Shown: piece after piece, positions 1 to 64,000 of the stretch
How the letters are laid out: every line of letters starts with the position of its first letter
Numbering within the stretch: the first letter of the stretch is position 1
NCBI GenBank assembly: GCA_016187945.1
Contig: JACPIT010000011.1
Location: 124,001 to 188,000, forward strand
Length of the DNA: 64,000 bases
Direction of reading: 5' to 3'
From: Opitutia bacterium
GTDB taxonomy: Bacteria > Verrucomicrobiota > Verrucomicrobiia > Opitutales > Opitutaceae
Translations under genes and position numbers: made by a program
Notes under the pieces: model-generated
What the model was told of the DNA's origin: nothing
What the model saw: the letters and a program-made list of their open reading frames with translations, nothing else
Databases searched by the model: none

Positions 1-1
1 A

Positions 2-1642
2 GGCCCCGCCGCTCTCTACGGCTCGGGCTCGGTCGGCGGCCTCGTGAACCTCGTGAGCAAGCGCCCGCGCGCGGAAAAATTCACCGCGCTCGAACTCAGC
101 GTCGGCTCCGAAGGCTTCGTCGAGAGCACGCTCGATTTCAACCGCCCGCTCGACGCGCAGCAGCACGTGCTCTTCCGCCTCGTCGCGCTCGCCCGCGATC
201 GCAACTCGAACATCGATTACGTCGGCAGCCGCCGCGTGCACGTCGCGCCCTCGCTCTCCTGGCGCGCGAGCCCGCGCACGACCGTGACGCTGCTCGGCAG
301 TTACCACGAAAGCCAGGGCACGCTCGCCTGGCCGCTGCCCGCGGAGGGCACCGTGCTGCCCAACCCGAACGGTCACCTCTCCTCCGATCTCAACATCGGC
401 GCTCCCGACGCCAACGCCACCGTCGAGCGCACCAAGAAAGCCGGCTGGGAAATCACGCACGAGTTCAACGACCGCATCACGCTCACGCAGGCGCTGCGCT
501 TCGAGGATTACTACAACCTCGGCGACCATTTCCTCTACCCCGGCTATCTCGACGCCGACAAACGCACGCTCTACCGCTACTGGTGGAGCTGGGACGAAAC
601 CGCCGAGGCCGTCGTCGCCGATACCCGACTCTCCGCCCGCTTCGGTCGCGCAGGTCTCCAGCACGACGTCACCGCCGGCGTCGACTACTACCGGCGCGAG
701 CACCACGGCGATTTTTCCTACAATTGGACCGACGGCGTGCCGCTCGACCTCTTCGCGCCCGTCTACGGCGCCACGCTCCCGCCCGCGGCCGACGCTTACA
801 GTTCCGACGAACGCACCCGCCTCACCGGCGTCTACGCGCAGGACCATCTCTCCCTCGCGCACGGCGTCACGCTCACCGTCGGCGGCCGCTACGACTTCGC
901 GAAAGTCGACGCCGATCACGAGCAAGCCTTCACCGGCCGCGCCGGGGCGACGTGGGAATTCCGTCCGGGGCTGACCGCCTATGCGAGCTACAGCGAGGCG
1001 TTCAACGTTCAGGCGGGCGCCACGACCGCCGGCGATCCACTCGCACCCGAGACGGGCAACAACCTCGAAGCCGGCCTGCGCAGCCATTTCCTCGACGGCC
1101 GGCTCAACACCACGCTCGCCGTCTACGAGATCACGCGCCGCAACCTCGCCACCGCCGACCTCGCCCATCCCGGCTACTTCCTCACGACCGGCGAGCAACG
1201 CAGCCGCGGCGTCGAACTCGATGCGCGTTTCGTTCCTGTCAAAGGATGGGAGCTCCTCGGCGCCTACGCCTACACCGACACTGCCATCACCGCGGACAAC
1301 TCGATCCCCGTCGGCGCGCGCATCGCCGGCGTGCCGCTGCACACCTTCAACGCGTGGACGAAGCACACGCTCCAAAGCGGGCGCCTCCGCGGCTTCGGCG
1401 TCGGGCTCGGCGCCAGCTACACCAGCGCGCAGGACGGCGACCGCACTTACACGGTGAACTTCCAACTGCCGGGCTACGTGCTGTGGCGCGCCGCGCTTTA
1501 CTACGACCGCGGACCGTTCCGCGCCCAGTTGAACGTCACGAACCTCTTCGACCGCGAGCACTACGTCGGCGCCTACGACGCGCTCTACGTCGGCCCCGGC
1601 GCCCCGCGCACGCTGCGCCTAACGCTCGGCTGGAAATTCTGA
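2..1642 (+). CDS. TonB-dependent siderophore receptor, 5'-truncated by window edge
   Basis: Outer-membrane beta-barrel receptor that would import a ferric siderophore or similar ligand using TonB energy. The frame is open from base 2, so the true start, signal peptide and most of the plug lie outside the window; 546 residues are visible. The first residues, GPAALYGSGSVGGLVNLVSK, are the typical end of a plug domain. The rest alternates short aromatic-rich strands as in a barrel, including YASYSEAFNVQAG and NLFDREHYVG, the latter being the usual second-to-last strand motif. The protein ends in Trp-Lys-Phe, a C-terminal Phe typical of BAM substrates. Two PepSY membrane proteins follow on the same strand, a common neighbourhood for ferric-siderophore receptors. 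The ligand cannot be told from sequence. Confidence 0.93.
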   Translation, partial: GPAALYGSGSVGGLVNLVSKRPRAEKFTALELSVGSEGFVESTLDFNRPLDAQQHVLFRLVALARDRNSNIDYVGSRRVHVAPSLSWRASPRTTVTLLGSYHESQGTLAWPLPAEGTVLPNPNGHLSSDLNIGAPDANATVERTKKAGWEITHEFNDRITLTQALRFEDYYNLGDHFLYPGYLDADKRTLYRYWWSWDETAEAVVADTRLSARFGRAGLQHDVTAGVDYYRREHHGDFSYNWTDGVPLDLFAPVYGATLPPAADAYSSDERTRLTGVYAQDHLSLAHGVTLTVGGRYDFAKVDADHEQAFTGRAGATWEFRPGLTAYASYSEAFNVQAGATTAGDPLAPETGNNLEAGLRSHFLDGRLNTTLAVYEITRRNLATADLAHPGYFLTTGEQRSRGVELDARFVPVKGWELLGAYAYTDTAITADNSIPVGARIAGVPLHTFNAWTKHTLQSGRLRGFGVGLGASYTSAQDGDRTYTVNFQLPGYVLWRAALYYDRGPFRAQLNVTNLFDREHYVGAYDALYVGPGAPRTLRLTLGWKF

Positions 1643-1651
1643 CGTCGCCTC

Positions 1652-1717
1652 GAGGTGGAGCGCGTTGACCCCAACGCGCTCGGGCGAGAACGCGTTGGGG
1701 TCAACGCGTTCCACCTC
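1652..1717. repeat. 27-bp inverted repeat, GGTGGAGCGCGTTGAC family, copy 1
   Basis: Arms at 1652-1678 and 1691-1717 are inverted copies with one mismatch around a 12-base loop. A second, looser copy lies at 28876-28950. It sits just after the receptor stop codon, so it could also act as a hairpin at the 3' end of that transcript. Confidence 0.85.
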
Positions 1718-1765
1718 CGGCCGACCGCCTTCGTCACCTTCACTCTCACTTTCCTCCGCCCTCCG

Positions 1766-2890
1766 ATGCGCAAACGCCTCTGGCAACTCCACTCCTGGCT
1801 CGGCCTCATCGCCGGGCTGGGCCTGCTCGTCATCGGCCTCACCGGCAGCGTGCTGGTCTTCCGCACCGAAGTGGAAGCGCTGGCGCATCCCGCGCTCACG
1901 CACGTCGCGCCCGCGCCGGCTGGCCGGCTCGCGTTCGACGCGTTGCTCGCCTCGGCGCAGCGCCAGCTCCCGCGCCACGAGATCGTCGGCTGGGTCGTCT
2001 CACCCAACGATCCGGCGCGGCCCGATCTGCTCTGGATGATCCCGCATGGCTCGACCAACTGGCATTTCGCGCCGCTCGATCCTTATCGCGGCGAGTTGCT
2101 CGGCGCGCCACGCGACGAGACCTCGACCGTCACCGGCTGGCTGCTCGAACTCCACACGGCGTTTTTCGCCGACCACGTCGGCCTCGTCGTCACCGGTGTG
2201 CTCGCCGTGATGCTGTGCTTGCTCGGCGTCAGCGGCGTGTGGATCTACCGCGAGTTTTGGAAACACATCTTCACACTGCGCTGGGGCCGCAGCGCACGGA
2301 TGATGTTTTCCGATCTCCATAAATTTGTCGGCATCACGTCCGTCCTCTTCAACCTGCTCCTCGGCTTCACCGGCGCTTATTGGAACCTCACGCACGTGAT
2401 CGGCGAGGAACTCGCCGGCGCGCCCGAGCCGCCGCCGATGACGCGCCGCCTCTACGGCGCGCGCCTCTCGCTCGACGCTCTCGTCGCCGACGCGCGCACG
2501 CGCGTCCCGGGTTTCCGCGCCAACTACATCAGCCTGCCGTGGGTGCCGGAGGGCGACGCCACGCTCTACGGCGCGCCGGCCGACGCCGGCCCGTTCCGCA
2601 GTCCCTACGGCAGCCACGTCGCCTACGATCCGCAAACCGGCGCGCACAAGACGACGCACGATCTCCGCGCCGCCGGCGTCTGGGCGCAAATCGTCGACGC
2701 GTTCACGCCGCTCCATTTCGGCAGTTTCGGCGGCCTGCCCGTGAAACTCCTCTGGTGCCTCGGCGGCCTCGCGCCCGGCGCGCTCGCGCTCACCGGCTTC
2801 GCGATCTGGTGGCAACGCCGCCCGCGACCGACTCCCGCCATCCGCGAGCGGACGGCAGAGCAGGCTGGCGTCGGAGCCGGACACCTTTAG
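1766..2890 (+). CDS. PepSY-associated transmembrane protein
   Basis: Inner-membrane protein of the PepSY-TM family, 374 residues, often found beside TonB-dependent siderophore receptors and thought to help reduce or release iron (family knowledge, not proven). Start chosen at ATG 1766, which puts the conserved beginning RKRLWQLHSWLGLIAG at the N-terminus; the frame is open further upstream but runs through the inverted repeat. Four membrane segments are visible: about residues 14-33, 138-160, 190-212 and near the C-terminus (LLWCLGGLAPGALALTGFA). Histidines in HSWLG, LHTAF and LHKFVG next to membrane segments could bind haem or metal. The next PepSY gene starts 10 bases downstream, so the two are probably co-transcribed. 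Confidence 0.85.
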   Translation: MRKRLWQLHSWLGLIAGLGLLVIGLTGSVLVFRTEVEALAHPALTHVAPAPAGRLAFDALLASAQRQLPRHEIVGWVVSPNDPARPDLLWMIPHGSTNWHFAPLDPYRGELLGAPRDETSTVTGWLLELHTAFFADHVGLVVTGVLAVMLCLLGVSGVWIYREFWKHIFTLRWGRSARMMFSDLHKFVGITSVLFNLLLGFTGAYWNLTHVIGEELAGAPEPPPMTRRLYGARLSLDALVADARTRVPGFRANYISLPWVPEGDATLYGAPADAGPFRSPYGSHVAYDPQTGAHKTTHDLRAAGVWAQIVDAFTPLHFGSFGGLPVKLLWCLGGLAPGALALTGFAIWWQRRPRPTPAIRERTAEQAGVGAGHL

Positions 2891-2900
2891 CACGTCTGGC

Positions 2901-4019
2901 GTGTCCGCCGAGCCGATCCCTCTCGCTCCCGAAACACGCGTGCGCCGCTGGCACGCGTGGCTCGTCGTCTGGCGCGTGCACCGCTGGCTCGGCTTCCTCG
3001 CGGGCGCACTGACCGTCTTGCTGAGCGCGACGGGCTCGCTGCTCGTCGTGCATCACGAACTCGAGGCGCGGCTCGAACGCGACCGGCGATTCGCACCCGA
3101 AGACGCGACGCTCGCGTCCGCTCCGTTGCGCGATGTCGCCAGGCAAGTCGCCGCGCTCGCGCCGCCGGGTTATCGACTGCTGCGCCTCCTGCCCGCCGAC
3201 GAACCGGACGCGGCGCATCAGTTCATTTTTGCGGGAGGGCCGGACAACCAGCGCTGGTCGGCGTTCGTCGCGCCCCGCTCGGGACGCGTCCTCTGGCACG
3301 GCGCCGATCAAGCGCTCTTCACGCCCTGGCTGCTCGGCCTGCACATGCAGCTCCACGCGGGCAAGGCCGGCTACGTCGCGACGGGGCTCGCCGGCATCGG
3401 GCTCACGCTGCTCGGGCTGAGCGGGCTCTACCTGCATCGCGAGCGCTGGCGCGGGCTGTGGCGCGCGCCGTTCCGTCCGAGCCGAGGCTGGCGCGTGGCG
3501 CTCGGCGACCTGCATCGCTGGATCGGGATTGCCGCGATCTATTTCCCGCTCGTGCTCGGCGTCACCGGCACGATCTACGCCGTGACGAGCCTGCGCGCGA
3601 AACCGCCCGTCGCCGCCGATCCGCCGTCCATCGCCACGCTCGCCGAATTCGAACCGATGCTCGCGACCGCGCGCGAACGTTTCCCCGACGCCGAGGTGCT
3701 GCGTCTTCAATTTCCCGCCGATCGCTCCGGCCCGGTCGTCGCGCTCGTGGTGCATCGGGGCAACCCGCCGTGGCAAAAGTTCTCGCGCCTCGAATTCGAT
3801 GCGCGCACCGGTGCGTTGAAGCGCGTCCGCGCCGCCGAGGCGGCGACGCCGCGCGAGCAATTCGCCTCGATGCTCGCGCCGCTGCACTTCGGATTCTACG
3901 GCGCGACGTGGGTGAAATGGGCCTACTTCGTCGGCGGCCTCGCTCCGGCGCTGCTGGCGCTCACGGGCTGGGGCCTCGCGTGGATCCGCCGCCGCGGAGC
4001 TCCCGCTCGCGCGCGCTGA
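2901..4019 (+). CDS. PepSY-associated transmembrane protein, second copy
   Basis: Second PepSY-TM protein, 372 residues, starting at GTG 2901, 10 bases after the preceding stop. The layout matches its neighbour: an N-terminal RVHRWLGFLAGALTVLLSAT membrane segment, a periplasmic region, a central LHMQLHAGKAGYVATGLAG segment, DLHRWIGIAAIYFPLVLGV, and a C-terminal FVGGLAPALLALTGWGLAWI segment. The conserved His residues before each membrane segment recur. Two PepSY proteins in tandem after a TonB receptor suggest a heterodimeric or sequential partner in metal-siderophore handling, which is inference. No SD-like sequence is obvious before the GTG, so translation may be coupled to the upstream gene. 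Confidence 0.85.
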   Translation: MSAEPIPLAPETRVRRWHAWLVVWRVHRWLGFLAGALTVLLSATGSLLVVHHELEARLERDRRFAPEDATLASAPLRDVARQVAALAPPGYRLLRLLPADEPDAAHQFIFAGGPDNQRWSAFVAPRSGRVLWHGADQALFTPWLLGLHMQLHAGKAGYVATGLAGIGLTLLGLSGLYLHRERWRGLWRAPFRPSRGWRVALGDLHRWIGIAAIYFPLVLGVTGTIYAVTSLRAKPPVAADPPSIATLAEFEPMLATARERFPDAEVLRLQFPADRSGPVVALVVHRGNPPWQKFSRLEFDARTGALKRVRAAEAATPREQFASMLAPLHFGFYGATWVKWAYFVGGLAPALLALTGWGLAWIRRRGAPARAR

Positions 4020-4097
4020 ACAGGGCCGCTTGTCCTCGGCGGCGGGCCGAGGAATCAACCCCACACGCATCCGCTCGCCAACCGCGCGGCGGCGATC

Positions 4098-4898
4098 TTG
4101 AAGTTTCGCGTGCGGAAACTGGTGCGGCTCAGTGTCTGGTTATTTCTCGTCGGCGCGGCGTGGTCGACGCGTGTCAGCGCGGCGGAAGAGACGCGCGCGG
4201 CGTGGATTCGCGGCGTGTTCACGGGCAATTCGCCGCGCCCCCAACTCGTCGCGGAGTCCGAAGCCTGGCGGCGCGCCGAGGAGATCGTGAGCACGACGCC
4301 GGGGACGTTCACGCTCGTCGGCGGCGGCGAGTCGATGCAGCCGCTTTATCCGCCGGGCACGATCCTCGTGCTGCGCGAAGTCGATTTTGCCGAACTCCGC
4401 TCGGGCGAAACCGCGCTCTACCGCAACCGCGCGCAGCGCGCCGTCGCCCACGTGCTTGTCGCGAAATGCCGCGACGGCTGGCGCGTCCGCGGCCTGAACA
4501 ACGCCACCCACGACCCCGAGCCCGTCGTGTCCGAAAACCTGATCGGCATCGTCTTCGCGGCGTTTACGCCGGCAAACTCCGCGGCTCAGACAGTCGCCGC
4601 AATTTGCCGGGCATCTCGTCCAGTAACGCACCCGCACCGAAGAAAAGGACGTTGCCGACCGAATCGAGCTAGCTACGTTCCCCGCATGACCAAGCTCGCG
4701 GCCATCCAATCGGCGATCCTGCAACTCGACCCGGCGGAGCGGGAAGAACTGCGGCACTGGCTCGACGAAACCGCCGAAGAGACACCGGAGATGCTCGCCG
4801 CCATCGACGCCGGTCTGCGCTCGCTCAAAGAGACCGGCACCATTCCCTTGGAGGACGTGCGCCGGGATATGTCCTCATGGACTACAAAGTCGGTCTGA
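4098..4898 (+). CDS. Exported S24/S26-like protein, reading frame runs on into an antitoxin
   Basis: The open frame begins at TTG 4098 with a good signal peptide (MKFRVRKLVRLSVWLFLVGA, cleavage probably after VSA). It then contains an S24/S26 peptidase-like core, GGGESMQPLYPPGTILVL, followed by GETALYRN and VAHVLVAK. The SMQP serine matches the catalytic Ser of LexA/signal-peptidase folds. The expected catalytic Lys is not obvious, since the position reads VAH, so activity is uncertain. The recognisable domain ends near GIVFAAF (about residue 155). The next 40 residues look like translated non-coding DNA. From ATG 4686 the same frame encodes an antitoxin-like protein listed separately. Either the S24 gene lost its stop through a frameshift or sequence error, or the frame is open by chance. 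Confidence 0.6.
   Translation: MKFRVRKLVRLSVWLFLVGAAWSTRVSAAEETRAAWIRGVFTGNSPRPQLVAESEAWRRAEEIVSTTPGTFTLVGGGESMQPLYPPGTILVLREVDFAELRSGETALYRNRAQRAVAHVLVAKCRDGWRVRGLNNATHDPEPVVSENLIGIVFAAFTPANSAAQTVAAICRASRPVTHPHRRKGRCRPNRASYVPRMTKLAAIQSAILQLDPAEREELRHWLDETAEETPEMLAAIDAGLRSLKETGTIPLEDVRRDMSSWTTKSV
4686..4898 (+). CDS. Putative antitoxin of a ParE-type toxin-antitoxin module
   Basis: Small acidic protein of 70 residues from ATG 4686, in the same frame as the S24-like ORF. The stretch LDPAEREELRHWLDE resembles addiction-module antitoxins, and the protein ends in a short tail (RRDMSSWTTKSV) overlapping the toxin start. The last 22 bases overlap the toxin gene at 4877, the usual antitoxin-toxin arrangement giving coupled translation. 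No clear ribbon-helix-helix motif could be assigned, so the antitoxin role rests on size and position. The ATG comes after a stretch of poor coding character, supporting an independent start rather than a fusion. Confidence 0.65.
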   Translation: MTKLAAIQSAILQLDPAEREELRHWLDETAEETPEMLAAIDAGLRSLKETGTIPLEDVRRDMSSWTTKSV

Positions 4899-5182
4899 GC
4901 GCCGAGGCGCGGAACGATCTCCGTGCGGCGGTGCGCTTCATCGCCATGGAGGGCAAAAGCCCCGACGCTGCCCTTCGACTCGGAAACGAACTGCTCGATG
5001 CGGCACTCTCGCTCGCGCTCTTTCCGCGGCGCGGCGCTCCGGTTCGGCGTCGACCGGGCATGCGCAAACTCTCGCATCGTCATTGGCTCGTATTTTATCA
5101 GGTGAACGAGGTCACGCATTGGGTCGAGATCGTGCGCATCTGGGACGGACGCAAGGATCCTGAGGCGTTGCGTTTCACTTAG
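4877..5182 (+). CDS. RelE/ParE-family toxin
   Basis: 101-residue basic protein of the RelE/ParE fold. Visible features are an N-terminal strand and helices (YKVGLSAEARNDLRAAVRF), a central helix region ending in FPRRGAPVRRRPGMRKL, then the strands HRHWLVFYQVN and WVEIVRIWDGRKDPEAL. The motif R-x-W-D-G-R-x-D-P is typical of ParE-like proteins. ParE homologues poison gyrase and RelE homologues cleave mRNA on ribosomes; which applies here cannot be read from sequence. The gene overlaps the antitoxin by 22 bases. No mobile element flanks the module, which lies between a siderophore-type locus and a convergent esterase. Confidence 0.85.
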   Translation: MDYKVGLSAEARNDLRAAVRFIAMEGKSPDAALRLGNELLDAALSLALFPRRGAPVRRRPGMRKLSHRHWLVFYQVNEVTHWVEIVRIWDGRKDPEALRFT

Positions 5183-5259
5183 CATCGCCACCGCCCGCGA
5201 GCGCCGCGATGGTCGTGGACTGTCCTCGTTCTGTCGCAGCCGACGCTACGATGCTCTGC

Positions 5260-6141
5260 TCAGCGGCGCGGAAACGCCCACTTCAGGAATACCGGCAGCG
5301 CTTCGGCCCAGGTGGATTCGTGGTGATGGCCGCCGGCGATCTCGTGGTAGGCCACATCGACGTCGCGGCGAAATTCCTTCGCGGTCAACTCGTCGATCAG
5401 CTCGGTCGTGTCCTGGATCGCGTCGATCACGCCGTTGCCGTCGCGATCGTCGGTCTCGTCGGCCGTGCCGGCTTCGAACCAGAGGCGCAGCGCGGGCTTC
5501 GCGGCGGTTTCGCGGACGATCCGGTGCGCCAAACGCGAGCGCTGCGCGACGCGCCAATCGCCGTCTTCGCCGCGCCACCAGAGCGAGCCGGAGAACACGC
5601 CGACCGTGCCGAACACGTCGGGGTGCGCCCAGGCGAGGTCGAACGCGCTGAGTCCGCCGAGCGACGCGCCCATGATCGCCGTGCGCGCCGGATCGGCGCG
5701 CAGGCCGTAGCGCTGGCGCACTTCGGGCACGATGAAATCGAGCACGCGCCGCTGGAACGCCGCGGCTTTCTTGCCCCGGCCCGCGTAGTCGAGCGTGCGC
5801 GCGAGGCCGTATTCCTCGATGCGGTCGGCGGTCGCGGAAATCGCGACGACGAGCGGCGGCGTGATTTCACCGGCGGCGGCGAGGCGCTCGAGCGTCGCGG
5901 CGAGCTTCCACGCCGTCATGTTCTGGCCGTCGAGCGCGACGAGCAGCGGCGTGTCGGCGCGGACGCCGCCGGGCGGCAGGAACACGCGCACTTCACCGGC
6001 CGGGAGTTCCTCGGGCGTTTGCACGGCGAGCGTTTCCTCGCGCGGCGGCGCGGCCACGGTCGCAGCGACGGCGGTTTCGGTGAGGCCGAGGCCGACGAGG
6101 ATGCGGCCGAGCTTCGCGGCGAGTCTGCGGTCGTGGCTCAA
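5260..6141 (-). CDS. Alpha/beta-hydrolase esterase, enterochelin-esterase-like
   Basis: 293-residue alpha/beta hydrolase related to esterase D and enterochelin esterases. The nucleophile elbow is GASLGG with Ser160. The catalytic His is probably in GGHHHESTW (272-274). A loop at 226-240 (DETDDRDGNGVID) has the D-x-D-x-D-G spacing of a calcium-binding EF-hand or dockerin loop and also holds the likely acidic residue. There is no convincing signal peptide, so it is probably cytoplasmic. Lying next to a TonB receptor and PepSY proteins, it could hydrolyse an imported ferric siderophore, but it is on the opposite strand and convergent. It could instead be a general carboxylesterase. Confidence 0.8.
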   Translation of the reverse strand: MSHDRRLAAKLGRILVGLGLTETAVAATVAAPPREETLAVQTPEELPAGEVRVFLPPGGVRADTPLLVALDGQNMTAWKLAATLERLAAAGEITPPLVVAISATADRIEEYGLARTLDYAGRGKKAAAFQRRVLDFIVPEVRQRYGLRADPARTAIMGASLGGLSAFDLAWAHPDVFGTVGVFSGSLWWRGEDGDWRVAQRSRLAHRIVRETAAKPALRLWFEAGTADETDDRDGNGVIDAIQDTTELIDELTAKEFRRDVDVAYHEIAGGHHHESTWAEALPVFLKWAFPRR

Positions 6142-6144
6142 CGA

Positions 6145-6212
6145 GTAGGGCCGGTCTTCGACCGGCCGAAAGGGTAACGTTCGCTCTTAGGCCGGTCAAA
6201 GACCGGCCCTAC
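6145..6212. repeat. REPIN, GTAGGGCCGGTC family
   Basis: Two inverted REP-like units: one starts GTAGGGCCGGTCTTCGACCG, the other ends GACCGGCCCTAC. Each unit is itself a small hairpin headed by GTAG. Related copies occur at 22746-22840 and 42836-42930. Confidence 0.9.
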
Positions 6213-6247
6213 CTCGGAGCGTGGCGCGGATCGGATTGGAAGGCCGT

Positions 6248-6697
6248 TCATGCGGGAGTGTTCAGGGCTGCATCGACCTGCGGGAGCCATTCTTGAAAGT
6301 CAGCTTTGAATTTCGTGTCGCAATCGCGCCGCGAGAGCAGGCGCCGTGCCCCGCGGGCCGCGAGGCGCTCGTCGATCAGCCGCCCGCCTGCGCAAAAATC
6401 GCGGTAGCTCGACGAGCCGAGGGCGAGGACGGCGTAGCGGAGCGATTCGAGGCGGATCGCCGGCGCGGCAAGTGCGGCGTAGAACGCGACGGCGTCGGGC
6501 GGCGGCTCGCCTTCGCCCCACGTGCTCGCGATCACGAGCGCCGCGTCGAACTCCCGCAGGCGCGCCGCGGGAAAATCGGCCGCGTTCTCCACGATGCACA
6601 AGCGGCCGCGGACGCACAGCGCCGCCGCCGCCGCGCGCGCGAGTTGCTCGGCGTTGCCGGAGACGGTGGCGTAGAGGATCAGGACGGGCGCGGTCAC
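6248..6697 (-). CDS. Flavodoxin domain protein
   Basis: FMN-binding electron-transfer protein of 149 residues. The start is set at GTG 6697, where the flavodoxin fold begins (TAPVLILYATVSGNAEQLA); the frame extends 31 residues further but with no flavodoxin character. The phosphate-binding loop reads YATVSGNAE, the 50s loop is STWGEGEPPPDA, and the third FMN-contact region is ALGSSSYRDFCAGGRLIDERL. These resemble the flavodoxin domain of sulfite reductase or MioC-type proteins more than classic long-chain flavodoxins. It lies next to the iron-uptake-like genes, so it may supply electrons for iron release, which is inference. The upstream REPIN separates it from the esterase. Confidence 0.88.
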   Translation of the reverse strand: MTAPVLILYATVSGNAEQLARAAAAALCVRGRLCIVENAADFPAARLREFDAALVIASTWGEGEPPPDAVAFYAALAAPAIRLESLRYAVLALGSSSYRDFCAGGRLIDERLAARGARRLLSRRDCDTKFKADFQEWLPQVDAALNTPA

Positions 6698-6764
6698 GGT
6701 GCGAGCGAAGCTAGATTCCGCAGACGGGTTGGCCACAAAAAGCGCCGGGCGAGAGACGGTGGAC

Positions 6765-6826
6765 ACACACGAAGGAAGCGAAGGGAGCAAAACCGGGCGA
6801 CCTTCCCTGCCTTTGCTTCCTTCGGG
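6765..6826. repeat. Inverted repeat CACACGAAGGAAGCGAAGG type
   Basis: Imperfect hairpin between the flavodoxin and POT genes with a GAAGGAAGCGAAGG arm and a CTTTGCTTCCTTC arm. A related element is at 43755-43833. Confidence 0.6.
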
Positions 6827-6961
6827 TAACCCTCTTTTCCGTCCGTGGCTGCTACTCGGCGCAGTAGCAAGTTTGTCCGCTTCGGGTTGGTCCGAAATAC
6901 CCCACCATCCCGGGCAAGGCGCGCTTGCGCTTTATGACTTGAACAGCCCTCATCGCCGCTC

Positions 6962-8494
6962 ATGCAGAACCCCGCCTCTTCCCCGGCGCGCGACGAAAGC
7001 GGTCTCTTCGGTCACCCGCGCGGCCTCACGAATCTGTTCTTCACGGAACTCTGGGAGCGCTTCGGCTACTATGGCATGCGCGCGCTCCTGACGTTGTTCA
7101 TGGTCGCGCCGCTCGCGAAGGGCGGCCTCGGCTTCGACAATCGCACGGCCGGCATCATCTACGGCACCTACACGATGAGCGTCTACATGCTCTCGATCCC
7201 GGGCGGCTACATCGCGGACAATTTCCTCGGTGCGCGCGCGACGGTGTTCTGGGGCGGCGTGATCATCGCGGCGGGTTATCTGTCGCTCGCGGTGCATTCG
7301 CCGACGTTTTTCTACCTCGGCCTCGTGCTCGTCGCCTGCGGCACGGGTCTGCTCAAGCCCAACATCAGCTCGATGGTCGGCTCGCTCTACACGAAGGACG
7401 ATCCGCGGCGCGACTCGGGCTTCTCGATTTTTTACATGGGCATCAACACCGGCGCGCTCGTGGCGCCGTTGATTACGGGCTGGGTCGCGCAGAGCGACAT
7501 GGCGAAGGAATTTCTCGCGAACCACGGCTTCGATCCGAACAAGAGCTGGCATTGGGCTTTCGCGATCTCGGGCATCGGCATGATCTTCGGTCTGATCACC
7601 TACGTGCTCCAACGCCACCGCCTCGCCGATGTCGGCCACGCACCCAGTGCGGACATTCCGCGTCCGTGGGGAAAACTGCTCGCCGTGCTCGCGGCTTCGG
7701 CGCTGGTCTTCTGGATCGTGCGGCTGTCCGACAGCGGTCTCAAAGTCGATTGGGGCGTCATGGGGAAAACGATAACCTTCGACTTGGCGTGGATCAGCTA
7801 CAGCTACGTGATCGTCCCCGTGCTCGCGATCATCTGGTTCGGCACGCGGTCCGACCCGGCGCAGCGGCGCATGGCGGCGGTGTTCGTCTTTGCGCTGTGC
7901 TACCTGATTTTCTGCGCAATCTTCGAGCAGGCCGGGTCGACGATCTCGCTGTTCGCCGACCAGCTCACGCGCACCGAGATCGCGGGCTTCAAGTTCCCCT
8001 CGTCCTGGTTTCAATCGGTGAATTCGATCTTCGTCATCCTGCTCTCGCCGGTCTTCGCCTTCGTCTGGGTCAAGTGGGGCGATCGCATCCCGAGCCCGAT
8101 CAAGTTCTCCTTCGGTCTCTTCTTTCTCGCACTGTCGTTCGTGCTGATGGTGCCTGCGGCAAAACTCACGATCGACGGCCGCATCAGCCCGATGTGGCTC
8201 GTCGGCCTGTTCTTCCTCCAGACAGTCGGCGAACTCGCCCTCAGCCCCGTCGGTCTGAGCACGATGACCAAGCTCGCCCCCGCCAACCTCGTCGGGCTCG
8301 TCATGGGCGTGTGGTTCCTCGCCGCCGCGCTCGGCAACAAACTCGCCGGCACCGTAGCGGGTGACTTCACCTCCACCGATCCGAACGCGCTCTCGAACTT
8401 TTTCCTCCACCAAGCCGGCTGGGTCGGCCTCGCGTTCGTCGCGTTGCTGGCGCTCGCGCCTTGGGTGAAGAAGCTGATGGGCGAGGTGAAATAA
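6962..8494 (+). CDS. POT/PTR2-family proton-dependent oligopeptide transporter
   Basis: Inner-membrane proton-coupled symporter for di- and tripeptides, 510 residues with about 12-14 hydrophobic segments. The family signature in the first helix is present (ELWERFGYYGMRALL, the ExxERFxYYG motif involved in proton coupling). The second PTR signature region (FSIFYMGINTGALVAPLITG) follows at about residues 157-176. Length and motif order match bacterial POT proteins such as DtpT. The gene is monocistronic: a repeat precedes it, and a strong intrinsic terminator starts 31 bases after its stop. ATG 6962 was chosen because it directly precedes a short hydrophilic N-terminus and the first helix. Confidence 0.95.
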   Translation: MQNPASSPARDESGLFGHPRGLTNLFFTELWERFGYYGMRALLTLFMVAPLAKGGLGFDNRTAGIIYGTYTMSVYMLSIPGGYIADNFLGARATVFWGGVIIAAGYLSLAVHSPTFFYLGLVLVACGTGLLKPNISSMVGSLYTKDDPRRDSGFSIFYMGINTGALVAPLITGWVAQSDMAKEFLANHGFDPNKSWHWAFAISGIGMIFGLITYVLQRHRLADVGHAPSADIPRPWGKLLAVLAASALVFWIVRLSDSGLKVDWGVMGKTITFDLAWISYSYVIVPVLAIIWFGTRSDPAQRRMAAVFVFALCYLIFCAIFEQAGSTISLFADQLTRTEIAGFKFPSSWFQSVNSIFVILLSPVFAFVWVKWGDRIPSPIKFSFGLFFLALSFVLMVPAAKLTIDGRISPMWLVGLFFLQTVGELALSPVGLSTMTKLAPANLVGLVMGVWFLAAALGNKLAGTVAGDFTSTDPNALSNFFLHQAGWVGLAFVALLALAPWVKKLMGEVK

Positions 8495-8525
8495 TCCGCT
8501 CTCGCTTCCAACTTTTTGTTTCTCT

Positions 8526-8557
8526 GGCGCGGCTCTCGCAGCCGCGCCTTTTCTTTT
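8526..8557 (+). terminator. Intrinsic terminator after the POT transporter gene
   Basis: Perfect 9-bp stem GGCGCGGCT / AGCCGCGCC (8526-8534 and 8540-8548) with a 5-base loop CTCGC, followed by TTTTCTTTT. It lies 31 bases downstream of the transporter stop. This is the clearest rho-independent terminator in the window. Confidence 0.88.
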
Positions 8558-8573
8558 GCCCCGAAAAAGAGTT

Positions 8574-8616
8574 GGGGTCCGCACGCGTCACGGGCCAGTG
8601 ATCGCATGCGGACCCC
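8574..8616. repeat. Inverted repeat GGGGTCCGCA ... TGCGGACCCC
   Basis: Ten-base perfect arms at 8574-8583 and 8607-8616, in the gap between the convergent POT and DUF4864-like genes. Function unknown. Confidence 0.65.
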
Positions 8617-8698
8617 GTTGGTCACCTCTCGCACCCGTTGCCGGGGCGAAAATCTGGGAGAAAAGATACCGTCCCGTCGGGAAAAATCGGACGGCAAA

Positions 8699-8720
8699 AA
8701 CCACCTAAATTTAGGTGGTT
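8699..8720. promoter_or_regulatory. Perfect 22-bp AT-rich palindrome without loop
   Basis: The sequence AACCACCTAAATTTAGGTGG continues to TT and is fully self-complementary. It has no loop and no T-tract, so it differs from a terminator. It could be a two-fold operator or a bidirectional 3' end signal between convergent genes. The role is not known. Confidence 0.5.
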
Positions 8721-8743
8721 GGAGCGGAAAGCGCCGCGATCGC

Positions 8744-9187
8744 TCAGATTCCCCGGCTCGGTTCGGCTCGCCCGGCCACGACGCCCTCGATCAACCAACG
8801 GCCGTCTTCGTTCACGAGCGTGTAGCGATAATCCTTCGCCGTGTCGGCCGCATCGTAGACCGTGAAAGTGACCTGCGCGTGCCGCTCACGGTCACCGCGG
8901 ACGAGCCCCGCCTCGAATCGCCGGTGCTCCAGCAAGGCGGGATAGCCGCGTCGCAGCATCGCCGCGAACCCCGGCGCCGTGAACTGCCGCCGGATGCCGC
9001 TCGCCGCCAGCGCGTAGGCGGCATCGAACTTGCCCGCGCGCAGCGCCTGCAATTGCGCGGCCACGGTCGCGCGCACGGCGTCGCGCGTCTCGGCGGGACT
9101 CAGCCGCCACGACTCCGCGCGCTCCGGCGCTCCCGCGGTCGCCGTCGCCAGCCAGATTCCGAGGAAGGCGACGACCCACCCGCGCAT
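8744..9187 (-). CDS. Secreted DUF4864-like protein
   Basis: 147-residue protein with an N-terminal signal peptide (MRGWVVAFLGIWLATATAGA). The mature part has the helix-rich start and cone-like beta-sheet end seen in DUF4864/NTF2-like proteins: AVRATVAAQLQALRAGKFDA, then FTVYDAADTAKDYRYTLVNE. No catalytic residues can be assigned, and NTF2-like folds often serve as binding domains. The start codon is 1 base after the ftsY stop, so it is the last gene of the ribBA-ribH-nusB-ftsY run and is likely co-transcribed. Its link to protein targeting or riboflavin synthesis is only positional. Confidence 0.65.
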   Translation of the reverse strand: MRGWVVAFLGIWLATATAGAPERAESWRLSPAETRDAVRATVAAQLQALRAGKFDAAYALAASGIRRQFTAPGFAAMLRRGYPALLEHRRFEAGLVRGDRERHAQVTFTVYDAADTAKDYRYTLVNEDGRWLIEGVVAGRAEPSRGI

Positions 9188-9188
9188 G

Positions 9189-10106
9189 TCACTCGAGCCC
9201 GAAGACAGCCCGGCTGTAGTTTTCGATCGAAAACGGCTGCAAATCGTCCGGCTGCTCGCCGAGGCCGATGAAATAGATCGGGATTTTCAGTTGCCGCCAG
9301 ATGCCCACGATCGCGCCGCCGCGACTCGTGCCGTCGAGCTTGGTCACGATCAGACCGGTGAGGCCGAAACTCTGGTGAAACACCTTTGCCTGCTCGATCG
9401 AGTTGCTGCCGAGCGACCCGTCGACGACGAGCCAGCGGTGCTGCGGCGCGCTCGCGTCGTTTTTCTGGAGCACGCGGCGGATCTTCGCGAGTTCCTCCAT
9501 CAGGTTGCTCTTCGTGTGCAGGCGGCCCGCGGTGTCGACGATCAACCAGTCCGCTCCACGCGACTTCGCCGCCTGCCACGCGTCGAACGCCACCGCCGCC
9601 GCGTCCGCGCCGGTGTGGCTGGCGACGATGTCGATGTTCAAGCGCGTCGCCCAACTCCGGAGCTGCTCGACGGCCGCGGCGCGGAACGTGTCGCACGCCG
9701 CCACGATCACGGTCTGGCCATCGCCTTTCATCTTGTGCGCGAGCTTGGCGGTCGTGGTGGTTTTGCCGGAGCCGTTCACGCCAATCATGGCGATGACGGC
9801 CGGCTTCGCGGCGGGCGCCGCGAGCGTGCCCTCGGCGCCGGCGAGCACGCGCTTGAGCACGGCGGCGCCGATCTCGGCGGCCTGGCGGCCCTGCAACGTC
9901 GGGTCTTTCCGGTAAGCGGTTTTTATCTCCTCGAGAATCTCGCCGGTCGTCTCGACGCCGAAGTCGGCCGTGTAGAGCGCCTCCTCGAGTTCGTCGAGCG
10001 AGGCGACGTCGATCTTCCGCCCGCCGAAGAGCCCGTGCGTCTTCGCCGCGATGGCCGCGACCGTCTTGGTCAGGCCGTCTTTGAACTTCTTGAAGAGGGA
10101 AAACAT
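9189..10106 (-). CDS. ftsY: Signal recognition particle receptor FtsY
   Basis: GTPase receptor that docks SRP-bound ribosomes to the inner membrane. At 305 residues it holds the N and G domains but lacks the long acidic A domain of enterobacterial FtsY; a short basic N-terminus (MFSLFKKFKDGLTKT) probably mediates membrane contact. GTPase motifs are clear: G1 GVNGSGKTTTTAKLA at about 109-123, the SRP-type insertion box DTFRAAAVEQL, DTAGR, and TKLDGTSRGG. It follows nusB with an 80-base gap and is followed after 1 base by a small secreted protein gene. Assignment is secure. Confidence 0.97.
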   Translation of the reverse strand: MFSLFKKFKDGLTKTVAAIAAKTHGLFGGRKIDVASLDELEEALYTADFGVETTGEILEEIKTAYRKDPTLQGRQAAEIGAAVLKRVLAGAEGTLAAPAAKPAVIAMIGVNGSGKTTTTAKLAHKMKGDGQTVIVAACDTFRAAAVEQLRSWATRLNIDIVASHTGADAAAVAFDAWQAAKSRGADWLIVDTAGRLHTKSNLMEELAKIRRVLQKNDASAPQHRWLVVDGSLGSNSIEQAKVFHQSFGLTGLIVTKLDGTSRGGAIVGIWRQLKIPIYFIGLGEQPDDLQPFSIENYSRAVFGLE

Positions 10107-10186
10107 GGAGAAGCCTCCCGCGAATCACGCGAATGAGCGCGAATGTCGGATTTCATTCGCGTGGAGTCGCGCCATTCGCGGGCCAT

Positions 10187-10633
10187 TCACTCGGTCGTGG
10201 CTTTGCGCGCGTCGCGGCCGGCCTTGTCCTTCATGCGGTCGAGGATGCCGTTGATGAAACGCTTCGAGTCGGCCGTGGAGAAATTTTTCGAGAGATCGAT
10301 CGCCTCGTTGATCGAGACGACCGGCGGAATGTCCTTGCGGAACAGCATCTCGAAAATCGCCAGCCGCAGGATCGCGAGGTCGATGCGCGCGATGCGGTCG
10401 AACTCCCAATTGTGCGCCAGCGTGCGGATGTGGCCGTCGATCTCAGCGACGTTCTTCAGCACGCCGTCGATCAGCTCCTCGGCGAACGCGTAGTGATCGC
10501 GCGGCTTCTCGAGGCTTTCGAAGAACAGGCGGAGATCGTCGGTGAGATTCGCGGGCTTGTTGATGCTCCACGAATAGAGGAACTGGAGCGCGGCGGCGCG
10601 GCTCTCGCGACGTTGGGAAAATTGGCTGCTCAT
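10187..10633 (-). CDS. nusB: Transcription antitermination factor NusB
   Basis: 148-residue all-helical RNA-binding protein that with NusE binds boxA in rRNA leaders. Family features are the N-terminal SRRESRAAALQFLYSW-like stretch (here QRRESRAAALQFLYSWSINK), the helix with IARIDLAILRLAIFEML, and the closing segment VVSINEAIDLSKNFSTADSK plus RFINGILDRM. It overlaps the ribH stop by 4 bases, the very common ribH-nusB pairing in bacteria, indicating translational coupling. The next gene is ftsY. Confidence 0.96.
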   Translation of the reverse strand: MSSQFSQRRESRAAALQFLYSWSINKPANLTDDLRLFFESLEKPRDHYAFAEELIDGVLKNVAEIDGHIRTLAHNWEFDRIARIDLAILRLAIFEMLFRKDIPPVVSINEAIDLSKNFSTADSKRFINGILDRMKDKAGRDARKATTE

Positions 10634-11115
10634 GATTTTGGGCTCCTGCGGAAGGTGCGCCGGAGCGTGGCCATTTCAAGCCCCGCCCGCGCGAACTCGG
10701 CGCCGCGGTCGATCTTGCCGACGCAACGCGCGCGCGCCTGGGCCAGCGTGTCGGTGACGATCACGCCGTTGATCACCGGGACGCCGGTGCCGAGCGCGAC
10801 CTGTTGCAACGCATGGGAAACGCTCTCGCCCACCATCTCGTGGTGGTTCGTGTCGCCGCCGATGAGCACGCCGAGCGCGATCACGCAATCGAAGCGCTTC
10901 GCCGCCGCGAGCTGCTGCGCGGCCCACGGAACCTCGTGCGAGCCCGGCACGCGGACCTCGACGATGTCCTTCTCGCCCACGCCCGCCGCGACGAGCACCG
11001 CACGCGCGCGCACGCGCAGGCCATCGACCAGTTCCGCGTTGAACCGCGCGGCGACGAGGCCGAAGCGCAGGCCGGCACCGCGGAGGTGGAGATCACTGGG
11101 AGCGTCGAAACTCAT
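10630..11115 (-). CDS. ribH: 6,7-dimethyl-8-ribityllumazine synthase
   Basis: Condenses 5-amino-6-ribitylamino-uracil with 3,4-dihydroxy-2-butanone 4-phosphate in the penultimate step of riboflavin synthesis; it usually forms 60-mer or pentameric shells. ATG 11115 gives 161 residues, the family length; the longer frame runs upstream into a repeat element. Motifs seen: FGLVAARFNAELVDGL at the N-terminus, VRVPGSHEVPWAAQQLA, and the substrate-binding region LGVLIGGDTNHHEMV. The last contains the catalytic His region, with GGDTNHHEMV in place of the common RGATPHFDYV. It is coupled to nusB and preceded by ribBA across a repeat element. Confidence 0.95.
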   Translation of the reverse strand: MSFDAPSDLHLRGAGLRFGLVAARFNAELVDGLRVRARAVLVAAGVGEKDIVEVRVPGSHEVPWAAQQLAAAKRFDCVIALGVLIGGDTNHHEMVGESVSHALQQVALGTGVPVINGVIVTDTLAQARARCVGKIDRGAEFARAGLEMATLRRTFRRSPKS

Positions 11116-11187
11116 GGAACGGCCTATTGGCGGCACCCGCGCGGCATTGCGCAACCCGAAATCCGCGTCGCCAGCCGCCTTCGGCGG

Positions 11188-11332
11188 AAGCGCCAAGCCC
11201 CAACCTCCAAGCTCCAAAGAAGCACCAACGCCAAAAAACAAATATCGAATCGAAGTCACTCCCGCGAGGCCTGACTCCGACTTTGATGATTGGGAGTTTC
11301 TCTGGAATTTGGCGGTTGGAGCTTGGAGCTTT
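11188..11332. repeat. AAGCTCC-type inverted-repeat element, diverged solo copy E
   Basis: Left arm AAGCGCCAAGCCCCAACC and onward; right arm ends GGTTGGAGCTTGGAGCTT. No ORF inside. It separates ribH and ribBA. Same family as the four copies in the pyrimidine cluster (57236-57771, 59271-59413, 60817-60944, 62464-62574), but the arms are more mutated. Confidence 0.8.
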
Positions 11333-11338
11333 CCTCGC

Positions 11339-12430
11339 TCACACCGGCACGACCTCGACGATCTCCAAACCGTAGCCGTCCAGGCCGACGACGCGGCGGT
11401 TCGAGTGAGCCATCAGGCGAATCTTGCGGAGCCCGAGCGCCGTCAGGATCTGCGCGCCGGTGCCGTAATCTCGGAGATTCGTCCGGCCCGGCTGGTCGAG
11501 CGCGGCGATCGCTTCCTGCATGCGGCCGTTCTGCTCCATGTAGACAATCGCGCCGTGCTTCGTCTCCGCCACGCGCTGGAGCGAACTCATGAGCGAGCGA
11601 TGACTGCCCATCTCGCGCGCATGAAAGACGTCGCTGAGCAAATTCTCCGTGTGCACGCGCACGAGCGTCGGCGACCCGTCGAGCTGCCCCATCGTGAACG
11701 CCAGGTGGTGCCGCCCGTCGATCTTGCTGCGGAACACGTGCAGCATGAACTCGCCATACTCCGACGAAAACGGCCGCGTGCTCACGCACTCGACGAGCTT
11801 CTCGCGGCGGTGACGGTATTCGATGAGCGAGGAAATCGAGATGAGCGGCAGGTTGTGGCGGCGCTTGAACTCCACCAGCTCCGGCACGCGCGCCATCGTG
11901 CCGTCCTCGTTCAACACCTCGCAAATCACCGCCGTCGGCCGCAACCCCGCCAGCGCCGCGAGATCGACCGCGGCCTCGGTGTGCCCCGCGCGCTCGAGCA
12001 CGCCGCCGGGCCGGGCGCAGAGCGGAAAAATGTGCCCGGGCTGCACGAGTTCGTCGGGCCGCGTCGCGGGATTCGCGAGCAACTGCACCGTGCGCGCGCG
12101 ATCGAACGCGCTGATGCCGGTCGTGATTCCCTCGGCCGCGTCGACCGACACCGTGAACGCCGTGCGCATCGCCTCGCGGTTCTGTTGCACCATCGGATTG
12201 ATCCCGAGTCGCTTCAGCGCCGACTCCGTCATCGGCACGCAGATGAGCCCGCGCGCGTGACGGATCATCAGGTTCACCAGCTCCGGCGTGACTTTCTCCG
12301 CGGCGAAAACCAGGTCGCCCTCGTTCTCGCGCCCCTCGTCGTCGGTGACGATCACGACGCCGCCTGCGGCGATCGTTTGAATCGCGGTTTCGACGGAATC
12401 GAACGGCGAGTGGTCAGCGGAAGTGGTCAT
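11339..12430 (-). CDS. ribBA: RibBA-like: active DHBP synthase with a degenerate GTP cyclohydrolase II domain
   Basis: 363 residues. The N-terminal domain (about 1-205) is 3,4-dihydroxy-2-butanone 4-phosphate synthase, which converts ribulose 5-phosphate for riboflavin synthesis: DDEGRENEGDLVFAAE at 30-45 carries the metal-binding acids, and GHTEAAVDLA at 149-158 the conserved His-Thr-Glu. The C-terminal half (about 208-363) has the GTP cyclohydrolase II outline, with VRVHTENLLSDVF and DYGTGAQILTALGL. However, the three zinc-ligand Cys of real enzymes (ECLTGDVF, RCDCG) are missing, and the TNNP motif is replaced by HSNRR. The second activity is therefore probably lost and must be supplied elsewhere. 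It is the first gene of the riboflavin-nusB-ftsY run. Confidence 0.9.
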   Translation of the reverse strand: MTTSADHSPFDSVETAIQTIAAGGVVIVTDDEGRENEGDLVFAAEKVTPELVNLMIRHARGLICVPMTESALKRLGINPMVQQNREAMRTAFTVSVDAAEGITTGISAFDRARTVQLLANPATRPDELVQPGHIFPLCARPGGVLERAGHTEAAVDLAALAGLRPTAVICEVLNEDGTMARVPELVEFKRRHNLPLISISSLIEYRHRREKLVECVSTRPFSSEYGEFMLHVFRSKIDGRHHLAFTMGQLDGSPTLVRVHTENLLSDVFHAREMGSHRSLMSSLQRVAETKHGAIVYMEQNGRMQEAIAALDQPGRTNLRDYGTGAQILTALGLRKIRLMAHSNRRVVGLDGYGLEIVEVVPV

Positions 12431-12445
12431 AGCGGAGGGGCGGCA

Positions 12446-12474
12446 GCATCCTCGTGCCCTTCGGCGCTGTCAAA
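12446..12474 (-). promoter_or_regulatory. Candidate promoter upstream of ribBA
   Basis: On the minus strand a perfect TTGACA (12469-12474) is followed after 17 bases by GGATGC, overlapping GATGCT, a weak -10. The predicted start would lie a few bases before the ribBA ATG. Only the -35 is convincing. Confidence 0.25.
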
Positions 12475-12499
12475 TCCGCGACGCGGTCAGCCGCCGGAA

Positions 12500-12591
12500 G
12501 TAGGGGCGGTTTCAACCGGCCTAGCTGAATGTTGTTCGCCAACGGCGCTCGCGCACAGATACTCACTCGGGCCGGCTGAAGCCGGCCCTAC
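12500..12591. repeat. REPIN, GGCCGGCTGAAGCCGG family
   Basis: Outer ends GTAGGGGCGGTTTCAACCGG and GGCTGAAGCCGGCCCTAC in inverted orientation, between ribBA and the small secreted protein gene. Related half-units occur at 20321-20412 and 46023-46040. Confidence 0.8.
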
Positions 12592-12615
12592 AGCGCAGCG
12601 CGGCGGCCCCTCACC

Positions 12616-13071
12616 TCACGCCCGAAAATCGACGACGTAACTCTCCGTCGCCTGCTCGCCGCTCTCGCTGCCGGGCGTCGACGCGGGCGCGAGGAGCGTC
12701 AGGTAGAGCTTGAACGCATACGGCGGACGCACCGGCTTCGTGCCAACGAGCGCTTTGCCGTCGGCGGACGGGTTGAGGACGACGCGCTCGCTGCCTTGCT
12801 TGTAGTTCGGGTTCCAGCGCGCGGCGGCGCGCATGACGTCGGGCCGCGCCGGTTTCTTCTTCTCGTCGTAGAACGACAGCTTGAACGTGCCGCCTTCGAG
12901 CGCGAGGCCGAGAAACTTGCCGTTCGGCCGCGCGATCGTGATGCCGTCGATCTTCGGTTCGGCGTCTTTCTTCGCGTCGGCCTTGCCGGGTGCGGCGGGC
13001 CTGGCCGTTTGCGCGGAGAGTTGAACGAAACCGAGAGCGAGAATCACGAGCAACAGAAGCCGCGTTTTCAT
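12616..13071 (-). CDS. Small secreted protein of unknown function
   Basis: 151 residues with a clear signal peptide (MKTRLLLLVILALGFVQLSA, cleavage likely after LSA). The mature chain is basic and Pro/Lys-rich at first (AAPGKADAKKDAEPK), then predicted beta-rich: ITIARPNGKFLGLALEGGTF, KLSFYDEKKKPARPDVMRAA, AFKLYLTLLAPAS. No catalytic motif, lipobox or membrane segment is seen. It lies upstream of and in the same direction as ribBA, with a REPIN between. I do not recognise the family. Confidence 0.65.
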   Translation of the reverse strand: MKTRLLLLVILALGFVQLSAQTARPAAPGKADAKKDAEPKIDGITIARPNGKFLGLALEGGTFKLSFYDEKKKPARPDVMRAAARWNPNYKQGSERVVLNPSADGKALVGTKPVRPPYAFKLYLTLLAPASTPGSESGEQATESYVVDFRA

Positions 13072-13163
13072 GTGGGAAAGCTACCCACGCACACCGCTCC
13101 CGCAAGCCCGCGCGCGGCACGCCGTCGTTTTAGCAAAGGTTTCGCGGCACCAGCGCGAAAAAA

Positions 13164-14039
13164 TCACCCGGCGTCGCGCCGTCGCCAGACCCGCGGCGCG
13201 CAGGCGAACGCCGCGCTGAACTGGCGGTTGAAACTCGACAGCGTGCTGTAGCCGACCGTCTGGCTGATTTCCAACACGCTCAGGTCCGTCGTGCGCAGCA
13301 GCGACGAGGCCATCCGCAGCCGCAGGTCGTGCCAGTAGGCGGCCGGGGAGCGGCTCATCGTGCGTCCGAACAGCCGGCGAAAATGCGGCTCGCTCAGACC
13401 GCAGCGCCGCGCCAGCGGACCGATCGCGATAGGGGCCGCGTAATTTTTCGCGATGAAGGCCAGCGCCGGCGCCAGCCGGCGATAATCGCCCAGCGGCGGA
13501 GCGGTCGCGGCGCCGAGTTCGGGCGCGTGCCGCTGCACCAGCACCATCAGCTCCCACACCAGCGCCCGCAGCGCCGGCGCGGCATCGGCTCGCCGCGCCC
13601 GCAATTCCTCGATCAGGCGCAGCACATTGCGCGCGATCGCGGGGAATCGGTCGCCGGGGATGAGATTGTTGAAACTCGCTCCGGCCAGCGTCGTGGGATC
13701 GAGCACCTTGGCCTCGCCCGCCGGCAAGGGCACCAACCGCAGCGGATCGAGGAACACCCACGCCCACTGGCTGCGCGAACCCGGCGTGCTCCGCGCCAGG
13801 TGCACTTCCGTCGGGTTGATGAACGACACATCGCCGGCCTTGAACGGCAGAATCTTCTCGCCGATCGCGAAGACCCCGCTGCCGGCGTAACAGTATCCGA
13901 GCTCCAGACACGGATGGAAATGGAGGTAGGTGATCGGATGGTCCGCCTGCTCGAACGGTTCGCCTCCGCAGATCGGCAACTGCGGATCGAGCGACACGGG
14001 CGCGAATTGGATTTCCAAGCCCTTTGAGCGTTTCTGCAC
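13164..14039 (-). CDS. AraC-family transcriptional regulator
   Basis: 291 residues. The N-terminal cupin-type sensor domain includes FHPCLELGYCYAGSGVFAIG and FKAGDVSFINPTEVH. The C-terminal part (about 190-288) carries two helix-turn-helix units: IGPLARRCGLSEPHFRRLF and VLEISQTVGYSTLSSFNRQF, the AraC signature. Such regulators bind a sugar or related ligand and activate nearby catabolic genes. It is divergent from the secreted ADP-ribosylglycohydrolase gene, with only 71 bases between start codons, so it probably controls that gene and perhaps itself. The ligand is unknown. Confidence 0.92.
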   Translation of the reverse strand: MQKRSKGLEIQFAPVSLDPQLPICGGEPFEQADHPITYLHFHPCLELGYCYAGSGVFAIGEKILPFKAGDVSFINPTEVHLARSTPGSRSQWAWVFLDPLRLVPLPAGEAKVLDPTTLAGASFNNLIPGDRFPAIARNVLRLIEELRARRADAAPALRALVWELMVLVQRHAPELGAATAPPLGDYRRLAPALAFIAKNYAAPIAIGPLARRCGLSEPHFRRLFGRTMSRSPAAYWHDLRLRMASSLLRTTDLSVLEISQTVGYSTLSSFNRQFSAAFACAPRVWRRRDAG

Positions 14040-14110
14040 GGCATTTGATTATTTCGCGGGGGAAGCCCGCCACTTCAACTGTTACTATCGCGCAAGCCTC
14101 TCCCCACCGC

Positions 14111-15670
14111 ATGAAATCCCGCCTCACCGCCTTCGTCCTCCTCGCTTTCATCCCCATTCACCTCGCCACGGCGGCGAGTGCCGAACGGACTATTTCGCGC
14201 GCCGCGCTGCGCGATAAAATCCGCGGTGCCTGGGCCGGTCAGATGATCGGTGTCGCTTACGGCGCGCCGACGGAATTCAAATCGCTGGCCAAAATCCACG
14301 AAGCGCCCATCAAGCCCGAGACGATCGAGAACGCCATCGTGCAGGACGATCTCTATGTCGAGATGACCTTCGCCAAAGTCATGGACACGATCGGCCTCGA
14401 CGCGACCTCCGCCGATTACGGCGAAGCCTTCCGCCGCTCGCGCTATCAGCTCTGGCACGGCAATGCGGGCGCGCGCCGCAACCTCATGCGCGGCCTCGCC
14501 GCGCCGCTCAGCGGCGACCCGCGCTACAACATCCACTGCGAAGACATCGATTTTCAGATCGAGTCCGATTTCATCGGCATCATGTGCCCCGGCCTTCCCC
14601 GCGAGGCGCAGCGCCTGGCCGATCGCGTCGGCCGCGTCATGGGCTACGGCGACGGCCTCTACGGCGGCATGTTCATCGCCGGCATGTATTCGGCCGCGTT
14701 CTTCGAGACCGATCCGCACCGCATCGTCGCCGCCGGCCTGGCCTGCCTCCCGCCCGAGAGCGCCTATGGCCGCATCATCCGCGACCTCATCGCCTGGCAC
14801 GACGCCCATCCGCACGACTGGCGCAAAGTCTGGCAGCTCCTCGAGGACAAATGGGACCGCGACGATATGTGCCCCGACGGCGTGCAACGCGCCTTCAACA
14901 TCGACGCCAAACTCAACGGCGCCTACCTCGCGCTCGGCCTGCTCGCCGGCGACGGCGACTGGCAGCGCACCATGGAAATCGCCACGCGCTGCGGCCAGGA
15001 CTCCGACTGCAATCCCTCCAGCGCCTGCGGCGTGCTCGGCGCCCTCCTCGGCTTTGAACGCATCCCGGCCGAACATCGCGCCGCCGTCCTCTCGATCGCG
15101 CACCGCAAGTTCGACTTCACCGACTACTCCTTCGAAGACATCGTCGCCTCCACCGAACGCCGCGCCTTGCTCGCCATCGAGCGCGCCGGCGGCCGCGTCA
15201 CCGAGCGCGAAGTGACGATCCCGGTGCAAACCCCGACTCCGCCGCCGCTCGAGACCTCCGGCTACGGCCGCCCGGTCGGCATCTTTTCGTCCGACACCGC
15301 GAATTGGACGTGGCACGGCGCGTGGATCTTGAAGGACGGCTTTGTGTGGTCCGACAAATACGTGGCCCACGAGGCCCAAGGCGCCGGCAGCGAAGCCGAA
15401 TTTCGTTTTCACGGCACCGGCGTGGCCCTCATGGGCGACCTGGTGCACGACGGCGGCCGCGCCGAAGTGTTCATCGACGGCCAGAAAAGCGACCTGCTCG
15501 CGGATGCCTTTCTTCCGGAGGATGCCACCCATGACAACGACCTGTGGCGCGTCCGCGGCCTGCCCGACGGCGAGCACGTGCTGAAGCTCGTGACGCTCGA
15601 CTCCGCCGATCCGCGCTCCACTGGCCGTCGCCTCGCAATCCTGCGCGCCGTCGTCTACCGCACGCCGTAA
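14111..15670 (+). CDS. Secreted ADP-ribosylglycohydrolase-family protein with C-terminal beta domain
   Basis: 519 residues from ATG 14111, with a signal peptide (MKSRLTAFVLLAFIPIHLATAASA). The catalytic-type domain (about 30-380) belongs to the ADP-ribosylglycohydrolase (DraG/ARH) superfamily: AAWAG-like start KIRGAWAGQMIGVAYGAPTE, acidic DDLYVEM near 79-85, and RCGQDSDCNPSSACGVLGA, where the acidic pair normally binds metal. The last 130 residues form a separate beta-rich module (WTWHGAWILKDGFVWSDKYV to AILRAVVYRTP) like carbohydrate-binding accessory domains of glycosidases. An exported location and an AraC neighbour fit a role on an external glycoside rather than on ADP-ribosylated proteins. 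The substrate is unknown. Confidence 0.85.
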   Translation: MKSRLTAFVLLAFIPIHLATAASAERTISRAALRDKIRGAWAGQMIGVAYGAPTEFKSLAKIHEAPIKPETIENAIVQDDLYVEMTFAKVMDTIGLDATSADYGEAFRRSRYQLWHGNAGARRNLMRGLAAPLSGDPRYNIHCEDIDFQIESDFIGIMCPGLPREAQRLADRVGRVMGYGDGLYGGMFIAGMYSAAFFETDPHRIVAAGLACLPPESAYGRIIRDLIAWHDAHPHDWRKVWQLLEDKWDRDDMCPDGVQRAFNIDAKLNGAYLALGLLAGDGDWQRTMEIATRCGQDSDCNPSSACGVLGALLGFERIPAEHRAAVLSIAHRKFDFTDYSFEDIVASTERRALLAIERAGGRVTEREVTIPVQTPTPPPLETSGYGRPVGIFSSDTANWTWHGAWILKDGFVWSDKYVAHEAQGAGSEAEFRFHGTGVALMGDLVHDGGRAEVFIDGQKSDLLADAFLPEDATHDNDLWRVRGLPDGEHVLKLVTLDSADPRSTGRRLAILRAVVYRTP

Positions 15671-15689
15671 CCGCCCGCGCGCGATCCGT

Positions 15690-15757
15690 GTAGCGGCGGT
15701 CTACGACCGCCGACCAGATCCGTCTTCATTCGAGCAGCGGCCATAGACCGCCGCTAC
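15690..15757. repeat. REPIN, GTAGCGGCGGTC family
   Basis: Starts GTAGCGGCGGTCTACGACCG and ends ATAGACCGCCGCTAC. It lies between two convergent genes, where the hairpin may also serve as a 3' end. Confidence 0.88.
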
Positions 15758-15767
15758 ACGTCCGACC

Positions 15768-17132
15768 TCACCCGCGCATCTGTCGGCGCATTTCTTTCCA
15801 GCGCGCGAGGCGGTCGGCGATCTTCGCTTCCATGCCGACCGACTTCGGCGTGTAGAGCGCGAGCGGTTTCTCGAGGTAGTTTTGTCCCGAGATGTTCTCG
15901 GGGAAATCGTGCGAGTAGAGATAGCCTTTGCCGTGACCAGCGCGCTTGCTGGCCGCACCGCCCTTGTCGCGTAGGTGCACCGGCACCGGTTGCACGGGCT
16001 GCTCCTTCAGCGCGCGGTGCGCCTCGCCGAGGGCGAGCGTGGCCGAGTTGCTCTTCGGCGCGGCGGCGATGTAAAGCGTCGCGTGCGCGAGCGTCAGCTC
16101 CGCCTCCGGCAAGCCGATGAAGTCGCACGCGTGGTGCGCCGCGACTGCGAGTGGCAGCGCCAGCGCGTCGGCGAGACCGACGTCTTCGCTCGCGAGGATG
16201 ACGAGGCGCCGCGCGATGAAGCGCGGGTCTTCGCCGCCGGCGAGCATCTTGGCCAGCCAATACATCGCGGCGTCCGGATCGCTGCCGCGGCAGCTTTTGA
16301 TGAACGCCGAAATCGTGTCGTAGTGCTCGTCCTCGTCCGCGTCGTAGCGGATGCGCCGCTCGCGCGCGAAGACTTCCAGCTCCTGCTCGGTGATCGGCGC
16401 TTTTTCCGGCAACGAGAGGGCGATGACTTCGAGCGAGTTCAGCGCGCGCCGCAGGTCGCCGTCGCAGAGCACGGCAAGGTCGGTGAGCACCTTGTCGTCC
16501 GCGGTGTGGCCGCGGGCGCCGAGGCCGCGTTCGGTGTCGGCGAGCGCCTTGCGGAGCACGCCGGCGACGGTCGCGGGCGTGTGCGGCTCAAGTCGGAAGA
16601 GGTGGCTGCGGCTGAGCAGCGGCGGGTTGACGTAGAAACCGGGATTGTGCGTCGTCGCGCCGATGAGCCGCACGCTGCCTTCCTCGACGTCGGGCAGCAG
16701 CAGGTCCTGCTGCGACTTGTTGAAGCGGTGCAGCTCGTCGATGAAGAGGATCGTGCGCGCCTCGGGGCGGCGGCGGGCGAGCGCGAGGATTTCGCGGAGC
16801 TCGGCCACGTTGCTCATCACGGCATTCACGCGCACGAAGCGGCTGCCGGTCTCGCGCGCGATCGCCTCGGCGATGCTCGTCTTGCCGCAGCCGGGCGGGC
16901 CGTAGAAAAGCAGGCTGCCGAAGCGGTTCGTCGCGATCAGTTGCGGGAGCAGGCTGCCTTTGCGCGTGATGTGATCCTGACCGACGACCTCCGCGAGCGA
17001 GCGCGGACGCATGCGCGCGGCGAGCGGCTGGTGCGCGGTGGCGGCGGGCGCGGGATTCGCGGGTTCGCCGAACGGCGCGGACGCGGCGGGTTCTTCGCCG
17101 AAGAGTGAGGCTTGGTCGTCGTCGCGTGCCAT
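15768..17132 (-). CDS. rarA: Replication-associated recombination protein A (RarA/MgsA)
   Basis: AAA+ ATPase acting at stalled replication forks, 454 residues. Start set at ATG 17132, giving a short Ala/Pro-rich leader before PLAARMRPRSLAEVVGQDH. The frame stays open for another 1.7 kb upstream, but that is antisense to comEC. Motifs: Walker A FYGPPGCGKTS at about 77-87, Walker B ILFIDELHRFNKSQQD, sensor 1 IGATTHNP, then the RarA C-terminal region with SCRGSDPDAAMYWLAKMLAG and the terminal SHDFPENISGQNYLP-like segment (here YSHDFPENISGQNYLEK). It is divergent from comEC across 102 bases. Confidence 0.96.
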   Translation of the reverse strand: MARDDDQASLFGEEPAASAPFGEPANPAPAATAHQPLAARMRPRSLAEVVGQDHITRKGSLLPQLIATNRFGSLLFYGPPGCGKTSIAEAIARETGSRFVRVNAVMSNVAELREILALARRRPEARTILFIDELHRFNKSQQDLLLPDVEEGSVRLIGATTHNPGFYVNPPLLSRSHLFRLEPHTPATVAGVLRKALADTERGLGARGHTADDKVLTDLAVLCDGDLRRALNSLEVIALSLPEKAPITEQELEVFARERRIRYDADEDEHYDTISAFIKSCRGSDPDAAMYWLAKMLAGGEDPRFIARRLVILASEDVGLADALALPLAVAAHHACDFIGLPEAELTLAHATLYIAAAPKSNSATLALGEAHRALKEQPVQPVPVHLRDKGGAASKRAGHGKGYLYSHDFPENISGQNYLEKPLALYTPKSVGMEAKIADRLARWKEMRRQMRG

Positions 17133-17234
17133 GGTTGCCGACACAGTGCGCGCGACGTTGCGCGAAACAAGTTTGAAGGCGCGCGGGCGGCTGCTTTGCT
17201 CGGACGCGCTCGCCCTGGGGCCGGGGTGCCGTCG

Positions 17235-18872
17235 ATGACCACCGCCCTGCGCGCTCCCCTGCTCTGGCTGCTGCTGCCGTTCGGCGCGGGCATCGCCGCG
17301 GCCGACGCCGGGCTCGCGCCGGCGGGCGCGGCGCTCGCGGGGATCGGCGCTGCGTCCGCGTTCGCGGCGGCGCTCGGAGCGCGGCGCGACACTTGGCTCG
17401 GGCGGTGCGCGTGGGCAGTCGGGCTCGCGGTGGCGAGCGCGTGTTTCGGCGCCGGCTGGCTGCGGTGGCGCGCGCCGGAGCCGCTCGCGTGGACGGCGCC
17501 GCCGCGGGAAATCGGCGTCGTCTTGCGCGTCGAGCAGGTTTTCCCGCCCGCCCCGCAGCGGAAAACGGTCAACGGCATCGCGCGCGTCTTGAGCGGCGAC
17601 GGCGCGGCGGCGGCGCTCGCGGGACAGCGGGTGTATTTTTCCGCCATCCGCAAAGTCAGCGTGCCGCCCGCGGCGTCGGGCGAGTATCGTTTCATGGGCG
17701 TGGTCGAGGCGCTGCCGGCGAACGAGGATGGCGCGCGCGGCTTCGCGGCGTATCTCGCGACGATGGGCGTGCGGACGCGCATCACGCGCGGACACCTCGA
17801 ACGCGAGACGCGGCCCCCGACGCGCTTCCGCCGCTTTTGCGACGCAGCGCAGGACCGACTCGGAGCGATCCTGCGTCGCGGTCTCGAGAAGCATCCGGAC
17901 GTCGTCTCGCTCTACCTCGCGATGCTGCTCGGCGAAAAAGCGGTTCTCTCCGCCGAGCAGCAAAACGCATTCATGCGCAGCGGCGTCTTCCATATTTTTT
18001 CCATCAGCGGGCTGCACGTCGGCGTGATCGCGATGGCGATCCAGAGCGCGCTGCAACTCCTGCGCGTGCCGCGGCGCGCGGCCGTCGTCGCGGGACTGAC
18101 CGTGCTCTGGCTCTACGTGGAGGTGACCGGCGGGAGCGTGCCGGCGCGCCGGTCGTTTCTGATGATCGCGTTCCTGCTCGGTTCGCGCGTGTTTCGCCTG
18201 CCGGCGAATCCGTTGGCGGCGCTCGCGGCCGCGGCGGGCGCGACGTTGCTGCTCGATCCGCGACAGCTCTTTTCGACCGGTTTTCAAATGTCCTACTCGG
18301 TCGTGGTCGCGCTGCTCGTGATGGGCCTGCCGCTCGCCGAGCGCTGGCAGGCGGCGTGGCGGCCGTGGCGCGATTTGCCGGAGGTGAGTTGGAAACCCTG
18401 GCAACGCTGGACGCGAAACCGCGGACGCGAGATTCTCGGCGGACTCGCGATCACGTGGGCGGCGACGCTCGCGAGCACGCCGAGCAGCATCGGCTACTTC
18501 GGGTTGTTTTCGCCCGGCGCGCTCGTGGCGAACCTCGTCATCATCCCGCTGTCGTCGCTCGCGATCGTGAGCGGATTTCTCGCGATCCTGTGCGGATTGG
18601 CGCACGCGGACGCGCTCGTGAACCTGTTCAACCACGCCGCGGCGTTGCTGATCCGCGTGATGGACGCGCTCGTGCAACACGGCACGGATTGGCCCGGCGT
18701 GTATTTCAACGCGGAGTTTCGCGCCGCGTGGGTCGCGCCGGCGGCGCTCGTGTTCGTGCTCGCGACGATGTTCGTCGGCGCGAGCCTGCGCTGGCAGAAA
18801 GCGGCGGGCGGTTACTGGCTGCCGGTCGCGGCCGTGGCGCTGGTGGTGATTTTCGGCGTGAAGTTTGGCTGA
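17235..18872 (+). CDS. comEC: ComEC/Rec2-family DNA uptake channel protein, without metallo-beta-lactamase domain
   Basis: Inner-membrane protein that forms or is part of the channel for transforming DNA. ATG 17235 gives 545 residues. The N-terminus has several membrane segments (LLWLLLPFGAGIAAADAGLA), then a soluble DUF4131/OB-like region, then the Competence domain with the signature FHIFSISGLHVGVIAMAIQS and repeated hydrophobic helices to the end. Full ComEC proteins carry a C-terminal metallo-beta-lactamase-like domain of about 250 residues. None follows here, so this is the short form seen in several phyla. Other competence genes are not in the window. Confidence 0.9.
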   Translation: MTTALRAPLLWLLLPFGAGIAAADAGLAPAGAALAGIGAASAFAAALGARRDTWLGRCAWAVGLAVASACFGAGWLRWRAPEPLAWTAPPREIGVVLRVEQVFPPAPQRKTVNGIARVLSGDGAAAALAGQRVYFSAIRKVSVPPAASGEYRFMGVVEALPANEDGARGFAAYLATMGVRTRITRGHLERETRPPTRFRRFCDAAQDRLGAILRRGLEKHPDVVSLYLAMLLGEKAVLSAEQQNAFMRSGVFHIFSISGLHVGVIAMAIQSALQLLRVPRRAAVVAGLTVLWLYVEVTGGSVPARRSFLMIAFLLGSRVFRLPANPLAALAAAAGATLLLDPRQLFSTGFQMSYSVVVALLVMGLPLAERWQAAWRPWRDLPEVSWKPWQRWTRNRGREILGGLAITWAATLASTPSSIGYFGLFSPGALVANLVIIPLSSLAIVSGFLAILCGLAHADALVNLFNHAAALLIRVMDALVQHGTDWPGVYFNAEFRAAWVAPAALVFVLATMFVGASLRWQKAAGGYWLPVAAVALVVIFGVKFG

Positions 18873-18892
18873 AGGCGGCAATCTTGCTCGCC

Positions 18893-19174
<282 letters not shown>

Positions 19175-19236
19175 CGCCGGCTTCCGGCCGGCCATGCTGG
19201 CGAGCGCGGCGCGTGCCGCGTTCGCGTGTCTTTCTT

Positions 19237-19317
19237 ACCACGGATGGCACGGATTGACACGGACCACGCTGCGCAGGTCGCGCCGGACCATTCGTCGCTA
19301 TCCACGCAATCCGTGGT
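19237..19317. repeat. Inverted repeat ACCACGGATGGCACGGATTG ... CAATCCGTGGT
   Basis: Imperfect long hairpin with simple-sequence arms, between the UvrB/C-motif gene and the convergent endonuclease-fold gene. It resembles the ACCACGGAAGACACAG element at 37141-37225. Confidence 0.7.
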
Positions 19318-19359
19318 CGAAGAAAACTGCCGAGCGCGGCGCGACGTGCTTTGTCGGCG

Positions 19360-20139
19360 CTACTCCACGAACTCGAACTCCGCGCTCAGCGTGTGGTGGT
19401 CGGAGGCGGGCGTGGGTTTCACTGCGTAGCTCGTCGGACGGAGCGGCGCGTTGTAGAAGAGATGGTCGAGCACGTAGGGGCGGCGACGCCAGGTGATCTC
19501 CTTGTCCTGCACCGTCCGGAAGCCGATCTCGCCGAACTGGCGCACGAGCGACTCGTGTTTGCTGACGTTGAAATCCCCGCCGAGCACCGTCGCAGCGCCG
19601 TTGGCGGCGCGCAGTTGCTCGGCGACGAGCCGGCGCTGCTCGTTGTGCACTTCGCTGCTCGAGCGGAGCATGAAGAGCGCGAGCAGGTGCGTGTTCAGGA
19701 TGCGCAGGTCGCGACCGCCGATCGTCGTCGTCGCGCCGATGAGCAGGCGGTCGGTGGGCGTCTTTTTTTCGCCGAAGAAATCGAATTCGACCGGCGGCGA
19801 CGGCAGGTCGAGGCGGAACGCGTCGCGCAGCGGCGTGCGCGAGAAGATCGCGAGGCCGATGCCGAAGGGCAGCTCGCGCGGGTCCTGGCGCGGGAACGAG
19901 AAATAGCTGTCGTAGCCCGCGAGCGCGGCCTTGAGGCGTGTGTAATTCGGTGGCACGGGCGGTTGCGTGCCGCCCGGTTCGGCGCGCTCGACTTCCTGGA
20001 GCAGGACGATGTCGGCGTCGTGGCTGAGAATCTCGTCGATCGTGAGACTGAGGCGGATGGGCGCGCGGTCGGGATCAGTGTCGCTCCACGTCTGGCCGAA
20101 CTGCATGTTGAACTGCAGAATTTTGAAGCGCGCGGGCAT
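19360..20139 (-). CDS. Endonuclease/exonuclease/phosphatase-fold protein
   Basis: 259 residues from ATG 20139 (an open frame extends 42 codons upstream without domain character). It has the EEP superfamily layout: ILQFNMQFG at the N-terminus, the metal-binding DIVLLQEVE (Glu), LRILNTHLLA, VLGGDFNV with the catalytic Asp-x-Asn, and the closing VLDHLFYN and ASDHHTLSAEF (Ser-Asp-His-His). The substrate may be DNA, a phospholipid or an inositol phosphate; the motifs alone do not distinguish. There is no signal peptide. It is convergent with the small UvrB/C-motif gene and separated from thyX by repeats. Confidence 0.85.
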   Translation of the reverse strand: MPARFKILQFNMQFGQTWSDTDPDRAPIRLSLTIDEILSHDADIVLLQEVERAEPGGTQPPVPPNYTRLKAALAGYDSYFSFPRQDPRELPFGIGLAIFSRTPLRDAFRLDLPSPPVEFDFFGEKKTPTDRLLIGATTTIGGRDLRILNTHLLALFMLRSSSEVHNEQRRLVAEQLRAANGAATVLGGDFNVSKHESLVRQFGEIGFRTVQDKEITWRRRPYVLDHLFYNAPLRPTSYAVKPTPASDHHTLSAEFEFVE

Positions 20140-20320
20140 CAGCGGTGAGTGCAGTCGGCCGAGCGCACGACGCGGCGCGGGAAAATCCCGGAGCGGGAGA
20201 GCGCGCGTGCGGGCATGCGTTGCGGCAAACCGCTGGGATGTTCCTCCGCTGCGCGGGAGCGGCAAGCCTATTTACCTCGGGCGGATTCCCGAGGTGTTTG
20301 TTGCTGCACCGATGCGTGCG

Positions 20321-20412
20321 GTTGGGCCGGCTGAAGCCGGTCCAGTTCGACCGAGTTCGCGAGCGAGATGTGCAAGTCCGGCTCTCTTTGGGCCGGCTGA
20401 AGCCGGCCCCAC
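20321..20412. repeat. REP pair, GGGCCGGCTGAAGCCGG family, direct orientation
   Basis: Two copies of TTGGGCCGGCTGAAGCCGG at 20322-20340 and around 20388-20406 read in the same direction. The GTAG head has mutated to GTTG. The intervening and preceding bases (20140-20320) hold no gene. Confidence 0.65.
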
Positions 20413-20417
20413 CGCGA

Positions 20418-21764
20418 TCACTCGGGTTCGGCGGTGCCTTCGACGACCCAGGACTTTGCTTCGGGAACCTGCACGAAAAACTCGCGCAGCGCGGCGCTGA
20501 GGTGTTCGGCATAGCGGAAATGCGCGCCCATGCCGGTGCGCAGCTCGGCTTCGTAGATGAACTTGTCGGCGTGCGTGCTGTGCTCGAAGGGCGTCTGTGC
20601 GCCGAGCAGGAGCGAGTAAACGTAGGCCGGCGAACCGCGCTGCATCAGCTCGCGCGTGAGCGCGGCCTGCGCATCGAGCAGCGCCTGGTGCGCCACATGC
20701 GTGATCTCGGGCGGCAGATAAAATCCCGCCTGGACGAGCGGCGTGTAGCGGTGCCCCGTGCGGTGGCGGTTGAGGTCGCGCAGCTCGGCGATCGCGAGAT
20801 TGTTCCAGGCGAACGTCACGCGGGCGCGGCGCGTGGCGGTGCCTTGGTAACCGTAGCGGTTCGCACGGTGGCGAAGCGCTTCGGCGAGCGGTTGCTCTTC
20901 GCGCAGCCACGGCGGCGTCTCGCGGTTGACCTTTACCCAAACCTTGTCGGCGAGCGGCGCGGTCGAGAGGCGCTCGAGGCCGAGGCGACACGAGGTCGCG
21001 AGCTCCTGCGTCGCCTGCTCGGAGTAGGATTTCTCGGCGGAGCTGTGACGCATCAGGCGCGGCGACATCTTGACGAGCACGTCGCGGATCGCGGCGGCGG
21101 CGGCGCGCGCTTCGGGTTGCCCGAGGGAATCGAGGTGCTTCACCGTCGTGGCCCACATGCGCGAGCTCTGGACGAGTCCGAGGTTGGTGCGCGTGGCGAG
21201 CGGGATGAAGTAGCGCGCGCGGTCGAGGGCGTAGTTTTTGCGGATGCGCGCGACGACGGCGGGCTTCGCGTTCGGCGGGAGGCGGATCAGTTCGGGTTTG
21301 TCCTGGCCGAGCTGGTCGAGGCGGGCGTATTCGGCGTTGTAGGCGGCGAACGCGCGGGCCATCACGCTCGTCCACTGGCCGGCGAGGTCGTCGGGCACGC
21401 CGAGTTCGGCGGGCGTCGGCAGGTTCGCGGCATCCATCGTGATGTAGCGCGTGCTCGATTCCTGGCCGTCGGCCATCTGGGCGAGCTCGAAAATTTTATA
21501 CGCGAGCCACATCGAGACGCCGTCGAGCGCGATGGCGAGGCCGCCGGTGAGGCCGCCGATCGAGGCGTGGCCGTAGTCGACGAATTTCAGGATGCGGTCG
21601 ATGGACTCGTCGGGGTGCGCGAGGTCGACTTTGGAGAGGATGTGCGCGAGGCCGTCGTTGCTGCGCGAGTAGCGGGCGAGCACGGACGCCAGCAACTCGG
21701 GCGTGACTTTCGGGAGATCGGCCGCGGTGGGCGGCGGGACGATGGCGATGCCAGTGACCTTCAT
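20418..21764 (-). CDS. thyX: Double-length ThyX-like (FAD-dependent thymidylate synthase family) protein
   Basis: 448 residues, twice the size of ordinary ThyX (about 220-250), and apparently two ThyX-like halves. The first half has DYGHASIGGLTGGLAIALDG (63-82) and QESSTRY (101-107), matching the GHxSxxEH and SxRY parts, but lacks the Arg-His-Arg. The second half has RDLNRHRTGHRY (329-340), matching the RHR part, and a C-terminal region GSPAYVYSLLLGAQTPFEHS. The canonical RHRxxSxxxxSxRY motif is therefore split across the halves. Long ThyX-like proteins are known in Chlamydiae and relatives. It could make dTMP from dUMP or be a diverged relative; activity is not certain. Confidence 0.75.
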   Translation of the reverse strand: MKVTGIAIVPPPTAADLPKVTPELLASVLARYSRSNDGLAHILSKVDLAHPDESIDRILKFVDYGHASIGGLTGGLAIALDGVSMWLAYKIFELAQMADGQESSTRYITMDAANLPTPAELGVPDDLAGQWTSVMARAFAAYNAEYARLDQLGQDKPELIRLPPNAKPAVVARIRKNYALDRARYFIPLATRTNLGLVQSSRMWATTVKHLDSLGQPEARAAAAAIRDVLVKMSPRLMRHSSAEKSYSEQATQELATSCRLGLERLSTAPLADKVWVKVNRETPPWLREEQPLAEALRHRANRYGYQGTATRRARVTFAWNNLAIAELRDLNRHRTGHRYTPLVQAGFYLPPEITHVAHQALLDAQAALTRELMQRGSPAYVYSLLLGAQTPFEHSTHADKFIYEAELRTGMGAHFRYAEHLSAALREFFVQVPEAKSWVVEGTAEPE

Positions 21765-21879
21765 GCGCGGCTCGACGAAACGCCGTCGCTGCGCGGAGGT
21801 GAAGAAAATTAGCGGAAAAGTTTCGGCGCTTGACGCGGCTTGGCATCGCCGCGTCTGACGCTAACGTCCCCGCCGCACC

Positions 21880-22749
21880 ATGAAATTTGCCGCGCTCGCC
21901 GTCCTGTTCCTCGGGGTCAACGCGATCGCCGCTCCCGCCAACATGCCCGCCTTTCGCACCTACAGTTTGGACGGCGCTCCCGCGGTGGATGCGGCGCTAC
22001 AGCGGCGTGTCGAAGAAATCGATGCCACGCTGCGCGCGCGTTGGGAAATCCCCGAGGCACAGACCTCGGTCGGGATCCTCGATCTCCGCACGCTACGCCT
22101 CGCTTGGGTGCGGCCGGACCGCATCGACTACGCGGCGAGCGTGCCGAAAGTCGCGATCCTGCTCGGGTGGTTCGCGGCGCACCCGAATCCGGCCGACCTC
22201 GACGCGTCGACGCGCCACGAACTCGGGCTGATGATCAAGCAGTCGGACAATGAGCTCGCGGCAAAATTCTCGCAGCAGCTCGGACTGAGCTTCATCCGCG
22301 GCGTGCTCGATCGCTACGCGCTCTACGACGCGAAGACGGGCGGCGGCCTCTGGCTCGGCAAGCACTATGGCCAGGGCGGCGAGCGCGTCGTCGATCCCGT
22401 CGGCGGCCACTCGCACGCGGCGACGGTGCGGCATCTGCTGCGGTTCTACCTGCTGCTCGAGCAGGAAAAGCTCGTTTCGCCCGAGGCCTCGGCGGCGATG
22501 CGGGAAATCTTCCGTTCGCCGGACATTCCGCACAAGGACGACAAGTTCGTCGCGGGACTCGCGGGGCGGGCCGGACTCGAGATTCGGCGCAAAGCCGGCT
22601 GGTGGGAGGACTGGCAGCTCGACACCGCGGTCGTCACCGGTCCGGAGCGGCACTACATTCTCGTCGCGATGACGCACCACGCGCACGGCGAGGAGTATTT
22701 GCGGGCGTTCGCGGCGGCGATGGACGATCTGCTGACGGGAAAAAAGTAG
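21880..22749 (+). CDS. Exported serine hydrolase with class A beta-lactamase-like fold
   Basis: 289 residues with a signal peptide (MKFAALAVLFLGVNAIAAPA). The SxxK motif is AASVPKVAILLGW, the second motif is QSDNELAAK (Ser-Asp-Asn), and the third, normally KTG, is replaced by RKAGWWEDW. The chain then ends with VVTGPERHYILVAMTHH. The arrangement is that of class A beta-lactamases and low-molecular-weight transpeptidase-like hydrolases, but the altered third motif and missing Omega-loop signature argue against calling it a resistance enzyme. The likely location is the periplasm. The stop codon TAG is the first part of a REPIN (22746-22840). Confidence 0.8.
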   Translation: MKFAALAVLFLGVNAIAAPANMPAFRTYSLDGAPAVDAALQRRVEEIDATLRARWEIPEAQTSVGILDLRTLRLAWVRPDRIDYAASVPKVAILLGWFAAHPNPADLDASTRHELGLMIKQSDNELAAKFSQQLGLSFIRGVLDRYALYDAKTGGGLWLGKHYGQGGERVVDPVGGHSHAATVRHLLRFYLLLEQEKLVSPEASAAMREIFRSPDIPHKDDKFVAGLAGRAGLEIRRKAGWWEDWQLDTAVVTGPERHYILVAMTHHAHGEEYLRAFAAAMDDLLTGKK

Positions 22750-22840
22750 GGCCGGTCTGCGACCGGCCCTAGGGAAATTCTTATTCGCACATCGCGTCGG
22801 CGAATCACGTCGAACGCGGCCGGTCAGAGACCGGCCCTAC
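22746..22840. repeat. REPIN, GTAGGGCCGGTC family, overlapping a stop codon
   Basis: Begins GTAGGGCCGGTCTGCGACCG and ends AGAGACCGGCCCTAC. The TAG of the first GTAG is the stop of the serine hydrolase gene, and the right end stops 1 base before the nuoN stop codon. It fills the gap between two convergent genes. Confidence 0.92.
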
Positions 22841-22841
22841 C

Positions 22842-24353
22842 TTACCGGTTCATCAGCCAGCTCGTCAGCGGGGCTTGGAAGAAGCCGAGGGCGAGCGTGG
22901 CGAGGGCGAGGCTGGCGAGGATCGCGGTGTTGAGGACCGTCGGCTCCGTGGCGGGCACGGGCGCGGGCGTTTCGCCGTCGGGGCGCCAGGTTTCGAACCA
23001 CGCGGCTTTGATCCAGCCGAAGTAGTAATAGATCGAGATCACGACGCAGACGATCGCGATGGCGAGCAGCGTGTAGAGCTTGGCTTCGAACGCGGCCATG
23101 AACACGAGCAGCTTGCCCATGAACCCCGCAAGCGGCGGGATGCCGGCGAGCGAGCCGACGCCGATCGCGAGCACCGCGGCGAGGAACGGGCGGTCTTTCG
23201 CGAGGCGGTCGTAGCCGTCGAGGTCCTGCGCGGTGTCGTCAGTGCCGGCGAGATGCGCCATGACGCCGAAGACGGCCATCGAGGCGAACATGTAGGTGAA
23301 AAGATAGAACCACACCGCGCTGCTCGCCCAGGGGACCGTGATCGAGGCCGTGACGCCGAGCAGCAGGAAGCCGGCGTGCGAGATGCCGGAGAGGCCCATG
23401 AGGCGCTTGGCGTTGCGCTGCGTGAGCGCGGAGAGATTGCCGAAGAGCAGCGTCGCGGCGGCGAGCGTCGAGAGCACGGGCACGAGCACGGCTTCGAGCG
23501 GCGCGAAGACGTTGTGCACGAGCGTCAGCAGCACGGCGAAGCCGGCGGCCTTCGAGCTGACGGCGAGGAATGCGGTCACGGGCGTCGGCGCGCCCTGATA
23601 GACGTCGGGAATCCAGATCTGGAACGGGAAGGCGCCGATCTTGAAGCCGACGCCGCCCAGCACGAGCAGCGCGCCGAGCAGCGCGAGGAAATTGTCCGGA
23701 TTTTTCGCGAGAAACTCGGCGATGACGTCGAACTCGAAGCCGGTGTGCACGACGCCAGCCGTCTCGACGCGACCGACCGCGCCGTAGAGCAGCACGATGC
23801 CGAAGAGCATGATCGCCGAGCTGAGCGCGCCCGTGACGAGATACTTCAGGCCGGCTTCGAGCGTGAGCGCGTTGTCGCGGAAGTAGGAAACGAGGATGTA
23901 GAAACCGATCGTGATCGTCTCGAGGGCGACGAAGAACATCACGAAGTGGTTGCTCTGCACGAGCAGCATCATGGCCGCCGTGACGACGAGGACGATGTGG
24001 TAGAATTCCACGCGGGGCATCTTGCTGCGCGGGAGCACCACGCTGGCGATCGAGCACACGAGCAGGCTCGAGAGCGTGAAGAACAAGCGCGCGATCTGGC
24101 CGGGCATCGTGTGGTTAAGCAGACCGGCGAAGGTGCTTTCGCCGAGCCAGGCGGTGTCGAAATTGATCACCAAGCCCACGAGCACCGCGAACAGCGCCAT
24201 GACGGCAGCGACGGGAATGAGGCGGTGCTGGCTTTTCGGCAGCACGATCTCGAGCGCGAGGAGGCCGAGCGCGGCACACGCGAGGATCAGCTCCGGGAAA
24301 ATGGCGGCCCACTGATTCGAGTCGGCGGCAGCTTTGAGAAGTTCAGTCGACAT
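22842..24353 (-). CDS. nuoN: NADH-quinone oxidoreductase subunit N
   Basis: 503-residue antiporter-like membrane subunit of Complex I, with about 14 helices, contributing one proton channel. Recognisable features are the antiporter core ALSSAIMLFGIVLLYGAVGR, the conserved FPFQIWIPDVYQGAPTPVTA (TM7-8 region, with the LWTPDVYEGAP-type motif), then LMGLSGISHAGFLLLGV. It is the last gene of the operon, 12 bases after nuoM, in the order M-N as in most bacteria. A REPIN closes the operon. Confidence 0.96.
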   Translation of the reverse strand: MSTELLKAAADSNQWAAIFPELILACAALGLLALEIVLPKSQHRLIPVAAVMALFAVLVGLVINFDTAWLGESTFAGLLNHTMPGQIARLFFTLSSLLVCSIASVVLPRSKMPRVEFYHIVLVVTAAMMLLVQSNHFVMFFVALETITIGFYILVSYFRDNALTLEAGLKYLVTGALSSAIMLFGIVLLYGAVGRVETAGVVHTGFEFDVIAEFLAKNPDNFLALLGALLVLGGVGFKIGAFPFQIWIPDVYQGAPTPVTAFLAVSSKAAGFAVLLTLVHNVFAPLEAVLVPVLSTLAAATLLFGNLSALTQRNAKRLMGLSGISHAGFLLLGVTASITVPWASSAVWFYLFTYMFASMAVFGVMAHLAGTDDTAQDLDGYDRLAKDRPFLAAVLAIGVGSLAGIPPLAGFMGKLLVFMAAFEAKLYTLLAIAIVCVVISIYYYFGWIKAAWFETWRPDGETPAPVPATEPTVLNTAILASLALATLALGFFQAPLTSWLMNR

Positions 24354-24365
24354 GGGGGCGGAAAA

Positions 24366-25886
24366 TCAGCGGGAGGAGACGTTGCGCACGACCGCAGGCG
24401 CGGGAGCGGTCAGCGCGGCGTTGGCGGCGGTGGAGATCGACTTCGGCCAGAAGCCGATCGCGAACAGCGCGACGAGGAGGATCAGCGCCGGCAGACGCTC
24501 GGTCCACGCGAGGTCGGCGGCCGGATGTTTCGCGAGGACGGTGTTCAGTTGCTCCGTCGAGGGACCGAAGAACACGCGCGCGGCGGCGCGCAGGCCGTAG
24601 ATCGCGGAGATGATCACGCCAGCGATGGCGACGGCGGTGAGCGCCGGGGAGAATTTCCAGAGCGAGACGAAGACGGTGAGTTCGCCCCAGAAGTTGGCGA
24701 AGCCCGGCAGGCCGATGCTGGCGAGCGTGCCGGCGACGAAGAACGCGGCGAGCACGGGGGTCTTTTGCGCGAGGCCGCCCATCTCCGTCATGTCGAAGGT
24801 GTGCGTGCGGTGGTGGACGCTCGTGGCGAGGAGGAACAGCAGCGCGACCGACAGGCCGTGCGCCACCATCAGGAGCACCACGCCGCCGGAGCCGATCACG
24901 GAGAGCGTCGCGATGCCGAGGAAGCAGTAGCCCATGTGCATGACCGAGCTGTAACCGAGCATCTGCTTCAGGTCGCGCTGGGCGATGGTGACGAAGCCGA
25001 TGACGAGCACGTTGCCGACGGCGGCGAGCACCGCGAGCGGCCAGGCCCAGGCTTGCGCGCCGGCGGGCAGCAGCGGCAGCGCGATCTGGATGAGGCCGTA
25101 GAGGCCGAACTTCTTGAGCACGCCGGCGTGCAGCATCGCGGCGGACGACGGCGCGGCGCCGTAACCGAGCGGCGCCCACGTGTGCAACGGCCAGAGGGAA
25201 ACCAGCGTGCCGAAGCCGAACATCAGCAGGCCGAAGATGTATTTCTGCGCCGTCACCGTGAGCGGATTGGCGGCGAGTTCGGCGCGCAGCGTGACGAGGT
25301 CGAAGGACTCCGCGCCGCTCTGCGTGTAGATCGCGATCAGGCCGATCAGCGAGAGCATCGCGCCGACGGTGAGGTAGATCGTCATCTTCATCGCCGCGTA
25401 GTTGCGGTCACGTCCGCCCCAGATGCCGACCATGATGAACGTCGGAATGAGCGCGAGTTCGTGGAAGAAATAGAAGAAGAAGACGTCGACCGACGCGAAC
25501 GTGCCGAGCAAGCCGCCCTGCATGACGAGCAGGAGCATCAGGTAGATTTTCAACCGCTCCGCGCCCGAGCGCAGCGCGTAGATGCCGGCGGCGAGGCCGA
25601 CGATGGCGGCGAGCGCGAACATCGGCAGCGAGACGCCGTTGAGGCCGAGCTTGAGCGCGATGCCGAAGCCGGCGAGGCCGGTGTCGAGCTTGCTCAGGAA
25701 CTGGTAGTCGCCGCCCGCGCCGGCCGGGAATTGTTTCCAGAGCCAGAGGGCGATGAGCGCGGGCCAGATGAAGGCGACGGCGGCGAGTTTCGTGGCGAAG
25801 CGCTTCGGCAGGCCGAGGCCGATGACCAGCGCGGCGAGGAGCGGCGTGGCAATCGCGAGCTGCAGGAGAAGGGCGTTGTCAGACAT
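24366..25886 (-). CDS. nuoM: NADH-quinone oxidoreductase subunit M
   Basis: 506-residue antiporter-like subunit of Complex I. ATG 25886 (MSDNALLLQLAIATPLL) was chosen because the longer frame enters an intergenic repeat. Family motifs are FYFFHELALIPTFIMVGIWG (with the conserved Glu of TM5), LWPLHTWAPLGYGAAPSSAA (the HTWLPDAH-type segment, here diverged to HTWAPLGYGAAP) and LKQMLGYSSVMHMGYCFLGI. It lies between nuoL and nuoN; the nuoL-nuoM gap holds a CACTAAT-type hairpin. Confidence 0.95.
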   Translation of the reverse strand: MSDNALLLQLAIATPLLAALVIGLGLPKRFATKLAAVAFIWPALIALWLWKQFPAGAGGDYQFLSKLDTGLAGFGIALKLGLNGVSLPMFALAAIVGLAAGIYALRSGAERLKIYLMLLLVMQGGLLGTFASVDVFFFYFFHELALIPTFIMVGIWGGRDRNYAAMKMTIYLTVGAMLSLIGLIAIYTQSGAESFDLVTLRAELAANPLTVTAQKYIFGLLMFGFGTLVSLWPLHTWAPLGYGAAPSSAAMLHAGVLKKFGLYGLIQIALPLLPAGAQAWAWPLAVLAAVGNVLVIGFVTIAQRDLKQMLGYSSVMHMGYCFLGIATLSVIGSGGVVLLMVAHGLSVALLFLLATSVHHRTHTFDMTEMGGLAQKTPVLAAFFVAGTLASIGLPGFANFWGELTVFVSLWKFSPALTAVAIAGVIISAIYGLRAAARVFFGPSTEQLNTVLAKHPAADLAWTERLPALILLVALFAIGFWPKSISTAANAALTAPAPAVVRNVSSR

Positions 25887-25904
25887 GAAAGGAGAGGAAG
25901 GGGA

Positions 25905-26005
25905 AACCACTAATGAACACTAATTGGACACTAATCGCCCGAGGGCGGAAGCGATGGCTTGGTCCGAGATTTTCATTAGTGAGAGATTAGTGTAAATCAG
26001 TGGTT
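25905..26005. repeat. CACTAAT-type inverted-repeat element between nuoL and nuoM
   Basis: Left arm AACCACTAATGAACACTAAT; right arm ends with TTAGTG and AATCAGTGGTT. No ORF inside. Same family as 27934-28020 and, more loosely, 49628-49769. Confidence 0.85.
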
Positions 26006-26008
26006 CGC

Positions 26009-27916
26009 TCAGAACACTCCGGCGGCGAAGCCCCACATCAGGACGGCGCCGAGCAGGAACCAGTAGACGTAGGCGTGCAGGCTGCCGACGTGCAGCGCGC
26101 GGACGCCGAGACCGACGAGGCCGACCAGGCCCGCGCAACCGCGGATGATCAGACCGGCGAGGAAGATTTGCTCGAGGAAGTTCAGCAGCATCGCGAAGCG
26201 TTGCTGGATTTTCGCGACGTAGTAGTCGTAGGCGCTGTCGAAGGACTCCTTGAGCGTCACGAGGCCGCGGAACAGCCCGCCGGATTTCGATTCGAGGGCG
26301 TCTTCGCCCGACGTGCGGTAGAACAGCCACGCGGCGCCGGCGCCGAGGATCATGACCGCGAGCGAGGTGCCGAGGATGATCGGGTGCGCGGCGTGGTCGT
26401 TATGGGCGTCGGGCACGAGGCTCATCACGGAGCCGGCGAGCTTGCCGAAGATCGCCGGATAACCGCCGGAGATCGACAGGCCGGCGAGGAGCATCAGCGG
26501 GAGCGTCATGACGAGGCTGCTCTCGTGCGCATGCTTCGCGGACTCCGAGCGCGCTTCGCCGAAGAAGACGATCTTCCACATGCGGACCATGTAGAACGAC
26601 GTGAGCACCGCGGTGCCGGCGAGCGCGATGAAGATCACGGTGTTCTTCTTGAACGCGAGGTAGAGGATCGCGTCCTTGGAGAAGAAACCGGCGAGGAACG
26701 GGAAGCCGACGATCGCGAGCACGCCGATGGTGAAGGTCAGGAAGGTGATCGGCATCGTCTTGCGCAGGCCGCCCATCTTGAAGATGTCCTGCTCGTGGTG
26801 GCAGCCGTGGATGACGGAGCCGGAACCGAGGAAGAGCAGCGCCTTGAAGAAGGCGTGCGTCGTCAGGTGGAACATCGCGGCGCCGACGCCGGCGGCGATG
26901 GCCGGGGCCACAGTCACAGCGTTATGGACGTCGTTCGCCCAACCAAGGACCGGTCCCGGAAGCGAGCCGAGGCCGAACGCCGCGACCATGTAGCCGAGTT
27001 GCGAGAGCGTGGAGTAAGCGAGGACCTTCTTGATGTCGCGTTGCACGACGGCGCAGAGCGCGGCGTAGACCGCCGTGACGGTGCCGATGGCGGCGATGAC
27101 GTTCAGCGCCTCGGGCACCATCAGGAAATTGATCCGGCAAAGCATGTAGACGCCGGCGGCGACCATCGTCGCGGCGTGGATGAGCGCGGAGACGGGCGTC
27201 GGGCCTTCCATCGCGTCGGGGAGCCAGACGTGCAGCGGCATCTGCGCGGATTTGCCCATCGCGCCGCAGAAGAGCAGCAACGGGAGGGCGGCGGAGATGA
27301 CCGTGCCGGCGGCGCCGGCCTTGAAGGCGAGTTCGTTCAGGTTCGTCGTGCCGAACGCCCAGTAGGTCCACACGATGCCGAGCAGGAAACCGAAGTCGCC
27401 AATGCGGTTGACGATGAAGGCCTTTTTCGCGGCGTCGGCGGCGGACTGTTTCTGGAGGTAGTGGCCGATCAGCAGGTAGGAGCTGAAGCCGACGAGTTCC
27501 CAGAAGATGAAGATCATGAACAGCGAGTCGGCGACGACGATGCCGAGCATCGAGAACATGAAGATCGACAAGCCGCCGAAGAAGCGCGCGCGCGCCGCGT
27601 CGTCGTGCATGTAACCCATCGAGAAGACGTGGATCAGGAAACCGACGAACCCGACGACGAACATCATGAGCCGCGCCAGCGCATCGATCTTGAAGCCGAG
27701 CGACACGGTGAAATTGCCGAAGCGCAGCCACTCGAGCGAGGCGTTCACGTCGGTGCCGTTGAAGACGAATTGGAGCGACAGCGCGCAGATGATCGCGGCC
27801 GCGGCGACCGAGATCCACTGGGCGAGCGCGCCCTGACGCCGCAGGAACAGCGCGATCAGCGTCGCGGACGCGAGCGGCGTGAGGAGCAGGAGGAGAGCGG
27901 ACTGAACGGGAGACAT
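26009..27916 (-). CDS. nuoL: NADH-quinone oxidoreductase subunit L
   Basis: 635-residue distal antiporter-like subunit of Complex I with the long C-terminal lateral helix. ATG 27916 (MSPVQSALLLLLTPLA) is the natural start. Conserved motifs: FWELVGFSSYLLIGHYLQKQ (the TM5 Glu), SAQMPLHVWLPDAMEGPTPV (TM7-8), SALIHAATMVAAGVYMLCRI and DIKKVLAYSTLSQLGYMVAA (Lys-rich channel helix). The C-terminal third continues to LLGAVLMWGFAAGVF. It is flanked on both sides by CACTAAT-type hairpins, unusual inside an operon of co-assembled subunits. Confidence 0.97.
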   Translation of the reverse strand: MSPVQSALLLLLTPLASATLIALFLRRQGALAQWISVAAAAIICALSLQFVFNGTDVNASLEWLRFGNFTVSLGFKIDALARLMMFVVGFVGFLIHVFSMGYMHDDAARARFFGGLSIFMFSMLGIVVADSLFMIFIFWELVGFSSYLLIGHYLQKQSAADAAKKAFIVNRIGDFGFLLGIVWTYWAFGTTNLNELAFKAGAAGTVISAALPLLLFCGAMGKSAQMPLHVWLPDAMEGPTPVSALIHAATMVAAGVYMLCRINFLMVPEALNVIAAIGTVTAVYAALCAVVQRDIKKVLAYSTLSQLGYMVAAFGLGSLPGPVLGWANDVHNAVTVAPAIAAGVGAAMFHLTTHAFFKALLFLGSGSVIHGCHHEQDIFKMGGLRKTMPITFLTFTIGVLAIVGFPFLAGFFSKDAILYLAFKKNTVIFIALAGTAVLTSFYMVRMWKIVFFGEARSESAKHAHESSLVMTLPLMLLAGLSISGGYPAIFGKLAGSVMSLVPDAHNDHAAHPIILGTSLAVMILGAGAAWLFYRTSGEDALESKSGGLFRGLVTLKESFDSAYDYYVAKIQQRFAMLLNFLEQIFLAGLIIRGCAGLVGLVGLGVRALHVGSLHAYVYWFLLGAVLMWGFAAGVF

Positions 27917-27933
27917 TCGGAAAACCGGAGGGG

Positions 27934-28020
27934 AACCACTAATGGACACTAATGAACACTAATGCCTGAGAGTGATTGGCCGGTGTGCTCATGAGTGATG
28001 ATTAGTGTGGATTAGTGGTT
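27934..28020. repeat. CACTAAT-type inverted-repeat element between nuoK and nuoL
   Basis: Left arm AACCACTAATGGACACTAAT, right arm GATTAGTGTGGATTAGTGGTT-like, ending at 28020. No ORF. Confidence 0.85.
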
Positions 28021-28032
28021 AGGAGGATCGGC

Positions 28033-28344
28033 TCAGTTTTTCAGCGCGGACAGTTCCTCCACTTGCACCGTGTGGCGCTTGCGGAAGAGGGCGACGATGA
28101 TGGCGAGGCCGACGGCGACCTCGGCGGCCGCGATCGTGAGGATGAAGAAAACGAACACCGAGCCGTCGAGCGTGCCGTTGAAACGCGAGAACGCGACGAG
28201 CGCGAGGGTCGAGGCGAGCAGCATCAGCTCGAGGCACATGTAGATCACGAGCGTGTTCTTGCGGAGCAACACGCCGATGAAGCCGATGACGAACAGCAGC
28301 AGGCTGATCAGGATGTAGGCGTTGAGACCGATGGCGGCGTTCAT
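28033..28344 (-). CDS. nuoK: NADH-quinone oxidoreductase subunit K
   Basis: 103-residue, three-helix membrane subunit of Complex I. ATG 28344 overlaps the nuoJ stop by 4 bases. The sequence follows the family: [20 protein letters not shown], then [20 protein letters not shown] (with the conserved Glu in the second helix), and [19 protein letters not shown] (the second conserved Glu). The usual J-K order and overlap indicate coupled translation. Confidence 0.96.
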
Positions 28345-28847
28345 TGGGCGTCCTCCACGGGGGCGAATTTCTTCGAGAGCACGATAACGCCAAGCATGGC
28401 GATCAGGAGCAGGAAGCCGACGACTTGCACCGGCAGAAGGTAGGTCGTGAAGAGCATTTCGGCGTAGTTCTTCAGCGTCGGCACGGCGGCAGTCGGCGCG
28501 CCCGACGGCAGCATGACGCGGTGCGAGAGCGAGTAGACGCCGAGGAGGAGCAGCGCACCGCCGACGGTGGCGGCGAGGACGCTGAGTTTCTTGAAGGGCT
28601 TCAACTGATCCGGCCGCGTATCGAGCAGCATGATGATGAAGAGGAACAGCGCCACGACCGCGCCCGCGTAGACGAGCAGGAGCACGAAGGCCAGCAGGGC
28701 GGCGTCGAGCATGACGAAGAGTCCGGCCATGCCGACGAGCGACAGCAGCAGGAACATCGCGCCATTCACCGGGTTCTTGTTCACCACGACGAGCGCCGCA
28801 CAGACGACCGTCAGGAACGCGAAGATGTAAAAGAGGAGGTTGCTCAT
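28341..28847 (-). CDS. nuoJ: NADH-quinone oxidoreductase subunit J
   Basis: 168-residue, five-helix membrane subunit of Complex I. Family features are [20 protein letters not shown] near the N-terminus, the [20 protein letters not shown] helix (the pi-bulge helix that moves on turnover), and a final helix [19 protein letters not shown]. It precedes nuoK with a 4-base overlap and follows nuoI across 155 bases holding a GGTGGAGCGCGTTGAC hairpin. Confidence 0.95.
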
Positions 28848-28875
28848 GGCTCTTAGCCGAGTCGGTGCAGGCGGG

Positions 28876-28950
28876 GGTGGAGCGCGTTGACCTCAACGCG
28901 CTTTGCTGGAGCGAGAATCCTGAAGCGCGTTGGGGTCAACGCGCTCCACC
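28876..28950. repeat. GGTGGAGCGCGTTGAC inverted repeat, copy 2
   Basis: Arms GGTGGAGCGCGTTGACCTCA and TTGGGGTCAACGCGCTCCAC in inverted orientation between nuoI and nuoJ. Same family as 1652-1717, with a longer loop. Confidence 0.85.
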
Positions 28951-29002
28951 TGGCTTGCGCAACGTTTTGCTCGAAATGGAAATTCTGCTGCATGGATACG
29001 GC

Positions 29003-29542
29003 TTAGTGGTGGACGTTGCCGCGTTCTTCGGCGGACTTCTTTTTGTCCCACTTGAAATGCTGGTCGGGCAGCGTGCCGCCGAGTTCGTAGAGGCGTTCCT
29101 TGTTGTTCACCATCTCCTCGCGCGTGTAACCGGACATCGAGTATTGGTTCTGCAGCCAGATCGCTTCCTCGGGGCAGACTTCCTGGCACATGCCGCAATA
29201 GATGCAGCGGAGCATGTCGATGTCGAAGGCCTTGGGGCCTTTCTCGACGTGCGCGTTCGCGGCGTCGGGCGGGATCTCGCCCGGCGTGATGCGGATGGCC
29301 TTGGGCGGGCAGACGAATTCGCAGAGCTGGCACGAGACGCACTTCTCGCGACCGTTCGGGTCCTTCACGAGCGTGGGGACGCCGCGGTAGCCGGGCGGGA
29401 TCGCGGGGCGCTGTTCCGGATATTCGAGCGTCACCTTCGGTTGGAAGAAGTGCCGGATCGTGGTCCTCATGCCCGCAAGGACCTGCGGGATGTAGAGGCG
29501 CTCGGAGAGCGAAAGGGGTTTGCGTTCGACGACGTAGGCCAT
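29003..29542 (-). CDS. nuoI: NADH-quinone oxidoreductase subunit I
   Basis: 179-residue 8Fe-ferredoxin subunit of Complex I carrying clusters N6a and N6b near quinone. Two CxxCxxCxxxCP motifs are present: CVSCQLCEFVCPPKAI and CIYCGMCQEVCPEEAI. The N-terminal part (KVTLEYPEQRPAIPPGYRG) matches the family. The C-terminal tail after TLPDQHFKWDKKKSAEERG is hydrophilic. It follows nuoH across a REPIN-containing gap. Confidence 0.97.
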   Translation of the reverse strand: MAYVVERKPLSLSERLYIPQVLAGMRTTIRHFFQPKVTLEYPEQRPAIPPGYRGVPTLVKDPNGREKCVSCQLCEFVCPPKAIRITPGEIPPDAANAHVEKGPKAFDIDMLRCIYCGMCQEVCPEEAIWLQNQYSMSGYTREEMVNNKERLYELGGTLPDQHFKWDKKKSAEERGNVHH

Positions 29543-29603
29543 GCGGCGTGGGAAGGTCAGAGGTTTTCCGCGGAGGGCGCGGAGGAGCGCGGATGGATCG
29601 GAT

Positions 29604-29672
29604 GTAGGAGCGGCTTTACGCCGCGATCCGCTGCGGCCGTGACGTTCGGTCGCGGCGTAAAGCCGCTCCTAC
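29604..29672. repeat. REPIN, GTAGGAGCGGCTTTACGCCG family
   Basis: Begins GTAGGAGCGGCTTTACGCCG and ends CGTAAAGCCGCTCCTAC, between nuoH and nuoI. Other copies: 45902-45976, 55724-55797, half-copies near 52585 and at the right window end. Confidence 0.92.
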
Positions 29673-29732
29673 AGTCACGCTGCGCGAGATGAGTTGTGCG
29701 ATCCTTGGTCATCCGGGGAATCCGTGGGCGGG

Positions 29733-30974
29733 TCAGAGGGCCGTTTGGGCTTGCGGGCGGAGGATGGCGAAGAGCGCCACGATCGTGCCGATGGCGAGCG
29801 CGACCCACGCCGCGACGCCGAGGTTGAGGTCGATGATGGCGATGGCCGCCGCGTAGAAGATCAGGTTGCCGATCGCGAGCGGGAGCAGCTTTTGCCAGCC
29901 GAGCTTCATCACCTGGTCGTAACGGAAGCGCGGCACGGTCCAGCGGACCCACATGAACACGAAGATGAAGAACAGCACCTTCGCGAGGAAGACGACGATC
30001 GAGGCGATGCCGAAAATGATCGGGTGATTGCCCGCGACGCCGAACCAGCCGAGCGCCTTCTCGAGCGGCAGCCACGGCAGCGGATTCCAGCCGCCGAGGA
30101 ACAGCAGCACGAACAGACCGGAGCCAACGATCATGTGCGCGTATTCGGCGACGAAGAACAGGCCCCACTTGAACGCGCCGTATTCGGTGTGGAAGCCGCC
30201 GACGAGGTCGGCCTCGCCTTCGGCCATGTCGAACGGCAGGCGATTCGTTTCGGCGAAGAGCGAGACGAGGAACACGACCGCCGAGACCGGCATCAGGAAG
30301 AAGAACCATGTGCCGCCGAGGAAACCGGGCTGGCTCTGGAATTGGACGACGTTGAACAGGCTCAGCGAGCCGTTCGTGCCCGGGGCGTTGATCCACAGGA
30401 ACACCGGCAGCACGGAGAGCGTCATCGAGAGTTCATACGAGATGAGCTGCGCCGAGGCGCGCACGCCGCCGAGGAAGGGATACTTCGAATTCGAGGCCCA
30501 GCCGGCGACGATCAGCGAGTAGACGCCGAGCGAGGAGACGGCGAACACCGCGAGGATGCCGACGTCGAGGTTGGCGAGGATGAGCGGGACGAGTTCGCCC
30601 TGGCCGTTCAGGTAGGTGCCGAACGGAACGGCGGTGACGGTCGTGAGCGCGGGGATCATCGCGATGATCGGCGCGAGAACGAAGTAGACCTTGTTCACGT
30701 GGCCGGGCAGCGCGTCTTCCTTAAAAAGCATCTTCAGTCCGTCGGCCATGAGGTGGAACACGCCGAGGCGTTGGAGGAACGGTCCGAGCACGGGCACCCA
30801 GCGGAACCAGATCGGGATGGCGCGGTTCGGGCCGGGGCGATTTTGGATCCAAGCGGAGATCTTGCGCTCCGCGAGCGAGCCGATGCCGCCGAGCGGGAAA
30901 ATCACGAGCACCACCGCGATGCCCTTGAGGAAGAGCTGCACGGCCGGGTGGAGGTTTTGCCAGAATTCGATCAC
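29733..30974 (-). CDS. nuoH: NADH-quinone oxidoreductase subunit H
   Basis: 413-residue membrane subunit forming the quinone-binding interface of Complex I. Conserved loops: ERKISAWIQNRPGPNRA near residue 40, RASAQLISYELSMTLSVLPV, the acidic loop ETNRLPFDMAEGEADLVGGF, and RFRYDQVMKLGWQKLLPLAI at the C-terminus. All catalytically important acidic and Arg residues of these loops appear intact. It follows a small 72-residue gene by 3 bases. Confidence 0.97.
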   Translation of the reverse strand: MIEFWQNLHPAVQLFLKGIAVVLVIFPLGGIGSLAERKISAWIQNRPGPNRAIPIWFRWVPVLGPFLQRLGVFHLMADGLKMLFKEDALPGHVNKVYFVLAPIIAMIPALTTVTAVPFGTYLNGQGELVPLILANLDVGILAVFAVSSLGVYSLIVAGWASNSKYPFLGGVRASAQLISYELSMTLSVLPVFLWINAPGTNGSLSLFNVVQFQSQPGFLGGTWFFFLMPVSAVVFLVSLFAETNRLPFDMAEGEADLVGGFHTEYGAFKWGLFFVAEYAHMIVGSGLFVLLFLGGWNPLPWLPLEKALGWFGVAGNHPIIFGIASIVVFLAKVLFFIFVFMWVRWTVPRFRYDQVMKLGWQKLLPLAIGNLIFYAAAIAIIDLNLGVAAWVALAIGTIVALFAILRPQAQTAL

Positions 30975-30977
30975 GGA

Positions 30978-31196
30978 TTATTCGTTTTCTTTTGTCCCGT
31001 TCGTCTTGATGAGGCCGACAAGCTCGACCCAACCAATTTTGAAACCGTATGTCTTGTCCTTCTCGACCCAGACGACCGACCCATTCGACACCTTCAAGCG
31101 CCCAAGAAGATCCCCATCCCGACGAACCTTGAACTCCAAGTCAGCTTTACCGAGTTCACGTTCAGGAGCAGCAAATGTAACTGTGTGCTTAGCCAT
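30978..31196 (-). CDS. Small conserved basic protein inside the nuo operon
   Basis: 72 residues (MAKHTVTFAAPERELGKADL onward). It has the look of a small beta-sheet domain followed by a helix: FKVRRDGDLLGRLKVSNGSV, VWVEKDKTYGFKIGWVELVG. The strand-turn pattern with RDG and NGSVVW is reminiscent of PC4-like or similar small nucleic-acid-binding proteins, but I cannot assign it firmly. It sits 29 bases after nuoG and 3 bases before nuoH, so it must be co-transcribed with Complex I. It is not a known Complex I subunit. Confidence 0.7.
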   Translation of the reverse strand: MAKHTVTFAAPERELGKADLEFKVRRDGDLLGRLKVSNGSVVWVEKDKTYGFKIGWVELVGLIKTNGTKENE

Positions 31197-31225
31197 GTTA
31201 GTGGGGTCCTTTCAGTCTATTGGGT

Positions 31226-33049
31226 TTATCGAGGATTGGGTTTGAAGTGGAGGGTCTCGCCTTCGACGAAGGGGAGGCCGGCCCAGGCGGCGCTGTCGAG
31301 CAGCGTGCCGGTGGCGGGGAGCTTCGCGTAGGTGAGGCCGGCGAGCGCGGGAACTTCGGCGGCGAGCGTGGCCCAGACGCCGGTGAGATCGGACGGCAGC
31401 GCACCGGCGCCCGCCGCGGCGGCGAGATTGGCGAGCGTGACGAGATCGTCGGCGAGGCCTTCGGGGCCGGGGACGGCTTTGGCGAACTTCTGCAGGCGGA
31501 ACTGCTGGTTCACGAACGTGCCGGACTTTTCGAAAACGGTGAGCGTCGGGAGGACGACCTTCGCGGCGGCGCTCGTGGCGTTCTTGTGCGTGCCGAGGTA
31601 GATCACGGAAACCTTCGCGAGCTGCGCGGCGGTGAGGCCGGCGGCGGTGAGGTCCTCGTTGAGCGCGACGACCGTCTTCACCTTGCCGGCGTCGATGTCG
31701 GCGGCGAGCGACGCGAGTCCGCCGAGGCGGATGGATGTAGCCGGGGTCGCGGACCCCGGCTGGCCGGGCTCAGCGAGCCCGGCTACAGGTGGTGGCGCGG
31801 AGATGAGGCCGGTGACGAGCGCGCCGCGGACGTTCGGGTTGCGATCGGCGGAGAGGAGGATGCCGTCACCCTTCCCCACCCGGCTGACGAGCGCGACCGG
31901 CGCCTTGAGCGCGACGGCGAGTTTCTTGGTGAGGAATTGTTCTTCGACGGAGCTGCGGCCGGAGCCGACGATGTAGATGCCGGGCTGGTAGGGCGCACCG
32001 GCTCGGTGCGCCGTGGACGCGGCATCATCTTCGCGGCGGACCGGGCCGGTCCGCCCTACCAAGAGGTCCGCGGCCGCCTTCAGCGCCATCTCGTAGGCGG
32101 TCGTGCCGCCGTTGATCGCGGGGACGAGCAGGCGGTCTTCGGCGCGGACTTGCTTGTAGAGCAGGCGGCCGGAGTCGGTCATCCAGGTGTCGTTCACGGC
32201 GTCGTTCTGGCGCGGCGTGATGCGGTAGAGGACGCCTTCGCGGGACCAGACGGTGGTGTTGGCGCCGACGGAGGACTCGGTGTCGATGCTCGGGGTCTCC
32301 TTGAGGAACCACACGCGCATCTTGAAGCGGAAGTCGGTCGAGGTGAGCGCGCCAACGGGGCAGATGTCGACGGTGTTGAGCGAGTAATTGTTCTCGAGCT
32401 TCTTGCCCGGGTAGCACGTGAGCGTGCTGTAGCTGCCGCGATCGATGAAGCCGAGGACGTCGTCCTTCGCGACTTCCTTCGAGAAGCGGATGCAGCGCGA
32501 GCAGAGGATGCAGCGTTCGTCGTCGAGCGTGACGCGCGGGCCGAGCTGCGTGCGCTTCGGCTTCACGTTTTTGTTTTCGACGAAGCGCGAGTAGCCGCGG
32601 CCGTAGGCGGTGGAGTGTTCCTGGAGCTTGCACTCGCCGGCCTGGTCGCAGATCGGGCAATCGAGCGGGTGATTGATGAGCAGGAACTCGGTCACGCCCT
32701 CGCGGCACTCCTTCACCATCGGGGAATTCGTGCGGATGTGCAGGCCGGGCATCGCGTTGGTCGCGCAACCGATCTGGGCGCGCGGCATCCAGTTGATGCG
32801 CTGCTTGCCGGTGGCGGCGTCCATCACGGGCGCCTTCGTCGCGGGATCGACGGCGGGGAGGCCCATTTCGATGAGGCACATGCGGCAATTGCCGACGACG
32901 CTCAGCTTCGGGTGGTAGCAGTAATGCGGGATCTCGATGCCGAGGAGCTTGGCAGCCTCGATGACGTTCGTGCCCTTCGGCACGGCGATGTCCTTGCCGT
33001 CGATGTTGACGGTGACGAGGTCGGCAGGTTTGGCGGGAGCGGAAGACAT
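31226..33049 (-). CDS. nuoG: NADH-quinone oxidoreductase subunit G, with two in-frame REPIN insertions
   Basis: 607 residues from ATG 33049. The N-terminal ferredoxin-like domain binds [2Fe-2S] (CYHPKLSVVGNCRMC), followed by the His-Cys cluster region (HPLDCPICDQAGECKLQ) and the [4Fe-4S] ligands CILCSRCIRF. The C-terminal part is a shortened molybdopterin-oxidoreductase-like domain without cofactor, as in many NuoG. Residues about 331-354 and 421-438 are encoded by complete GTAG...CTAC hairpin repeats (31988-32059, 31737-31786). Both are read in the only frame that avoids the TAG (GTA-G). The inserts are in the C-terminal part, away from the Fe-S clusters, so the protein is probably functional. 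Confidence 0.95.
   Translation of the reverse strand: MSSAPAKPADLVTVNIDGKDIAVPKGTNVIEAAKLLGIEIPHYCYHPKLSVVGNCRMCLIEMGLPAVDPATKAPVMDAATGKQRINWMPRAQIGCATNAMPGLHIRTNSPMVKECREGVTEFLLINHPLDCPICDQAGECKLQEHSTAYGRGYSRFVENKNVKPKRTQLGPRVTLDDERCILCSRCIRFSKEVAKDDVLGFIDRGSYSTLTCYPGKKLENNYSLNTVDICPVGALTSTDFRFKMRVWFLKETPSIDTESSVGANTTVWSREGVLYRITPRQNDAVNDTWMTDSGRLLYKQVRAEDRLLVPAINGGTTAYEMALKAAADLLVGRTGPVRREDDAASTAHRAGAPYQPGIYIVGSGRSSVEEQFLTKKLAVALKAPVALVSRVGKGDGILLSADRNPNVRGALVTGLISAPPPVAGLAEPGQPGSATPATSIRLGGLASLAADIDAGKVKTVVALNEDLTAAGLTAAQLAKVSVIYLGTHKNATSAAAKVVLPTLTVFEKSGTFVNQQFRLQKFAKAVPGPEGLADDLVTLANLAAAAGAGALPSDLTGVWATLAAEVPALAGLTYAKLPATGTLLDSAAWAGLPFVEGETLHFKPNPR
31737..31786. repeat. REPIN inside nuoG (GTAGCCGGGGTC ... 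GGCTAC)
   Basis: 50-bp element with outer ends GTAGCCGGGGTCGCGGACCC and GGGCTCAGCGAGCCCGGCTAC-like sequence. Read through on the minus strand as about 17 residues of nuoG (VAGLAEPGQPGSATPAT). Confidence 0.9.
31988..32059. repeat. REPIN inside nuoG (GTAGGGCGCACC ... GGTCCGCCCTAC)
   Basis: 72-bp element, exactly 24 codons, with two unlike half-units: one hairpin GGCGCACCGGCTCGGTGCGCC-like and one GGCGGACCGGGCCGGTCCGC-like. Read on the minus strand in frame as GRTGPVRREDDAASTAHRAG. Confidence 0.9.
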
Positions 33050-33068
33050 CTCGGGAAAATTCGGATTA

Positions 33069-33146
33069 GCCCACGAAACACACGAAATCACACGAAAGGG
33101 CGGTGACGTTCGGTGCAGCGGTTTTCATTTCGTGTGTTTCGTGGGC
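33069..33146. repeat. CCCACGAAACACACGAAATC inverted repeat, copy 1
   Basis: Arms GCCCACGAAACACACGAAAT and ATTTCGTGTGTTTCGTGGGC with a loop containing GCGGTGACGTTCGGTG, between nuoF and nuoG. It is almost identical to 35761-35848. Confidence 0.92.
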
Positions 33147-33162
33147 GAAAAATTCGGGAAAA

Positions 33163-34512
33163 TCAGACGATCGGGAGCGCGTCGGCGGGCTTGGCTTTGC
33201 GGGCTTCCGGATACGCTTTGAATTCGTCGCTGAATTTCTGGACGAAGCTCTGCGTCGGCCACGAGCAGGCTTCGCCCATCGCGCAGATGGTGCGGCCGGC
33301 GATTTGGTCGGCGACGTTCTTGAGCAGTTCGCCGTCCTGCGTGCGGGCGTCGCCGTGGACCATGCGCGCGGTGATTTTCTTCATCCAGAGCGAGCCTTCG
33401 CGGCAGGGCGTGCACTGGCCGCAGCTCTCGTGGGCGTAGAAAGCGTTCAGGTTGCCGAGCGCTTCGACCATGTTGACGGAGTCGTCCATCACGATCACGC
33501 CGCCCGAGCCGCCCATCGTGCCGGCCGCCGCGAGTGTGTCGAAGTCGAGCGGGAGATCCTCGACGCTCAGCTCGAGCATCGAGCCGTCCTTCTGCTTCAG
33601 CTTAAACTTTTCGCCGAAGCGGAGCACCTTCGCCGACGAGCCGCCGGGGATGACGGCCTTGAATTTGCGACCGGGGAGCGGGCCGCCGCAGACCTCGTTG
33701 AGGAGCTGGCCCATCGTGATTTTGCCGGTCTCGAATTCGTAGTAACCGGGCCGTTGCACGTGGCCGGAGACGCAGAAGATGCGCGTGCCGGTATTGTTGG
33801 GCGTGCCGATCTTCGCGTAGGTGTCGCCGCCCATGTCCACGATGTGCTTCACGTGGCAGAGCGTCTCGACGTTGTTCACGATCGTCGGGCACTGGTAGAG
33901 GCCGAGGACCGCGGGGAAATACGGGGGCTTGATGCGCGGATACGGGCGCTTGCCTTCGAGCGACTCGATGAGGCCGGTCTCTTCGCCGCAGATGTAGGCG
34001 CCAGCGCCGCGGTGCACGAAGATGTCGCACGAGTAGCCGGTCCCGAGAATGTTTTTGCCGCAGAGGTTAGCGTCGCGCGCTTCTTGAATCGCCTTTTCGA
34101 GAATCCGCGCGCCGATCGGCATTTCGCCGCGGATGTAGATGTAGGCCTGCTTCACGTTGTTCGCGAAACAGGTGATCATGATGCCCTCGATCAACTGGTG
34201 CGGGTCCTGGTGAATGATGTAGCGGTCCTTGAACGTGCCGGGCTCGGACTCGTCGGCGTTCACGACGAGGTAGATGGGCTTGCCGCTCTTGCGGTCGACG
34301 AGCGTCCACTTCACGCCGCAGGGAAAACCGGCGCCGCCGCGACCGCGCAGGCCGGACTTCTTGACCTCGTCGATCAGCTCCGCGGCCGGTCGGGCGACAG
34401 CGCGTTTCAACGTCTCGTAGCCGCCGTGCTTCACGTAGCAGGCGAGGTCGTTGGTGTAGCCGGGCTCGTCGATGTGAGCGAAGATGATGCGGCGTTGTTG
34501 CGGAGCGGGCAT
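33163..34512 (-). CDS. nuoF: NADH-quinone oxidoreductase subunit F
   Basis: 449-residue NADH- and FMN-binding subunit of Complex I, with one [4Fe-4S] cluster (N3). Motifs: GLRGRGGAGFPCGVKW (NADH-binding glycine-rich loop), VVNADESEPGTFKDRYI (FMN site), YICGEETGLIESLEG, and the cluster ligands ESCGQCTPCREG. It starts with MPAPQQRRIIFAHIDE. Two unrelated small genes separate it from nuoE, while a hairpin repeat separates it from nuoG. Assignment is secure. Confidence 0.97.
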   Translation of the reverse strand: MPAPQQRRIIFAHIDEPGYTNDLACYVKHGGYETLKRAVARPAAELIDEVKKSGLRGRGGAGFPCGVKWTLVDRKSGKPIYLVVNADESEPGTFKDRYIIHQDPHQLIEGIMITCFANNVKQAYIYIRGEMPIGARILEKAIQEARDANLCGKNILGTGYSCDIFVHRGAGAYICGEETGLIESLEGKRPYPRIKPPYFPAVLGLYQCPTIVNNVETLCHVKHIVDMGGDTYAKIGTPNNTGTRIFCVSGHVQRPGYYEFETGKITMGQLLNEVCGGPLPGRKFKAVIPGGSSAKVLRFGEKFKLKQKDGSMLELSVEDLPLDFDTLAAAGTMGGSGGVIVMDDSVNMVEALGNLNAFYAHESCGQCTPCREGSLWMKKITARMVHGDARTQDGELLKNVADQIAGRTICAMGEACSWPTQSFVQKFSDEFKAYPEARKAKPADALPIV

Positions 34513-34543
34513 TGGAAAGTGCGGAAGAAAAGAGGCGAAAAAA

Positions 34544-34954
34544 TCAGTCGCGCAGCGGGCGAAAAACGCCGCCGGCGAGCGGCTTCAAGCCTTCGACGGA
34601 GCGGTTGTATTCGTAAACCCAGGCGCGGACCTTGCGGGATTTGCCGACGCGCACGAGGCGCTGGCGGCGGAGATATTCGGAGTCTTTCGGCGCCTCGAGA
34701 TCGCAGTCTTCGTAGCGGTCGAGGCGCGCGAGCACGGCCTCGTCGTTCAGCTCGAAGAGTTCGCCTTTCACGCTGCCGCGGATTTTCGGGCTGCGCACGA
34801 CGCCGGGGTGCTGGCCGACGATGTAGAGCGCGGCGTTGGGCAACTCGGCGGCGCCGACGAACTCGCCGTTCGCGCGGAGATAGCGCGCCATCTCGTGCTC
34901 ACCGCCGGAGCGGAGGGTGCCGTAAACGAAAAGTTTGGGGCGGGTGTTGCTCAT
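34544..34954 (-). CDS. Gamma-glutamylcyclotransferase-like (AIG2/GGCT fold) protein
   Basis: 136 residues from ATG 34954, overlapping the upstream membrane-protein gene by 4 bases. The GGCT/AIG2 fold is shown by the N-terminal LFVYGTLRSGGEHE (the YGSL-type substrate-binding loop), then VKGELFELNDEAVLARLDRY with the conserved acidic residue, and a C-terminal strand VRAWVYEYNR. Such proteins release 5-oxoproline from gamma-glutamyl compounds or act in glutathione turnover. Some members have other roles. Its place inside the nuo operon, coupled to nuoE and a membrane protein, is unusual. Confidence 0.85.
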   Translation of the reverse strand: MSNTRPKLFVYGTLRSGGEHEMARYLRANGEFVGAAELPNAALYIVGQHPGVVRSPKIRGSVKGELFELNDEAVLARLDRYEDCDLEAPKDSEYLRRQRLVRVGKSRKVRAWVYEYNRSVEGLKPLAGGVFRPLRD

Positions 34955-35259
34955 TTGTCGTCGACGATAATTTCGATGCCGCCGGTCCAGCGGGAGGCGA
35001 GGTTGTAGATCATGGCGAGCAGCACGCCGACGAGGAATCCGCCAATCAAGTGGATGATCGGCATGAAGAGCGCCGCGCCGCCGGCGAAGAGCCACGGAAT
35101 GCCCATGAAGCGCGGCAGCAGGTTCGTGTCCCACGTCGCGGCCGCCCCGAGTGACAGCAGCAAGATCGGCGCGGTGATCATCCCGATGACTCCGTTGATG
35201 AGTCCGAGAACGATCCCGAAGCGGATCGGCGGCACGTGCATGAGGCGGATTTTTCTCAT
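34951..35259 (-). CDS. Small membrane protein of unknown function in the nuo operon
   Basis: 102 residues with hydrophobic segments at about 13-37 (IRFGIVLGLINGVIGMITAP) and 62-88 (ALFMPIIHLIGGFLVGVLLA), and a soluble tail ending GGIEIIVDDK. No family is recognised. Its ATG overlaps the nuoE stop by 4 bases and its stop overlaps the next ATG by 4 bases, so nuoE, this gene and the GGCT-like gene are translationally coupled. A Complex I assembly or accessory role is possible but unproven. Confidence 0.75.
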   Translation of the reverse strand: MRKIRLMHVPPIRFGIVLGLINGVIGMITAPILLLSLGAAATWDTNLLPRFMGIPWLFAGGAALFMPIIHLIGGFLVGVLLAMIYNLASRWTGGIEIIVDDK

Positions 35260-35744
35260 TGGCGCTGTTTGGCCTCGGCGCGGATTTGGTCAGCGAGTTG
35301 TTTAACCTTCGCGGCGTCGAGATTGGTGTGCAGTTCGTCGTCGATCATCGCGACGGGGGCGGTGCCGCAGCTGGCGAGACACTCGACGAACTCGACCGTG
35401 ACTTCGCCGTCGGGCGATATCTCGCCGCGGTGCGTGTTGAATTCGTGCTCGAAGCGCTCGCAGACCTTGTAGCCACCCATAATGGCGCAGGAGAGCGTGC
35501 GGCAGACCTTGATGTGGCGGCGGCCGATCGGTTTCTGCCGGAACATCGGGTAGAACGTGACGACTTCGTAAACGTTGATCGGCTGCAGCTCGAGCTTGGC
35601 GGCGACCCACTCGATCGCCTCCTGCGAAATGTAGCCGGCGTCCTCCTGGATGAGATGCAGGAGCGGCAGCACGGCGCTGCGCTTCACCGGGTAATGGGTG
35701 ATGACCTCGTCGATCTTGGAAAAAGTTTCGGGCTTGAGATTCAT
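35256..35744 (-). CDS. nuoE: NADH-quinone oxidoreductase subunit E
   Basis: 162-residue thioredoxin-fold subunit of Complex I with one [2Fe-2S] cluster (N1a). ATG 35744 (MNLKPETFSKIDEVITHYPV) is used; upstream codons belong to a hairpin repeat. The cluster ligands are KVCRTLSCAIMGG and VECLASCGTAPVAMID (Cys spacing C-x4-C and C-x3-C). The region NVYEVVTFYPMFRQKPIGRR matches the family. It is followed by two non-nuo genes overlapping by 4 bases each, before nuoF. Confidence 0.96.
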   Translation of the reverse strand: MNLKPETFSKIDEVITHYPVKRSAVLPLLHLIQEDAGYISQEAIEWVAAKLELQPINVYEVVTFYPMFRQKPIGRRHIKVCRTLSCAIMGGYKVCERFEHEFNTHRGEISPDGEVTVEFVECLASCGTAPVAMIDDELHTNLDAAKVKQLADQIRAEAKQRQ

Positions 35745-35760
35745 TAACTCAGAAGGGGTG

Positions 35761-35848
35761 GCCCACGAAACACACGAAATCACACGAAAGAGCGGTGACG
35801 TTCGGTGCGGCGGTTTTCATTTCGTGTCTTTTCGTGTGTTTCGTGGGC
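35761..35848. repeat. CCCACGAAACACACGAAATC inverted repeat, copy 2
   Basis: Starts GCCCACGAAACACACGAAAT and ends TTCGTGTGTTTCGTGGGC, between nuoD and nuoE. It shares the loop sequence GCGGTGACGTTCGGTG with copy 1 at 33069-33146, in the same orientation. Confidence 0.92.
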
Positions 35849-35854
35849 AAAAAT

Positions 35855-37090
35855 TCACCGATCGCACTCGCCCATGACGAAGTCGAGCGAGCCGAGGATG
35901 GAGACGACGTCGGAGACGAGGCAGCCGACGCAGAGCTTCGGGAGGATGGAGAGGTTGTTGAAGGACGGGCCGCGGATCTTCAGGCGATACGGCACGCCGC
36001 CGCCCTTCGAGACGATGTAGAAGCCGAGGAGGCCCTTCGGATTCTCGTGCTCGAAGTAGACTTCGCCGGCCGGCATCTGCGGGCCTTCGGTCACGATCAT
36101 GAAGTTGTTGATCAGCTCCTCCATCGAGGAGAGCACCTTGTCCTTGCGCGGGGCAAAAATGCGGCGCGCTTCCGGCGCGTAGTAGTCGCCGGCCGGGAAT
36201 TTCTTGATGACCTGCTTGATGATGCGGATCGACTGCTTCATCTCCTCGCCGCGGACAAGGTAGCGGTCATAGCAGTCGCCCTTCGAGCCGATCGGCACGT
36301 CGAACTCGTATTGATCGTAGCCCCAATACGGACGGTCCTTGCGCAGGTCCATCGCGATGCCGGAGCCGCGGAGGTTCGGGCCACTGATGCCGTAGGCGAT
36401 CGCGTCTTCCTTCGAGATCACGCCGATGCCGGCGGTGCGGTCGATGAAGATCTTGTTGCGCGAGAGCAGCGCGAGCACCTCGTCGAGGATCGGGAGAAAC
36501 TGGTCGCAGAACGCGTCGACTTCCTCGAGCCAGCCCGGAGGGATGTCGCGCGCCACGCCGCCGATGCGGCTGTAGCTCGTGGTGAAGCGCGCGCCGGTGA
36601 GCTTCTCGAAGAGCGTGTAGAGTTTCTCGCGCTCCGTGAACGTATACATGAACACCGTCCACGCACCGACATCGATGCCGAACGCGCCGAGGCCGAGCAG
36701 GTGCGACGACACGCGCGCCATCTCGGAGGTGAGCACGCGGATGGCGTTGACGCGGTCGGGGACCTTGAGGCCGGCGAGTTGCTCAACGGCGTGCGCGAAG
36801 GTGTGGTTGTTCGCCAGCGGCGCGATGTAGTCCAACCGGTCCGTGTAGGGCACGAACTGGTTGTAAGTCATGTTCTCGGCCAGCTTCTCGTCGCCGCGGT
36901 GCAGGTAACCGATCACGGGCTCGGCCTTGGTGACGGTCTCGCCGTCGAGCTCGAACTGGATGCGGAGCACGCCGTGGGTGGACGGATGCGACGGTCCCAT
37001 CGAGAGGGACATCTTTTCCGGATCGAATTCCTTGGGGAAATTCGTCGCGGCTTTCGCGGAGGCGTCGGGAAAAATTTGCGCGGTGGCCAT
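35855..37090 (-). CDS. nuoD: NADH-quinone oxidoreductase subunit D
   Basis: 411-residue 49-kDa-type subunit of Complex I forming the quinone pocket with NuoB. Conserved regions: MSLSMGPSHPSTHGVLRIQF (the HPxxHG motif near the quinone head), VIGYLHRGDEKLAENMTYNQ, and the C-terminal GEVYFEHENPKGLLGFYIVS and PSFNNLSIL. It is a stand-alone NuoD, not fused to NuoC. The N-terminal leader (ATAQIFPDASAKAATNFPKE) is longer than in some relatives. The end reads LDFVMGECDR, the normal family C-terminus. Confidence 0.97.
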   Translation of the reverse strand: MATAQIFPDASAKAATNFPKEFDPEKMSLSMGPSHPSTHGVLRIQFELDGETVTKAEPVIGYLHRGDEKLAENMTYNQFVPYTDRLDYIAPLANNHTFAHAVEQLAGLKVPDRVNAIRVLTSEMARVSSHLLGLGAFGIDVGAWTVFMYTFTEREKLYTLFEKLTGARFTTSYSRIGGVARDIPPGWLEEVDAFCDQFLPILDEVLALLSRNKIFIDRTAGIGVISKEDAIAYGISGPNLRGSGIAMDLRKDRPYWGYDQYEFDVPIGSKGDCYDRYLVRGEEMKQSIRIIKQVIKKFPAGDYYAPEARRIFAPRKDKVLSSMEELINNFMIVTEGPQMPAGEVYFEHENPKGLLGFYIVSKGGGVPYRLKIRGPSFNNLSILPKLCVGCLVSDVVSILGSLDFVMGECDR

Positions 37091-37140
37091 CAGAATTGCG
37101 GAATGCGGAATGCGGAGTGCGGAATGCCCAAGCCGGATTT

Positions 37141-37225
37141 GACCACGGAAGACACAGAAAACACGGAAGGCTTTCGGTGTGAGGCGTTGAAATTCATTTC
37201 TGTGTGTTCCGTGTGTTCTGTGGTC
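37141..37225. repeat. ACCACGGAAGACACAG-type inverted repeat
   Basis: Left arm GACCACGGAAGACACAGAAA, right arm ending GTGTTCTGTGGTC, between nuoC and nuoD. Just beside it, 37095-37128 contains short tandem GCGGAATGCGGAGTGCGGAA-like units. Confidence 0.85.
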
Positions 37226-37232
37226 ACTCGGA

Positions 37233-37856
37233 TCATTCGGGTTTAACGCGGCGCTCGTTCCAGGCTTCGTCTTTCGCGCGCGGTTCGGCGTCGCTCATCG
37301 GCTCGCCGGGCGTGGCGACGAAGGGGCCGCCGGCCATCGGCGCGGAGATCGCACCGACTTTGACCTCGGCGGCGATTTCGGCGTCGGGCAAATCCGTCGG
37401 CAGGCCGGCGAGCGGGAATTCCTTGCGCAGCGGGTGAAACGGATAGCCCTCCCACATCAGGATGCGGCGGAGATCGGGGTGACCGTCGAACTTCACGCCG
37501 AGGAGGTCGAACGTCTCGCGCTCCATCCAGTTGGCGCCGGCCCAGAGATGCGAGCAGGTCGGCATGGAGGGATTCGCGTCGTCGGCGCAATCCGCGGCGA
37601 GGCGCACCCAGACGTGCTGCGCCGGCGAGTAGAGGTGCCAGACGACAGTGAACCGCGGCGTCTTTTCCGCGCTCCAATCGATGGCGGTGACGTCGGTCAG
37701 ATAGGTGTAGCCCTGCGTGTCGCGGAGGAACTGCAGCACCGTGATCGCGTCGGCGGCGGGCACGTTCAGCGCGGGATGGTCGGAGGTCGGGCGGGGCGTG
37801 GCGGCAGGGAATTTACCCTGAACCGCGGCGATAACGTCGGCGTTGGGAGCGGTCAT
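37233..37856 (-). CDS. nuoC: NADH-quinone oxidoreductase subunit C
   Basis: 207-residue 30-kDa-type subunit of the Complex I peripheral arm. ATG 37856 (MTAPNADVIAAVQGKFPAA). Conserved regions: YLTDVTAIDW, then the family signature ERETFDLLGVKFDGHPDLRR, and MWEGYPFHPLRKEFPL. The last 35 residues (ISAPMAGGPFVATPGEPMSD onward) extend beyond the conserved core and look disordered. It follows nuoB by 17 bases. Confidence 0.95.
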   Translation of the reverse strand: MTAPNADVIAAVQGKFPAATPRPTSDHPALNVPAADAITVLQFLRDTQGYTYLTDVTAIDWSAEKTPRFTVVWHLYSPAQHVWVRLAADCADDANPSMPTCSHLWAGANWMERETFDLLGVKFDGHPDLRRILMWEGYPFHPLRKEFPLAGLPTDLPDAEIAAEVKVGAISAPMAGGPFVATPGEPMSDAEPRAKDEAWNERRVKPE

Positions 37857-37873
37857 GGCGGCGGGCGCGGTGC

Positions 37874-38383
37874 TCAAGCGCTGAGCAAGCGGGAGGCCGA
37901 ACGCTCGCGTTTGACCTTGTTCTGGAGTTTCACGAGCGCGTCGAGCAGCGCCTCCGGGCGCGGCGGACAACCGCTGATATAGACGTCGACGGGGATGATG
38001 CGGTCCACGCCTTGCAGCGTCGCGTAGCTGCGATACATGCCGCCGGTCGAGGCGCAGGCGCCCATGGCGATGACCCATTTCGGCGCGGCCATCTGGTCGT
38101 AGATGCGGCGGACCTGCGGGGCCATCTTGTAGGTGACGGTGCCGGCCACGATCATGCAGTCGGCCTGGCGCGGGGAAAAGCGCATGACCTCCGCGCCGAA
38201 GCGCGCGATGTCGAACTTCGCGCCGCCCGACGCCATGAGTTCGATGGCGCAGCACGCGAGGCCCATGGGCATCGGCCACATGGAATTGTTGCGGATCCAA
38301 TTGATAGCCGAGTCCAGCGTCGTCGGGACAACGTTGCCCTCGATTTTGCTGTCGAAACTCAGGTCTGTGTTGGGAGAAACCAT
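37874..38383 (-). CDS. nuoB: NADH-quinone oxidoreductase subunit B
   Basis: 169-residue subunit holding cluster N2, the last Fe-S centre before quinone. The unusual tandem Cys ligand pair is in [17 protein letters not shown], with the other ligands in [12 protein letters not shown] and [18 protein letters not shown]. It is the first gene of the operon as seen here. Bacterial operons normally begin with nuoA, but the 260 bases upstream (to tRNA-Ser) are too short and show no NuoA-like frame. A TTGTGA box at 38478-38483 (minus strand) lacks a good -10 partner, so the promoter was not assigned. Confidence 0.97.
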
Positions 38384-38595
38384 GTCAGGTAGGCGCGTGG
38401 AAAAAATGCACCGCACCCTACCAACCGACCTTCGACGGGCAAGGCCCTTTTGGTAAATTTCCCTCTGAATAAGCGTGTCACAAGTCGCGGGCGACTCCCG
38501 CCTTCTTTCGAGAGGGTAACCGACCGAGCACGAGCGCTTCACCGGCATCCCATCCGCTCGCAAAACCGGGAAATTCCACCGCGATGGAATTTCCG

Positions 38596-38625
38596 TTGAC
38601 CGCCGTCGCCGCACTCCGCTTAGTC
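38596..38625 (+). promoter_or_regulatory. Candidate promoter for tRNA-Ser
   Basis: TTGACC at 38596-38601, an 18-base spacer, then TTAGTC at 38620-38625. A start around 38632 would leave a leader of about 12 bases before the tRNA. The -10 match is weak. Confidence 0.3.
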
Positions 38626-38643
38626 CACCTTCCCTTGGTCACT

Positions 38644-38731
38644 GGAGAGGTGGCAGAGTGGTCGAATGCGCGCGCTTGGAAAGCGCGTATACCGCAAGGT
38701 ATCGGGGGTTCGAATCCCCCCCTCTCCGCCA
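38644..38731 (+). tRNA. tRNA-Ser(GGA)
   Basis: 88-base class II tRNA with an encoded CCA end. The acceptor stem is GGAGAGG paired with CCTCTCC, the D-arm is GGCAGAGTGGTCGAATGC, and the anticodon arm has the loop TTGGAAA, giving anticodon GGA. A variable arm (TATACCGCAAGGTATC) and the T-arm GGGGGTTCGAATCCCCC follow. It is read on the plus strand. The radical-SAM gene on the opposite strand ends only 5 bases beyond its 3' end. Confidence 0.98.
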
Positions 38732-38736
38732 GTGGG

Positions 38737-39807
38737 CTATGCCGCCGTCGCTTTCGGCCATTCGCTGATGCGAGCCCATTTCTTCTCGAGCCAAGAGCGG
38801 TATTTCTCGGGCTTCGGCATCGATTCCACAACCCACGACGCCCCCAGCTTTTTATCGGGCCAAAGGTGAACTCGATCGCCGATTCCGAGTTCACGCGAAA
38901 TCCGCACAACGGACTTAAGTGCGGCGAGAGAATAGTCGCGCCAACTCTCGCGGGTTGCGAACACTTCAGTTCGCAACTTGATGCCGAGTGCTTTGCCCTG
39001 GGCCGCGATCCGTTCGACATTGTCGGCTCGGATATTGATCGGCTCGTGGAAAATCGTGATCGGCTTGACCGCCCTGAGGGCGGAGAGCGTCGCCAATAGG
39101 TCGGCATCGTCGCACTCCGGGTAAGTTGGCGCCATCGCAACGTAGACGTTGAGACCGGCATCGGATGCTGCCTTCAGCGTCGCGAGGCGTTGAGACGGAG
39201 CCGGCGCCGCGGGTTCGTAGACGCGAGCAAGATCATGGCGCAATGTCGGCAGGCTCATTCCGAACACCAATCGGTGCCCAAACGTCTTGAACAGCTCGAA
39301 GTGCTGTCGCGCGAGCGGACTTCGGGTCATGATGCGCACGTTGAGCGTCGATCGATCTCGGATCAGCTCGAGAGCCCGCTGCACCATATTGAGCGACTGC
39401 TGCGTGAGTTCCTTTGCGCGAGCGAGGTCCGGATGCTTGAATACCTGATAAGGGTCGGTGGTTGTGCAAAGCATCACGGCACGATTCCCATCGGGGTTGA
39501 GAAGACGGCGAGGCGTGCGCTCTGCCGCTTCCAACGACGACAGGAACTTCGCCTCATCCCAAGGGCGCAACAGGACATAGCTGCCCCATTCGGCGTCAGG
39601 GTCGTTCACGCCGAACTCAGCCAGCCGATCAGCCTGCTTGTTCGTCGACGAACTAGGCACGTAACAGAAGCGACAGGCGTGACCGCACCCGATCGCGGTG
39701 TTCAGCGACCAGTTCGACAGACTTTTGTAGACGAAATTGTTCGCGGTGATCACCGCGGGGTGCGTCCAAAGCCCGATCGGTTCTCGGATACTCGAATGCA
39801 TGTTCAA
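38737..39807 (-). CDS. Radical SAM protein of the three-Cys-motif (SplB-like) type
   Basis: 356 residues. The radical-SAM cluster motif is CGHACRFCYVP with Cys41, Cys45 and Cys48 (C-x3-C-x2-C). Downstream are features of SplB-like enzymes: VMLCTTTDPYQVF, LNVRIMTRSPLARQHFELF, LVFGMSLPTLRHDLARVYEP and VAMAPTYPECDDADL. Its ATG overlaps the stop of the TcmP gene by 4 bases, so the two are co-translated. 'Three-Cys-motif' proteins with TcmP partners are known as a pair in phages and scattered bacteria, without an assigned biochemical function. Base composition is lower in GC than its neighbours (counts of about 50% in sampled 60-base lines), suggesting transfer. It ends 5 bases from the tRNA-Ser gene. 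Confidence 0.85.
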   Translation of the reverse strand: MNMHSSIREPIGLWTHPAVITANNFVYKSLSNWSLNTAIGCGHACRFCYVPSSSTNKQADRLAEFGVNDPDAEWGSYVLLRPWDEAKFLSSLEAAERTPRRLLNPDGNRAVMLCTTTDPYQVFKHPDLARAKELTQQSLNMVQRALELIRDRSTLNVRIMTRSPLARQHFELFKTFGHRLVFGMSLPTLRHDLARVYEPAAPAPSQRLATLKAASDAGLNVYVAMAPTYPECDDADLLATLSALRAVKPITIFHEPINIRADNVERIAAQGKALGIKLRTEVFATRESWRDYSLAALKSVVRISRELGIGDRVHLWPDKKLGASWVVESMPKPEKYRSWLEKKWARISEWPKATAA

Positions 39808-40718
39808 CGGTAGCCCTTCATTATCGCGTTCGCAATCCGCGCACCGGTGTCGTTGTTCGACGCGAAGAAGAGGTAGTAGACCACCGCACCTATGGAGTTT
39901 TTCATCGGAACTGGATCGGGCACATACTTGAAACCCGCGACGTCTTTCAACCGCTTTTGAAAGGCCCCGGCAAACGAATCGTTGCCGACCTTCTCCAACT
40001 CCGGTCCTTCGCCACCTCCAAGCGCCGCGAAAAAATCTGCCTGCCGGCTTGGCGCGAACATCGCCGGGTGCCAGCTTTCGTCGCCCCAGAATTTCGTCAT
40101 GTTCGTCCAGCTCTTTGGGTCCACATCCTCAATGCTTTTCCGTTTCGCGTTTCGGTTCATGTCGTGAATAGGGAAGTTGAGAAATATCTCGATCGAGCGC
40201 ATGCGGCCAGCGGTCTCCATCACTTTCCAATCGAGCTGTAGGCAGTAAGGATCAAGGAAGCAAAGCGCTCGCCGATAGTCGTCATAGCGATACTTCGGCA
40301 GCACCGCCTTCAATAGCACATCGTTGCAGTCGCCTTGGTGCACGGAGACATTGCTCCACCGCTGGGCAAGGCGAATAAGTCTGCCAACCCGCTCGGGGTT
40401 TAGGTCGATGAATTCGTAGTGGTCGAACCGGTGCGGGAGTTCGAGCGCGATCAAGGGACTCCCCTTGACGATCGCGCCGCTCGTTTTGTGGACGTGCTCG
40501 CCGGCGCCGGCGAACGCATCGATGTAACCGGTGAAAAACTGCTTCGCACCACGTTGATTTCGCTGGTTCTGCAAAATCAGAGAGTAGCGTTCGGAGTAGT
40601 CTCGTAGGATGCGCAGTTTGTCGACGGACCAGTCACCGATCTCGTCAAGGCCAGCGAAGTCTTCAGCCATGTTGTGAAGTAGGTTCACGACTGGCCCTTG
40701 TCGCGATTGCAGCGTCAT
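39804..40718 (-). CDS. tcmP: Three-Cys-motif partner protein TcmP
   Basis: 304 residues if ATG 40718 is used; ATG 40670 (MAEDFAGLDEIGDW) is equally plausible, as neither has a good SD. The family is TcmP, defined by its adjacency to three-Cys-motif radical-SAM-like proteins. A Rossmann methyltransferase-like core is visible: FFTGYIDAFAGAGEHV (62-76, motif I), YEFIDLNPERVGRL (101-114, acidic loop), VHQGDCND (126-133) and ALCFLDPYCLQLDW (151-164, resembling the D-P-P-Y catalytic loop of DNA/RNA methyltransferases). It is encoded upstream of the radical-SAM gene with a 4-base overlap. Substrate and biological role are unknown. Confidence 0.82.
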   Translation of the reverse strand: MTLQSRQGPVVNLLHNMAEDFAGLDEIGDWSVDKLRILRDYSERYSLILQNQRNQRGAKQFFTGYIDAFAGAGEHVHKTSGAIVKGSPLIALELPHRFDHYEFIDLNPERVGRLIRLAQRWSNVSVHQGDCNDVLLKAVLPKYRYDDYRRALCFLDPYCLQLDWKVMETAGRMRSIEIFLNFPIHDMNRNAKRKSIEDVDPKSWTNMTKFWGDESWHPAMFAPSRQADFFAALGGGEGPELEKVGNDSFAGAFQKRLKDVAGFKYVPDPVPMKNSIGAVVYYLFFASNNDTGARIANAIMKGYR

Positions 40719-40811
40719 ACGGCACGGCCCACTTACGCAAGCCCCGGATCGCCTCCGCGTCCTCATTTGCCATTCACGGTCTCCTTCACATCGTCTTCGC
40801 ATCCCACGCGC

Positions 40812-42839
40812 ATGGCTCGCACTCGCATCGTCATCATCGGCGGCGGCTTCGGCGGCGTGAAGTGCGCGCAGACGCTCCGTAAGCACCTCCGCGACGCCGA
40901 CGCCGAGATCGTCCTCTTCAACCGCGAAAACCACCTCGTCTTCAGCCCGCTGCTCGCCGACGCCGTCGGCTCGTCGCTGAATTTGCAGGACGTGATCGTG
41001 CCGCTCCGCCAGCTCCTGCCGCGCGTCATCTGCCGCACCGAGGAAGTCCTCCACGTCGACCTCGCCGCCAACGAGGTCGAGTTCGTCGCGCACGACGGCT
41101 CACCGGCCCGCTACGGCTACGACCACGTCGTCATCGCCGCCGGCGCCGTCGCAAATCTCAACGTCGTGCCCGGCATGGCCGATCACGCGTTCGCGTTGAA
41201 GACCGTCGGCGACGCCGCCGTGCTCCGCACCCACGTGCTCCAGCAACTCGAGCGCGCCGAGGTCTGCGACGATCCGGAAAAACGCCGCTGGTATCTCTCG
41301 TTCATCATCGTCGGCGGCGGCTACAGCGGCGTCGAAGCCGCGGGCGAAATCAACGACCTCGTGCGCGGCAGCCTGCGTTTCTTTCACCACATCCGCGCCG
41401 GCGACGTCACCGTCACGCTCCTCCACTCGCGCGCCCAACTCCTCCCGGAAATCAGCCCGTCGCTCCGCGAATTCGCCTGCGAAAAAATGCGCGCCGCCGG
41501 TGTGACCGTCCAACTGAACTGCCGCGTCACACTCGCCACCGGCGAAGGCGTGGGCACCGGCGACGGCTTCGTGCGCGGCGGCACGATCGTGTGCACGATC
41601 GGCAGCACCGCCGCGCCGTTCGTCGAGCGCATGGACGCGCCAAAGGAAAAAGGACGCCTGCTCTCCGAACCCAACATGCGCCTGCGCGGCCGCGCCAACG
41701 CCTGGGCGGTCGGCGATTGCGCGCTGATCGTCAATGCCCGCGACGGCCAGCTCTCGCCGCCCACCGGCCAATTCGCCGAACGCCAGGGCCGCCAGTGCGC
41801 GCAAAACATCCTCCGCGTCCTCCACGGCTTGCCGACCGAGCCGTTCTCGTTTCGCCAGCTCGGCCAACTCTGCTCGATCGGCGGTCACCGCGCCGTCGCC
41901 GAGATGTTCGGCCTGCGCCTCAGCGGTTTCTGGGCGTGGTTCGCCTGGCGCGGCGTTTATCTGTTCAAGCTCCCCTCGTGGGGCCGTCGCATCCAAGTCG
42001 GCGCCGACTGGGCGTGGCTGCTGCTCTTCCCGCGCGACCTCGCCTACATCCGCACCGACCCGACGGAGCGCGTCACGCACGCGCACTACGAGCCCGGCGA
42101 CTTCATCATAAAGCAAGGCGAGCCGCCCGCCGCGTTCTACGTGATCGAGACCGGCGAAGTCGAAGTCGTGCGCGCCACGCAGGAAAACCCCGACGGCGAA
42201 GTCATCGCTGTGCTCGGCCCCGGCAGCTTCTTCGGCGAGCAAGCGCTCATCAACAACCGCCCGCGCTCCGCCTCCATCCGCGCGCGCAGCGTCGTCGAAG
42301 TCGTCGTGATGGGCCGCAACGTCTTCACGACGATCTCGAAATCCCTCGCGCCCCTCCGCGCCGCTCTCACCGCCGCACTCACGCGCCGTTCCGGCACCTT
42401 CTGGCAGGAGCGTCCGCGCGCCGTCGCCACGCTGCGCTCGCTTGCGCTCGTCGAGTTCGTCGAACCCGCGCCGCAACCGTTCCTCTCACCCACGACGCCG
42501 CTGCGCGAGGCGACGCGCCTCTTCGCCGAGTCGACCAACGACCTCTTCCTCGTCGTGAGCGCCGGCGACCGCCTCGAAGGCATCGTCACCCTCACGGACA
42601 TCCTGCGCGTGCAAGGCAACGGGGTTTCGCCCGAAACGCCCGCCGCCGAGTTCATGGTGAAAAATCCCGCCACGCTCGCCACGACCGACACCCCGCTCGT
42701 CGCCGCTTCGGCCTTTCGCGAGCACGGCGTGAAAACCCTTCCGGTGCTCGCCGATGCCACGACGCGTCGCATCGTCGGCCTCGTCCGCGCCCGCAAACTC
42801 ATCGCTCGCCTCCTCCATGCGACGCCGACGCCCAAGTAG
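40812..42839 (+). CDS. Type II NADH dehydrogenase fused to cyclic-nucleotide-binding and CBS domains
   Basis: 675 residues. Residues 1-415 are a membrane-associated NDH-2/NAD(P)H:quinone oxidoreductase: FAD loop VIIGGGFGGVKCAQ (8-20), NADH loop IIVGGGYSGVEAAGE (165-179), and the second FAD contact AWAVGDCALI (297-306). Residues about 418-530 form a cyclic-nucleotide-binding domain (HYEPGDFIIKQGEPPAAFYV and the phosphate-binding cassette FFGEQALINNRPRSAS). Residues 553-669 hold two CBS repeats (FLSPTTPLREATRLFAES; VKNPATLATTDTPLVAASAF), which usually sense adenine nucleotides. NADH oxidation may thus be tuned by cNMP and ATP/AMP. The stop TAG is the head of a REPIN. Confidence 0.88.
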   Translation: MARTRIVIIGGGFGGVKCAQTLRKHLRDADAEIVLFNRENHLVFSPLLADAVGSSLNLQDVIVPLRQLLPRVICRTEEVLHVDLAANEVEFVAHDGSPARYGYDHVVIAAGAVANLNVVPGMADHAFALKTVGDAAVLRTHVLQQLERAEVCDDPEKRRWYLSFIIVGGGYSGVEAAGEINDLVRGSLRFFHHIRAGDVTVTLLHSRAQLLPEISPSLREFACEKMRAAGVTVQLNCRVTLATGEGVGTGDGFVRGGTIVCTIGSTAAPFVERMDAPKEKGRLLSEPNMRLRGRANAWAVGDCALIVNARDGQLSPPTGQFAERQGRQCAQNILRVLHGLPTEPFSFRQLGQLCSIGGHRAVAEMFGLRLSGFWAWFAWRGVYLFKLPSWGRRIQVGADWAWLLLFPRDLAYIRTDPTERVTHAHYEPGDFIIKQGEPPAAFYVIETGEVEVVRATQENPDGEVIAVLGPGSFFGEQALINNRPRSASIRARSVVEVVVMGRNVFTTISKSLAPLRAALTAALTRRSGTFWQERPRAVATLRSLALVEFVEPAPQPFLSPTTPLREATRLFAESTNDLFLVVSAGDRLEGIVTLTDILRVQGNGVSPETPAAEFMVKNPATLATTDTPLVAASAFREHGVKTLPVLADATTRRIVGLVRARKLIARLLHATPTPK

Positions 42840-42930
42840 AGCCGGTCTGTGACCGGCCCACGTCAAGCCCCGCTCGCGGAGCACGGCCGCGAGCGGAATC
42901 CCAATTGGGCCGGTCACAGATCGGCCCAAC
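42836..42930. repeat. REPIN, GTAGAGCCGGTC family, overlapping the NDH-2 stop codon
   Basis: Begins GTAGAGCCGGTCTGTGACCG and ends GGTCACAGATCGGCCCAAC. The TAG of its first GTAG ends the NDH-2 fusion gene. The right end has CCAAC in place of CCTAC. Confidence 0.88.
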
Positions 42931-43015
42931 TTTTGTGCCCCGCGTTCAAGCTCTCGCCGCGAACCGGCCCCTCTCCCACGCTTGCGAACGCGTCGCCGGC
43001 GTATTCTCTCGCACG

Positions 43016-43651
43016 ATGCTCACCGTCGACGTCGTCTCGGATTTCGCCTGCCCGTGGTGCTTCATCGGCAGCCGCCGCCTCGCCGCGGTGCTCGATGCGC
43101 GAAGCGCGACCGGCGGCGGCGCACAGGTGCGCTATCACCCGTTCCAGCTCAACGCCGACACGCCGGCCGAAGGCGCCGACTTGCGCGACTACCTCCGCGA
43201 GCGCTACGGCGCCGAGCCGCAGGAGATGTTCGCGCGCGTCGAAGCCGCGGCGCGCGAGGCCGGCATCGCGCTGGATTTCGAAAAGGTTCGCCGCATGCCG
43301 AATACGCTTTCCGCGCACATCCTCGTCGCCGCCGTGCAGGATTCCGCGGCGCAACGCGCATTCGTCGACGCGATTTTCTCCGCGTATTTCCTCGCCGGAC
43401 GCGACATCGGCGACCCGGCCGTGCTCGCCGAACTCGCCGCCCCGCACGGCCTGCGCGCGGAACAAGTCGGCGTGCTGCTCGCCAACGACGGTCTGCGCCA
43501 GCGCGTGCGCGAACTCGCCGAGTCGATGACCGCGCAGGGCATCACCGGCGTGCCGTTTTTCATCTTCGACCAGAAGCTCGCGCTCTCCGGGGCGCAGCCG
43601 GCGGAAGTTTTCCAGCGCGCGATCGCCGAAGCGGAAAAACCGGCCGAGTGA
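43016..43651 (+). CDS. DsbA-family (FrnE/HCCA isomerase-like) oxidoreductase
   Basis: 211 residues, a thioredoxin-fold protein with an inserted helical domain. The active-site motif CPWC is at residues 12-15 (VVSDFACPWCFIGSRRLAAV), and the cis-Pro loop is GITGVPFFIF near 180. There is no signal peptide, so it is probably cytoplasmic, like FrnE-type proteins acting in disulfide metabolism or as glutathione-dependent isomerases. ATG 43016 directly precedes the fold. It is preceded by a REPIN and followed by a 422-base gap, so it is probably monocistronic. Confidence 0.88.
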   Translation: MLTVDVVSDFACPWCFIGSRRLAAVLDARSATGGGAQVRYHPFQLNADTPAEGADLRDYLRERYGAEPQEMFARVEAAAREAGIALDFEKVRRMPNTLSAHILVAAVQDSAAQRAFVDAIFSAYFLAGRDIGDPAVLAELAAPHGLRAEQVGVLLANDGLRQRVRELAESMTAQGITGVPFFIFDQKLALSGAQPAEVFQRAIAEAEKPAE

Positions 43652-44073
43652 GCGGCGGCGCGCGATCGGATCGACGCGAGCAAACCCTCGCCACGTTTAT
43701 ACGCGCCGTTGCCGCTTTCACCAGCGGCGCCCACTCCCATAACCGGACGAACCTACACGAAGGCAGCAAAGATGGCAAAGGAACCGACGCGCCCCCCCTG
43801 CTGCGACTTCGCTTCCTTCGCCGCCTTCGTGTGAAAAACACGAACTCCCGTTTCTCTCCCGCTGCTCCGCGCGTCGGTTCGGAAACGTCCGAGTCCCCCA
43901 TCGTAAGACCGTCGAGCGGCGCGGAGCGCGGCACCGGTGCGAGACATTTACCCCATCGCGCATACAGTCGCGCGTGCGCCGAGCCGGCACACGCGCGGCG
44001 ACTGGTCATACCGCGGAAACTCTGTTTGCCAACCGGAGGCCCCGGACTAGCTTCGACAGTCCACTCGCCGGCC
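43652..44073. other. 422-base gap without a gene
   Basis: Between the DsbA-like gene and sufU. It holds an imperfect inverted repeat at 43755-43833 with arms CTACACGAAGGCAGCAAAG and CTTCGCCGCCTTCGTGTG, related to 6765-6826. Beyond that I see no coding frame with convincing composition, no tRNA and no clear riboswitch. A promoter for sufU must lie here but could not be assigned. Confidence 0.6.
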
Positions 44074-44526
44074 GTGAACGATCTCACCGACCTCTACCAA
44101 TCCGTCATCCTCGACCATAACCGCCGCCCGCGGAACCGCGGCAAATTGCCCACCGCCAACCGCGTGGCCCACGGCGACAATCCGTCGTGCGGCGATCAGT
44201 GCAGCGTGTTCCTGCGCCTCGAGGGCGACCGCATCGCCGACATCTCGTTCGACGGCGCCGGCTGCGCGATCTCGCAGGCGAGCGCGTCGCTCATGACGAC
44301 GCAGCTCAAAGGCAAAACCGCCGCCGAGGCGCAGGCACTCTACGACCAGTTTCACCACATCGTCACGACCGGAGAGCCGCCGGAGGAGATCAACGACATT
44401 GCCGCCTTCGCGGGCGTCCACTCCTTCCCCGCGCGCATCAAGTGCGCCACGCTCGGCTGGCACGCCGCCCTCAATGCGCTCAAAAACGATCCGACCGAGG
44501 CGACCACGGAGACGCACAAGGACTGA
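44074..44526 (+). CDS. sufU: SufU-type iron-sulfur assembly protein
   Basis: 150 residues from GTG 44074 (VNDLTDLYQSVILDHNRRPR). SufU accepts sulfur from SufS, or acts as a zinc-dependent sulfurtransfer partner. The three conserved Cys are in NPSCGDQCSV, GAGCAISQASASLM and RIKCATLGWHA, and an Asp follows the first Cys as in zinc-binding SufU. The insertion GEPPEEINDIAAFAGV between the second and third Cys is typical for SufU rather than IscU. sufS follows after 121 bases containing a large hairpin. sufBCD are not in the window. Confidence 0.93.
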   Translation: MNDLTDLYQSVILDHNRRPRNRGKLPTANRVAHGDNPSCGDQCSVFLRLEGDRIADISFDGAGCAISQASASLMTTQLKGKTAAEAQALYDQFHHIVTTGEPPEEINDIAAFAGVHSFPARIKCATLGWHAALNALKNDPTEATTETHKD

Positions 44527-44536
44527 GCCAGCGCCC

Positions 44537-44641
44537 AATCTTTCCTCTTTCTCTTAATCCTTCTCTCTCTCTCTCCCGCACGATGCCGCCCGGAGAAGCA
44601 GACCGAGAGAAAGAGAAAGATTAAGAGGAAAGAGAAAGATT
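44537..44641. repeat. Polypyrimidine/polypurine inverted repeat between sufU and sufS
   Basis: Left arm AATCTTTCCTCTTTCTCTTA, right arm AAGAGGAAAGAGAAAGATT, nearly perfect over about 24 bases, with a loop including CTCTCTCTCT. Besides its hairpin potential, each arm is strand-biased purine/pyrimidine DNA, able in principle to form a triplex. Confidence 0.9.
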
Positions 44642-44647
44642 TCCGAA

Positions 44648-45886
44648 ATGTCCCTCGACCCGCAAAAAATCCGCGCCGACTTTCCGATCCTCCACCAGCA
44701 GGTGAACGGCAAGCCGCTCGTCTACCTCGACAACGGCGCCACCTCGCAGAAACCGCGCGCGGTCATCGACGCTCTCGTCCGCTACTACGAACGCGACAAC
44801 TCGAACGTCCACCGCGGCCTCCACGCGCTCTCGATGCGCGCGACCGACGGCTACGAGGGCGCCCGCGCGCGCGTGGCGAAGTTCATCAACGCCGCCGACC
44901 CCGCCGAAGTCATCTTCACGCGCGGCACGACCGAGAGCATCAACGTCGTCGCGCGCAGTTGGGGCCACGCGCATCTGAAGCCGGGCGATGTCGTGCTGAC
45001 CACCGAGTTCGAGCACCACTCGAACCTGATCCCGTGGCAGCAAGCGGCGAGGGCCGCCGGCGCGACGTTGAAATTCGTGCCGCTCCTCGGCGTCGACGGT
45101 GAAGGCGGCCCCGATCTCGCGGCGCTCGACACGCTGCTCACGCCACAGGTGAAGCTCTTCGCGTTCACGCATGTCTCGAACACGCTCGGCACGATCAACC
45201 CGGTCGCCGAGTTCTGCCGCCGCGCGCGTGCGGTCGGCGCGGTCACCGTGATCGACGCCGCGCAATCGATCGGCCACATGCCGTTCGACGTGCAGCAGAT
45301 CGGCTGCGATTTCGTCGCCTTCTCCGGCCACAAGATGTGCGGCCCCACCGGCATCGGCGTCCTCTACGGCCGCCGCGCGCTGCTCGAAAAACTCGCGCCT
45401 GACGAAACCGGCGGCGGCATCGTCGTCAGCGTCACTTATCAGGACGCCACCTGGAAACCCGCCCCCGAACGCTTCGAGGCCGGCACACCCAACGTCGCCG
45501 ACGCCATCGCGCTCGGCACGGCGTGCGATTACCTCGACGCCGTCGGCCGCGAAGCCATCGCCGCGCACGACGACCAACTCGCGCGCTACGCGATGGACAA
45601 ACTTTCTGCGCTCCCCGGCATCCGCATCATCGGCCCGCGCGCCGGCTCGCCGCGCAGCGGACTCGTGAGCTTCGCCTTCGAGCACGTGCACGCGCACGAC
45701 GTCGTGACCTTCGCCAACGAGGACGGCATCGCGCTGCGCGGCGGCCACCACTGCAACCAGCCGCTCATGCGCAAGCTCGGCCTGGCCTCGACCTCGCGCG
45801 CGAGTTTCTACCTCTACAACACCGAGGAAGAGATCGACCGCCTCGCGAAGTCGCTCGAGCGCATCCTGAAGTTCTTCGCAGGCTGA
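44648..45886 (+). CDS. sufS: Cysteine desulfurase SufS
   Basis: 412-residue group II PLP-dependent cysteine desulfurase that delivers sulfur for Fe-S clusters through SufU. The PLP-binding Lys is K229 in VAFSGHKMCGPTGIGVLYG, and the catalytic Cys369 is in LRGGHHCNQPLM. The N-terminal YLDNGATSQKP and the FEHHSNLIPW motif also match. It follows sufU on the same strand. Only the two-gene sulfur-transfer part of the SUF system is encoded here. Confidence 0.96.
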   Translation: MSLDPQKIRADFPILHQQVNGKPLVYLDNGATSQKPRAVIDALVRYYERDNSNVHRGLHALSMRATDGYEGARARVAKFINAADPAEVIFTRGTTESINVVARSWGHAHLKPGDVVLTTEFEHHSNLIPWQQAARAAGATLKFVPLLGVDGEGGPDLAALDTLLTPQVKLFAFTHVSNTLGTINPVAEFCRRARAVGAVTVIDAAQSIGHMPFDVQQIGCDFVAFSGHKMCGPTGIGVLYGRRALLEKLAPDETGGGIVVSVTYQDATWKPAPERFEAGTPNVADAIALGTACDYLDAVGREAIAAHDDQLARYAMDKLSALPGIRIIGPRAGSPRSGLVSFAFEHVHAHDVVTFANEDGIALRGGHHCNQPLMRKLGLASTSRASFYLYNTEEEIDRLAKSLERILKFFAG

Positions 45887-45901
45887 GAGCTCGCGTGCGT
45901 T

Positions 45902-45976
45902 GTAGGAGCGGCTTTACGCCGCGATCCGAACGCGGCGCGCGCAACGCAGCCAATCGCGGCGTAAAGCCGTTCCTAC
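45902..45976. repeat. REPIN, GTAGGAGCGGCTTTACGCCG family
   Basis: Begins GTAGGAGCGGCTTTACGCCG and ends CGTAAAGCCGTTCCTAC. A single half-unit CGCCGGCTGAAGCCGGCCCT of another family follows at about 46020-46040. Both lie between convergent genes. Confidence 0.92.
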
Positions 45977-46084
45977 AACAAGGCCGCGCCGCAGGGCGGA
46001 TTACGACCACGTCGAACCGCCGGCTGAAGCCGGCCCTACTTCACGCAGCGTGGCGATTTTTGTCCGCTGCGCCGGCGCACCCGC

Positions 46085-47056
46085 TCACTCGCCCCGATAC
46101 CGCACGAACGTGTTCTCCACGCTGCCGTCGTCGTAGAAATCCACGAGCGCGTAGGTGGGTCCGAACTCCTGGTGCTTGCCCTTCCACCAGCCGCCGCACA
46201 CCGCGCCGTTGCAGAGATAGCGCACGCCGAGGTAGGTGACGTCGTCCTCCATGTGCAGGTGGCCGCTGAGGCAGACCTTCACGTTCGGGTGCTGGCGGAA
46301 AAGGTCTTTGATGCGGCGCGCGTCGATGTGCATCCACGCACCCGGCACCACCCAATCGGCGCCGCGTTCGCGCGGACCGTCGAAGAGCGCCGCTGCGCTG
46401 AAGATCGGGATGTGCGACAACACGCAGATCGGAGTCGCCGGTGCGGTGGCGGCCAGATCGTGCGCCAGCCAGGCGAACTGCGCTTCGTCGAGCCGCGCGA
46501 TGTAGTGGTGGTCCGTCGCGTAGTCCGGCTGCATGCTGTCGAGCACGACGAAATGCCAGCCGCTTTGGTCGAAGGAATAGTAGAGGTCTTTCATCCCGAG
46601 TCGCTCGACGGCCAGCGTCTTGCCGTAGGCGGGATCGCGCTCCGCGGCCGCACGGTCCTTGTGCGCCCAGCCATAGATGTCGTGGTTGCCGAGGCAAAGT
46701 TTCGCGGGTGTTTTCACCTCCGTCGAAAACACGCGGTTCCACACGTCCCATTGCGCGAGCACTTCGTCCTTCGGCGTGTAGAGCGCGTCGCCGATGCAGT
46801 CGCCGCCGAAAAGCAGCAGGTCCGGTCGCTCGGCTTGGGCCTGCGCGTGACGGATCGCCTCCGCCATGCCGGCGGCCGGGTGCTGCAAATCCGGCTGATC
46901 CGGCCGCACGTGGATGTCCGTCAAATGCGCCGCGCGGAGCACGCGTTTACGCGCCGGATTCGCCGGCGGAGCGGCGAACGCGACAGGGCTGGCGATTCCC
47001 GCAGCCGCACCGAGAGCGAGCGCACTGCTTTGCTGGAGAAAACGGCGGCGATTCAT
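46085..47056 (-). CDS. Tat-exported metallophosphoesterase, copy 1
   Basis: 323 residues with a twin-arginine signal (MNRRRFLQQSSALALGAAAG), so it is exported folded. The calcineurin-like metallophosphoesterase core has all signature motifs: LTDIHVRP (D-x-H), LLFGGDCIGD (GGD), LCLGNHDIYG (GNHD), CVLSHIPIF (H) and LSGHLHMEDD (GHLH). Substrates of such exported enzymes range from nucleotides to phospholipid derivatives. It shares its layout and about half its residues with the next gene, so the pair is a tandem duplication. The gap between them is only 55 bases. Confidence 0.9.
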   Translation of the reverse strand: MNRRRFLQQSSALALGAAAGIASPVAFAAPPANPARKRVLRAAHLTDIHVRPDQPDLQHPAAGMAEAIRHAQAQAERPDLLLFGGDCIGDALYTPKDEVLAQWDVWNRVFSTEVKTPAKLCLGNHDIYGWAHKDRAAAERDPAYGKTLAVERLGMKDLYYSFDQSGWHFVVLDSMQPDYATDHHYIARLDEAQFAWLAHDLAATAPATPICVLSHIPIFSAAALFDGPRERGADWVVPGAWMHIDARRIKDLFRQHPNVKVCLSGHLHMEDDVTYLGVRYLCNGAVCGGWWKGKHQEFGPTYALVDFYDDGSVENTFVRYRGE

Positions 47057-47111
47057 CGCGCCATTTTCACGCGCGCGGGCGCACGGCGCAATCCTCGAGA
47101 CCGCCTCCCTC

Positions 47112-48071
47112 TCACGTCGTCGTGTAGAACTCGATCGCGTTCTCCACGCTGCCGTCGTCGTAGAAATCGATCACCGCATACGCGCGATCGAAGTCCTGCC
47201 ACTTGCCGGGCTTCCACCAATTTCCGCTCACGGCTCCGTTGCACAGATAACGCACGCCGTTGTAGGTGACGTCGTCGACCATGTGCAGGTGACCGCTGAG
47301 ACAGACCTTCACGTTCGCGTGCTGGGCGAAGAGGTCTTTGATGCGCTTGGCGTCGACGTGCATCAGGAACCCCGGCACCTGCCACGTGCCGGTCGTGCTG
47401 TTCTCGGCAAAGAGGAATGCGGCCGCGCTCAGGATCGGGATGTGCGAGAGCACACAGATCGGCGTCGTCGCCGGCACCGCGGCGAGGTCGCCCGCCAGCC
47501 ATTCGAACTGCTCGTCGTCGAGCCGCGCCAGGTAGCCCTGATTGATCGCATGCGTGAATTCCATGCTGTCGAGCACCACGAAATGCCAGCCGGCCTGGTC
47601 GAACGCGTAGTGGCGCGCCGCGAGCCCGAGCTTGTCCAACGCGAGCGCCTTGCCGTAGGCGGCGTCGCGCTTCACCGCGGCATCCTTGCGGTTGTTCCAG
47701 CCGAAGACGTCGTGGTTGCCGAGGCATGCGCGCGCCGGGGTCTTCAACTCCGCGGCGAGCACGCGTTGCCAGATGTCCCACTGCTCGATGACGCGCGGCT
47801 TCGCGGTGGCGAGCGAATCGAAGATGCAATCGCCCCCAAAGAGGAACAGCTCCGGCCGATCCCGCTGCGCCTGTGCGTGGCGGATCGCGGCGGCCATGCC
47901 GTCGGCCGAACCGTTTTCGTGGTTCACGTGGACGTCGGTCAGATGCGCGGCGCGGAGGACGCGTTTGCGCGCGGGATTGATCGGCGTGGCCGCGGCGGCC
48001 GGGGTGATCAGGCCGGCGGTGACGCCGAGGGCGAACGTCCCGCCCCGGTGGAGGAAGTGGCGGCGATTCAT
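47112..48071 (-). CDS. Tat-exported metallophosphoesterase, copy 2
   Basis: 319 residues from ATG 48071, with the twin-arginine leader MNRRHFLHRGGTFALGVTAG. Motifs are as in copy 1: LTDVHV, FLFGGDCIFD, ACLGNHDVFG, CVLSHIPILS and LSGHLHMVDD. Shared unusual stretches such as NPARKRVLRAAHLTD and WHFVVLDSM confirm close paralogy. It precedes copy 1 on the same strand and is divergent from hemN across about 140 bases. Divergence between the copies suggests different substrates. Confidence 0.9.
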   Translation of the reverse strand: MNRRHFLHRGGTFALGVTAGLITPAAAATPINPARKRVLRAAHLTDVHVNHENGSADGMAAAIRHAQAQRDRPELFLFGGDCIFDSLATAKPRVIEQWDIWQRVLAAELKTPARACLGNHDVFGWNNRKDAAVKRDAAYGKALALDKLGLAARHYAFDQAGWHFVVLDSMEFTHAINQGYLARLDDEQFEWLAGDLAAVPATTPICVLSHIPILSAAAFLFAENSTTGTWQVPGFLMHVDAKRIKDLFAQHANVKVCLSGHLHMVDDVTYNGVRYLCNGAVSGNWWKPGKWQDFDRAYAVIDFYDDGSVENAIEFYTTT

Positions 48072-48210
48072 GGCGCGGGCAGCCAAGCGTCGCGCCCCGG
48101 CCGCCGCAACCTCCAACCCGGACCCGCAGGCGTGGACCGTCCGCTCCCGCCCAAAATTCGGCAAAGGATGCGCAGCCGCCCGCCGGTCGGTGGTTTACCC
48201 TCTGCGCACT

Positions 48211-49611
48211 ATGGTGTCTCCACGCTACACCGTCCCCGCCGCCATCGAACCCGCGCTCGAGCTGGTCCGAAAATACAACATTCCCGGCCCGCGCTACACG
48301 TCGTATCCGACCGCGCCGCAATTCTCGGATCAGATCGACCGCTACGCGCTGCTCACGGAAATCCGCCGCGACAACGCCGACGCCAGCACGCCGCTTTCGC
48401 TGTATTTCCACCTGCCGTTTTGCGAATCGCTCTGCTGGTATTGCGGCTGCACGACGGTCATCACGATGCGCCGCGCCTCGGCGACGGAATACGTCGATCT
48501 CCTCATCAAGGAAATCGAGATGACTGCGCCGCTGCTCGATCTCCGCCGGCCCGTCACGCAGCTCCACTTCGGCGGCGGCACGCCGACCTTCCTGCCGCCG
48601 GCCGACATCGACCGCCTCGCCGCCGCGATCCACAAGTTTTTCAATTTCGCGCCCGACGCCGAAATCTCCGTCGAGATCGATCCGCGCCGCCTGACCAAGG
48701 AGCACGTCGACGCCTTCCGCCGCCTCGGCTGCAACCGCGCCTCGCTCGGCGTGCAGGACACGAACCCGCAAGTGCAGGTCGCCATCCATCGCTGGCAGCC
48801 GATCGCGATGACCCAGCAGGCGATCGAGTGGCTGCGCGCCGCCGGCTACCAGTCCGTCAGCGTCGATCTCATCTACGGCCTGCCGCTCCAGACGCCCGAG
48901 TCGTTCGCGAAGACGATCGACGAAGTCATCGCGCTCAACCCCGACCGCCTCGCGATCTTCAGCTACGCGCACGTGCCCTGGGTGAAGCCTTCGCAAAAAA
49001 TCTTCGACCAGCGCCAGCAACTCCCGACGACCGAGGAGAAGCTCACGATGCTCATGACCGCGTCGCAGCGCCTCGTCGCGGCCGGCTACGCCACGATCGG
49101 CATGGATCACTTCGCGCGCCCCGAGGACGAACTCGCCGTCGCGTTCGCCAACGGCACGCTGCACCGCAATTTTCAGGGCTACACCACCCGCGCCGGCGCC
49201 TCGCTCTACGGCTTCGGCATGTCCTCGATTTCGCAGACCGACGGCTCGTTCCGCCAGAACTACAAGGATCTCCCCGACTACGAAACCGCGATCAAGGAAG
49301 GCCGCCTGCCCATCGAGCGCGGCTACCTGCTCAGCGACGACGACCGCCGCCGCCGCACGATCATCAGCGACATCATGTGCGCGCGCGGCCTCGATTTCGC
49401 GGCGCTGTCGAAGCGGCTGGGGCTCGACTTCGAGAAAACCTACGCCGCCGAACTCGCCACGCTCGACGATCTCGCCGCCGACGGTCTGATCGCGCGCGCT
49501 CCCGGCCGCATCGGCATCACGCAGCTCGGCCAGCTCTTCCTCCGCATCGTCGCCATGCGCTTCGACGCGCATCTCGAGAAGAAGCGCACCGGTTTCTCGA
49601 AGGTCGTGTGA
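48211..49611 (+). CDS. hemN: Oxygen-independent coproporphyrinogen III oxidase
   Basis: 466-residue radical-SAM enzyme that converts coproporphyrinogen III to protoporphyrinogen IX without oxygen. The cluster motif is FCESLCWYCGC with Cys71, Cys75 and Cys78 plus Cys80 (C-x3-C-x2-C-x-C), as in genuine HemN. Other HemN features: N-terminal YNIPGPRYTSYPTAPQF, LHFGGGTPTFL, SLGVQDTNPQVQ and the C-terminal IISDIMC followed by the winged-helix-like end. Full length distinguishes it from HemW. ATG 48211 is used. The gene stands alone on the plus strand. Confidence 0.96.
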   Translation: MVSPRYTVPAAIEPALELVRKYNIPGPRYTSYPTAPQFSDQIDRYALLTEIRRDNADASTPLSLYFHLPFCESLCWYCGCTTVITMRRASATEYVDLLIKEIEMTAPLLDLRRPVTQLHFGGGTPTFLPPADIDRLAAAIHKFFNFAPDAEISVEIDPRRLTKEHVDAFRRLGCNRASLGVQDTNPQVQVAIHRWQPIAMTQQAIEWLRAAGYQSVSVDLIYGLPLQTPESFAKTIDEVIALNPDRLAIFSYAHVPWVKPSQKIFDQRQQLPTTEEKLTMLMTASQRLVAAGYATIGMDHFARPEDELAVAFANGTLHRNFQGYTTRAGASLYGFGMSSISQTDGSFRQNYKDLPDYETAIKEGRLPIERGYLLSDDDRRRRTIISDIMCARGLDFAALSKRLGLDFEKTYAAELATLDDLAADGLIARAPGRIGITQLGQLFLRIVAMRFDAHLEKKRTGFSKVV

Positions 49612-49627
49612 TCCTAGAAAGCGCGGT

Positions 49628-49769
49628 TGATTCACTGATTTTCACTGATGAGCACTCATCGAAGCAGACTTGCATTGCCGCGATCGCCCACATCGCGGGC
49701 GAGCCACCTCACGCCGCGCTTTTCGGTCTTCTCAGTCATCAGTGTGCATGAGTGTTCATCAGTGGTTAA
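49628..49769. repeat. CACTGATTTTCACTGATGAG-type inverted repeat
   Basis: Left arm GATTCACTGATTTTCACTGA and right arm CATCAGTG plus TTCATCAGTGGTTAATC, about 140 bases in total, with a loop of ordinary sequence. Distant relative of the CACTAAT elements in the nuo operon. Confidence 0.75.
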
Positions 49770-49815
49770 TCTTCCGCGGAATTTAGGGTGATGCGCGCGT
49801 CGATTCCGCATCTTC

Positions 49816-49885
49816 GTAGGGGCGCAGTCTTGCTGCGCCCGTCCGCGTCGACAGCCGTTCGGGCGCAGCAAGACTGCGCCCCTAC
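49816..49885. repeat. REPIN, GTAGGGGCGCAGTCTTGCTG family
   Basis: Begins GTAGGGGCGCAGTCTTGCTG and ends GCAAGACTGCGCCCCTAC. It lies 23 bases before the QueD-like start. Confidence 0.92.
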
Positions 49886-49908
49886 CTTCGCTTTGCGTCG
49901 CTGACATC

Positions 49909-50358
49909 ATGCCCTACCGCATCGCCAAATCCTTCGAGATCGAGACCGGCCACCTGCTCACCAAGCATCCGGAAAAATGCCGCTTCCCGCACGGCCACAG
50001 CCGCCGCGTCGAAGTCGTCCTCGCCGCCGACACGCTCGACGCGAACGACATGGTCTGCGACTTCAAGGCCGTGAAGCACGCGCTCGCGGATTTCCTCGCC
50101 CGCTGGGACCACGCCTTCGCGATCAACACCGCCGATCCGCAGTTCGCCTATTTCCAACAGGTCTACGGCGAGCGCGTCGTGCCGTTCACCGATACCGACC
50201 CCACGAGCGAGGTGATGGCAAAAGCGGTGTTCGACGAACTCACGCGCCGCCTCGCGGCCCGCACTCCGGTCGACGGCTACCTCATCGGCCAACACGTCCG
50301 CGTCGAGCGCGTCCGCATCACGGAAACAAGTTCGAGCTGGGCCGAGTATTCGCCGTGA
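49909..50358 (+). CDS. queD: 6-pyruvoyltetrahydropterin synthase/QueD-family protein
   Basis: 149 residues. The fold is that of 6-carboxytetrahydropterin synthase, which makes the precursor of queuosine and other 7-deazaguanines. Zinc-binding His residues are in FEIETGHLL and FPHGHS, and the catalytic Cys precedes the latter (KCRFPHGHS). The region MVCDFKAVKHALADFL and WDHAFAIN are also conserved. A 20-residue insertion (QFAYFQQVYGERVVPFTDTD) lies in the second half. Other queuosine genes (queC, queE, queF) are not nearby, so the exact pathway is uncertain. Confidence 0.88.
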   Translation: MPYRIAKSFEIETGHLLTKHPEKCRFPHGHSRRVEVVLAADTLDANDMVCDFKAVKHALADFLARWDHAFAINTADPQFAYFQQVYGERVVPFTDTDPTSEVMAKAVFDELTRRLAARTPVDGYLIGQHVRVERVRITETSSSWAEYSP

Positions 50359-50374
50359 CGCACCCAGCGCGGTG

Positions 50375-50446
50375 GTAGGGCGAGTCGTCCCGACGAGCCG
50401 CTCCCGCGATCGAAGCGAGACGGCTCGTCGGGACGACTCGCCCTGC
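50375..50446. repeat. REPIN, GTAGGGCGAGTCGTCCCGAC family
   Basis: Begins GTAGGGCGAGTCGTCCCGAC and ends GTCGGGACGACTCGCCCTGC. It fills the gap between the convergent QueD-like and DUF1328 genes. Confidence 0.9.
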
Positions 50447-50451
50447 CCGCT

Positions 50452-50616
50452 CTACAACCGCCGGGCGTTGCCGCGGAAGAGCGAGAACAGGAACAGCACG
50501 AGGAAGATCACGAAGCAGATCTTCGCGATCGTAGCCGCGGTGCCGGCGACGACGCCGAAGCCGAGTGCGCCCGCGACGATGGCGATGATGAGAAACAGGA
50601 TGGTGTAGCTGAGCAT
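50452..50616 (-). CDS. DUF1328 (YtjA-like) small membrane protein
   Basis: 54 residues encoded by the minus strand, from ATG 50616 to TAG 50452: [20 protein letters not shown], then [20 protein letters not shown] and [14 protein letters not shown]. Two membrane helices with a Gly/Ala-rich turn and a basic C-terminus are exactly the DUF1328 layout. These proteins are small inner-membrane proteins, often induced by stress, with no firm function. The next upstream gene, DUF3185-like, also encodes a tiny membrane protein, so the two may be co-expressed. Confidence 0.9.
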
Positions 50617-50640
50617 GGCGGAAAAGGGGTTGAGGCTGGA

Positions 50641-50853
50641 CTACATCGATTTCGAGCCGCGCCCGGTGAAGAGGCCGAAAAGCCCGAGGATCGCCGCCAC
50701 CGCCCCGCCGACCAGGAACCACACGGACTTGTCCGTCGGATTGCCGGTGAACGCGCGCGAAACGTCCGAGCTGACCGATTGCGACGCGTTGAAGCCGAAC
50801 ACCAGCAGCACCACGCCGACGACGAGAAGGGCGACTGACAGAGATTTGTTCAT
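50641..50853 (-). CDS. DUF3185-like small membrane protein
   Basis: 70 residues (MNKSLSVALLVVGVVLLVFG, then FNASQSVSSDVSRAFTGNPT, DKSVWFLVGGAVAAILGLFG). Two membrane segments flank a short polar loop containing the family's SVSSDVSRAFTG stretch. DUF3185 proteins are small membrane proteins of unknown function. It sits 24 bases upstream of the DUF1328 gene on the same strand, suggesting a two-gene unit. Confidence 0.88.
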   Translation of the reverse strand: MNKSLSVALLVVGVVLLVFGFNASQSVSSDVSRAFTGNPTDKSVWFLVGGAVAAILGLFGLFTGRGSKSM

Positions 50854-51028
50854 GGAAAGCTAACGACCGCGAGTCTGGCCCGGCGGTTGCGCGAGGACGG
50901 TCGGGAAAAGCCCGGGCCCTCCAACCGGGCAGATCGCACGCGCCGCCGCGGTGCCGTTCACCCCGGCGCCCGACCGGTCGCCACCTCCGGCATTGAGCGG
51001 CGGAGCGGTTCGGTGCATTGCGTCAGGC

Positions 51029-51559
51029 GTGAACCCCGCTCCGTCCGACTCCGCCATCCTCGCCCTCGAGCGTCCGCATGCGAACCTGCTGACCTACTAC
51101 TTCCTGTCGCTGCTCGTGTTCCCGCCGCTGCTGCTCGTGCTCGGCCCGTATCTCTACTTTCGCTATCACACGATGCGCTACAAGTTCACCGCCGACGGCG
51201 TCTCGATGCGCTGGGGCATCCTGTTCCGCCGCGAGGTCATCGTCCAATACGCGCGCATCCAGGACATCCACCTGCAATCCAATCTCGTCGAACGCTGGCT
51301 CGGCCTCGCGCGCATCCTCGTGCAAACGGCGAGCGGCAGCGGCTCGGCCGAAATGACGATCGAGGGCCTGCGCGAATTCGAGGCAGTGCGCGATTTCCTC
51401 TATCACCAGATGCGCGGCGTAAAGGACCACGCGCCGCACGCCGCGCCCGCGCCCGTCGCGGCCGGCGCCGCCGACGACGAGGTCGCCGCCGCGCTCCGCG
51501 CCACCGCCGCGGAACTCCGCGCGCTGCGCGAGGAACTCGCCCGCCAACCGCGCGCCTGA
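51029..51559 (+). CDS. Bacterial PH-domain (bPH2, YdbS-like) membrane protein
   Basis: 176 residues from GTG 51029; the frame is open to an ATG at 50951, but those residues lack domain character, so the start is uncertain. It has a membrane segment pair (LLTYYFLSLLVFPPLLLVLG), followed by the bPH2 domain: MRYKFTADGVSMRWGILFRR, EVIVQYARIQDIHLQSNLVE, RWLGLARILVQTASGSGSAE. The C-terminus is Ala-rich and helical (AAALRATAAELRALREELA). It overlaps no gene and is followed after 6 bases by a second bPH2 protein. Such pairs are often seen as YdbS-YdbT. Confidence 0.82.
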   Translation: MNPAPSDSAILALERPHANLLTYYFLSLLVFPPLLLVLGPYLYFRYHTMRYKFTADGVSMRWGILFRREVIVQYARIQDIHLQSNLVERWLGLARILVQTASGSGSAEMTIEGLREFEAVRDFLYHQMRGVKDHAPHAAPAPVAAGAADDEVAAALRATAAELRALREELARQPRA

Positions 51560-51565
51560 CCCGCC

Positions 51566-52543
51566 ATGTATCGCCGCCTCACCTCGCTCGTGCTCCGTTG
51601 GCTCCGCGTCCCGCCCGAGCCGCAACCGCCCCACGGCGACCCGGCCTCGCTGCGCGTCTTCCGCGCCGGCCGCAATTTCTTCCGCCTGCGCCTCGCGCGC
51701 TGGGGCTTCGCGCAGATCGCCGCGTTGATCGGCATCGTTTTCTGGGTCGGCGTTTTTCTCGATATCGACGCCGAACTGCGCGCCCGCGCCCAGCGCCAGG
51801 AGGCCCCGGCGCGCATCAATCCGAAGGACGCGCGCAACTTCGAGGATTACCTCGACCGCATCGGCGCGACGCAGAAGCCGAAATCCGAAACGCCCGCCGC
51901 CTCGACCTCCACCGAAGCCCGCCCCCGCAAACGATCGCACGCGCAGATCGACGGCTGGTCGGGCTTCAAGCTCATGCTCCTCCAAGCCGCACTCTGGCTG
52001 CCGCCGTGGGCGTTCCCTCTGCTCTGGGTTTTGAAGATCGCCGGCATCCTCGCCTACCTCGCGCAGCTTCCGCTCACCTACATGGTCGCGCGCCTCGATT
52101 TCGAGATGCGCTGGTATATGGTCACGGACCGCAGCCTGCGCATCCGTCACGGCGTGTGGAAAGTGAACGAGTCGACGATGAGCTTCGCCAACATCCAGCA
52201 AGTCGTCGTTTCGCAAGGTCCGCTCCAGCGCCTCCTCGGCCTCGCCAACGTCCGCGTGCAATCGGCCGGCGGTGGCGGTGGCGAACGCGGCCATCAGCAC
52301 GGCACGGAGGAGGACATGCATCACGGGCTCTTCCACGCCGTCACCAACGCCACCGAAATCCGCGACCTCATCCTCGAGCGCCTGCGCCGTTTCCGCGAGA
52401 GCGGCCTCGGCGATCCCGACGAAAAACACCCGACGCCGTCCGCCCCGACGATTGCAGTGCCGTCGCCCAACGCGACCGACTCCCTCGCCGCCGCGCACGA
52501 GCTCCTCGCCGAAGCCCGCGCTCTGCGCGCCACGCTGCGCTGA
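51566..52543 (+). CDS. Bacterial PH-domain (bPH2, YdbT-like) membrane protein
   Basis: 325 residues. An N-terminal membrane segment (FAQIAALIGIVFWVGVFLDI) is followed by a charged linker (RAQRQEAPARINPKDARNFE; SETPAASTSTEARPRKRSHA), a second hydrophobic pair (LLQAALWLPPWAFPLLWVLK), then the bPH2 domain: MRWYMVTDRSLRIRHGVWKV, MSFANIQQVVVSQGPLQRLL, LANVRVQSAGGGGGERG. The Gly/His-rich loop after the last strand is unusual. Paired with the preceding bPH2 gene, the proteins probably form one membrane complex; the function is unknown. Confidence 0.82.
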   Translation: MYRRLTSLVLRWLRVPPEPQPPHGDPASLRVFRAGRNFFRLRLARWGFAQIAALIGIVFWVGVFLDIDAELRARAQRQEAPARINPKDARNFEDYLDRIGATQKPKSETPAASTSTEARPRKRSHAQIDGWSGFKLMLLQAALWLPPWAFPLLWVLKIAGILAYLAQLPLTYMVARLDFEMRWYMVTDRSLRIRHGVWKVNESTMSFANIQQVVVSQGPLQRLLGLANVRVQSAGGGGGERGHQHGTEEDMHHGLFHAVTNATEIRDLILERLRRFRESGLGDPDEKHPTPSAPTIAVPSPNATDSLAAAHELLAEARALRATLR

Positions 52544-52584
52544 ACGCCCATCGCGCCACTCATCCACCCAACCCTCGCGTCGCT

Positions 52585-52650
52585 GTAGGAGCGGCTTCAC
52601 GCCGCGACCCGACCGCGGCATGCGCCGCGCAACCGGTCGCAGCGTTCATC
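52585..52650. repeat. Degraded REPIN, GTAGGAGCGGCTTCACGCCG family
   Basis: Left unit GTAGGAGCGGCTTCACGCCG is good; the right unit (near GCAACCGGTCGCAGCG) is too mutated to define an end. Confidence 0.6.
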
Positions 52651-52714
52651 CTTCGCCAAGGCTTCGGACGACAGGAAAGCCATTCCCACAGTCCACGCGA
52701 GCGCACGTCTGGCG

Positions 52715-52774
52715 GTAGCGCGGTGCTTCAGCCCGCGCTGAGGATTCTCAGTGCGGGCTAAAGCACCGCACTAC
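52715..52774. repeat. REPIN, GTAGCGCGGTGCTTCAGCCC family
   Basis: Begins GTAGCGCGGTGCTTCAGCCC and ends GGCTAAAGCACCGCACTAC. A further half-unit GCCGGCTGGAAGCCGGCGCT lies at about 52820-52840, just before the convergent amidohydrolase stop. Confidence 0.9.
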
Positions 52775-52838
52775 CTGCCGCCTTCGCACCGCGCTACTCT
52801 CGTCTGCACCGACGTCGTTTGCCGGCTGGAAGCCGGCG

Positions 52839-54086
52839 CTACTTCGCGCCACCGATCCACGCGATCGTCTTATCCGCCAGCCGATCGAACGCCCGCACGC
52901 ACAACTCCAGGTGCTCCTCCTTCGTGTCCTCGATCTTGTTGTGACTGATGCCATGCAGGCTCTGCACGAACATCATCACCGTCGGCACGCCCGCGCGCGC
53001 GACCTCCGCGGCGTCGTGCAGCGGCCCGGACGGCAACCGGTGTGACACCCCGCAGGTTTCTTCGATCGCCACGTCGCACGCGTCGATCAACTCCGGGTGA
53101 AACGGCATCGGCGCGATTTCCCAGAGCCGCTCCCAATTCACCTGCACGTTGCCTTCGCGTGCGAAACGCTCGCTCGCCGCGCGCGCGTCCGCGAGCATCG
53201 CCGCCAGCGCGGCGCCGTCGAGGTGGCGCTGATCGAGCGTGATCCGGCACTCTTCGACGACGCTCGTGACGATGCCGGGCTTCGTCGTGCACGAGCCGAT
53301 CGTGCACACGCCGCCGTGTTTCTCCGCGATGCGATAGATTTCCTGCGCCATCTTCCCCGCCGCGAGGAACGCGTCGCGCCGCCGGTTCATCGGCGTGCTG
53401 CCCGAGTGCGCCGCCTGGCCCTTGAACACGATCGCGTGACGCTGCACGCCGAACGTCCCGAGCACCGCGCCCAGCGGCAGATCGAGGTCAAGCAGCACCG
53501 GCCCCTGCTCGATGTGCAACTCGAGGTAAGCCGCCGCGTGATTCAGCTCGACGCCGCTCTCCTTCGCGCGCTCGAACTCGATGCCCACCTCAAGCAGCGC
53601 GTCGGGCAGGCACACGCCCTGCTTGTCGCGCAGCGTGCGCGCTTCGTTCATATCGAGATTGCCCGAGCAGGCGGAGGAGCCGAACAGGCTTTTCCCGAAG
53701 CGAGCGCCTTCCTCGTCGGCCCAATCGACGAGCCGCACAGTCACCGGCGGGCGCCCGCGATACTGGTCGTTGAGCCGCCGCAAAATTTCGAGCCCCGCGA
53801 GCACGTTCAGGCAGCCGTCGAGCCAGCCGCCGTTCGGCACCGAGTCCATGTGCCCGCCGATCAGCAGCGCGCGCTCGCTCTCGCCGCGCAGGGTGGCCCA
53901 GAGATTGCCCGCGGCGTCGGTGTGCACCTCGACGGGCAGTGCCTCGAGCTTCTCGCGCAGCCACGCGCGCGTCCGCACCCACACCGGCGTGAACGCGACG
54001 CGTTGCGCGCCGTTCTCGTCGCCGGTCAGCGCGCGCAATTCCTTCAGTTCGTCGATCGTCCGGCGGGGATTCAGCGTCGTGGTCAT
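52839..54086 (-). CDS. M20-family N-carbamoyl amino acid amidohydrolase (beta-ureidopropionase type)
   Basis: 415-residue Zn-dependent hydrolase of the allantoate/N-carbamoyl-amino-acid amidohydrolase family, likely removing CO2 and ammonia from N-carbamoyl-beta-alanine. Metal ligands are recognisable: GGHMDSVPNGGWLDG with His79 and Asp90, DEEGARF with Glu125/126, LELHIEQGPVLLD with His191, and SLHGISHNKIEDTKEEH near the C-terminus. The context is a pyrimidine-degradation cluster, which favours beta-ureidopropionase over allantoate use. It is transcribed away from preT, which starts 192 bases further on, so the two directions may share a control region. Confidence 0.85.
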   Translation of the reverse strand: MTTTLNPRRTIDELKELRALTGDENGAQRVAFTPVWVRTRAWLREKLEALPVEVHTDAAGNLWATLRGESERALLIGGHMDSVPNGGWLDGCLNVLAGLEILRRLNDQYRGRPPVTVRLVDWADEEGARFGKSLFGSSACSGNLDMNEARTLRDKQGVCLPDALLEVGIEFERAKESGVELNHAAAYLELHIEQGPVLLDLDLPLGAVLGTFGVQRHAIVFKGQAAHSGSTPMNRRRDAFLAAGKMAQEIYRIAEKHGGVCTIGSCTTKPGIVTSVVEECRITLDQRHLDGAALAAMLADARAASERFAREGNVQVNWERLWEIAPMPFHPELIDACDVAIEETCGVSHRLPSGPLHDAAEVARAGVPTVMMFVQSLHGISHNKIEDTKEEHLELCVRAFDRLADKTIAWIGGAK

Positions 54087-54278
54087 GGGCGTGGCGGGAT
54101 TTTTCCGCAGCCGCGCGACGGCGCTCCGCGGTGAATTACGGCTTGGAAACTAGAAACTCCTTCGCAGCATTCAACCCACTTTACCTCTAACTTCTCTGCG
54201 ACCGCACTGCGGCCGGAGCAGTTGACCACGCAGGCCACCTCCGGCCGAGCACGCGAGCGCTCGACGAATCCACGCGTC

Positions 54279-55727
54279 ATGCCTCTCCATCCCTTCCTCT
54301 CGCGGGAAGAACTCACGGCGAACTTTGCCGAGATCAAACCGCCGCTGCGCCCCCAGGAGGCGCTCGTCGAGGCGCAGCGCTGCCTCTACTGCTTCGACGC
54401 GCCGTGCATCATGGCGTGCCCCACGGGCATCGACGTCCCCGCGTTCATCAAAAAAATCGCCCACGGCCATCCCACCGCCGCCGCGAAGACGATCCTCACC
54501 GCCAACATCCTCGGCGCCTCGTGCGCCCGCGTCTGCCCCACGCAGGTGCTCTGCGAAGGCGCGTGCGTGCTCGACGACCGCGACGAACAACCGATCCAGA
54601 TCGGCCGCCTCCAACGCTACGCGACCGACTACGTGAGCGAGCGCGGCCTCTCCGTCCTCGCGCCGCCGCCCGCGATGCAGTCCGGCAAACGCATCGCCGT
54701 CATCGGCGCCGGCCCGGCCGGACTCGGTTGCGCCGCCGAACTCGCGCGCCTCGGCCACGCCGTCACGATTTTCGAGAAACAAGACCAGCCCGGTGGCCTC
54801 AACACCTACGGCATCGCCTACTACAAGATGAAGCCGCGCGTGAGCCTCGACGAAGTCGAGCTGGTCAAATCCCTCGGCGTCGAGCTGCGCTGCGGCGTCG
54901 CCGTCGGCCGCGACGTCACCACGACGGAACTCGAACGCGATTTCGACACGATCTTCCTCGGCGTCGGCCTCGGCGCCGCCGCTCAGCTCGGCGTGCCGGG
55001 CGAGGACTTGCCCGAGGTGCGCGACGCCCTCGAGTTCATCGCCCACCTGCGCACGCATCCGCTCGAGACCGTGCCGGTCGGGCGCCGCGTCGCCGTCATC
55101 GGTTGCGGCAACACCGCCATCGACGCCGTCACGCAGGCGAAGCGCCTCGGCGCGGAAAAATCGTTCATCGTCTACCGCCGAGGCGAAGACGACATGTCCG
55201 CCTACGATTTCGAATACGAACACGCGAAGCACGACGGCGCGCATTTCCTCTTCCACGCCGCCCCGCTCGAGGTCGTCGGCGCCGACGGCCATGTCGCCGG
55301 ACTCAAGCTCGCACGCACGCGCACCGTCGGCGGCCGCGTCGAGATCGTGCCCGGCTCCGAGTGGATCGAGCCCTGCGATCTCGTGCTCAAGGCGGTCGGT
55401 CAGGGAAAGCAGATCGAGTTCCTGCGCCACGCCTTCCCCGGCCTCACGATCGACTCGCGCGGCGTCATCGCGCGCAACCCGACCACGGGCCAGACGAACC
55501 TCGCGCACGTTTTCACCGGCGGCGACTGCGCCAACGGCGGCCGCGAAGTCGTGAACGCCGTCGGCGAAGGCAAGAAAGCCGCCTACGGCATCCATCATTT
55601 CCTCACCGGCGAACTCGCCGCCGCGCCCGTGCAGCCCTCGCGCCTCGGCGCGAAAACCGGGCCCGCCGGCTCTGGCCTGCTCGCCCCGATCCGCGCCCAC
55701 GAACTCGAAGCCCAGCTCAAATTGTAG
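54279..55727 (+). CDS. preT: Dihydropyrimidine dehydrogenase subunit PreT (NAD- and Fe-S-binding)
   Basis: 482 residues from ATG 54279; an in-frame TTG at 54222 is possible. PreT takes electrons from NADH and passes them to PreA, which reduces uracil or thymine. The N-terminal domain binds two Fe-S clusters (CLYCFDAPCIMACP and CARVCPTQVLCEGAC), followed by an FAD domain (IAVIGAGPAGLGCAAELA), an NAD(P) domain (VAVIGCGNTAIDAV) and the C-terminal FAD contact (TGGDCANGGREVVNAVGEGK). The stop TAG is the head of a REPIN. preA follows after 185 bases. Confidence 0.92.
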   Translation: MPLHPFLSREELTANFAEIKPPLRPQEALVEAQRCLYCFDAPCIMACPTGIDVPAFIKKIAHGHPTAAAKTILTANILGASCARVCPTQVLCEGACVLDDRDEQPIQIGRLQRYATDYVSERGLSVLAPPPAMQSGKRIAVIGAGPAGLGCAAELARLGHAVTIFEKQDQPGGLNTYGIAYYKMKPRVSLDEVELVKSLGVELRCGVAVGRDVTTTELERDFDTIFLGVGLGAAAQLGVPGEDLPEVRDALEFIAHLRTHPLETVPVGRRVAVIGCGNTAIDAVTQAKRLGAEKSFIVYRRGEDDMSAYDFEYEHAKHDGAHFLFHAAPLEVVGADGHVAGLKLARTRTVGGRVEIVPGSEWIEPCDLVLKAVGQGKQIEFLRHAFPGLTIDSRGVIARNPTTGQTNLAHVFTGGDCANGGREVVNAVGEGKKAAYGIHHFLTGELAAAPVQPSRLGAKTGPAGSGLLAPIRAHELEAQLKL

Positions 55728-55797
55728 GAGCGGCTTTACGCCGCGACCGCCACGCCGCGCCTGCCGCGCGCGAATCGCGGCGTAAAGCCGCTCCTAC
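55724..55797. repeat. REPIN, GTAGGAGCGGCTTTACGCCG family, overlapping the preT stop codon
   Basis: Begins GTAGGAGCGGCTTTACGCCG, with TAG ending preT, and ends GCGTAAAGCCGCTCCTAC. It lies between preT and preA, within one operon. Confidence 0.92.
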
Positions 55798-55912
55798 AAT
55801 AACCAGGCCATTCATCTCGCGCCCACGCTCCGCACCCGCCCTACGCGCTCCGCGCCCAATCGAAAATCGAGTTCAGCCCGACGGGCCTCATCCATCCAAA
55901 ATCGAAAATCTC

Positions 55913-57229
55913 ATGGCCGATCTCTCCTGCAACCTCGCCGGCATCAAATCCCCGAATCCCTTCTGGGTCGCGAGCGGCCCGCCGGCCAACACCGGCTACC
56001 AGGCGCACCGCGCGTTCGAGGCCGGCTGGGGCGGCGTCGTGTGGAAAACCATCGGCACGCCGATCGTCAACGTCGCCTCGCGTTACTCCGCGCTGAATCA
56101 CGGCAAGGACCGCATGATCGGCCTGAACAACATCGAGCTGATCTCCGACCGCGCGCCGGAGACGAATTTCCGCGAAATCGCCGAGGTGAAAAAACGCTGG
56201 CCGCACCACGCCGTCATCGCGTCGTTGATGGTCGAGACGCGCGAAGAGTGGCACGAATTCGTCCAGCGCGCCGCCGACGCCGGCGCCGACGGCATCGAGC
56301 TGAACTACGGCTGCCCGCACGGCATGTGCGAACGCGGCATGGGCTCCGCCGTCGGCCAGCAGCCCGCCGTCGCCGAGAAGATCACGAGCTGGGTCATGGA
56401 GAAGGCGACGATCCCGGTGATCGTGAAGCTCACGCCGAACATCACCGACGTCACCGTCGCCGCGCGCGCCGCCCGTCGCGCCGGCGCGAACGCGATTTCG
56501 CTCATCAACACGATCAACTCGATCACCAACGTGAACCTCGACACCTTCGTGCCCGAGCCCACCGTCGCCGGCTTCAGTTCGCACGGCGGCTACTGCGGCC
56601 CGGCGGTGAAACCGATCGCGTTGAACATGGTGCAGGCCTGCGCGGCCGATCCCGAGGTCGGCCTGCCGATCTCCGGCATCGGCGGCATCGCCACGTGGCG
56701 CGACGCCGCGGAGTTCATCGCGCTCGGCGCGACCTCGCTCCAAGTCTGCACGGCAATCATGCATTACGGCTTCCGCATCGTCGAAGACATGACCGACGGC
56801 CTCAACGCCTACCTCGACCGCAAAGGCCTGAAGTCGCTCGACGAGTTGCGCGGTCGCGCCGTGAACAACGTCCGCCGCTGGGAGAACCTCGACCTGAAAT
56901 TTCAGCGCGTCGCGCGCATCGACTACGGGAAATGCATCGGCTGCAATCTCTGCTACATTGCGTGCGAGGACGGCGCGCACCAGTGCATCGACCTGAAGTC
57001 GCCCGACGAACTCGGCCTCGACCTCGGCCCCGGCCGCGTCCCGCACAAACCCGTGCCGAAGGTCCGCGAGGAGGACTGCGTCGGCTGCAACCTCTGTTCG
57101 CTGGTCTGCCCGGTCGACGACTGTATCACGATGACGGTGACGAGCAACGGCCACGTCCCGATGAGCTGGGCCGATTACCAGGCCCGCGTCGCCGCCGGCG
57201 AGATGGCGCCGATCGCGCCGCATGCGTGA
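55913..57229 (+). CDS. preA: Dihydropyrimidine dehydrogenase subunit PreA (FMN and Fe-S)
   Basis: 438-residue catalytic subunit reducing uracil/thymine to dihydropyrimidines, together with PreT. An FMN TIM barrel comes first, with GIELNYGCPHGMCERGMGSA, IVKLTPNITDVTVAARAARR and the active-site Cys loop SHGGYCGPAVKPIALNMV. At the C-terminus are two [4Fe-4S] motifs: CIGCNLCYIACEDGAHQC and CVGCNLCSLVCPVDDC. These match bacterial PreA and the C-terminal half of eukaryotic DPD. The ATG at 55913 is preceded by two short ATCGAAAATC repeats. An AAGCTCC-type element with an inner gene follows. Confidence 0.95.
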   Translation: MADLSCNLAGIKSPNPFWVASGPPANTGYQAHRAFEAGWGGVVWKTIGTPIVNVASRYSALNHGKDRMIGLNNIELISDRAPETNFREIAEVKKRWPHHAVIASLMVETREEWHEFVQRAADAGADGIELNYGCPHGMCERGMGSAVGQQPAVAEKITSWVMEKATIPVIVKLTPNITDVTVAARAARRAGANAISLINTINSITNVNLDTFVPEPTVAGFSSHGGYCGPAVKPIALNMVQACAADPEVGLPISGIGGIATWRDAAEFIALGATSLQVCTAIMHYGFRIVEDMTDGLNAYLDRKGLKSLDELRGRAVNNVRRWENLDLKFQRVARIDYGKCIGCNLCYIACEDGAHQCIDLKSPDELGLDLGPGRVPHKPVPKVREEDCVGCNLCSLVCPVDDCITMTVTSNGHVPMSWADYQARVAAGEMAPIAPHA

Positions 57230-57235
57230 ACGATG

Positions 57236-57771
57236 AAGCTCCAAGCTCCAACATCCAAGCTCCAGAGAAACTCCAAATCGGCCAAGCAGGTCGACGGAAG
57301 GAGCGGCGATTATCCCGAGCGCGAATTCATCCTCGGAGTTGTGAATGAGGACATGGCGAGCGAGCGGCATCCCTTCGATCTGGAGGAACGGACCGCGCTG
57401 TTTGGCGAGGGAATTATCCGTTTCCTCAAACAAGTCCCGCGCGGGCCGCACAACGACCGTTTGATCGATCAGCTCACGGGATGCGGCACGGCTATCGGAG
57501 CAAACTACTGCGAAGCCAACGAAGGGCTCTCGAAAAAAGACTTCCGCAACATCATCGGTCGGTGCCGCAAAGAGGCGAAGGAAGCGAAATTTTTCCTGCG
57601 CATGATCGCTGCCTCAGAGCCGGTGCTCGCGGCCGACGCACGAACGCTGTTCCGCGAAGCCAAAGAACTTCACCTCATTTTCTGCACCATCTACCGCAAC
57701 GCCGCTCCATGAACCGCGCCCATTTGAAGCTTGGTGCTTCTCTGGAGCTTGGATGTTGGAGCTTGGAGCTT
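57236..57771. mobile_element. AAGCTCC-type inverted-repeat element, copy A, carrying a four-helix-bundle gene
   Basis: Left terminal arm (57236-57276) starts AAGCTCCAAGCTCCAACATC. The right arm (57726-57771) ends with the inverted copy GATGTTGGAGCTTGGAGCTT. The arms match almost perfectly for about 34 bases. Between them is a 119-residue four-helix-bundle protein gene. The related elements E, B, C and D keep the arms but carry no gene. No transposase is encoded, so movement would need help in trans or retro/hairpin-type mobility. Confidence 0.75.
57353..57712 (+). CDS. Four-helix-bundle protein (S23/IVP family) inside the repeat element
   Basis: 119 residues from ATG 57353; an upstream in-frame ATG at 57233 would translate the repeat arm (MKLQAPTSKLQRNSK) and is less likely. 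The family is the small four-helix-bundle (TIGR02436/S23-like) proteins known from 23S rRNA intervening sequences and related to the Avd protein of diversity-generating retroelements. Four amphipathic helices are seen: ERTALFGEGIIRFLKQV, RLIDQLTGCGTAIGANYCEA, SKKDFRNIIGRCRKEAKEAK, and RTLFREAKELHLIFCTIYRN, with the family signature IGANYCEANEG. Basic surfaces suggest nucleic-acid binding. It lies between preA and the semialdehyde dehydrogenase but is unrelated in function. Confidence 0.85.
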   Translation: MASERHPFDLEERTALFGEGIIRFLKQVPRGPHNDRLIDQLTGCGTAIGANYCEANEGLSKKDFRNIIGRCRKEAKEAKFFLRMIAASEPVLAADARTLFREAKELHLIFCTIYRNAAP

Positions 57772-57779
57772 CCCCAACA

Positions 57780-59270
57780 ATGACCTCCCCCCTCCTCCCC
57801 TGCCCTGACTTCATCGCTGGCGAATGGCTCGCTCGGGCCGGCGGCACGGCCGTCTTTAATCCCTCCACCGGCGACGTCATCGCCGAATGCCCCGCCGGCG
57901 GCGCCGCCGAAGTGAACGCCGCCGTCGAGGTCGCCGCCGCCGCATTCCCGGCGTGGCGCGACACCCCGCCGGTCGAGCGCGCGCGCGTGTTCTTCAAATA
58001 CCGCCAGCTCGTCGAAGCGAACTTCGACCGACTCTGCCAAACCGTCTCGCGCGAGCACGGCAAGACCCACGCCGAAGCGCGCGGCTCGATCTTCCGCGGC
58101 CTCGAAAACATCGAATACGCCTGCGGCATCCCCACCCTGCTCTTTGGCGACTCCCTGCGGAACATCGCACGCGGCGTCGATTGCGACACCATCAATCTCC
58201 CACTCGGCGTCTGCGCCGGCATCACGCCGTTCAACTTCCCCGCGATGGTGCCGCTCTGGATGTTCCCCACGGCGATCGCGTGCGGCAACACCTTCGTCCT
58301 GAAACCGAGCGAGAAAGTCCCGCTCAGCGCCGTGCTGCTCGGAGAACTGCTCGAGCAGGCCGGCCTGCCGAAAGGCGTGTTCAACATCGTCCACGGCGGC
58401 CGCGCCACCGTCGACGCGCTGCTCACGCACCCGAAGGTGAAGGCGATTTCCTTCGTCGGCTCGACGCCGATCGCGAAATACATCTGGGAAACCGGCACGA
58501 AGCACGGCAAGCGCGTGCAGGCGAACGGCGGCGCGAAAAACTACATCGTCATCATGCCCGACGCCGACGTCGCGAAAACCGTCGAGAACGTCTCCGTCGC
58601 CGCGTTCGGCTGCGCCGGCGAGCGTTGCATGGCCGGCTCGACCGCGCTCGCCGTCGGCGCCGCCGCCGAGCGCGTGCTGCCCGAACTCGTGAAAGCCGCG
58701 AAGGCGATCAAGGTCGGCCGCACCGACGGCGCCGCGCCGCAGCCCGACATGGGCCCGGTCATCACGCAGCAGCATCTCGAGCGCGTCGAAAGCCTCGTCG
58801 CCCGCGGCGAGCAGGAAGGCGCAAAAGTCATCGCCGATGGCCGCGGCGTGCGCGTGGCCGACGCCCCGCGCGGTTTCTACCTCGGCGCCACGATCGTCGA
58901 CGGCGTGCAAAACAACATGACGCTCGCACAGGAGGAAGTGTTCGGTCCGGTGCTGAACGTCATGCGCATGGACGACCTCGACGCCGCCATCGAGCAGGCG
59001 AACCGCTCCGCCTTCGGCAACGGCGCGGCGATCTTCACGCAAAACGGCCGCGCCGCGCGCGAGTTCACGCTGCGCGTGAAAGCCGGCATGGTCGGCGTGA
59101 ACGTCGGCGTCCCCGCCACGATGGCGATGTTCCCCTTCACCGGCTGGGACGACTCCTTCTACGGCGACCTGCACATCCAGGGCAAAGAGAGCGTGCAGTT
59201 CTACACGCAGCAAAAAGTCGTGAGTTCCCGCTGGTTCGGCGGCGACGTCGCCGACGTGTGGAAGAAGTAG
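57780..59270 (+). CDS. mmsA: CoA-acylating (methyl)malonate-semialdehyde dehydrogenase
   Basis: 496-residue aldehyde dehydrogenase of the MMSDH type, which turns malonate semialdehyde (from beta-alanine) into acetyl-CoA and CO2, or methylmalonate semialdehyde into propionyl-CoA. The nucleophile Cys283 is in GCAGERCMAGS, and the MMSDH signature is RVQANGGAKNYIVIMPDAD. The Glu general base of ordinary aldehyde dehydrogenases is replaced in this stretch, as in CoA-acylating members. N-terminal PCPDFIAGEW also fits. ATG 57780 follows GGAG in the repeat's right arm by 11 bases, so the element probably supplies the ribosome-binding site. Confidence 0.93.
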   Translation: MTSPLLPCPDFIAGEWLARAGGTAVFNPSTGDVIAECPAGGAAEVNAAVEVAAAAFPAWRDTPPVERARVFFKYRQLVEANFDRLCQTVSREHGKTHAEARGSIFRGLENIEYACGIPTLLFGDSLRNIARGVDCDTINLPLGVCAGITPFNFPAMVPLWMFPTAIACGNTFVLKPSEKVPLSAVLLGELLEQAGLPKGVFNIVHGGRATVDALLTHPKVKAISFVGSTPIAKYIWETGTKHGKRVQANGGAKNYIVIMPDADVAKTVENVSVAAFGCAGERCMAGSTALAVGAAAERVLPELVKAAKAIKVGRTDGAAPQPDMGPVITQQHLERVESLVARGEQEGAKVIADGRGVRVADAPRGFYLGATIVDGVQNNMTLAQEEVFGPVLNVMRMDDLDAAIEQANRSAFGNGAAIFTQNGRAAREFTLRVKAGMVGVNVGVPATMAMFPFTGWDDSFYGDLHIQGKESVQFYTQQKVVSSRWFGGDVADVWKK

Positions 59271-59413
59271 AAGCTCCAAGCCCGGCTTCGCCGAAGCTCC
59301 AAGCACCAAGATCCAAGCTCCAGAGAAACTTCAAAACCCAAACACCCAAGCCCTCCCGCGCCCCTTTGAAGCTTGGTGCTTCTCTGGAGCTTGGATGTTG
59401 GAGCTTGGAGCTT
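59271..59413. repeat. AAGCTCC-type inverted-repeat element, copy B (no gene)
   Basis: Starts AAGCTCCAAGCCCGGCTTCG right after the mmsA stop, and ends GATGTTGGAGCTTGGAGCTT 9 bases before the dihydropyrimidinase ATG. It has a long imperfect hairpin with an AAACACCCAAGCCC loop. Confidence 0.92.
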
Positions 59414-59422
59414 TCCCCGCTC

Positions 59423-60805
59423 ATGAGCCTCCTAATAAAGAATGGCGAAATCGTCACCGCCGACTCCCGCTACGTCGCCGACATCTATTGCGAGGGCGAA
59501 ACCATCACGCGCATCGACCGCGATCTCGCGGCACCGCCCGGCTGCGAAGTCGTCGACGCGCGCGGCAAGTTCGTCTTCCCGGGCTTCATCGACCCGCACG
59601 TGCACATCTACCTGCCGTTCATGGGCACGTTTTCCAAGGACACCTACGAGAGCGGCTCGCGCGCCGCGCTCGTCGGCGGCACCACGACGCTGATCGAGAT
59701 GTGCTGCCCCGCGCGCAGCGACGACGCGCTGCAGAGCTTCGAACTCTGGATGAGCCAGGCGGTCGGCAAGAGCGCGTGCGATTTCACGTTCCACATGGGC
59801 GTGACGAAATTCAACGACGCCACCGAAGCGCAGCTCCGCGAAATCGTCCGGCGCGGCATCTCGTCCTTCAAAATCTTCCTCGCCTACAAGGGCGCGTTCG
59901 GCATCGACGACACCGAACTCTACCGGACGCTCAAGCTCGCCCGGGAACTCGGCGTCATCGTCACCGCCCACTGCGAAAACGAGACCCTCGTCGCCGAACG
60001 CTGCAAGGAACTGCTCGCCGCCGGCAAAACCGATCCCGCGCAACACCACGAAAGCCGCCCGCCCGCCGTCGAGGCCGAGGGCGTGCATCACCTGCTGACT
60101 TTCGCCGAACTCACCGGTGCCGCGACCTACATCGTCCACCTCAGTTGCAAGGAGGCGCTCGACCAAGCCGTCGCCGCCCGCCAGCGCGGCGTGCGCGTCG
60201 GCATCGAGACGCTCATCCAATACCTCACGCTCGACAAAACCTACGCCGAACGCCCGAACTTCGAGGGCGCGAAGTTCGTGATGTCGCCGCCGCTGCGCGA
60301 TGCGCGCAACCAGGACGTGCTCTGGCACGGCTTGCGCGACGGCCTCATCCAAACCGTCGCGACCGACCACGCGCCGTTCGACTTCGAAAAACAAAAGCCG
60401 ATGGGCCGGGAGGATTTCACGAAAATCCCCAACGGCATCCCGTCGCTCGAGGAGCGCATCAATCTCCTCTACACCCACGGCGTCGCGCGCGGCCGCATCG
60501 ATCTGCACACTCTCGTGAACGTCGCCAGCACGCAGGTCGCGAAACTCTTCGATCTCTTCCCGCGCAAAGGCGCGATCCAGCCCGGCGCCGACGCCGACCT
60601 CGTGGTGTTCGATCCGCACTATCGCGGAAAAATCTCCGCCAAGACCCAGCACATGGCCGTCGACTACAGCGCATTCGAAGGCTGGCCGATCGAAGGCCGC
60701 CCGAGCGTCGTTACCGTCCGCGGACAAATCGCCGCGCGCGACGGCCAGTTCGTCGGAACCGTCGGGCGCGGACGTTTCCTGCGGCGCGCTCCGTCGCATT
60801 TTTGA
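59423..60805 (+). CDS. hydA: Dihydropyrimidinase (D-hydantoinase family)
   Basis: 460-residue cyclic amidohydrolase opening dihydrouracil or dihydrothymine to the N-carbamoyl amino acid. The binuclear metal site is visible: FIDPHVHIYLPF (His59 and His61), the carboxylated Lys150 in SSFKIFLAYKG, HCEN (His183), YIVHLSCKEAL, and Asp in VATDHAPFDFEKQKPMG. Length and motif order match dihydropyrimidinases. The substrate is supported by the neighbouring preTA genes. GGAG in the preceding repeat arm is 12 bases before the ATG. Confidence 0.95.
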   Translation: MSLLIKNGEIVTADSRYVADIYCEGETITRIDRDLAAPPGCEVVDARGKFVFPGFIDPHVHIYLPFMGTFSKDTYESGSRAALVGGTTTLIEMCCPARSDDALQSFELWMSQAVGKSACDFTFHMGVTKFNDATEAQLREIVRRGISSFKIFLAYKGAFGIDDTELYRTLKLARELGVIVTAHCENETLVAERCKELLAAGKTDPAQHHESRPPAVEAEGVHHLLTFAELTGAATYIVHLSCKEALDQAVAARQRGVRVGIETLIQYLTLDKTYAERPNFEGAKFVMSPPLRDARNQDVLWHGLRDGLIQTVATDHAPFDFEKQKPMGREDFTKIPNGIPSLEERINLLYTHGVARGRIDLHTLVNVASTQVAKLFDLFPRKGAIQPGADADLVVFDPHYRGKISAKTQHMAVDYSAFEGWPIEGRPSVVTVRGQIAARDGQFVGTVGRGRFLRRAPSHF

Positions 60806-60816
60806 TCCGCGCCCGA

Positions 60817-60944
60817 AAGCACCAAGCACCAAACCCCAAGCACCAGAGAAACTCCAAGACACAAGAACCCAAACGCTCCGCAACTTCTCCTGAGTTTTGA
60901 AGCTTGGTGCTTCTCTGGAGCTTGGATGTTGGAGCTTGGAGCTT
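60817..60944. repeat. AAGCTCC-type inverted-repeat element, copy C (no gene)
   Basis: Left arm diverged (AAGCACCAAGCACCAAACCC), right arm intact and ending GATGTTGGAGCTTGGAGCTT 6 bases before the permease ATG. GGAG in the arm has a 9-base spacing to that ATG, a good SD distance. Confidence 0.92.
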
Positions 60945-60950
60945 TTCTTC

Positions 60951-62453
60951 ATGAACTCCGGCCTCACGCACAACGCCCCCGACGTCGAATTCGACCTCGC
61001 GCAGCTCCACTCCTCCTCGCTCTACAACGCCGACCTCGCGCCCGTCGGCGCCGCGCAGCGCAAGTGGGGCCTGCTCAGCTTCGCCGCGCTCTGGGTGTCG
61101 ATGTCGGCGTGCATCCCGACCTACATGCTCGCCTCCTCGCTCATCGGCGGCGGCATGAATTGGTCGCAGGCGATCGGCACGATCTTCCTCGGCAACCTGA
61201 TCGTCGTGCTGCCGATGATCCTCAACGCCCACGCCGGCACGAAATACGGCATCCCCTTCCCCGTGTTCTGCCGCGCCTCGTTCGGCACCGCGGGCGCCAA
61301 CGTTCCCGCGATGCTGCGCGCGTTCGTGGCGTGCGGCTGGTTCGGCATCCAGACGTGGATCGGCGGCAACGCCATCTACAAAATCCTCGCCGTCTTCGTC
61401 CCGTCGCTCGCCAGCGGCTCGACCGACAATCTTCTCGGCATCACCGGCGCGCAGTTCGCCTGCTTCCTGTTTTTCTGGGCGATCAACATGGCGGTGATCT
61501 GGCGCGGCATCGACACCATCCGCGTGCTCCTGAACATCAAGGCGCCCCTCCTCATCGCCCTCGGCCTGCTGCTGCTCTGGTGGGCCTATCGCTCCGCCGG
61601 CGGCTTCGGCCCGATCCTCTCGCAACCGTCTGCCTTCGACGCCGGCCAGCCGAAGGCGGGACAATTCTGGGCGTTCTTCTTCCCCGCGCTCACCGGCATG
61701 GTCGGCTTCTGGGCGACGCTCTCGCTCAACATCCCCGATTTCTCCCGCTACGCCTACACGCAGCGCGACCAGGCGCTGGGCCAGCTCGTCGGCCTGCCCA
61801 CCACGATGGCGCTCTACTCGTTCATCGGCGTCGCAGTCACGTCGGCCACCACCATCATCTACGGCACCACCATCTGGGATCCGGTCGACGTGCTCACGCG
61901 CTTCACGAATCCCGTGCTGCTCGTCGTCGCCATGCTCGCGCTCTGCATCGCCACCCTCGCGACCAACATCGCCGCCAACGTCGTCTCCCCCGCCAACGAC
62001 TTCGCCCACCTCGCGCCGAAAAAAATCTCCTTCCGCACCGGCGGCCTCGTCACCGGCGTCATCGGCATCGCCATGATGCCGTGGAAACTCGTCGCCGATC
62101 CGAACGGTTACATCTTCGTCTGGCTGATCGCCTACAGCGCGCTGCTCGGCCCGATCGGCGGCGTGATGATCGCCGACTACTTCGTCGTGCGCCGCACGCA
62201 GCTCAGCGTCGCCGATCTCTACCGCACCGACGGCGCGTATCGCTACACCGGCGGCTTCAGCCTCGTCGCGCTCGCCGCACTCGTGCTCGGCATCGCGCCG
62301 AGCCTGCCGGGCTTCCTCGCCACGGTGAAACTGATCGACGGCACGCACGTGCCCGCCGCGCTGCTCTCGCTCTACAACTACGCGTGGTTCGTCGGCTTCG
62401 CCCTCGCGTTCGCCGCCTACGTCGCGCTCCGCAAACTCGCGCCGCGCGCGTGA
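60951..62453 (+). CDS. NCS1-family nucleobase/hydantoin permease
   Basis: 500-residue inner-membrane symporter of the nucleobase-cation-symport-1 family with about 12 helices. Family marks are the N-terminal soluble stretch followed by FAALWVSMSACIPTYMLASS, the substrate-site loop WFGIQTWIGGNAIYKI, and NIPDFSRYAYTQRDQALGQL. GPIGGVMIADYFVVRR is the typical C-terminal motif. Relatives transport uracil, allantoin or hydantoins; uracil/thymine or their dihydro forms are likely here. ATG 60951 follows the repeat arm. Confidence 0.93.
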   Translation: MNSGLTHNAPDVEFDLAQLHSSSLYNADLAPVGAAQRKWGLLSFAALWVSMSACIPTYMLASSLIGGGMNWSQAIGTIFLGNLIVVLPMILNAHAGTKYGIPFPVFCRASFGTAGANVPAMLRAFVACGWFGIQTWIGGNAIYKILAVFVPSLASGSTDNLLGITGAQFACFLFFWAINMAVIWRGIDTIRVLLNIKAPLLIALGLLLLWWAYRSAGGFGPILSQPSAFDAGQPKAGQFWAFFFPALTGMVGFWATLSLNIPDFSRYAYTQRDQALGQLVGLPTTMALYSFIGVAVTSATTIIYGTTIWDPVDVLTRFTNPVLLVVAMLALCIATLATNIAANVVSPANDFAHLAPKKISFRTGGLVTGVIGIAMMPWKLVADPNGYIFVWLIAYSALLGPIGGVMIADYFVVRRTQLSVADLYRTDGAYRYTGGFSLVALAALVLGIAPSLPGFLATVKLIDGTHVPAALLSLYNYAWFVGFALAFAAYVALRKLAPRA

Positions 62454-62463
62454 GCGCGCGGCG

Positions 62464-62574
62464 AAGCTCCAAGCTCCAACATCCAAGCTCCAGAGAAACT
62501 TCAAAACCCAAACACCCACGCCCCCTTTGAAGTTTGGTGCTTCTCTGGAGCTTGGAGATTGGAGCTTGGAGCTT
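62464..62574. repeat. AAGCTCC-type inverted-repeat element, copy D (no gene)
   Basis: Best-preserved solo copy: arm AAGCTCCAAGCTCCAACATC and inverted arm ending AGATTGGAGCTTGGAGCTT, 111 bases. It lies between the permease and the aminotransferase gene. Confidence 0.93.
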
Positions 62575-62602
62575 TCCCCCTCCCGACGCCCTAAAAATTC
62601 CC

Positions 62603-63952
62603 ATGAAATCCATCCCGCTCCCGTCCACTTCCTTTTCGCCCGCGCCCTACTCCGGCCCGACCGCCGAGCAAATCCTCGCGCAGCGCCGCGAGTTTCTGAA
62701 TCCCGGCATCATCACCTACTACAAGCAGCCGATCATGATCGTGCAGGGGAAAATGCAGTGGCTCTGGGATCACACCGGCAAGCGCTACCTCGACGCACTC
62801 GGCGGCATCGTGACCGTCAGCGTCGGACATTGCCACCCGCACGTCGTCGCCGCCGCCACGAAGCAAAACGAACTGCTCCAGCACGCCACCACGCTCTACC
62901 TGCACCCGAACATCGGCGCGTTCGCCGAGAAGCTCGCCTCCACTCTGCCCGGCGATCTCAAAGTCTGCTACTTCGTCAACTCCGGCTCCGAGGCCAACGA
63001 CCTCGCGCTGCTCATGGCGCGACTCTACACGGGCAACTACGACGTCATCGCCCTGCGCAACGCCTACCACGGCGGCAACGCCGCCGGCATGGGCGTGACC
63101 GCGAACTCGAATTGGAAATTCAACGTGCCGCACTCGTTCGGCGTGCATCACGCGCAGACGCCGTATTCCTACCGCGGCGTCTTCGGCTACGACGATCCCG
63201 ACGCCGGCCGCAAATACGCCGACGACGTGAAGCAGGTCATCGACTACACCACGCCGGGCAAAGTCGCCGCGTTCATCGCCGAGTCGATGCAAGGCGTGGG
63301 CGGCTTCGTCGAATTCCCCGACGGCTACCTCGCGCAAGCCTACGCGCACATCCGCGCCGCCGGCGGCGTGTGCATCGCCGACGAAGTGCAGACCGGCTTC
63401 GGCCGCACCGGCACGAACTTCTGGGGCTTCCAAAACCACGGCGTCGTGCCCGACATCGTCACGATGGCCAAAGGCATCGGCAACGGCGCGCCGCTCGGCG
63501 CGGTCGTCACGACGCCGAAGATCGCCGCGATGCTCACGCAGAAAACGCACTTCAACACCTTCGGCGGCAACCCCGTCGTCTGCGCCATCGGCACCGCCGT
63601 GCTCGAAGTCATCGAGCGCGAGCAGACGCAGAAGAACTGCCACGAACTCGGCCAGTTCCTCACCGCCGGCCTGAACAAATTGAAAGCGAAGCACGCGCTC
63701 ATCGGCGACGTCCGCGGCAAAGGCCTGATGCAGGGATTGGAATTCGTGAAAGACCGGAAAACCAAGGAGCCGGCCAAGGAAGCGTGCCAGCAAGTCGTCG
63801 AAAATTGCCGCGAACTCGGCCTGCTCGTCGGCAAAGGCGGCCTCTGGGGCCAGACAATCCGTCTCGCCCCGCCGATGAACATCACGCGCGCCGACGCCGA
63901 GTTCATGCTCGCCGTGCTCGACGAAGCGATCGCGGCAGCGGCGGCGAGGTAA
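62603..63952 (+). CDS. Class III aminotransferase (beta-alanine/AGXT2-like)
   Basis: 449-residue PLP enzyme related to alanine-glyoxylate (AGXT2) and beta-aminoisobutyrate-pyruvate transaminases. The PLP Lys is K290 in DIVTMAKGIGNGAPLGAVV, preceded by ADEVQTGFGRTG (Asp260, Gln263). YFVNSGSEANDLALLMARLY binds the cofactor phosphate. It would move the amino group of beta-alanine or 3-aminoisobutyrate, yielding the semialdehyde used by mmsA. ATG 62603 (MKSIPLPSTSFSPAP) is used; the upstream frame runs through the repeat arm. It is the last gene of the cluster in the window. Confidence 0.93.
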   Translation: MKSIPLPSTSFSPAPYSGPTAEQILAQRREFLNPGIITYYKQPIMIVQGKMQWLWDHTGKRYLDALGGIVTVSVGHCHPHVVAAATKQNELLQHATTLYLHPNIGAFAEKLASTLPGDLKVCYFVNSGSEANDLALLMARLYTGNYDVIALRNAYHGGNAAGMGVTANSNWKFNVPHSFGVHHAQTPYSYRGVFGYDDPDAGRKYADDVKQVIDYTTPGKVAAFIAESMQGVGGFVEFPDGYLAQAYAHIRAAGGVCIADEVQTGFGRTGTNFWGFQNHGVVPDIVTMAKGIGNGAPLGAVVTTPKIAAMLTQKTHFNTFGGNPVVCAIGTAVLEVIEREQTQKNCHELGQFLTAGLNKLKAKHALIGDVRGKGLMQGLEFVKDRKTKEPAKEACQQVVENCRELGLLVGKGGLWGQTIRLAPPMNITRADAEFMLAVLDEAIAAAAAR

Positions 63953-64000
63953 CTTCCATCGCGGCCTAAAGCCGCTCCTACAGTTCGAGCCCAGTTGTAG
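63953..64000. repeat. Half REP unit at window end
   Basis: Contains CGCGGCCTAAAGCCGCTCCTAC, a right half-unit of the GTAGGAGCGGC family; the final four bases of the window read GTAG, which may be the head of another unit. Confidence 0.6.

Follow-up and report, generated by a model that had tools for sequence, protein, structure and literature searches.

Heptamer-armed elements around IVP/S23 four-helix-bundle genes: a possible transposase-free repeat class in an Opitutaceae genome and beyond

Introduction

The window considered here, a stretch of 64,000 nucleotides from an Opitutia bacterium (GCA_016187945.1, contig JACPIT010000011.1, positions 124,001 to 188,000), contains a gene of the IVP/S23 type between two long inverted arms and, at other places, pairs of similar arms with no gene between them. 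What kind of element is this, and what does its protein have to do with its arms? According to the accessible text of PMC4990558, proteins of the IVP/S23 type are spread over many phyla but lack a known function, the intervening element of 23S rRNA has complementary sequences at its borders and is of unclear function and origin, and the IVP protein of Xanthomonas is called a homopentamer.

A first, sequence-only reading of the window suggested that the element is transposase-free and that its protein may be either a cargo or a partner in mobility. We propose, with a probability of about one half, that the element at 57235–57772 is a full-length member of a widespread, transposase-free, REP-like two-component class, in which the protein reads its own heptamer array. 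In REP/REPIN systems, short units occur alone or as inverted pairs, many per genome, and the RAYT gene is accompanied by matching repeats.

The element and its relatives in the window

The arms lie at 57235..57276 and 57731..57772 of the forward strand; they are 42 nt each, 95% complementary and thus able to pair, with a spacing of 454 nt. The left (5′) arm reads AAGCTCC AAGCTCC AACATCC AAGCTCC AGAGAAACTCCAA, a tandem run of degenerate 7-nt repeats (lag-7 match 0.57, best lag 7), and the right (3′) arm is its inverse complement. Between them, on the same strand at 57353..57712, is a gene of 119 amino acids that matches the four-helix-bundle family PF05635 (IVP/S23) with 35.3 bits against a cut-off of 33.8; an upstream ATG at 57233, immediately ahead of the left arm, would extend the open frame through that arm (159 aa). 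The near-perfect arms and the S23-type gene of 119 residues described in the sequence-only reading are therefore real, and their coordinates were correct to a few bases. As to insertion in rRNA, the window has no rRNA family match at gathering scores, and the neighbours of the element are protein ORFs.

An 18-mer from the arm has nine matches in the window, where 0.08 are expected. Gene-less elements of the same arm type, all given on the forward strand, are located at 59271..59413 (inverted pair with period-7 arms recovered at 59294–59413, fold z −8.0), at 60816..60945 (z −6.4) and 62464..62574 (z −11.7), which are likewise inverted pairs with period-7 arms, and, in a more diverged form, at 11188..11332 (pair recovered at 11202–11332, z −7.5). 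The four relatives reported earlier thus exist, and in RNA folding all four beat 200 shuffles. The element at 59271..59413 sits between genes that by eye resemble those of an aldehyde dehydrogenase and a dihydropyrimidinase, and a genus relative (G044, L160) has a same-type element at the equivalent place. A 10-bp hairpin, CGCCGCGCGC-GTGA-GCGCGCGGCG (62440..62463, forward strand), is exactly flush with the unit that begins at 62464, and its loop takes in the upstream gene's stop codon. A further gene-less inverted pair, at 44537..44641 on the forward strand, has arms that resemble, by eye, those of another host IVP gene (L003), with a lag-7 match of only 0.40 and a best lag of 6. The hairpins of 60816–60945 and 11188–11332 have one mismatch about every 7 bases, and stem mismatches in IVP elements keep a common heptamer phase above chance (22% and 24% versus 12%).

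Other repeat classes share this neighbourhood. In the host family, GxxExxY genes (PF13366; L179–L182, L303–L332) lie between inverted arms at 26 of the 31 loci used (three short ones of 34 being set aside), compared with 8% of mispaired flanks. Their arms have a period of about 9–10 (best lag 9 in 14/26 and 10 in 7/26; e.g., AACCACGGAGAACACGGAG), and they are a second, parallel class of element. Gene-less pairs at 27934–28020, 33066–33149, 35761–35848 and 37144–37213 of the window resemble GxxExxY arms by eye, and at L009, around the locus at 1480–2160, elements of ~10-nt period appear by eye to be nested next to two heptamer elements or within their loops. GTAG-type REP palindromes occur at 29603, 45899, 49816 and 55721 of the window, and the TGTAGGAGCGGCTTTACGCCGCGA type of them flanks the Y1 transposase gene L349 (C15:188191), the match of which starts 191 nt past the window end.

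Period-7 arms at IVP genes

A PF05635 profile search of the host genome gives seven matches, six of them above the cut-off. All six of these genes lie between inverted arms, and the arm sequence differs from gene to gene, the heptamers being GTTGAGA, GTTGAGG/TTGAAGG, TTTCTCT/TTAATC, ATTTTCG, CAAACGC and, for the element in the window, AAGCTCC. The seventh, weak match (L007) has no inverted arms.

The family is present in at least 35 of the 41 host-family genomes. From these we assembled 119 distinct genes with flanks (124 less three duplicates and two edge genes), mostly the best-scoring among the matches listed, and 97 of them reach an inverted-arm score of at least 13. Flanks that were mispaired do so in 2.8% of 2380 cases, and places drawn at random from the window in 4.1% of 2000. 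The arms of the 97 loci match themselves at lags 7, 14 and 21 with values of 0.646, 0.645 and 0.63, other lags giving 0.24–0.33, and the best lag is 7 in 76. Several of the 22 loci below the arm cut still have heptamers by eye; the apparent true exceptions, also by eye, are L007, the first gene of L129, and L095. L007 and the first gene of L129 seem by eye to belong to a PF05635-like subfamily lacking heptamer arms, and arms of ~10-nt period lie near L007 (by eye).

The same arrangement is found on plasmids and in other phyla. Inverted arms are present in 11 of 12 plasmid loci (mostly cyanobacterial, examined from 31 matches, with L147 and L149 near-copies of each other), 10 of them with a lag-7 match of at least 0.66; the exceptions are L156, which does not pass the inverted test, and L157, with a lag-7 match of 0.44. 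Named genome loci from several phyla (75 used of 80, after removal of one duplicate and four at edges) pass the arm test in 63 cases and miss the cut in 12, with a lag-7 match of 0.70 and a best lag of 7 in 60/63. Mispaired flanks of these named loci pass in 18%, because arms within a close subfamily resemble each other. In 40 of the 63 named arms, selected and phased on two or more AGC in register, the heptamer is A-G-C-N-R-T-Y, positions beyond AGC being also alike (150 heptamers), and the number of AGC cores per arm varies from 2 to 15. The association of gene and arms on which the sequence-only reading depended thus holds at most loci of all three sets (97/119, 11/12 and 63/75). In two distant cyanobacterial plasmids, an IVP element separates cas6 from cas4 in a CRISPR locus (L152, L153).

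Gene-less units in the host genome

Three of the six host arm types were counted genome-wide. The AAGCTCC type of the window has 42 exact 14-mer copies (reversed pattern, 0), a second type 90 pattern matches in 52 arrays (reversed control, 14), and a third 139 pattern matches (reversed control, 0). The whole genome, by comparison, has only seven PF05635 matches. For the window type, 27–28 two-armed elements were resolved, and its 30 first or best listed loci have no IVP remnant. At the loci examined, 30 per arm type and again the first or best listed, an inverted partner lies within 700 nt of 25/29 window-type, 16/27 L004-type and 6/17 L001-type arrays; the others (4/29, 11/27 and 11/17, respectively) are solo.

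In stacked copies, picked by their likeness to a fixed-length consensus, conservation falls off at the unit edges. The unit measures 31 nt in the L004 type (37 copies, five of them identical), 30 nt in the L001 type (18 copies) and ~34–41 nt in the window type (62 copies). The heptamer units are, in other words, short dispersed units found as singlets and inverted doublets. Samples of 200 kb contained 0 heptamer pairs in a genome lacking IVP and 3, 2 and 0 in three genomes having it (0, 0, 2 and 1 when shuffled), a thin sampling in which the host is no better than shuffled sequence.

Arms, protein and selection

Arms are alike in 47 of 156 gene pairs with at least 60% protein identity and in 7 of 4391 pairs below 50%; the Mantel value for arm against protein similarity is 0.235, which 0/500 permutations reached (largest 0.12). 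Thirty-four of the 47 pairs have homologous genes on both flanks and 13 on neither, and the 34, with both flanking genes in common, look like old, vertically inherited insertions. When shared sites are left out, arms are alike in 13/83 pairs at 60% identity or more versus 7/4349 below 50%, the 13 falling into about four groups; in the remaining 70 of the 83, from unrelated places, the arms are not alike by this measure. Where the proteins are alike and the arms are not (109 pairs), both flanks are common in 38, one in 1 and none in 70, and the 38 are cases in which the arms drift in place. Judged from sequence, then, arm type tends to follow the protein, imperfectly. The case that would speak against the sequence-only reading, independent insertion of the gene into an old repeat, is unlikely because the arms change with the gene.

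Both partners appear to be kept by selection. Purifying selection on the protein is seen in a dN/dS of 0.03–0.12, obtained for 8 of the 12 pairs chosen at shared sites; dS was saturated in the remaining four. Over 107 shared-site pairs, mean arm identity is 0.676 (over the shorter arm), a generous figure since local alignment may slide by one heptamer, versus 0.388 at four-fold sites and a random-pair level of 0.231; arm identity is the higher in 93 of the 107. Compensatory changes between arms (127 both-sided, 20 one-sided, 94 broken) are set aside because the arms were selected for pairing. A purely selfish cargo, one of the roles first suggested for the protein, fits poorly with the low dN/dS and with the 34 of 47 vertical-looking pairs.

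The placement of the elements is also regular. The upstream stop lies a median of 4 nt before the left arm (resolved in 88 of 97 host-family loci), and the distance from the end of that arm to the first in-frame start codon of IVP has a median of 14 nt (again 88 loci). An ATG that opens at least 60 codons lies within 25 nt past the right arm in 46/97 loci, compared with 22% of random places; the search for starts and stops was confined to set limits around the arms and is thereby biased towards short distances. According to a gene caller that is known to err, 75 of the 119 IVP genes are co-directional with tandem neighbours, 5 are opposite, 7 convergent, 1 divergent and 31 unresolved. The strand context of gene-less copies was discarded, as four gene callers were unstable and one called a known tandem gap convergent; only the strand count for IVP genes is used here. 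In 12 genus genomes including the host (a 13th match was too poor and was left out), the gap downstream of trpB holds, by eye, one IVP type, another IVP type, other repeat units, or nothing. Filled and empty sites, of the sort that the sequence-only reading had looked to, are therefore seen, though the empty ones may equally be losses and no insertion was caught under way.

Selection and placement could also be read in another way, with IVP as a TRAP-like RNA-binding regulator of heptamer arrays near start codons, the gene-less copies as its sites in other operons, its own arms as a means of autoregulation, and dispersal as secondary. TRAP is a ring that binds RNA on a run of short repeats, and an IVP ring would work alike if it bound short RNA repeats, although TRAP is an unrelated protein with another repeat spacing. 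The low dN/dS, the arms that are more alike than four-fold sites, the short distances to the IVP start and to an ATG near the right arm, the 75 co-directional genes versus 5 opposite, and a heptamer motif with fixed and free positions all favour such a regulon. It would make use of the same protein–array binding as our proposal and differ in what selection keeps. Against it, copies at unrelated places have a common length and heptamer order, and five of them are identical over 31 nt, which needs copying and not selection alone; furthermore, the contents of the trpB and carB spacers vary between species (by eye). We regard a regulon as the main alternative, albeit a rather unlikely one.

Entry into spacers

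How, then, would a unit enter a spacer? None of 46 inverted pairs has a target-site duplication as long as 3 nt (0 nt in 40, 1 nt in 5 and 2 nt in 1). The search for mobility enzymes in the host genome, which is 95.7% complete, covered RVT_1 and Y1_Tnp: PF00078 (RVT_1) gave no match and 0 first-pass candidates, and heptamer arms occur at 0/8 of the Y1 transposase loci, the eight genes accompanying GTAG-type or other palindromes. With neither duplicated targets nor a match to reverse transcriptase, and with Y1 genes that go with other repeats, entry probably proceeds via host replication or repair. The transposase-free element of the sequence-only reading holds up as far as RVT_1 and Y1 proteins are concerned, as it does for arm association and abundant gene-less copies; the protein may help the element to spread.

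A hint as to the manner of entry comes from hairpins (stem of at least 6, within 4 nt) on the outer side of the units. They are found at 30/117 units, 26 of them exactly flush, whereas such stems occur on the inner side of 3/117 units, at 2.9% of random places, and at 4.3% when one place 0–20 nt past each stop is taken. Because hairpins within 30 nt of stops are not rare (20/107 gene ends have one with a stem of at least 6 somewhere in that range), the notable feature is their flush position. With stems of at least 7 within 8 nt, the count is 28/117 units (24 flush) versus 47/3000 random places with even offsets; such hairpins are seen at 0/72 flanks of the host's other repeat classes. The host-family IVP loci have a hairpin on the left in 18/97 cases (10 flush) and on the right in 8/97 (4 flush), the L004 type has a flush one in 1/37 units at the strictest setting, and at the named loci of other phyla flush hairpins with stems of at least 6 number 0/55 on the left and 0/61 on the right.

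At the end of carB, a hairpin with a perfect 13-bp stem, CCGTCGCGATGGC-GTA-GCCATCGCGACGG, precedes the unit. It is present in none of 10 orthologous carB ends, the nearest being those of G042, whose 10-bp stem has one mismatch and where by eye there is also a degenerate heptamer array, and of G045 and G047, with 6-bp stems. Since the hairpin is missing in these relatives, its second half, which matches the host coding strand, appears only with the element. The argument for fold-back copying is drawn from this one ortholog comparison. The flush hairpins suggest a template-switch step in the host family, which in the one checked case would have copied the host strand. The carB 3′ spacer of two species (L416 of G041 and L414 of G000) carries, by eye, heptamer arrays of different types.

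It might be argued that the elements are retroelements moved in trans by a reverse transcriptase, IVP acting like Avd. Avd of diversity-generating retroelements is a four-helix bundle of the same fold class and a pentamer; the hairpin RNA would be stable, and the flush hairpins could be taken to resemble self-primed copying. However, the host genome has no PF00078 match, and a profile search of the PDB (E ≤ 0.001) found only 2gsc and 2rld, of five chains each, as solved relatives, and not Avd. We consider such a retroelement improbable. Equally improbable, in our judgement, are MITE-like miniature elements of an ordinary transposase supplied elsewhere, with the IVP gene as a passenger. Terminal inverted arms, gene-less alongside gene-bearing forms and copies by the dozen are what one would expect of MITEs, but not the absence of target duplications of at least 3 nt from all 46 inverted pairs, the many solo arrays, the Y1 loci with their other palindromes, or a single protein family between so many different arm sequences. 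Finally, ordinary microsatellites born of polymerase slippage, into which a gene falls now and then, are very improbable: repeats within one arm can change together (element 60816, by eye) and the accessible text of PMC4692102 holds a hypothesis tying heptamers to slippage, but the copies have a common unit length and edges, arms co-vary with the protein, and genes lie within inverted pairs at 97/119 loci.

A proposed mechanism

We return to the two-component element that reads its own array. Its unit is an array of about 4–5 degenerate heptamers (about 30 nt) that occurs alone, as a gene-less inverted pair, or as an inverted pair enclosing a single IVP/S23 gene. For each of the three counted host arm types, one IVP gene accompanies dozens of gene-less copies, and the copies lie in short operon spacers. 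In view of the co-variation, the nucleic acid that each IVP protein recognises is most likely the heptamer found in its own arms. It is tempting to propose that a five-chain ring would suit the uptake of a run of heptamers; as the number of AGC cores varies, agreement with five subunits is no more than suggestive. The hairpins flush with the unit may mark a template-switch step in which the host strand is copied. Once in place, the array adjoins start codons and can fold as a stable RNA hairpin.

The likeness of these elements to REP/REPIN–RAYT systems lies in units that are singlets or doublets, in their many copies, and in a gene flanked by matching repeats; they differ in having period 7 and no Y1 nuclease, and the Y1 genes of the host go with other palindromes. 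From Avd systems they differ in that the host genome lacks a reverse transcriptase match and the PDB profile search did not reach Avd. With the 23S rRNA intervening sequences that carry an S23/IVP ORF (Leptospira, Coxiella), they have in common a PF05635 protein between complementary ends, although those sequences lie in rRNA and the host elements lie in spacers between protein genes. A locus of Azospirillum (L158) that reads by eye as 23S rRNA has period-7 arms, as in the spacer elements; as to other 23S-borne copies, among 208 IVP loci its flanks matched only L158 itself and none of the 207 others.

A 7-nt period in intergenic DNA, near genes or starts, is shared by the IVP arms and units with several published simple repeats. 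STRRs (Calothrix) and small dispersed repeats are reported from cyanobacteria. As far as the accessible texts go, GGGNATC heptamer repeats occur in Xanthomonas and Nostoc, have no known role and form inverted pairs, commonly so in Xanthomonas (PMC4692102), while TAACTGA repeats in intergenic regions of Beggiatoaceae lie near start codons, a post-transcriptional regulator being proposed for them (PMC4679880); a survey cited in the latter ranked heptamers first in abundance among long simple repeats in most genomes. Our comparison with STRR, GGGNATC and TAACTGA repeats follows these published descriptions. The phrase "four helix" is absent from the texts of PMC4692102 and PMC4679880, and in the open-licence PMC literature, to the extent that its texts were available, we found no description of heptamer arms, protein-specific arm types, dispersed gene-less copies, or a link between IVP and heptamers.

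A wider proposal can be made more tentatively: an undescribed mobile class that encodes neither a nuclease nor a transposase nor a reverse transcriptase, in which each protein would read its own heptamer and the ~30-nt units would spread by host-templated fold-back copying. It would have the heptamer repeats of cyanobacteria, xanthomonads and other groups, known for long but unexplained, as its gene-less copies and the GxxExxY class, of ~9–10 nt, as its parallel. We think this possible, though on balance doubtful.

Significance

The findings point to an undescribed kind of repeat element and to a possible origin of bacterial seven-base repeats. Tying IVP to heptamers supplies a testable ligand for the protein, namely its own arms, and a testable origin for the repeats. 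The 23S rRNA intervening sequences look, in this light, like one landing place of a general element, and the findings suggest a class of short elements that spread with no recognisable transposition enzyme.
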